From the IMG/VR virus record IMGVR_UViG_3300035698_001694, positions 1-20,399 of that record: 20,399 bases of DNA. One strand, written 5' to 3'. This DNA comes from a virus. The translations under genes were made by a program, and so were the position numbers. Of this stretch, positions 1 through 20,399 are shown piece after piece. The number at the start of each line of letters is the position of its first letter. Positions within the stretch are counted from its first letter, which is position 1. The notes beneath the pieces are model-generated. The model was not told where the DNA came from, made no database searches, and worked only from the letters and a program-made list of their open reading frames with translations.

Positions 1-95
1 ACATGAAGGTCGCCCTCATACTTGAAGAACTGGCCACAATTTACATTGTCCATCAATGGAGTAAACGCATCTTCTATTATTTCTACGTACTTCAT
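1..95 (-). CDS. Partial CDS, N-terminus of unidentified protein
   Basis: The first 31 residues of a gene that runs off the left edge of the window. The sequence begins MKYVEIIEDAFTPLMDNVNC and continues with an acidic/aromatic stretch. The start is well supported by a perfect AAGGAGAG ribosome-binding site about 7 nt upstream of the ATG. It follows a 272-nt spacer, the longest gap between genes in the window, so it may begin a separate transcription unit. I do not recognise the family. T7-like phages often carry terminase or lysis genes here, but nothing visible supports either. Confidence 0.75.
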   Translation of the reverse strand, partial: MKYVEIIEDAFTPLMDNVNCGQFFKYEGDLH

Positions 96-158
96 AATTT
101 CTCTCCTTGTTCTAATATTACTCTATTACGTTCAGCAAACGTATGCCGATAATTAACT

Positions 159-183
159 TGTAATAAGTAAATTGCTTATTACA
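159..183 (-). repeat. Inverted repeat, 9-bp perfect stem
   Basis: TGTAATAAG at 159-167 is exactly complementary to CTTATTACA at 175-183, with a 7-nt loop. An overlapping alternative hairpin, TTACA-TAATG-TGTAA (179-193), competes for the same arm. Neither is followed by a T-tract, so an intrinsic terminator is unlikely. It lies 64 nt upstream of the start codon at 95 on the minus strand, so it would be in the 5' leader if transcription starts further upstream. It could instead be a protein-binding dyad. Confidence 0.5.
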
Positions 184-201
184 TAATGTGTAATATACTA
201 T

Positions 202-243
202 ATATATGTAGACAAATATTTGATTTAGTACACATATATGTAG
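202..243. repeat. Direct repeat ATATATGTAG x2, 32 bp apart
   Basis: ATATATGTAG occurs at 202-211 and again at 234-243. The spacing of 32 bp is close to three helical turns, so both copies face the same side of the DNA. The second copy is part of the palindrome ACATATATGT. This fits a double operator for a phage regulator, but low-complexity AT sequence also produces such repeats by chance. Confidence 0.4.
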
Positions 244-257
244 TTAATTAGTTGACC

Positions 258-286
258 ATTCATGTCCTCTTCTGATTATCTGTCAA
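258..286 (-). promoter_or_regulatory. Weak sigma70-like promoter candidate
   Basis: On the minus strand a perfect -35 hexamer TTGACA (281-286) is followed after 17 bp by ATGAAT (258-263), which matches the -10 consensus at only three positions. It would start transcription roughly 150 nt upstream of the gene at 1-95 and lies in the only large spacer of the window, which makes it positionally attractive. The poor -10 keeps confidence low. Confidence 0.22.
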
Positions 287-367
287 GCAATTTACCACTG
301 GATACAAAAAGGATACACATAATCCGAACTGTATACAGAATAACACATCTCTGACATAATGCAAGAA

Positions 368-685
368 CTATTTATGTTTTTCTATTAGCATATCCATCAT
401 TTGTTCCTGTCGCCGACTAAACTCCTCCATACTCTTGCCTTGGGAGTCTACCTTTTCTATCAATGTGCCACGAAAGAACTGCATCTCACTCTGGAGGTTG
501 GTTAGGTCTGTTCGGGTGGAGGCGATGTTATCGCACATCTCCTTATCTTCCTGCTCAAGGTGCGTCACCCTCTGCTCGGTAACGCCCTCAACGAACCCAC
601 TCTTAGTAGAGGTGGTGACTAAACCAACAACAACAATAACAATAGTTAATAACGGTAGTACGTTATTCTTCAGATACTCGCTCAT
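368..685 (-). CDS. Membrane-anchored coiled-coil protein, lysis candidate
   Basis: A 105-residue protein. Residues about 8-25 (LPLLTIVIVVVGLVTT) form one strong transmembrane segment right after a short MSEYLKNN head. The rest, from about residue 35 to the end, is charged and helical with heptad-like spacing (THLEQEDKEM, LTNLQSEMQF, RRQEQMMDML). This topology, an N-terminal anchor with a long helical tail, is that of inner-membrane spanin (Rz-type) subunits and of some holin-like proteins. Its place after the tail fibre gene matches the T7 region holding holin and Rz. It is shorter than typical Rz, and no overlapping lipoprotein (Rz1) ORF was found. An AAGGA site precedes the ATG, and its start overlaps the upstream gene by 23 nt. 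A role in lysis is inference; a simple membrane-associated virion or accessory protein is possible. Confidence 0.7.
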   Translation of the reverse strand: MSEYLKNNVLPLLTIVIVVVGLVTTSTKSGFVEGVTEQRVTHLEQEDKEMCDNIASTRTDLTNLQSEMQFFRGTLIEKVDSQGKSMEEFSRRQEQMMDMLIEKHK

Positions 686-824
686 CGTTTGGTTCCTTAA
701 TTGATTTCTGTTGCTGTTGCACTACGGCATTAAGTTCCTGTACGGCTTGTGTGGTTTGCGAATTGAGTACGTCGAGTTTAAGATACAAGTCATACCCTTT
801 TTGTTTCAGTTCTTCGTTGTTCAT
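663..824 (-). CDS. Small helical protein, 53 aa, unknown function
   Basis: A 53-codon ORF beginning MNNEELKQKGYDLYLKLDVL, with a very strong AAGGAGAG ribosome-binding site 5 nt before the ATG. It has no membrane segment. The middle part is glutamine-rich and helical (QAVQELNAVVQQQQK), and the tail is acidic. Its 3' end overlaps the start of the membrane coiled-coil gene by 23 nt in another frame, so translation of the two is probably coupled. The strong ribosome-binding site and tight packing support a real gene. Function unknown; the pairing suggests it could work with its neighbour. Confidence 0.7.
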   Translation of the reverse strand: MNNEELKQKGYDLYLKLDVLNSQTTQAVQELNAVVQQQQKSIKEPNDERVSEE

Positions 825-834
825 GTTTCTCTCC

Positions 835-1080
835 TTATAATTCAGTTAAATGTTCTTGACCTGCATCAGCTTTGAGCATGTCTATCCCACGGTTTACACA
901 CCGTTTTACAAATTCAGATGCTTCGTTTTCCACGTGTTCTTTTACAGTATCAAAGTCGTCAACCTCAAGACCAGTCTCTTCGTTTATATGGGTCGGCATT
1001 TTCTTGTACCGCAAGAAAGCCGGTACTGCTACTGGCACGTTGATGTCGCGAATTGGTACGTTTAAATTAATATCTGACAT
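835..1080 (-). CDS. Conserved-type small phage protein, 81 aa
   Basis: The start chosen is the ATG at 1080 (MSDINLNVPIRDINVPVAVP...). It follows an AAAGGGAA purine-rich site and avoids the 31-nt overlap with the upstream gene that an in-frame start at 1113 would need. The N-terminal repeat of the type NVPIRDINVPVAV and a C-terminal helix containing VKRCVNRGIDMLKAD recall small proteins that I have seen next to tail fibre genes in other environmental phages. No catalytic motif or membrane segment is visible. It is probably soluble, with a short beta N-terminus and an acidic/helical C-terminal half. Function unknown. Confidence 0.75.
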   Translation of the reverse strand: MSDINLNVPIRDINVPVAVPAFLRYKKMPTHINEETGLEVDDFDTVKEHVENEASEFVKRCVNRGIDMLKADAGQEHLTEL

Positions 1081-1082
1081 GA

Positions 1083-1184
1083 TTATTTCCCTTTCTTTCT
1101 GGTAGTCTTGCAACCACCTCTGCCACGATTAGCCCTTGTTCCTTTGCCGCTTCCGTCTCGTTTGGGTGTTCCTGATTTAGCCAT
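1083..1184 (-). CDS. Tiny basic Gly-rich protein, 33 aa
   Basis: A 33-codon ORF: MAKSGTPKRDGSGKGTRANR, then a GRGGC motif and a lysine-rich end. A clear AGGAG site lies about 7 nt upstream, and it fits exactly between the tail fibre gene and the 81-residue gene without overlapping either. It is strongly basic (K/R about one third), rich in Gly, has a single Cys, and has no hydrophobic core, so it is probably unstructured alone. Such composition suits binding to nucleic acid or acidic partners, but this is inference. Because it lies between two clear genes with good signals, I regard it as real. Confidence 0.65.
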   Translation of the reverse strand: MAKSGTPKRDGSGKGTRANRGRGGCKTTRKKGK

Positions 1185-1193
1185 GATAATCTC

Positions 1194-3770
1194 CTATTTA
1201 GTAGTTATTAATCTTGAGCCTACGGTGTCTAGTTCGTAATGAACCCCTATTGTAGCAACTAAGGCGTCGCCAGCATAAGCATCGCCCGTAGCAGCCACCC
1301 TCTCTATAGTGAATAATAATTGGTCTCCTATCGCTACGCCTGAACCATTATTGCCTGATGTCGCCCCCGTAATGGCCGCAAAATCAGACCTGTAACTTTC
1401 ATATTGCCTGTCTATAGCGGTGTCGGCAGTATCGATTACCGTAACAGCGTCCAAGGTTGTATCATCTCTCATTAAGACATAGGTCAATCGCCATTGGACG
1501 TTATCTGTACCTGACGGTGCGGCTATTCCCTGCCAATGGACATGGAAAGTAAAGTCGCTGCCCTCTTTATAGTCATGTTGCATTTCAATAGAACCAGAAG
1601 CCTTCTCGCCAATAGCATAGGCAAGCGTTGTTATTCCTGTATCTGCGCCGGCTTCTGTTAAAAAATTCCCTTCGTCAGGCTGACTGGCGGATGGCCTTGA
1701 CAACACGGAGGCACCCATGTTTATATCTTTCCACACGGTAGCTTCGCCATTAAATTCAAGTGTGCCGTCAGCCTCAAATTTAGAGTAATTAGCAGCACCG
1801 CCATCGCCAATCTTGGCACCAGCAGAACCTAATATTTCTCCATTTATTCTTAGGCTTTGCAGGGTTGGGTCATCAATGTCCTGAGCGTTCATTACTCCAT
1901 ATAATAGAGGATAGATGATTTCATTCGCTACACTGCCTCGGTCTTGATTATCTATGATGAATCTATTACCAAGAGAGGTTTGATTATACCCTGATTTATA
2001 ACCTATGAAGATACCATAATCACCTGAATCAATTTTATAGCCTGCTTGGTATCCTACGCCTACATTATAGGCGTGGTTATTTGTTGTAGCGGATTTACCA
2101 TTAAGAGCATAGGTTCCAATGGCAGTATTCCCGCCTAGCCCTGTTTTAACATAATAAAGAGAATTATAGCCCAATGCTGTATTAAGACTTGTATTAACAT
2201 TGAAGCCCGATCTTCTTCCGACAAAAGTATTTGAGCCAGTAGATGTTATGTCTAGTCCTGCTTGATACCCTATCAGAACATTATAATCTCCGTTTGAAAC
2301 TTTGTTACCTGCTCCATCACCTATGGCTATGTTATGTACAGAGCCATCAGTCAAGACTGGTAAAGTAATAGCAGAACCTATAGCGATGTTATTATCAGCA
2401 GTTCCTTTAAGAACCATCGTACCGTTAAGGACTGTATAGCTGCTGGTACTATCAACAAACAGCGTATTAGTGTCTACAGTGAGGTCGCCTGTGATAACGG
2501 CGGCGGCTGACATGAACACATTATTAGCAAAGGTATGAGATGGTACATCTCCTGCGGCGGTATACAACACATCTCCGTCCGTGCTCTGAACATGCACATC
2601 CAGATAACTCGACGTACCAACATGGTGTAATCTTAGCTGTGATTGGGTATTATCTATAGCATTTATTCTACCAGACGCACCGAGATTACCACTAACATGG
2701 AACCTTGAAAGTATGCCAGCACCAAATCCCTCATCGCCACCATAAGCGGTAGCGGCAAGAGCCTGTGTAGTTGAATCGTCAGGCGTGGCATAGAACTCTA
2801 TCTTAGTGCCAAGCTTGCCTGATGAATGTTGTTGGGTGGCAACGCCACGCATCTCGGCGGTTGTATCGAAGCCCGTACCATTCCAAGGCCCGACCTCGAA
2901 TTGCCCTATAGAATTGCCACTGGAATTATAATCCTCTGCTCCAGCGGCCACCTCAGCCTTATATAGTCTAAGCCTAGCACCACCAGAGTCATTGTCATAT
3001 CTGCGAACTTGTAATACTTCGGCGTTAAATCTGGAATAACCTGTATCCGTAGCTACAAACTCCGCTCCGCCTAGAATAGAGCCTGAGCCGTCAGCTTTGA
3101 CTGTGCCAGTCACATCGAGATTACCGGTGAATGTTCCCGTTCCGCCAGATAATGTTATGCCAGTGTCAGTAGCTTGCTTGACTGAAATATTATCAAACGT
3201 AACACTGTCGCTATCAGAGTAAACTCCCACCCCAAACCAACCACTTGCTAATGTATGGGTAAAAGTAAATGTTTGGTCTGTCCCTGTGGTCGTTATAACA
3301 TACAACTGGTTAAGATTGTCCCGAATGGCTACAGTTCCAGATACGGCTATTACATCAAACGTGACCTTGTAAGTTTCGCCAAGCGTGAGAATGTCTTGAA
3401 TTGCATTGGCGCTACCTGTTCCTCTTGTTAGAACGCCTTGTTCACTTACATTAGCCGCGAAAGTTGAACCACCCGACAAGTCGGACGTCCATCCAGTAAC
3501 ACCAGCCGAGAAATCCCAGTTGGTAAGTAACTCCGCCCCTAGCGTAGTGCCTATCTTAACGTCGCCATACGTGGTAAGATTGAACGTGCCACCTGTTACA
3601 TGCTGGTCTTCATCTGCTAGGCGCAGGAATGAGCCGGTGCCGACCGAGAGTGGGGTCTCGTTCTCCCACTTAGTAGTAGCAGAGTCATACTGCAAGATGT
3701 TCTCATCAGCTAGGGCTGTAAGGGTAACGTCTGGCAAAGTGGATAGGTTGGCTATTGGGTAGATTTGCAT
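1194..3770 (-). CDS. Tail fibre / receptor-binding protein
   Basis: An 858-residue beta-rich protein in the position of T7 gp17. Residues 1-60 have a phage tail-appendage start (LPDVTLTALADENILQYDS and a KW motif). Residues about 80-200 resemble a carbohydrate-binding jelly-roll (NWDFSAGVTGW ... VTFDNISVKQA). Residues 200-240 and 420-460 have short TGNLDVTGTV / ITGDLTVDTN linkers typical of trimeric fibres. Residues about 480-600 hold repeats of IGxxAG/NxxxGxxA type (NIAIGDGAGNK, NVLIGYQAGL, NVGVGYQAGY, GIFIGYKSGY), like the left-handed beta-roll of YadA-type adhesin heads. Residues about 735-858 form a terminal beta domain (FTFHVHWQGI ... VHYELDTVGSR). The start abuts the stop of the upstream gene (TAAATG). 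It probably trimerises and binds the host surface. No hydrolase active site or S74-type autocleavage motif was seen. Confidence 0.85.
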   Translation of the reverse strand: MQIYPIANLSTLPDVTLTALADENILQYDSATTKWENETPLSVGTGSFLRLADEDQHVTGGTFNLTTYGDVKIGTTLGAELLTNWDFSAGVTGWTSDLSGGSTFAANVSEQGVLTRGTGSANAIQDILTLGETYKVTFDVIAVSGTVAIRDNLNQLYVITTTGTDQTFTFTHTLASGWFGVGVYSDSDSVTFDNISVKQATDTGITLSGGTGTFTGNLDVTGTVKADGSGSILGGAEFVATDTGYSRFNAEVLQVRRYDNDSGGARLRLYKAEVAAGAEDYNSSGNSIGQFEVGPWNGTGFDTTAEMRGVATQQHSSGKLGTKIEFYATPDDSTTQALAATAYGGDEGFGAGILSRFHVSGNLGASGRINAIDNTQSQLRLHHVGTSSYLDVHVQSTDGDVLYTAAGDVPSHTFANNVFMSAAAVITGDLTVDTNTLFVDSTSSYTVLNGTMVLKGTADNNIAIGSAITLPVLTDGSVHNIAIGDGAGNKVSNGDYNVLIGYQAGLDITSTGSNTFVGRRSGFNVNTSLNTALGYNSLYYVKTGLGGNTAIGTYALNGKSATTNNHAYNVGVGYQAGYKIDSGDYGIFIGYKSGYNQTSLGNRFIIDNQDRGSVANEIIYPLLYGVMNAQDIDDPTLQSLRINGEILGSAGAKIGDGGAANYSKFEADGTLEFNGEATVWKDINMGASVLSRPSASQPDEGNFLTEAGADTGITTLAYAIGEKASGSIEMQHDYKEGSDFTFHVHWQGIAAPSGTDNVQWRLTYVLMRDDTTLDAVTVIDTADTAIDRQYESYRSDFAAITGATSGNNGSGVAIGDQLLFTIERVAATGDAYAGDALVATIGVHYELDTVGSRLITTK

Positions 3771-6700
3771 TTATTTACGGCTCTCCAGCTTAGTTATTCT
3801 ATATGCTGCTTTTATAGCCTTATCATAATCGGAGTTCCAGTTCTTATCTAGCTTGCGCATGTCTCGTCTTTCTTGTGGCTGGAATGTCTTCATGAACTTG
3901 TCCATATCCTGCTGAGATATATTACCCAGAGGAGAGAAATTCTGTTTAGACGATTCTATACTTACCATTAATGTCTCAGAATCCCTACTGTCAGAATTTA
4001 TAGCGGCCACTAGATAGTCAGTTGCATCATCTATATCACCGAGTGTTATTTGTTTGGCGGCGTATTTATATGGAAGAATGGTCTGGTATTTCTGTGGGCC
4101 AATTAGCATTTGCTTCGCTATCTTTCCCGCTCCAGCCACAAAACCAGGATGTTTCTGGCTTCCCTGCCAATCAAAGGTTCGCTGTCTAGTTCTCTTATAT
4201 TCAAAGAACATATTATTGTCGTTAAAGAACATCTTGTCAGCCCTAGCAGTAAGACCTTCTAAGTCCCTAGCGAGTGATAGTTCTTTGCCTGCCAGTTGTC
4301 TTGTAGCAATCATTGGATGTTTAAGATTAGCTGCCCATTCTAATATATTAACGCCAGTCTGACCAACTGCTCCTCGCACCCAATTTCCAACACCCCAAGA
4401 CATATCTGTTAATATCCCAACGCCAGCACCATCAACAAAGTCGTTAGCAAGAGCTAATGATATATCTGCTGTATTTCTCTTTTCAGGTCTATTAATTAGC
4501 TGTGAAGTTAGTGCGTTATCGCCACCACCTATGAAGTCTTTCGTTAGGTTCCATACCTCACCAGCCATGGTCGAAAATAATAGATACTTTAATAATGGTG
4601 CAAACGTCCCCTTAACAGCCTCTTTAATTGCATCCGTATAAATTAACCTTGTTTGGTTAATGGCAAATGTCTTAAACTTCAGACCCAATCTTAGGAAGGG
4701 GTTAGTCTTCCAAGGTATAGACCTTGAAGCGAAGTCCTGAATAAACTGTGTGTCAACAGATGCTCTGTGCATCACCCTATCAACATCGTCCATAGTCATA
4801 TGCTTCTTACCAGACCATATATCGTCTAGTTCTTTCTCTGTTATAGGATTAGTAAATGTTCTATTCCTTATAAAGTTCTCAAGATAACCCTCTGGATTTA
4901 GTGAGACATATCTTATTTTTTGCAGTATCTTATTTAGAGTCCCGTCCTTTTTGAGATTAGCCAAGTCTCTTATATGCGCCTCAGCAGAGAATCTAGATAT
5001 TAGAGCCGCCCTTATCTGTACGCTTTCCTCCGCCGCCGTGAACAATTTTAATGCAAGGCCAGCCGACAACGGTTCGTCGCTTGTACCTTGTTCAAACTCT
5101 ACCATCTCCTTTACGCCACCAACAGCACCAGATCGCAAAGCATCTTCATATAGCTTGGCCGCCTCTTTATTCCATTTGCGGAATAAGACTACGTGAGCGG
5201 CTTTAAGATGTGCAGACGCAGGAGCGGTAAATAGATTCACATCACCCTGTGTGGCATTTCTTATTGCCGACGGAACCCTAAAACCTAGCCTCACGTTTGT
5301 TTCATACCTATTGATGAGATTGACGGCATCCTCTACGAACTTAGGTATATCATTAGCAAGGCCGAATTCAGTTCGTATCCATTTCTTAATAGCCTCTGCA
5401 TCTTGCTGGCCAAACTCCTGTCCTATCTCGCCTATGTATTGCTTGGCTTTAGTGAAGTCTAATCTCTGTTCGTCAACGTCTGGATTGCTTTCAGTTAACG
5501 GGTTAGCTTCTGGAGCTTGTTGCTCTACGCCCCACACCTTAGCCGCTGCTATCATCTTAGCATTCTTATTGATTGCATGTGGTAATACTTTGGCTATATC
5601 TAACTCTACCCATGTGGCCGGCAGGATAGTTCTTGTTCTTTCAAAGTAACCATGCGAACCTCTAACCTCTTGATTATTCCAGTCTACCATTCTACCGAGC
5701 GCTGAATCTACATCTTCTGCCGTGCCATTAGCTACCATCTCTTCTGCCGCTGCACGCACGTGTGGGTCGCCTAAGCCGCTCTGTTTAGCTCTGGCTACAT
5801 TTAGCTTACCAACGTCGTTTAAGGTCTGAGGGAACCAACCACCAGTGCCTTCAAGGTTATTCCATTCGCCACCTATTAATCTACGGTAGCCAGCCTTATC
5901 GGCATCTAGCATATCCCTATCCATTAATTCTAATAGCTTCTTATTAATAGCTACTAGTTTTGTATTTCTAGCAAATGCTGCCCGTTTCTGCCCCATCTTG
6001 CCTAGCTTAATTCTATCGGCATGAGACAATCCTTTGATGATTTTCTCTAGATCATTCAGTTGCGAGGATTTCCTTTGCGCAGTCTGGAATGCTATCTCTC
6101 TTGTATCCTTAGCCAGACTCTTACCGGCCTTGATGCTACCATAGTTCTTCTCTATAACCTCTGCCGCCCTACCTGTATGGAATGAGATAGTCTTGGGTAA
6201 ATTAGTAATTATATTCTTTAGGTTCTTGGCATGAAGTTTAGCCGTAGCCAATATCTCATCTACTGCTATGGATGGTAGTGTGGTAGAGCCTTCTCGGAAG
6301 TCACCAACATGCCTCTTGATTACGTCTTCTTCGGTAAGTGGGCGGACTTCTTCTTTTGGTGTAGGTTGATGTTCATACAGATAATCGAACTCAAAAGCAG
6401 CATAGTTTTTATGATGTCCTTTTCCTATAGCTTGGATTTTGCCGAACCTAGATAGTTCTTTATACCCCTTACTCTTGCGAATCAGCGGGTCATTAGAAAC
6501 ATTGAAACCTTCTTTAAGATCGCGTATATGTTCTATTTCATGTCGTAATATACCTATGTCTTCTCTGCCTAATTGCTTTTCAACAGTAACGGTTGGGCCG
6601 TAATCCTCAATAACCTTATAGTCTTTGGCTTTTATCACAATAAGACCATCTTTATGCAACGGTAACTTTTCGCCTTCCGGTATTGTTTTGTTGAGTTGTT

Positions 6701-8492
6701 TTATCTCCTCTTTTGTAATAGTAGTCATAGGACTATCAACTATTCGTCCCTCTAGGCCATTGTTTTGTATATATGATGGTGTTATAATATCATAGTCAAG
6801 GTCGTATTTCTTTCTGTAATGTTCTGTTATTTTAGAGATTGTATCTTTGTTTATTTGTCCATCAGACACATTGTCTATAACCTTCTTGCCGACCAACCCG
6901 AGAGCTTTTCTTTGGTCTTTAGGTATTCCTCTATCTAATGTTGGGTCGGCACCAATATTTTCATCGAAGAATTTCTCTCTTAAGCTAACCGTCTTCGTCT
7001 TAGTTATTGGTCTCTTTATTACGTCTTCTTCGGTGAGAGGTCTGACCTCTTCGGGAATAGTCTGAGCGGGAGCATAAAACGCCTCTCGCCTTGACGAAGA
7101 ATCAACTCCTGGCGGAACTACAATATCTTTTATTGGTACCCATTTTCCTAACACTGGCTTGCCTTGCGCAAACGTTCGAGCGTAGCTTTCATCAAAAGTC
7201 ACATACCTTCCAGTTTTTAATTCTTTCCCGTGTCCACCCCTATAAACTTTAACCATGTCACCTTTTATTTGGTCAGCATCTAGGAAGTCTGGTGTAGTTT
7301 TTAGTATCTTGTCTAGGCTAATACTCTTCGCAATTTTTTGTTCTCTCTTGCCTATGACGTTTGTAGATATTGGTTTAGGCACTGCCTTAACTGGCGCAAC
7401 AGCTGGCTGGACAATACCACCCTTACTAATTGTAATAGGATTCTTACCGAAGTCCGCTGGAACCTTAACTTCTGATGCAGGTATTGCCTGTCTCGTGGCA
7501 TCTATACCAGCCTCGCCGTGGACATATTTCTTCATTAGGTCAGGCGGCATCTTGCCATTCTTTTTATAATAGTCCCTAGCCCTAACGACATCTTTGCGAA
7601 CCTGCGCACGTACCTCGGCTTGGTGATTCTTGGATGCAGATTTAACTAACCTTTTCATAGCAGGCCAAAGCTTAGTTAATACAGCCGCCGCTGCAACTTC
7701 GCCTGTTCCCCATAAAGCACCAATACCGCTCTGGAAATGGATGCCTTTCCAGTCCATTGGTTCACCTTTTATTATCTTCTGTGCGGCCTGATCTGCTGCC
7801 TCTCTTGTTCCAAAAGTAAGGCCACCACCCAATACTATCTTTAATGCCGCAGCCGCCGGTATCTTGGCAACAGTAGGAGAAACAAGGCCACCTACAGATT
7901 TAAGACTGCCGAGAAATTCCGCTCCTTTACCAGCAGTCTTTTCTGTGCTTGTTGGTTCAAAGCCAGTCCATGTATCAACTAAATCAGCCAGTGATTCTGG
8001 CGGTATAGTATCTTCGTCCACAAGATATTGGTTTGCTGAACTGACTATTACGTCTGGAAGATATAAGCCCCTACCTGAAGCATATTTAGCAAAGAAATGC
8101 AGACCAGCACCAGTAGCTGTTTTTAGTATCTGTTCGTTTCTGAACCGCTTCTCTACTACTTCTCCTTTTCTGTTCCTTGTATACTCACCTATATATGGTT
8201 GGAATAATCCAGTCTTTTCTGAGATGGGGTCTTTGATGTATTTATTGAACATTCTTACAACTGCACTTGGTTCTGGTCCAGCCTCTAACTGTTGTAACTC
8301 TTCTATGTTATCTTCTACTGCGCGTACTGGAACACGAAGACTCTTAGACTTAGCAAGAATATCGTTAGCCATAGACTCCACCTCTTCTCGACTGCGACGT
8401 GGCGGAGCGTACCTACTGCGAAGTTCATCTATCTCTGGAGAGTTACCATACCGTGATTCCAGTTCATCTATATAGTCAAGTTTAGTGGGCAT
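3771..8492 (-). CDS. Giant internal virion/ejection protein with ART and Zn-peptidase regions
   Basis: A 1573-residue protein in the T7 gp16 position. Residues about 400-478 resemble an ADP-ribosyltransferase core of polyvalent type: VYRG with Arg418, GRYVTFDESYARTFA (428-442), and REAFYAP with Glu470. Residues about 500-710 hold a zinc-peptidase signature, ILRHEIEHIRDLKEGF (HEIEH 651-655), with a possible third ligand in NYAAFEFDY near residue 701. Two copies of EEVRPLTEEDVIKR (481-494, 714-727) bracket it. Hydrophobic stretches lie at 203-225 and 1295-1312. From residue 750 on it is mostly helical with no recognised catalytic motif. I saw no lytic transglycosylase signature at the N-terminus, unlike T7 gp16. 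Its TAATG overlap with the upstream gene suggests coupled translation. It is probably packaged in the head and ejected into the host; both enzyme assignments rest on motifs only. Confidence 0.8.
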   Translation of the reverse strand: MPTKLDYIDELESRYGNSPEIDELRSRYAPPRRSREEVESMANDILAKSKSLRVPVRAVEDNIEELQQLEAGPEPSAVVRMFNKYIKDPISEKTGLFQPYIGEYTRNRKGEVVEKRFRNEQILKTATGAGLHFFAKYASGRGLYLPDVIVSSANQYLVDEDTIPPESLADLVDTWTGFEPTSTEKTAGKGAEFLGSLKSVGGLVSPTVAKIPAAAALKIVLGGGLTFGTREAADQAAQKIIKGEPMDWKGIHFQSGIGALWGTGEVAAAAVLTKLWPAMKRLVKSASKNHQAEVRAQVRKDVVRARDYYKKNGKMPPDLMKKYVHGEAGIDATRQAIPASEVKVPADFGKNPITISKGGIVQPAVAPVKAVPKPISTNVIGKREQKIAKSISLDKILKTTPDFLDADQIKGDMVKVYRGGHGKELKTGRYVTFDESYARTFAQGKPVLGKWVPIKDIVVPPGVDSSSRREAFYAPAQTIPEEVRPLTEEDVIKRPITKTKTVSLREKFFDENIGADPTLDRGIPKDQRKALGLVGKKVIDNVSDGQINKDTISKITEHYRKKYDLDYDIITPSYIQNNGLEGRIVDSPMTTITKEEIKQLNKTIPEGEKLPLHKDGLIVIKAKDYKVIEDYGPTVTVEKQLGREDIGILRHEIEHIRDLKEGFNVSNDPLIRKSKGYKELSRFGKIQAIGKGHHKNYAAFEFDYLYEHQPTPKEEVRPLTEEDVIKRHVGDFREGSTTLPSIAVDEILATAKLHAKNLKNIITNLPKTISFHTGRAAEVIEKNYGSIKAGKSLAKDTREIAFQTAQRKSSQLNDLEKIIKGLSHADRIKLGKMGQKRAAFARNTKLVAINKKLLELMDRDMLDADKAGYRRLIGGEWNNLEGTGGWFPQTLNDVGKLNVARAKQSGLGDPHVRAAAEEMVANGTAEDVDSALGRMVDWNNQEVRGSHGYFERTRTILPATWVELDIAKVLPHAINKNAKMIAAAKVWGVEQQAPEANPLTESNPDVDEQRLDFTKAKQYIGEIGQEFGQQDAEAIKKWIRTEFGLANDIPKFVEDAVNLINRYETNVRLGFRVPSAIRNATQGDVNLFTAPASAHLKAAHVVLFRKWNKEAAKLYEDALRSGAVGGVKEMVEFEQGTSDEPLSAGLALKLFTAAEESVQIRAALISRFSAEAHIRDLANLKKDGTLNKILQKIRYVSLNPEGYLENFIRNRTFTNPITEKELDDIWSGKKHMTMDDVDRVMHRASVDTQFIQDFASRSIPWKTNPFLRLGLKFKTFAINQTRLIYTDAIKEAVKGTFAPLLKYLLFSTMAGEVWNLTKDFIGGGDNALTSQLINRPEKRNTADISLALANDFVDGAGVGILTDMSWGVGNWVRGAVGQTGVNILEWAANLKHPMIATRQLAGKELSLARDLEGLTARADKMFFNDNNMFFEYKRTRQRTFDWQGSQKHPGFVAGAGKIAKQMLIGPQKYQTILPYKYAAKQITLGDIDDATDYLVAAINSDSRDSETLMVSIESSKQNFSPLGNISQQDMDKFMKTFQPQERRDMRKLDKNWNSDYDKAIKAAYRITKLESRK
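6312..6353 (-). repeat. Linker repeat, copy 2 (EEVRPLTEEDVIKR)
   Basis: Encodes residues 714-727 of the giant ejection protein, identical in protein sequence to the copy at 7011-7052. At DNA level 17 bases are identical in a row (6319-6335), and most other positions match or differ silently. It sits immediately after the zinc-peptidase region. Confidence 0.85.
7011..7052 (-). repeat. Linker repeat, copy 1 (EEVRPLTEEDVIKR)
   Basis: Encodes residues 481-494 of the giant ejection protein, just after the ADP-ribosyltransferase-like region and before the zinc-peptidase region. The exact 17-base core is at 7018-7034. The distance to the other copy is 699 bp, exactly 233 codons, so recombination between copies would delete the peptidase region in frame. 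Confidence 0.85.
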
Positions 8493-9889
8493 TATTTAGT
8501 TATCTTCTTCAATAATTGCTCTATTGTTAGTTCTGGTAAGTTAGGGTCTGTAACTGTTTTTGTAGACGGTTCACCTCTTGGTCTTGCCTCATCACTTGAA
8601 GCCATTAACTGTGCAGAAACTGTATACATTTCATCGTAATCTGGGATTCGGTCAGCCTTTAGCTCGGAGTCCACATAGGCTATAAGACCAGAATTTACTT
8701 TCTGTACTCTTGCAACATCGTATCTGTTTGATGTATACCAATGTCTGGCGGTAGATTTGTTTTCTTCCGTTATGCGCCCCAAGTCACTGGCTATCTTAGC
8801 AGGATATGGGTTCTGTAATTTATCTATCGCCCACGCATAGTCTGCATCAGTCAACTCCCTGTCGCCATACATAGTTTCTAGAACAGTTTTTAGTGCCGCC
8901 TCTTCGCCTATTCTTTTCTTTGAACGATTTATTACTGTATCTATGATAGTTCCGCTGGCCGCTGGAGTCGTAATATCTTGATTAGGAGTAAATGAGCCAT
9001 CTATCCAGTCGTTCCAATCGTCCTTGGCTATTTTGTCTGGATCAGTAGATGTGTCTGGCAGTTTACTTTTAGCAACTTCGCTTGGTAGGTCTGCGGTTTT
9101 ATCTAAAATCTTTACAGTGAAATCTTTATTGTTAGCAAAATCTCTCTCGGCAGATAAATCAAACCTTTTGCTCTCCATCAGGCGTATAGTATTTAATATT
9201 GATTCCCTATCTTTTGGGTCATCAAAACTGGTATCTCCAACAAGCGCCCTTGCCTCTTCAAAGTCACCACCAGAGGCCAGAGTTACAACCCTCTTCGCCT
9301 TGCCACCCTCTCTGTGTGCCGCCATCTTCATCTTGATTATATCTTTATTCATTCCTTGGCTAATCATGCTCTTCATGAATATATTAGACTGGTCTTTAAT
9401 CTTGTTTGGGTCATTTGTAGCATAGGCATTCTCTAGTGCTTGGTCTTGAATTATTATTGTTTCTTTTTGTAACTGTCTCGTGGAGTCAACAAAAGCCTGT
9501 GCGTCTGCTATCTTACCGTAGCCTTGGTTCTTTGTAAGTTCGTTATTTAATGCTCGTTCAGAGAACTCAAGTCCACCTATTTGCTGAGTTGCAACTTCTG
9601 ATAGCCTAGTTCTTTCTGCTTGCCATGTATCTTGTGAATTCTCCAGTTTGAATTTCTCAAAGTTCTTATCTGCCAAGTCTCTTATGTCATTGGCTTGCGA
9701 TGAAGAATTAGAGTCGGTCATCTGTTGACGCTTCTTATGTATAGCAATAGCCTGGCTAGCCAGCTTAACCGCGCCCTGTCCTATCGCCGCGCCAACGTCA
9801 GCAGTTCTTGTATCTAAATTTGCGCGTACAGCAGTAGCAGGATTAAACCCTAGTGTCTGCCTAGCTTCTTGTATTGGAAATTTTGCCAT
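8492..9889 (-). CDS. Internal virion protein (gp15-like position)
   Basis: A 465-residue, largely helical, charged protein without signal peptide or transmembrane segment. It begins MAKFPIQEARQTLGFNPATA, then a short A/G-rich stretch (VGAAIGQGAVKLASQAIAI) and long helical segments rich in K, E, Q and D. It lies between the gp14-like gene and the giant gp16-like gene, the place of the T7 internal core protein gp15, though it is clearly shorter than T7 gp15 (about 750 residues). A strong AAAGGAGT site precedes the ATG, and the stop overlaps the next start as TAATG. It probably forms part of the internal core or the ejected channel. The assignment rests on position and composition, not on a recognised motif. 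Confidence 0.65.
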   Translation of the reverse strand: MAKFPIQEARQTLGFNPATAVRANLDTRTADVGAAIGQGAVKLASQAIAIHKKRQQMTDSNSSSQANDIRDLADKNFEKFKLENSQDTWQAERTRLSEVATQQIGGLEFSERALNNELTKNQGYGKIADAQAFVDSTRQLQKETIIIQDQALENAYATNDPNKIKDQSNIFMKSMISQGMNKDIIKMKMAAHREGGKAKRVVTLASGGDFEEARALVGDTSFDDPKDRESILNTIRLMESKRFDLSAERDFANNKDFTVKILDKTADLPSEVAKSKLPDTSTDPDKIAKDDWNDWIDGSFTPNQDITTPAASGTIIDTVINRSKKRIGEEAALKTVLETMYGDRELTDADYAWAIDKLQNPYPAKIASDLGRITEENKSTARHWYTSNRYDVARVQKVNSGLIAYVDSELKADRIPDYDEMYTVSAQLMASSDEARPRGEPSTKTVTDPNLPELTIEQLLKKITK

Positions 9890-9921
9890 GTTACTCCTTT
9901 GTGATAATCCAAATGATTGGC

Positions 9922-10431
9922 TTACGCATATACTGGAGTTGGCCCGGGCGAACCAGAGAATTCACCAATAGGACTCCCTCCACCACCGCCCATTCCAGCA
10001 GACATACCCAAACTTGCCAGTTGCAGGCCAAACTGGACATTTGCGGCTCTGGCTCCAGCCTTACCCTTCAGCTTGGACAGTTTACCTTGAAATATATCAA
10101 GTACAGCCTGAGACTCATGCTGTTGCGCAAGAACCTCGCCCTCATAACCTATCAAGAGATTTTCAAGTTCAAGCTCACCATCTTGTTCAGCAGCTAAATC
10201 ACCAGCAACAGGTGAGCTTAATCCACCAGCTGCACCGAGTTTGGTCTCTAATGCGCTCTTAATGGCCGCACCTTTTTTGGCCTGTCGCTTCTGAGCGAAC
10301 CCAGCCTTGGCACGTTCACCAATCGCTTTCTGTCTTTCGGTTTCTGCATTGAAGTTGGCTATATTCTGCTCAGACTTACCCTGCGCCCGTATGCCACCTG
10401 CACCACTTAAGCTCTCAAATAATCCAGACAT
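9922..10431 (-). CDS. Internal virion protein (gp14-like position)
   Basis: A 169-residue Ala/Gly-rich helical protein. The N-terminal helix contains AQGKSEQNIANFNAETERQ, a pattern I associate with internal virion protein B and related ejection proteins of short-tailed phages. A basic central part (GFAQKRQAKKGAA) follows, then a Gly-rich, mildly hydrophobic C-terminal region (LQLASLGMSAGMGGGGG). T7 gp14 is of similar size (196 residues) and forms the outer-membrane part of the ejection channel; the weakly hydrophobic tail would be compatible with that. It is separated from the upstream small gene by 1 nt and from the next gene by 32 nt. Role inferred from position and composition. Confidence 0.65.
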   Translation of the reverse strand: MSGLFESLSGAGGIRAQGKSEQNIANFNAETERQKAIGERAKAGFAQKRQAKKGAAIKSALETKLGAAGGLSSPVAGDLAAEQDGELELENLLIGYEGEVLAQQHESQAVLDIFQGKLSKLKGKAGARAANVQFGLQLASLGMSAGMGGGGGSPIGEFSGSPGPTPVYA

Positions 10432-10432
10432 A

Positions 10433-10651
10433 TTACCCTAACCTTTTCTTTTTATCTGTTTCAGGAACAAGATCTCCAGTTAGAAACGTTTCCTGTCTGC
10501 CACGAGGACGATTTTTCTTTGCTTGATCCCCAGCCTCATCGGTTTCAGTTGGAACAGGTGGCGTAGCGACTACAGGTGGTGGTTTAACTGTTTTTGGTTT
10601 ACTTTTATTCGCTGAATATATTAAACTGGCTGCAATGCCTAATCCGCCCAT
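10433..10651 (-). CDS. Small Pro/Lys-rich virion-region protein, 72 aa
   Basis: A short N-terminal hydrophobic stretch (MGGLGIAASLIYSA) is followed by a Pro/Val/Thr-rich linker (PKTVKPPPVVATPPVPTETD) and a basic C-terminus of the type RPRGRQETFLTGDLVPE ending KKRLG. The combination RGRxxTxLTG plus a terminal KK-x-LG recurs in small phage proteins encoded near internal virion genes. The start overlaps the upstream GNAT-like gene stop as TAATG, with an AAAGGA site 7 nt upstream. It could be membrane-associated through its N-terminus. Function unknown; an accessory of the ejection complex is plausible from position only. Confidence 0.65.
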   Translation of the reverse strand: MGGLGIAASLIYSANKSKPKTVKPPPVVATPPVPTETDEAGDQAKKNRPRGRQETFLTGDLVPETDKKKRLG

Positions 10652-11079
10652 TATAGTATCCTTTTATATAAATACATATCTGTTTTGTCTGGTGCATACT
10701 TTTCCAATGTAGCTTCCCGCTCGAACCCTAAAAATTCTATCATCTCAACAGCCTTGTCAAAATCAACCCTTACCATGGCTTCGGCACGCCAGAGGTTGTT
10801 CTTCTCTATTAGATGCTCAGTCTTCTCGCGTATCGCCATTAAGATCCTAACGCCATGTATGCCGTTCTTCTTACAATCATCGGTCAACATCAGCCATAAC
10901 AGTCCCACGCCCTCCCAGCGAACGCACAGGCCGCCTACGGCGACAATAGCACTCTCATATGTCATGCAGTAAGTGTTCTCGTCTGGGCATTCCATATATG
11001 GGTAGTTTTTAACTGCTCCTTCAAAAGGATTCTGCCGTACAAATGCCAAGTCTTCTTGTGTGGCTGGTCTAAATTCCAT
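10651..11079 (-). CDS. GNAT-like protein in T7 gp13 position
   Basis: 142 residues from the chosen ATG at 11079 (MEFRPATQEDLAFVRQNPFE). This start shares its A with the stop of the nozzle gene (TAATG). An in-frame upstream ATG would need a 49-nt overlap and adds residues that do not look like the family. The pattern fits the acetyltransferase (GNAT) fold: an initial FRPATQEDL strand-helix, a central IVAVGGLCVR strand, a helix after VGLLWLMLTDDCKKNGI, and a late FDKAVEMIEFLGFERE helix-strand. The usual acetyl-CoA loop (Q/R-x-x-G-x-G/A) is not clear; KKNGIHG is the nearest match, so activity is doubtful. T7 gp13, encoded just after the nozzle, has a similar length and look. A structural or assembly role is as likely as acetylation. 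Confidence 0.75.
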   Translation of the reverse strand: MEFRPATQEDLAFVRQNPFEGAVKNYPYMECPDENTYCMTYESAIVAVGGLCVRWEGVGLLWLMLTDDCKKNGIHGVRILMAIREKTEHLIEKNNLWRAEAMVRVDFDKAVEMIEFLGFEREATLEKYAPDKTDMYLYKRIL

Positions 11080-14000
11080 TATCGTCCTGACTTCTCCACT
11101 CTTGGTATTATAGCCCTCACTACACATGGTAGCGGATCGGACTGTGATATGACCATTGAATCGTCTATATCAAACCCGCCAGCAAATGGGACTGTTACAT
11201 CTCCGGTAAACAGGCCATCTATTTTGCTTTTATTCTTTAGTCTTGCTTCGTCAAAATTAATATCAAATAGATTATCGTCATCTCTGCCGTATTTAGCGCC
11301 AACAGTATCCTTGAAGCTAACCACTATTTCGTGTATCTTCTTAATACTGCCATGAGTAGTACCTGTTGAAGTATTAGAATCCATTCGCATTGGCGTCAGC
11401 TTTGACTCAAATCCCAGACCAACCCTTACGTTTAAGGCCTGAGTAGTAAGTGATATTTTGCCATCCGTGACTCGCTGATCGTCAAGAACCTCGCCATCAG
11501 CTAGAATTTTAACTGTTTTGTCTTCAAGATGTTCCAAGTCAGTGATAGTATCTGTTGCTGGTCCAGTATAGATTATACCGCTATCAACAAAGAAAGCGTT
11601 CTCTTTTCTAATATCAAGAATTCTTGGTTCGAACTTTTCTATATACACTTTATTGTCGCCGTCAATTGCACGTACGATGGAAATCCAAACTTCGTCCTCT
11701 AATGGAGATGGTATAACCATTACTGATTGGACCAACCCATCCATAGGCATATTTGCCCATGCAACAACGCTCTGATCACGTTCATAACTTAACGTGATAA
11801 GATTGCCATTATTAAGCACACACCATAAAATCGAATCAGGATTCTTCTGATGAGCTACCGAAGCTATACCTGATACCGTAATATGTTCTGCCAGAGATGT
11901 TAGGTCAGGTGCTACATATTTTTGGTCAGCATCCCTAAAAGTGAATTCTCTAATCTTGCGACCAACAAAATCAACAAACAAAAGAACTGAGCCGACAGAT
12001 AATACCTGTATGTCCGAGCTGCCATATGCTGTTTGCTTTTTCATGTCCCAATTGGATGGGGTCAAAGCTTCGTCGAGTGGAGCCTTTATTCGCCATTCAT
12101 CTCCCGCCGTACCTGCCGCAAGTGTGCCAAGCGAACCCAACCATCTCCCCTTATTAGCTGTAGGCAATGTAAGAGCAAATGAATCAGAGTCGTTGATACC
12201 AGCTCTAAAATCTTCGAAGTCGCCTGTCTTACTCAACCATATATTCTGTTGGTCTGAATCTGTAAAACCATATACTGCACGTTCTTCAAAGAATGTAAAC
12301 GCAGACGGATAACCTCTTAACGTAGACCACGAACCTTCAGCCCATCTTTTAGTATCTGTTGTTTGACTAATCGCAGATACAACAGTTACCTCTGCTTTTG
12401 TATTTGATTCAATACCATTTATTCGTACTACGCCTGATTGCGTGCTTGATGTGGCATGGAGGTCGGCATTTACTGTGCCACTCGTATATGCCGTTACATT
12501 CATGCGGAATCTAACATTATCTTCTTGCTCAATGCCTTCAAACTGAACATTTCTACTTCCAACATTACTTACCAGCTTTGAAGTGTATGTCCTGAATGGT
12601 TCCCATCCAGCATCATTTTCGTTTCTTTCTAATACTACGGTGGCTCCCCAGTTGCCCTGTGTGTTAAAATTAAAGCTGCCTTCAATGTCGATCGGAGTTT
12701 TTATTACGCCAACACTTGTTGCCGAGCCTTCAACTGAATTAGTATTCACTAGTAAACTTGAGGATATTTTCCCAGACGTATGGGCAGTTACGTTTATACG
12801 ATACTGAGCATCCTCCGTAGTCTCTGTACCTTTAATTGACTTTCCAGTATAAAAAGTTTGCAAATCTGTAGTTGTTGCAAAATCATCTGTGCTTTTTTGA
12901 AGACGTACCGTCCCTACCCAACCTGTAGTAGTAATAGAAAATGTGTAATCGCCAAGAACCTCTATCGCTTCGCCTATAATTCCAGTCTCAGTACCAGTTT
13001 TAACTCCATTAGTTTGGCGATTAATTCGTGGATGGGTAAGTTCAAACAAAGCGCCGATATGACCAGCCTGGAATGTGCCTGATGAGCGAGTCAGTGTCCC
13101 TGTTTCACCAGCACCAGTCACGTCCACGTTCATAGTAACGCCATCGTCATTAGCTATATCGTTTCTTTCGATAAACGGGCCTTTATTGAATACGGCATCG
13201 TCCAGTGAGAATGTTGTTGGTGTCGTTCTGCTTAGTTTTGCTGGTGAGTGAGAACCATACACAATCCACATAACATCAGCGATTTGTTCTGTTTGCAAAC
13301 TGAGTAACTCTGAGGATTCGTATGGTGTCGTTATTTCGACATGGGCATCTGCGTCACCTAATAACGGCTCCCCATCAAAATAAAATCTGGCGTACTCTTC
13401 GCCAAACTCAATTGGATAAGCTATATCAGATGAGTATATAAAAGGCATCATTCTAACAACATCAAGTGGAGCCAGTGAATTAGGACGTTCTATTTCCAAA
13501 CTCAGTGCAATCGAAGACGGTATAACGGTTACATCTTGTTCTATTTGTATAGAGACGCTACCAAGAGATAATGATAATGCAAACTCAGACGGTTCATTTG
13601 TGTGACCGATAACTACAGATGGTGCATTAAGAGCAAGCGAAAGGGTTCGTGTTGTATCTTCTTCAGTATAGTCTATTGCAACAGTTGGCGCATTTAATGT
13701 CGCCGTTATTGTTACTGTAGCTGGAAGCACATCAATACTATCGTCAATGCTAATAGCTGGTGGTGAAACACTTAAAGACAAAGTCAACACATCAGGCTCT
13801 ACTGTCACAGTTACATTGGTCTGTTTAAATGCAGCTACACACATGCACCAGTCATCATCGCCATTGTAAATACCTCCACCATAAACTCCTGCTCCGTATG
13901 TCTGGGTTGTCCAGCCAGTCGCTATTGCTGCGGCAGTAACTTGTAATGTGTACTGGTTAGCATCGGCATAAGAACCGTTATCAGTTGCGTTTAGCTCTGT

Positions 14001-14474
14001 TCCAGTTTGTGCCGTTGGAATAAAATCTTCACCACTGCCAAGCACGCCCACTACGACCGCTCCATTTACAGTCGGAGTAACTGACACAGAAGGACTTGCG
14101 GAAGTTCCAGAACTACCTCCATCAACATCTAATGCGCTTGTAAATCCAGCCGGAACACTATAACTTGATGCCTGAACATGCAATACTAGAGAATCAGGGT
14201 TTGGAATACTAATTTGGTAGGCAGAACTGACATCTGGGTCTGTTAAATACCACAACTCGCAACTTATTTCTGGGTTAGTACCATGCTGTTGTGTTTCGTC
14301 TGCCTGCGTTAAGGCTACACTGTTATAAGTTGGCGCACCGCCTGCGCGTTTAGTCGAACCACTTGTTATTATACCAACAACTAGAAGCGTGGCGCTTGAG
14401 CCACAAGTATAGTCGCTTGTAAGAGGATTAGAGCTTCCGGTGAATCTTGAATTAGTATCAAATATGTGTGCCAC
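11079..14474 (-). CDS. Tail nozzle protein (gp12-like) body fused to N-terminal beta-rich domain
   Basis: 1131 residues from a GTG start (MAHIFDTNSR) with AAGGA 8 nt upstream; the only nearby ATG is out of frame. Residues 1-217 form a beta-rich domain (SSATLLVVGI, APTYNSVALTQ, SCELWYLTDP, NGAVVVGVLGSG). Residues about 222-332 hold five short degenerate repeats of the type LSLSVSPPAISID / LSLALNAPSVVIG. From residue 338 it becomes a tail tubular protein B/nozzle body: DVVRMMPFIYSSDIAYPIEF, EEYARFYFDGEPLL, then two related beta domains (about 497-590 and 590-690), AVYGFTDSDQQNIWLSKTGDF (732-753) and a C-terminal beta part. T7 gp12 is about 790 residues. The body matches the family, but its usual N-terminus is missing and is found instead in the 58-residue ORF at 15623-15799. 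It should form the hexameric nozzle below the gp11-like ring. Confidence 0.85.
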   Translation of the reverse strand: MAHIFDTNSRFTGSSNPLTSDYTCGSSATLLVVGIITSGSTKRAGGAPTYNSVALTQADETQQHGTNPEISCELWYLTDPDVSSAYQISIPNPDSLVLHVQASSYSVPAGFTSALDVDGGSSGTSASPSVSVTPTVNGAVVVGVLGSGEDFIPTAQTGTELNATDNGSYADANQYTLQVTAAAIATGWTTQTYGAGVYGGGIYNGDDDWCMCVAAFKQTNVTVTVEPDVLTLSLSVSPPAISIDDSIDVLPATVTITATLNAPTVAIDYTEEDTTRTLSLALNAPSVVIGHTNEPSEFALSLSLGSVSIQIEQDVTVIPSSIALSLEIERPNSLAPLDVVRMMPFIYSSDIAYPIEFGEEYARFYFDGEPLLGDADAHVEITTPYESSELLSLQTEQIADVMWIVYGSHSPAKLSRTTPTTFSLDDAVFNKGPFIERNDIANDDGVTMNVDVTGAGETGTLTRSSGTFQAGHIGALFELTHPRINRQTNGVKTGTETGIIGEAIEVLGDYTFSITTTGWVGTVRLQKSTDDFATTTDLQTFYTGKSIKGTETTEDAQYRINVTAHTSGKISSSLLVNTNSVEGSATSVGVIKTPIDIEGSFNFNTQGNWGATVVLERNENDAGWEPFRTYTSKLVSNVGSRNVQFEGIEQEDNVRFRMNVTAYTSGTVNADLHATSSTQSGVVRINGIESNTKAEVTVVSAISQTTDTKRWAEGSWSTLRGYPSAFTFFEERAVYGFTDSDQQNIWLSKTGDFEDFRAGINDSDSFALTLPTANKGRWLGSLGTLAAGTAGDEWRIKAPLDEALTPSNWDMKKQTAYGSSDIQVLSVGSVLLFVDFVGRKIREFTFRDADQKYVAPDLTSLAEHITVSGIASVAHQKNPDSILWCVLNNGNLITLSYERDQSVVAWANMPMDGLVQSVMVIPSPLEDEVWISIVRAIDGDNKVYIEKFEPRILDIRKENAFFVDSGIIYTGPATDTITDLEHLEDKTVKILADGEVLDDQRVTDGKISLTTQALNVRVGLGFESKLTPMRMDSNTSTGTTHGSIKKIHEIVVSFKDTVGAKYGRDDDNLFDINFDEARLKNKSKIDGLFTGDVTVPFAGGFDIDDSMVISQSDPLPCVVRAIIPRVEKSGR

Positions 14475-14495
14475 TGAACATCCTTAATATCATGT

Positions 14496-15059
14496 TTATT
14501 TGACTAAACCCAATAAAGTTACTTCCCATGTCGCAGCCGCGCTACTTGAACCATGCTGTACTACACCGCTGGCGTCAGTTTCGACTGTTAAATACTGATA
14601 CGTTGTAGCGTTAGTCTGGAAAGAAGATGGCCCCGCAAAGCTTTGTGCCGTATGATTTGCGAAAGCGGCCGATCCTCTATCCTTTGGTTTCAATTGATAT
14701 GTAGTTCCATTGGTAGTGCCTTTGACTTGTAATGACACAAGAGTTCTTTGAGCGCCGGTTTGCGCACTTAAATCTAAGTCCTGCCATGTATTCGCACCAG
14801 TCATGCTTGTATTAAAAACAACAGTATTGCTTGTTTTATAAAAACCAACACTTAGAACTGCCGCCGCAACTGCTGTTGCTATTGTATCATCAACATATTT
14901 CTTGTTAGCAAGTGCCGCATCTGCAACTGGAGCGGTAGATGCGGTTTGCAATGCTTCGTTTATTACTTTGCCATCAGACGCTAAAGATATGTCCAGGAAC
15001 GCATTCAGTTCCGTCCCGTATGTACCATCAGAGCCGCCTGGCGTAGGTTTAGTAGCCAT
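14496..15059 (-). CDS. Tail-fibre-like small structural protein, 187 aa
   Basis: The N-terminus MATKPTPGGSDGTYGTELNA followed by FLDISLASDGKVI matches the start of many phage fibre or collar proteins (PTPGG-D-GTWG-LN-FL). ALANKKYVDDTI (about residues 49-60) is another common fibre motif. The C-terminal part, about residues 75-187, is a beta-rich domain (NTWQDLDLSA, TLVSLQVKGT, YQYLTVETDA, AATWEVTLLGLVK). It looks like a complete short appendage: a fibre-type attachment end joined directly to one small beta domain. AAGGAG lies 8 nt before the ATG. It is one of the genes between the two parts of the split nozzle. Role as a tail or head decoration is inferred. Confidence 0.75.
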   Translation of the reverse strand: MATKPTPGGSDGTYGTELNAFLDISLASDGKVINEALQTASTAPVADAALANKKYVDDTIATAVAAAVLSVGFYKTSNTVVFNTSMTGANTWQDLDLSAQTGAQRTLVSLQVKGTTNGTTYQLKPKDRGSAAFANHTAQSFAGPSSFQTNATTYQYLTVETDASGVVQHGSSSAAATWEVTLLGLVK

Positions 15060-15070
15060 GATCTATCTCC

Positions 15071-15472
15071 TTACGCTAAAGTAATTATTCCGCTTGCGTC
15101 CCATTGTATAGTGAACGTGCCATCGGCAACCTCTTTTGCTCCGCCGAAATCTATGGAACAAATTAGATCATTCCCAGCAGTTGAATCATAGATTACAGCA
15201 TGGTATGCCGTAAAGGTTGAAGTTGTCCATGCTGAGTCTGTGCCGTCCCACTTGGTCGTTGCCGCCTGCGTAACTTCCTTACCAGCCAGCGTAACACCAC
15301 CTTGCGTATATCCGCCAGCAGTTGCCAGTTCATTTGTGGTTGTATAATCGGTATCCGTTGCCGTAAAAGCATGACTATTATCATACAGTGCCACCTTGAT
15401 AACGTCTGCCTCCAAATCAACTACCTTGTTCATCAAATTTGCTTTGAAGCGATTATAAATCCCTGAGGCCAT
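15071..15472 (-). CDS. Phage structural protein of common 130-residue type
   Basis: 133 residues starting MASGIYNRFKANLMNKVVDLEADVIKVALYDNSHAF. The order of motifs (N-terminal helix, KVALYDNSHAFTATDTDY, GGYTQGGVTLAGK, W..STFTAYHAVIYDSTAG, CSIDFGGAKEVADGTFTIQW, terminal SGIITL) is one I recognise from many phage genomes, where it is annotated only as a structural or hypothetical protein. The protein is probably an all-beta virion component. An AGAGGG site precedes the ATG, which follows the stop of the 50-residue gene by a single base. No enzymatic motif. Exact place in the particle unknown. Confidence 0.8.
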   Translation of the reverse strand: MASGIYNRFKANLMNKVVDLEADVIKVALYDNSHAFTATDTDYTTTNELATAGGYTQGGVTLAGKEVTQAATTKWDGTDSAWTTSTFTAYHAVIYDSTAGNDLICSIDFGGAKEVADGTFTIQWDASGIITLA

Positions 15473-15473
15473 C

Positions 15474-15626
15474 TTAACCCTCTACTTTCTTTGCCGCTAT
15501 CTGTAGACACGGCACATGAATGACAACATCTTTGCGTCCGTCAGGATGACGAATCTCTTCTGCTGTCGCATTAATTTTACCAGAGGCATCAGCCTCTACG
15601 AGTTTATCACCAATTTTTATTCTCAT
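15474..15626 (-). CDS. Small protein, 50 aa, coupled to nozzle N-terminal ORF
   Basis: The start chosen is the ATG at 15626 (MRIKIGDKLVEADASGKINA), with AAGGAAG 4 nt upstream. It overlaps the TGA of the preceding 58-residue ORF as ATGA. A longer in-frame reading from 15710 would overlap that ORF out of frame and has no support. The sequence has a short beta start (RIKIGDKLVEAD), a charged loop with HPDGRKD, and a hydrophobic strand VVIHVPCLQIA. No family recognised with confidence. It is one of three small genes between the two nozzle parts. Confidence 0.7.
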   Translation of the reverse strand: MRIKIGDKLVEADASGKINATAEEIRHPDGRKDVVIHVPCLQIAAKKVEG

Positions 15627-15799
15627 TTTGCTTCCTTTACAAATCGTGTTCCTGGTCTGCGTTCTGCTGGACCATATATCCTTGGGAAGAAGTTCTCTAA
15701 TACTCGACAAAGACCAGCATATTTTTCAATATCATTCCTAGCATCAATCAGGTCTGTACCTTCACCACCATTGAAACGTATTATATCTATATTAGACAT
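15623..15799 (-). CDS. Detached N-terminus of gp12-like nozzle protein, 58 aa
   Basis: The sequence MSNIDIIRFNGGEGTDLIDA continues RNDIEKYAGLCRVLENFFPR and IYGPAERRPGTRFVKEAK, then TGA. The pattern ARxDIEKYxxxCRxLENFxPRxxGxxxRRPGTxF is what normally opens tail tubular protein B/nozzle proteins of environmental podoviruses; T7 gp12 has the comparable QVNGWSSETEGLQKRPPLVF. In such proteins the next residues are usually a VRLIPF-type strand; here that strand occurs at residues 339-345 of the 1131-residue protein, about 2.2 kb downstream. The ORF has a strong AAGGAG site, overlaps the upstream gene by 8 nt (ATGTCTAA) and the downstream gene by ATGA. It is therefore probably still translated, and may assemble in trans with the nozzle body or be a relic. 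Confidence 0.8.
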   Translation of the reverse strand: MSNIDIIRFNGGEGTDLIDARNDIEKYAGLCRVLENFFPRIYGPAERRPGTRFVKEAK

Positions 15800-16184
15800 C
15801 TGGATAACTCCTTGTCGGGTATCTGTTCAGCACCCTACTCCCTTGCGCTAATAAGTTAAGAATATTAATTTCTTCTTCACCGCCCCAAGACATTTCCCCT
15901 TGCCCCATACCAGTGTCTGTTCTTGCTGGCATTGCTCCTGCTCTTATCATTATTTGCACATTATAAATAGCAGAATCTGTTATTGTTGTTGGAAAATCTA
16001 CCGAATAATAATTCGGCAAACCAACCGGATTAACTAACGGAATATCATATTCGTCTATTCTAGTCTCAGAGAACTGTTCAAAATCCTCTTCAAGATCATT
16101 CCATACAGCACTGTCAGATTGCCGCCATATCAATGCGTATATAGACGTTGATATTTTATAAGTTGTCCATATTTCACCAGCCAT
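15792..16184 (-). CDS. Beta-rich phage structural protein, 130 aa
   Basis: Begins MAGEIWTTYKISTSIYALIW and contains YDIPLVNPVGLPNYYSVDFP, TITDSAIYNVQIMIRAGAMP, a GQGEMSWGGEEEINIL segment and a C-terminal RVLNRYP. The arrangement (an opening W-T-Y-x-x-Y motif, Y-x-x-DFP, a Y-x-V strand followed by x-AG-x-P, then GE-x-x-WGG) recurs in phage proteins near tail genes with no known function, and suggests a small beta-sandwich. The start overlaps the gp11-like gene stop as TAATG, and the stop overlaps the nozzle N-terminal ORF by 8 nt. It is probably a minor tail or neck component. Confidence 0.7.
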   Translation of the reverse strand: MAGEIWTTYKISTSIYALIWRQSDSAVWNDLEEDFEQFSETRIDEYDIPLVNPVGLPNYYSVDFPTTITDSAIYNVQIMIRAGAMPARTDTGMGQGEMSWGGEEEINILNLLAQGSRVLNRYPTRSYPDV

Positions 16185-16816
16185 TAATACCTCATCGGAT
16201 AATCTGGATTACTGCCATATCTTGCATCGTTCCATGTTCCTGATTCAAGACTACCTGCCGTGTTCATTTCCTGAGCAGCCATCGCTCTTACGGATGGCAT
16301 CACATTTTCTATTGCAGCATCAATCTTTTTCTGTATCCGTGCGTCACCTCCAGCCAAAGGACCAACCATTTCATCGGCCAGAAGTAGGGTTAACACCTTA
16401 ATAAATAGGGGAGTAAACTTTGTAACATCTGTGACTTTTTTTACATATCGAACTTCCATCTCTGATTCATTCGTTAAAAGCATTGTACCTTCAAGGGCAT
16501 AAGAACGAACATTCACATCTGAAAATCTATTTTCATAAATAGATCTCATTGCAAGATAGTCATCAGGTAGTGGAAATTGATAATCCCACTCAAAATCAGG
16601 AGTATCAGCGGATACTGTTAAAGTCTCTCTATCAGAAGTGAATCTCCACGGATAAGATTCCTCTAATGCATTTCTTGTTTCTTCGTAATGAAGCCTACAC
16701 TGAATGGCCTGAACACTGTTATCAGATTCAACGCTGTCTTCTATAGTTAAAGAACCAATCTTGCCAAGAGCCATATTACATATCGCTGTTTCAGTTAATG
16801 TTTCGCTTAATGCCAT
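16184..16816 (-). CDS. Tail tubular protein A (T7 gp11-like)
   Basis: 210 residues, close to T7 gp11 (196). The N-terminal helical part has the family pattern TETAICNMALGKIGSLTIED followed by AIQCRLHYEETRNALEESYPWRFTSDRETL (about residues 8-70). Then come the core FPLPDDYLAMRSIYENRF, the strand EVRYVKKVTDVTKFTPLFIK, and a C-terminal helix with LLADEMVGPLAGGD. This protein forms the dodecameric ring between portal and nozzle. An AGGAT site lies 7 nt before the ATG. It precedes the nozzle genes as in T7. Confidence 0.88.
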   Translation of the reverse strand: MALSETLTETAICNMALGKIGSLTIEDSVESDNSVQAIQCRLHYEETRNALEESYPWRFTSDRETLTVSADTPDFEWDYQFPLPDDYLAMRSIYENRFSDVNVRSYALEGTMLLTNESEMEVRYVKKVTDVTKFTPLFIKVLTLLLADEMVGPLAGGDARIQKKIDAAIENVMPSVRAMAAQEMNTAGSLESGTWNDARYGSNPDYPMRY

Positions 16817-16820
16817 GATT

Positions 16821-17228
16821 TTATCCTATCGGGCTTTGCCCAGTAAAACCTTCTATATAAACCAATAACGCACTACCCTTGCCACCGACGCTTTCGTTTA
16901 CATATATCGCTAGATTATCAGCAAACTTTAGTGGTCTTGGAAAATCTTTCTTATAGATAGAACCGCCAATGTCCATCAGGAATATCGGACCAAAGTAAAC
17001 ATTACCACTAACATCTTCAAGTGTAATAGCTTGGTCTGCTAACAATGTAGACTTACTTAAAACTAAACTAGTCAAATACAGTGCGCTTCCTGCACCAGGT
17101 GCGGCCTTAATCAATACTGGAGCCGTGTTGGCATCGTCTTCGTTATTGTTTACTGCCCAAGGCGCACTTCTAGCTATCGGAATAAATTCGTCACCAGTCA
17201 ACGGTCTTTCGAGTTCTGAGCCAGCCAT
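16821..17228 (-). CDS. Beta-rich virion protein, paralog B of tandem pair
   Basis: 135 residues, clearly related to the preceding gene at 17238-17618: both have VNN(D/N)EDDA, KAAxGAGxALYLT, a TLED..G.V.FGPI core, KD...PLK..DN, and end with EGFTGQ(A/S)PI. The shared core begins near residue 26. The first 25 residues differ (MAGSELERPLTGDEFIPIAR), giving this copy its own N-terminus. The family resembles small jelly-roll proteins that are common in phage structural regions and are probably head or neck decorations. AGGAG precedes the ATG. Only 9 nt separate it from its paralog and 4 nt from the gp11-like gene. Confidence 0.75.
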   Translation of the reverse strand: MAGSELERPLTGDEFIPIARSAPWAVNNNEDDANTAPVLIKAAPGAGSALYLTSLVLSKSTLLADQAITLEDVSGNVYFGPIFLMDIGGSIYKKDFPRPLKFADNLAIYVNESVGGKGSALLVYIEGFTGQSPIG

Positions 17229-17237
17229 AAAAATCTC

Positions 17238-17618
17238 CTATATTGGTGCTTGACCAGTAAAGCCTTCAACGTAAACCGTAAAAGCAACTCCATTAGTTGC
17301 ACTCACAGCAAGACCTTTATTATCAGTAAGTTTCAATGGGTATTTCCAGTCCTTAGTGAATAGGCCGTCACCATCAGCTTGAAGGGTTATAGGTCCGAAC
17401 AATACAGTTCCATCTTCGTCTTCAAGTGTTACTGCAACGTCCGACAACTGACCACTCATTGTTACATGGGTGAGATATAACGCAGTGCCAGCACCAGTAG
17501 CAGCCTTTAATGCAACTGCTGGAGTTGCGTCATCTTCGTCGTTGTTCACAGACCAATACCCAACACTAGCTATGTTCATTCCAGTTTCAACGATTATTGT
17601 AGGTGTTGTAATAGCCAT
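17238..17618 (-). CDS. Beta-rich virion protein, paralog A of tandem pair
   Basis: 126 residues beginning MAITTPTIIVETGMNIASVG. It shares the core described for its neighbour: YWSVNNDEDDA, LKAATGAGTALYLT, VAVTLEDEDGTVLFGPITLQ, KDWKYPLKLTDNKG, VEGFTGQAPI. No hydrophobic anchor and no catalytic residues are visible; the predicted structure is all beta. A GGAG site lies 8 nt upstream of the ATG. Two divergent copies side by side suggest an old duplication with possible specialisation, for example different positions on the virion. Confidence 0.75.
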   Translation of the reverse strand: MAITTPTIIVETGMNIASVGYWSVNNDEDDATPAVALKAATGAGTALYLTHVTMSGQLSDVAVTLEDEDGTVLFGPITLQADGDGLFTKDWKYPLKLTDNKGLAVSATNGVAFTVYVEGFTGQAPI

Positions 17619-17620
17619 GA

Positions 17621-17929
17621 TTATTCTCCGTAATGAGTATCAGGATATTTAGATTGGTCAGTCACCGCTTGAGATGGTGTAGTGAATGATACACCTGCGC
17701 CATCTGCAAGTTGTGCTCCAGTGTTAATTTTACCAGGAACATCCGTGTCCGCGCCATAAGATAACGGATCAGTCGTAGATAGTGTAGCGGTCGTAGTGTT
17801 TACCGTACAAAAAGCTGCTACCATTGCATCAAGATCGTCATGCGTAAAACCAGCCTCTACTGATTTGACGGGGTTGTGTTTCAGCCAATACACAAATGCG
17901 TATAGTGTTTCTACCGCTGTTGTTGCCAT
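17621..17929 (-). CDS. Hypothetical structural-region protein, 102 aa
   Basis: Starts MATTAVETLYAFVYWLKHNP with a perfect AAGGAGT site 7 nt before the ATG. The N-terminal third is helical (FTHDDLDAMVAAFCTVN). The remainder is Thr/Ser/Gly-rich and low in hydrophobic content, ending SKYPDTHYGE. It is separated from its neighbours by 2 and 11 nt and is clearly part of the late operon. I do not recognise a family. Confidence 0.65.
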   Translation of the reverse strand: MATTAVETLYAFVYWLKHNPVKSVEAGFTHDDLDAMVAAFCTVNTTTATLSTTDPLSYGADTDVPGKINTGAQLADGAGVSFTTPSQAVTDQSKYPDTHYGE

Positions 17930-17940
17930 AATTTTACTCC

Positions 17941-18222
17941 TTAATTAATTAAGTTGCCCTGCTCATCGCGAGGCCATGTGTTTAGTAAGTCTTTTTTGCC
18001 AAAGATTCTTTCGTAACCCTTGTCATATTCGTCTTTGTTTATAGGTCTAGGTGCGTCACCTTTTCCTGCGCCGCTACTTCTGCTAATCATTTGTTGACCG
18101 TCGCTGTCAGTATAACCAGCCTTACAGGTTCGACGATTTACCTCTTGTCTAATATCGCTCTCACTTGTACCCACTGGCACTATTTCTGGCGGCGCTTTGT
18201 GTTTTTCTGATATTAACTGCAT
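17941..18222 (-). CDS. Conserved-type phage protein with GKGDxxRP...YxxGYxxIFGKK motif
   Basis: 93 residues. The notable part is SSGAGKGDAPRPINKDEYDK followed by GYERIFGKK (about residues 49-77). This combination recurs in small proteins of many phages, usually without assigned function. The N-terminal part (MQLISEKHKAPPEIVPVG) is extended and charged. The ATG is inside the preceding 36-residue ORF (10-nt overlap, ATGCAGTTAA), so translation is probably coupled. No membrane or catalytic feature seen. Despite the Gly-Lys motif it is not a P-loop: no hydrophobic beta strand precedes it and the spacing is wrong. Confidence 0.7.
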   Translation of the reverse strand: MQLISEKHKAPPEIVPVGTSESDIRQEVNRRTCKAGYTDSDGQQMISRSSGAGKGDAPRPINKDEYDKGYERIFGKKDLLNTWPRDEQGNLIN

Positions 18223-18323
18223 CGGTCTTCTAGCCTAGCAGCCAATCTATGATCTTCTTCGCATCTCGCTCGTTCTTCTTCTGAACAAGGAGGTTTCGTT
18301 TCTTCTGCTGGTTTCTTGGCCAT
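18213..18323 (-). CDS. Tiny charged Cys-containing protein, 36 aa
   Basis: A 36-codon ORF: MAKKPAEETKPPCSEEERAR, then CEEDHRLAARLEDRCS. AAGGA lies 7 nt upstream of the ATG. Its 3' end overlaps the next gene by 10 nt. It starts immediately after the terminator, whose T-tract runs into its ribosome-binding site. It is very rich in Glu/Arg, has three Cys residues and probably forms one amphipathic helix. It may be a genuine small protein or act mainly as a leader ORF that couples translation of the next gene. Confidence 0.6.
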   Translation of the reverse strand: MAKKPAEETKPPCSEEERARCEEDHRLAARLEDRCS

Positions 18324-18335
18324 AATTGATTCCTT

Positions 18336-18367
18336 AAAAAAGGGGGAGAGCCACAGAAGCCCTCCCC
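18336..18367 (-). terminator. Rho-independent terminator after capsid genes
   Basis: On the minus strand a 9-bp GC-rich stem (GGGGAGGGC pairing with GCTCTCCCC, one G-U pair), a 7-nt loop, one extra C, then six T residues (18336-18341). It begins 8 nt after the stop codon of the capsid-associated gene. The position corresponds to the T7 terminator that follows the capsid gene 10. There is no room for a promoter between it and the next start codon, so downstream tail genes must depend on read-through or on a promoter inside the upstream gene. Confidence 0.88.
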
Positions 18368-18374
18368 ACCAAAA

Positions 18375-19193
18375 CTAAATACTAATCTGTAACATTACCA
18401 TAGGCATTGTTCCAGTACCGCCTTCTGTAGAGTCGGTAATGAAGCCAGCGGGTTGCAGCCCTGTTTCGATAGTGACTGATCCACCACCATTGATAGAGCC
18501 ATCACTAACAAAATAAGCCATTCTGTCAGCAGTAGCATCACCAGGTGTAGCATCGCCGCCACCAGGTACCATCCAGCATAAACCCCAAGTCTGAATCCAT
18601 AGATTCTGGCCTGTGGTTGCAGTGATATTTGGTACGCCCATAACAGAGGCAATTGAATTGGATGGTTTCAAAAGATAACCGTAAGGATTAAGTGGTATCT
18701 CCATCATAGCAATTGCATGCGCAAGAGCAAAGGGGTAGTCAACATAAATCATTATGTCTCCGCCACCAGCCGCTACGGCTTCGTTGCCTATTACTGTACG
18801 ACATTCTGTAGTAGCAGCACTGCCATGACCAATGACGCACATTGCGCCAACAAGTTCGTCCTCAGCTATAGCACCATTGTCGTAGCCTTCGCCAGCGGCG
18901 ATAGTCATAAATACAGACCTATCACCAGCAACAATAGCCGCTTTCATATTGGAGTTAATCAAATCTGATACATCTACAGACGCACCATTTACTGCACCGT
19001 AACCAGCATACACTGTATCCTTAGAACGAGAGTACCTAAATACTTTACCGTCCCAAGTCATGCCACGTGTGCCCCACGCATACCTCTGTGTGGTTTCTGT
19101 AGTGTAATAACCTAATGCGTTATCACCAGTGAAATCATGCGGTGCCGCAGGCCATATGATCGAATTATTTGGATATGTTCCATGTTTACTCAT
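18375..19193 (-). CDS. Putative capsid-associated (decoration-like) protein
   Basis: 272 residues, encoded directly after the major capsid protein and before the terminator, hence probably made at high level. Visible segments are RYAWGTRGMTWDGKVFRYSR (about residues 37-56), a middle part DRSVFMTIAAGEGYDNGAIA, and a Gly-rich C-terminal part with PAGFITDST. The RxGxRGxTxDGKVFRY pattern recurs in environmental phage proteins encoded next to capsid genes. Composition is beta-rich with many Gly, Ala and Thr and no membrane segment or signal peptide. A strong AAAGGA site precedes the ATG, 18 nt after the capsid stop. Role as a head decoration or second capsid protein is inferred from context. Confidence 0.65.
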   Translation of the reverse strand: MSKHGTYPNNSIIWPAAPHDFTGDNALGYYTTETTQRYAWGTRGMTWDGKVFRYSRSKDTVYAGYGAVNGASVDVSDLINSNMKAAIVAGDRSVFMTIAAGEGYDNGAIAEDELVGAMCVIGHGSAATTECRTVIGNEAVAAGGGDIMIYVDYPFALAHAIAMMEIPLNPYGYLLKPSNSIASVMGVPNITATTGQNLWIQTWGLCWMVPGGGDATPGDATADRMAYFVSDGSINGGGSVTIETGLQPAGFITDSTEGGTGTMPMVMLQISI

Positions 19194-19211
19194 AATATAA
19201 TCCTTTCAAGA

Positions 19212-20132
19212 TTATGCAGTGTCTAGTTCAATCGAAACGACTGCTGGCCCTTCGACTCTTGTTGCACCCACTCCCAGTGTCGAAAAGATCTGGGTAGAAT
19301 TGAGTAGGTCAGGACGTACATCAATGCTCACGTTCGGCTCAGTTTGAACCGATAATGTTACCGCATCCTGTGCGAAAGCATAACTACGTGTAGCCGCCGT
19401 ATCGGTGCCGGTTGCAAGTCTGGTACTCTTCACGAACTTAAAGCCCATAAAGGTATCAATCTTGCCCTGCGCCAATGCTTTGACTGTGTTATAATCCGCA
19501 CTCTTAACCTCTGTGGTGTTCAACAGTTGGTTAATGTTATGCGGGTTCGTAAGGAAAATACGTGGGCGATCTTCGTCGATCTCAGCGTTGTCCAGAAGTT
19601 CCTTGCAAGTTAGCAACTTAGCAATTGTCAATGCTGTCTCAGCTGCACCTGCGTGTACTCCACCAGCGGCAACAATCGTACCATCAGAGTCAATAAGACG
19701 ACATTCGCCTACTGCCCCAACTAGAATGGTTGTAGCGCCTGTGTGGCCACCGTAAACGGAACCGCCAAGTGCTGCTATGATAACATCGTCAATCTGCCTA
19801 TTTAATGAAAATGCCTGATTCTGTGCATACGGACTCTGTGGGTCTATAAGCATTTTCAAACGGTCTGGTTTGTCAATTATGTCAGCCGGAACTACATAAT
19901 CAACAATTGTCAGTTTTCGCCTTGAATGGTCTGCATCAGAAATAGGAGTCTCGCCGTGACGTGCGCCACGTGCCTGAGCGTCCTTAGGTCCAATACGTTC
20001 CACAAATAGCGTATCACCTGTGCATGGCTCTTCACCGCAATACATTCTTAGTTTCGCAGGTTTTTGCTGCGACAGCATAAGAATATTGCTGGTTACTTGA
20101 TCCACAAAGGCAATTGGTATCTGTTGTGACAT
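19212..20132 (-). CDS. Major capsid protein
   Basis: 306 residues. The central stretch SRRKLTIVDYVVPADIIDKP followed by DRLKMLIDPQSPYAQNQAFS and LNRQIDDVIIAALGG (about residues 70-124) is typical of a phage capsid family found in podoviruses (Phage_capsid_2 / capsid 13-like): a tyrosine-rich strand, a D-K-x-D...L-DP-S-Y motif, then the long helix ending IDDVIIAALGG. The C-terminal part has the regular FAQDAVTLSVQTEPNVSIDV and LGVGATRVEGPAVVSIEL strands expected for the HK97 A domain and P strands. Length fits the family. AAAGG lies 7 nt upstream of the ATG. It is preceded by a structured 137-nt leader and followed by a probable decoration gene and a terminator. Confidence 0.85.
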   Translation of the reverse strand: MSQQIPIAFVDQVTSNILMLSQQKPAKLRMYCGEEPCTGDTLFVERIGPKDAQARGARHGETPISDADHSRRKLTIVDYVVPADIIDKPDRLKMLIDPQSPYAQNQAFSLNRQIDDVIIAALGGSVYGGHTGATTILVGAVGECRLIDSDGTIVAAGGVHAGAAETALTIAKLLTCKELLDNAEIDEDRPRIFLTNPHNINQLLNTTEVKSADYNTVKALAQGKIDTFMGFKFVKSTRLATGTDTAATRSYAFAQDAVTLSVQTEPNVSIDVRPDLLNSTQIFSTLGVGATRVEGPAVVSIELDTA

Positions 20133-20133
20133 G

Positions 20134-20270
20134 ATTTACCTTTCATATAAGTTAAAATTACCTCGAAAAGATAGTCCGCTACGCGCGGGTCCGTTCTATC
20201 TACGCCGATGGGCGAGTGATATATCACCATTCTTTCGGGGCCTTATTGAAAGGCTAGTCCGGTATTAGTA
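20134..20270 (-). promoter_or_regulatory. Structured leader upstream of the capsid gene
   Basis: A 137-nt gap with no gene, one of only two spacers over 100 nt here. In the transcript direction it shows three hairpins in 85 nt: GCCTT-5nt-AAGGC (20254-20240); a perfect 12-bp palindrome GTGATATATCAC (20227-20216); and GATAG...CTATC (20200-20170) enclosing CCGC...GCGG, followed by TTTTC. It lies just before the gene expected to need most expression. It may hold a promoter (a TAATACTAATAC repeat is present at 20259-20270), an RNA-processing site or a weak attenuator. No confident sigma70 promoter or phage polymerase promoter consensus was identified. Confidence 0.45.
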
Positions 20271-20399
20271 TTAAACAGGTTCGGGCGTCATTAACTTTCT
20301 GATCGCCATAACCTTATTAACTAACTGCATTCTTTGTGCTTGCGTTCCACTCAGATATAGAGGGTTCGCTTGTATGTCATCTATCTGTGACTGATAATC
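20271..20399 (-). CDS. Partial CDS, C-terminus of gene upstream of capsid
   Basis: The last 42 residues of a gene running off the right edge of the window: DYQSQIDDIQANPLYLSGTQ, then a helical, basic stretch (AQRMQLVNKVMAIRKLM) and a TPEPV end. In T7-like and related phages the gene before the capsid is the scaffold, and scaffold C-termini are often short basic helices that contact the coat protein. That fits what is visible, but 42 residues do not allow a firm call; a small hypothetical protein is possible. Confidence 0.6.
   Translation of the reverse strand, partial: DYQSQIDDIQANPLYLSGTQAQRMQLVNKVMAIRKLMTPEPV

Follow-up and report, generated by a model that had tools for sequence, protein, structure and literature searches.

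A podovirus related to pelagiphage HTVC010P encodes a putative polyvalent, probably ejected effector protein at the T7 gp16 locus

The polyvalent proteins of phages and conjugative elements (Iyer et al. 2017) are large, multidomain and probably packaged in the phage head; their phage-type zincins carry the signature HExxH with an Asp three residues downstream, their ADP-ribosyltransferase (ART) usually has an H-Y-D active site, and their zincins have been proposed both to process phage proteins and to target host proteins (PMC5512222). The packaging of ARTs is an established idea, and such enzymes have been reported in only about 3% of podoviruses (PMC9503650). T4 Alt is a head-packaged ART with R-S-E-type residues that is injected with the DNA. 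In the T7-like morphogenesis module, the large internal protein is gp16, which has an N-terminal lytic transglycosylase. Here, we describe a 1573-aa protein that may combine features of these systems.

The window is a whole IMG/VR record, a linear fragment of 20,399 bases. On its minus strand lie the late genes of a podovirus (short-tailed phage), in the order major capsid protein, gp11-like, gp12-like, gp13/gp14-like, gp15-position gene, an ATG-initiated ORF of 1573 aa, and fiber gene (Table 1). The contig is a podovirus related to pelagiphage HTVC010P; its capsid protein shares 38 to 44% identity with the capsid proteins of numerous pelagiphages, HTVC010P and EXVC032P Baldr among them. The phrog_308 match of the small internal virion protein at the gp13 position is weak. 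About 340 additional N-terminal residues precede the phrog_376 match of the gp12-like tail protein, and the fiber protein has, near its N terminus, a sub-threshold match to the carbohydrate-binding domain CBM_4_9 (E = 8e-4).

The original prediction had placed the 1573-aa ORF at the T7 gp16 locus, and the gene order agrees, since the ORF sits between the gp15-position gene and the fiber gene. Genome position, size class, and neighbors are shared with T7 gp16 and with WDQ27601.1, the 2329-aa protein at the gp16 place in Baldr, which has the same gene order. The Baldr protein also has a mid-protein HExxH (HELGH at 1164), and this motif occurs in large proteins of other relatives as well. Unlike T7 gp16, our protein has no N-terminal lytic transglycosylase in Pfam and PHROGs searches, just as had been noticed from the sequence, and it shows no sequence similarity to T7 gp16 or WDQ27601.1. 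Like polyvalent proteins (PMC5512222), it is large, probably head-packaged, and apparently multidomain, with an ART-like domain backed by a profile and a candidate peptidase recognized by an HExxH motif of the expected type; unlike them, it lies at the gp16 locus of a T7-like module and has no Pfam match to an MPTase, an LPD, or another polyvalent signature domain. We favor the reading, with a probability of roughly 0.6, that this relative of HTVC010P uses the ORF product as its large internal (ejection) protein and that the product has a polyvalent architecture. Judging from its gene position, the protein would reside in the head core and enter the cell with the first DNA, and its ejection is likely. 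We have recorded it as a polyvalent, probably ejected effector protein of putative function.

Table 1. Features of the late-gene module and of the 1573-aa protein (positions in the window)
Feature	Position	Strand	Basis or remark
Major capsid protein (Phage_capsid_2)	19212..20132	-	Pfam E = 1e-61
gp11-like tail protein (phrog_394)	16184..16816	-	PHROGs
gp12-like tail protein (phrog_376)	11079..14474	-	PHROGs E = 7e-152
phrog_4177 / phrog_308 protein, gp13 position	10651..11127	-	PHROGs; phrog_308 label is internal virion protein
gp14-like internal virion protein (phrog_418)	9922..10431	-	PHROGs E = 8e-10
gp15-position protein, 465 aa	8492..9889	-	Mainly N terminus conserved in relatives
Putatively ejected polyvalent virion protein (1573 aa) at the T7 gp16 position	3771..8492	-	ORF and gene order
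N-module, residues 1-373	7374..8492	-	Sole part with protein-level homologs; common to three further large phage proteins
ART-like domain, residues 408-478 (R418, T432, E470)	7059..7271	-	Profile E = 0.005; hhalign 94.6%
Bookend peptide copy 1, EEVRPLTEEDVIKR, residues 481-494	7011..7052	-	Direct repeat
Putative zinc-metallopeptidase region, residues 495-713	6354..7010	-	HExxHxxDxxEGF motif; bracketed by duplicated peptide
HEIEHIRDLKEGF, residues 651-663 (H651, E652, H655, D658)	6504..6542	-	Motif
Bookend peptide copy 2, EEVRPLTEEDVIKR, residues 714-727	6312..6353	-	7/42 nt differ from copy 1, all synonymous
C-terminal part, residues 728-1573	3774..6311	-	No detectable homolog
Fiber/tail-spike protein, directly downstream of the 1573-aa ORF	1194..3770	-	PHROGs

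The proposed layout is an N-module common to other phages, followed by an ART-like domain, a putative zincin-type metallopeptidase, and a long C-terminal part. No part of the protein matches a curated family in Pfam, NCBIfam, or PHROGs, and apart from the N-module, neither the whole protein nor its domains have close relatives in viral contigs, phages, or plasmids. Relatives of the N-module were found by comparison with whole viral records, and they share only residues 8 to 383 with our protein. A 1216-aa protein (G007; L091:4856-8503) matches residues 8 to 373 at 39 to 43% identity, and over its last 800 residues it shares 46% identity with the C-terminal part of another phage protein (L084), whose N-terminal part differs. 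The G007 protein is thus our N-module joined to the L084 C-module, which is clear evidence of intragenic module exchange. A second search with the N-module yielded two more proteins (L101 and L102), again with only N-terminal residues in common, the furthest match ending at 383; at the C-terminal end of the L102 protein lies LPD38, one of the named domains of polyvalent proteins (E = 7e-43), so that the N-module and LPD38 co-occur there. These large proteins are thus mosaics.

The segment with the ART-like and peptidase regions starts right where similarity to all relatives ends (about residues 373 to 383). Its right border is not set by homologs because residues 728 to 1573 have none, and a profile comparison of this C-terminal part with large proteins of other phages gave no match. 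In five viral records with gp12-like proteins 61 to 74% identical to ours, gp14 is 53 to 64% identical and gp15 is recognizable mainly at its N terminus, and the gp16-position protein has no similarity to the 1573-aa protein. The gp16-position gene is therefore hypervariable, unlike its neighbors. Among these relatives, variability climbs from gp14 through gp15 to gp16.

The stretch 6300-7300, for which candidate ART and zinc-peptidase regions had been proposed, corresponds to residues ~398 to 731 of the ORF, and the motifs lie at the residues originally given: VYRG at 416 to 419, GRYVTF from 428 (T432), REAFY from 469 (E470), and HEIEH at 651 to 655. A wider form of the ART-like pattern arose in 0.02% of 20,000 shuffles of the protein. 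A weak plasmid match led to a Vibrio protein (L115) and from there to the phage family phrog_2579, which PHROGs names "ParB C-terminal domain." We built a profile of its C-terminal domain from eight members, leaving out the 1573-aa protein. Among ~7,090 sequences, hmmsearch with this profile found residues 410 to 476 (E = 0.005; positions 14 to 83 of 87), with a score exceeding those of all 2,000 shuffles of the protein. With hhalign, the probability of a match to the family was 94.6%, falling to 87.6% without L115 and to 53% without both L115 and L117, the nearest members; 250 control segments reached at most 20%, 6%, and 4% in the same three comparisons. L115 was found using the 1573-aa sequence and the other members via L115, a circularity that the leave-outs address in part: the leave-out profiles were weaker (E = 0.05 to 0.65), yet the 1573-aa protein was still the best nonmember. 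The match is confined to segment 376-495; no other part of the protein matches. Residues 408 to 478 belong to the phrog_2579 C-terminal domain family, and the match is not due to chance. It is nearly full-length with respect to the domain in Mycobacterium phage Myrna gp78, Gordonia phage Pupper gp109, and others; these proteins, in contrast to ours, are smaller and not gp16-like, with the core GDWVT in place of GRYVT.

Whether this family is an ART is a separate question. In the alignment of eight sequences, positions G428, V431, Y437, A438, and E470 do not vary; the conserved columns also include those of R418 and T432. Some members have Gly or Ser at the T432 column, and two that seemingly lack the Arg have an IYRAVP stretch further upstream. 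The most conserved columns are YR, G-[DRK]-[WY]-V-T, YA, and E followed by an aromatic residue. In ARTs of the R-S/T-E class, Arg lies in strand 1, Ser or Thr in strand 2, and Glu in strand 5 of the fold. Judged by the order of Arg, Thr, and Glu alone, the phrog_2579 C-terminal family would be an ART family. We found no ART match for residues 408 to 478 in Pfam, NCBIfam, or the PDB, and the family profile found no ART in the PDB; PDB sequence searches with the regions of the protein returned nothing or noise, and an AlphaFold model made without homologs was uninformative (pLDDT 40). A short hypothetical protein of Vibrio harveyi plasmid p3 (L114:3638-4309) has YRG / STD / ESE and the look of an R-S-E-type ART. 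Genome contigs scanned at the DNA level with a degenerate form of the ART core yielded eight matches, all of them by chance in unrelated proteins.

These residues could instead form a binding or structural domain, acting on DNA for example, in which Arg, Thr, and Glu are conserved for structural reasons. The PHROG label, the lack of an ART match by any profile, and the Gly or Ser that some members have in place of T432 are in keeping with such a domain; against it, the most conserved columns follow the order of the ART catalytic residues, and our domain aligns with 91.5% probability to the YRG / STD / ESE protein of the Vibrio plasmid. We consider a non-ART domain rather unlikely and an ART fold moderately probable. 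Thus, the proposed ART region gained a real phage domain family with R, T, and E on conserved columns, whereas the fold itself drew no support from libraries, the PDB, or the model. A kinship with the usual ART of polyvalent proteins was not borne out: the residues here are R-T-E versus H-Y-D (PMC5512222), PF18760 (ART-PolyVal, H-Y-D) gave no Pfam match even at E = 10, and the single PF18760 member fetched reached 2.7% probability against the phrog_2579-type family. The resemblance to T4 Alt concerns the proposed role; Alt is a separate protein with no detected homology, so that any such role of the 1573-aa protein is by analogy only.

In the peptidase region, H651-E652-I-E-H655-I-R-D658-L-K-E-G-F has the form described for phage-type zincins of polyvalent proteins, in which an Asp follows HExxH at a distance of three residues (PMC5512222). 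Whereas HExxH alone appeared in 2.9% of 20,000 shuffles of the protein, HExxHxxDxxEG[FY] never did. A DNA-level scan of 2.9 million viral contigs for HE[hydrophobic][EQ]HxxDxxEGF gave three in-frame matches in two distinct other proteins, one of 750 aa and one, from a phage, of 3211 aa. In zincins of this type, a Glu in a later helix is a further ligand; the best candidate for this third zinc ligand, from its spacing, may be E701 (6390-6392), which lies in a second predicted helix of a low-confidence AlphaFold model. Zincin identity is probable. The original claim of a zinc peptidase is supported at the level of the signature, including its EGF extension; the fold gained no such support: the region has no Pfam match and no whole-domain profile match, the part aligned by profile comparison is limited to ~20 residues at the motif, and the AlphaFold model made without homologs was uninformative (pLDDT 36).

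The best support for the ART-like and peptidase regions belonging together comes from Vibrio phage PS25B.1 (L116; MW824406.1 12936-19604). This phage has the same late-gene order, with the 2222-aa protein QZI92142.1 at the gp16 position; it matches phrog_9880 and is annotated as hypothetical only. The protein contains a phrog_2579-type domain at residues ~829 to 910 (E = 2.5e-12), followed by HEFSH at residue 969. The similarity detected to our protein is limited to the ART-like domain, and PS25B.1 differs in its HEFSH subtype and in having an LPD22 polyvalent domain. Hence, the order of ART-like domain and then zinc-peptidase motif is common to two podoviruses whose gp16-position proteins show no further detected similarity.

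A further feature, not mentioned in the original prediction, is a 41-nt direct repeat that encodes EEVRPLTEEDVIKR twice, immediately on either side of the peptidase region; we refer to the two copies as bookends. All 14 residues are identical between the copies, with seven synonymous and no nonsynonymous changes, and the flanking codons are unrelated. Such a synonymous-only outcome occurred in at most 3 of 100,000 simulated neutral trials (~3e-5 at most). Therefore, either EEVRPLTEEDVIKR is under selection at both places or two selected copies were brought together, and a recent DNA duplication artefact is an unlikely source of the 14-mer given the same pattern. This purifying selection also bears on the possibility that the protein is a rapidly evolving structural ejection protein devoid of enzymatic activity, its motifs being relics or chance. 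The hypervariability of the gene and the lack of a full-domain profile match in the peptidase region would fit that explanation. The shuffle statistics, the specificity of the ART-like profile match, the selection acting on the bookends, and the unrelated podophage PS25B.1, where the two regions follow one another in the same order, speak against it, and we hold it to be highly unlikely.

The two copies are candidate processing sites of the protease between them; alternatively, they may mark a hinge or a recombination seam. The latter is part of another explanation, in which the metallopeptidase targets host proteins, such as a defense protein, rather than a phage protein, and the bookend is a conserved hinge or seam. 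The two roles proposed for polyvalent zincins (PMC5512222), the mosaicism of the modules, as in the joining of the N-module to the L084 C-module in G007, and the resemblance of EEVRPLTEEDVIKR to a helix-start hinge all agree with it; yet seven synonymous and no nonsynonymous changes over 14 codons between unrelated flanks are not what it predicts. We regard this explanation as possible, at odds somewhat short of even. Self-processing at the bookends is a tentative proposal that we view with some doubt.

Returning to the favored ejected polyvalent protein, the zincin would be a processing protease, perhaps with a preference for the pair of identical peptides that border it. Cleavage there would free the zincin and part the ART-like half from the C-terminal body, and the ART-like domain may then modify a host macromolecule with NAD+ early in infection, as its motif and the analogy with T4 Alt suggest. 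The full chain, in which the selected peptides are cleavage sites, the ejected protein cuts itself and frees an R-T-E ADP-ribosyltransferase, and phrog_2579 is a widespread unrecognized phage ART family, is improbable as a whole. The original proposal that two host-modifying activities are joined to the ejection machinery is plausible and draws partial support from the locus and neighbors of an internal virion protein, the phrog_2579-type family, the zincin signature, and the PS25B.1 parallel; ART activity, the zincin fold, ejection, and self-processing are putative.

New in this analysis are the limitation of homologs to residues 8 to 383, the bookend peptide, and the parallel order in PS25B.1. 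If our reading is correct, this phage would join those that deliver host-modifying enzymes together with their genome: a lineage related to the abundant pelagiphages would employ its DNA-ejection protein to carry effectors and would swap the effector part between close relatives. The cutting targets of polyvalent zinc peptidases would become testable, with bookend peptides as explicit candidate substrates, as would the proposed ART identity of the phrog_2579 C-terminal domain, which occurs in phages of Vibrio, cyanobacteria, and actinobacteria.

Bookends are not general in polyvalent proteins: we found none in ten further LPD38 proteins and about 10 others, the one exception being a polyvalent protein of 4728 aa encoded in an unrelated bacterial genome (L131; G313:C17), which has bookends of the same kind. 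There, DDVRYSVARID (residues 3516 and 3764) brackets an ART-PolyVal domain and the shorter GRALTEDE (residues 2743 and 3438) brackets an HExxH region. The two GRALTEDE copies differ at seven nucleotides, all of them synonymous.
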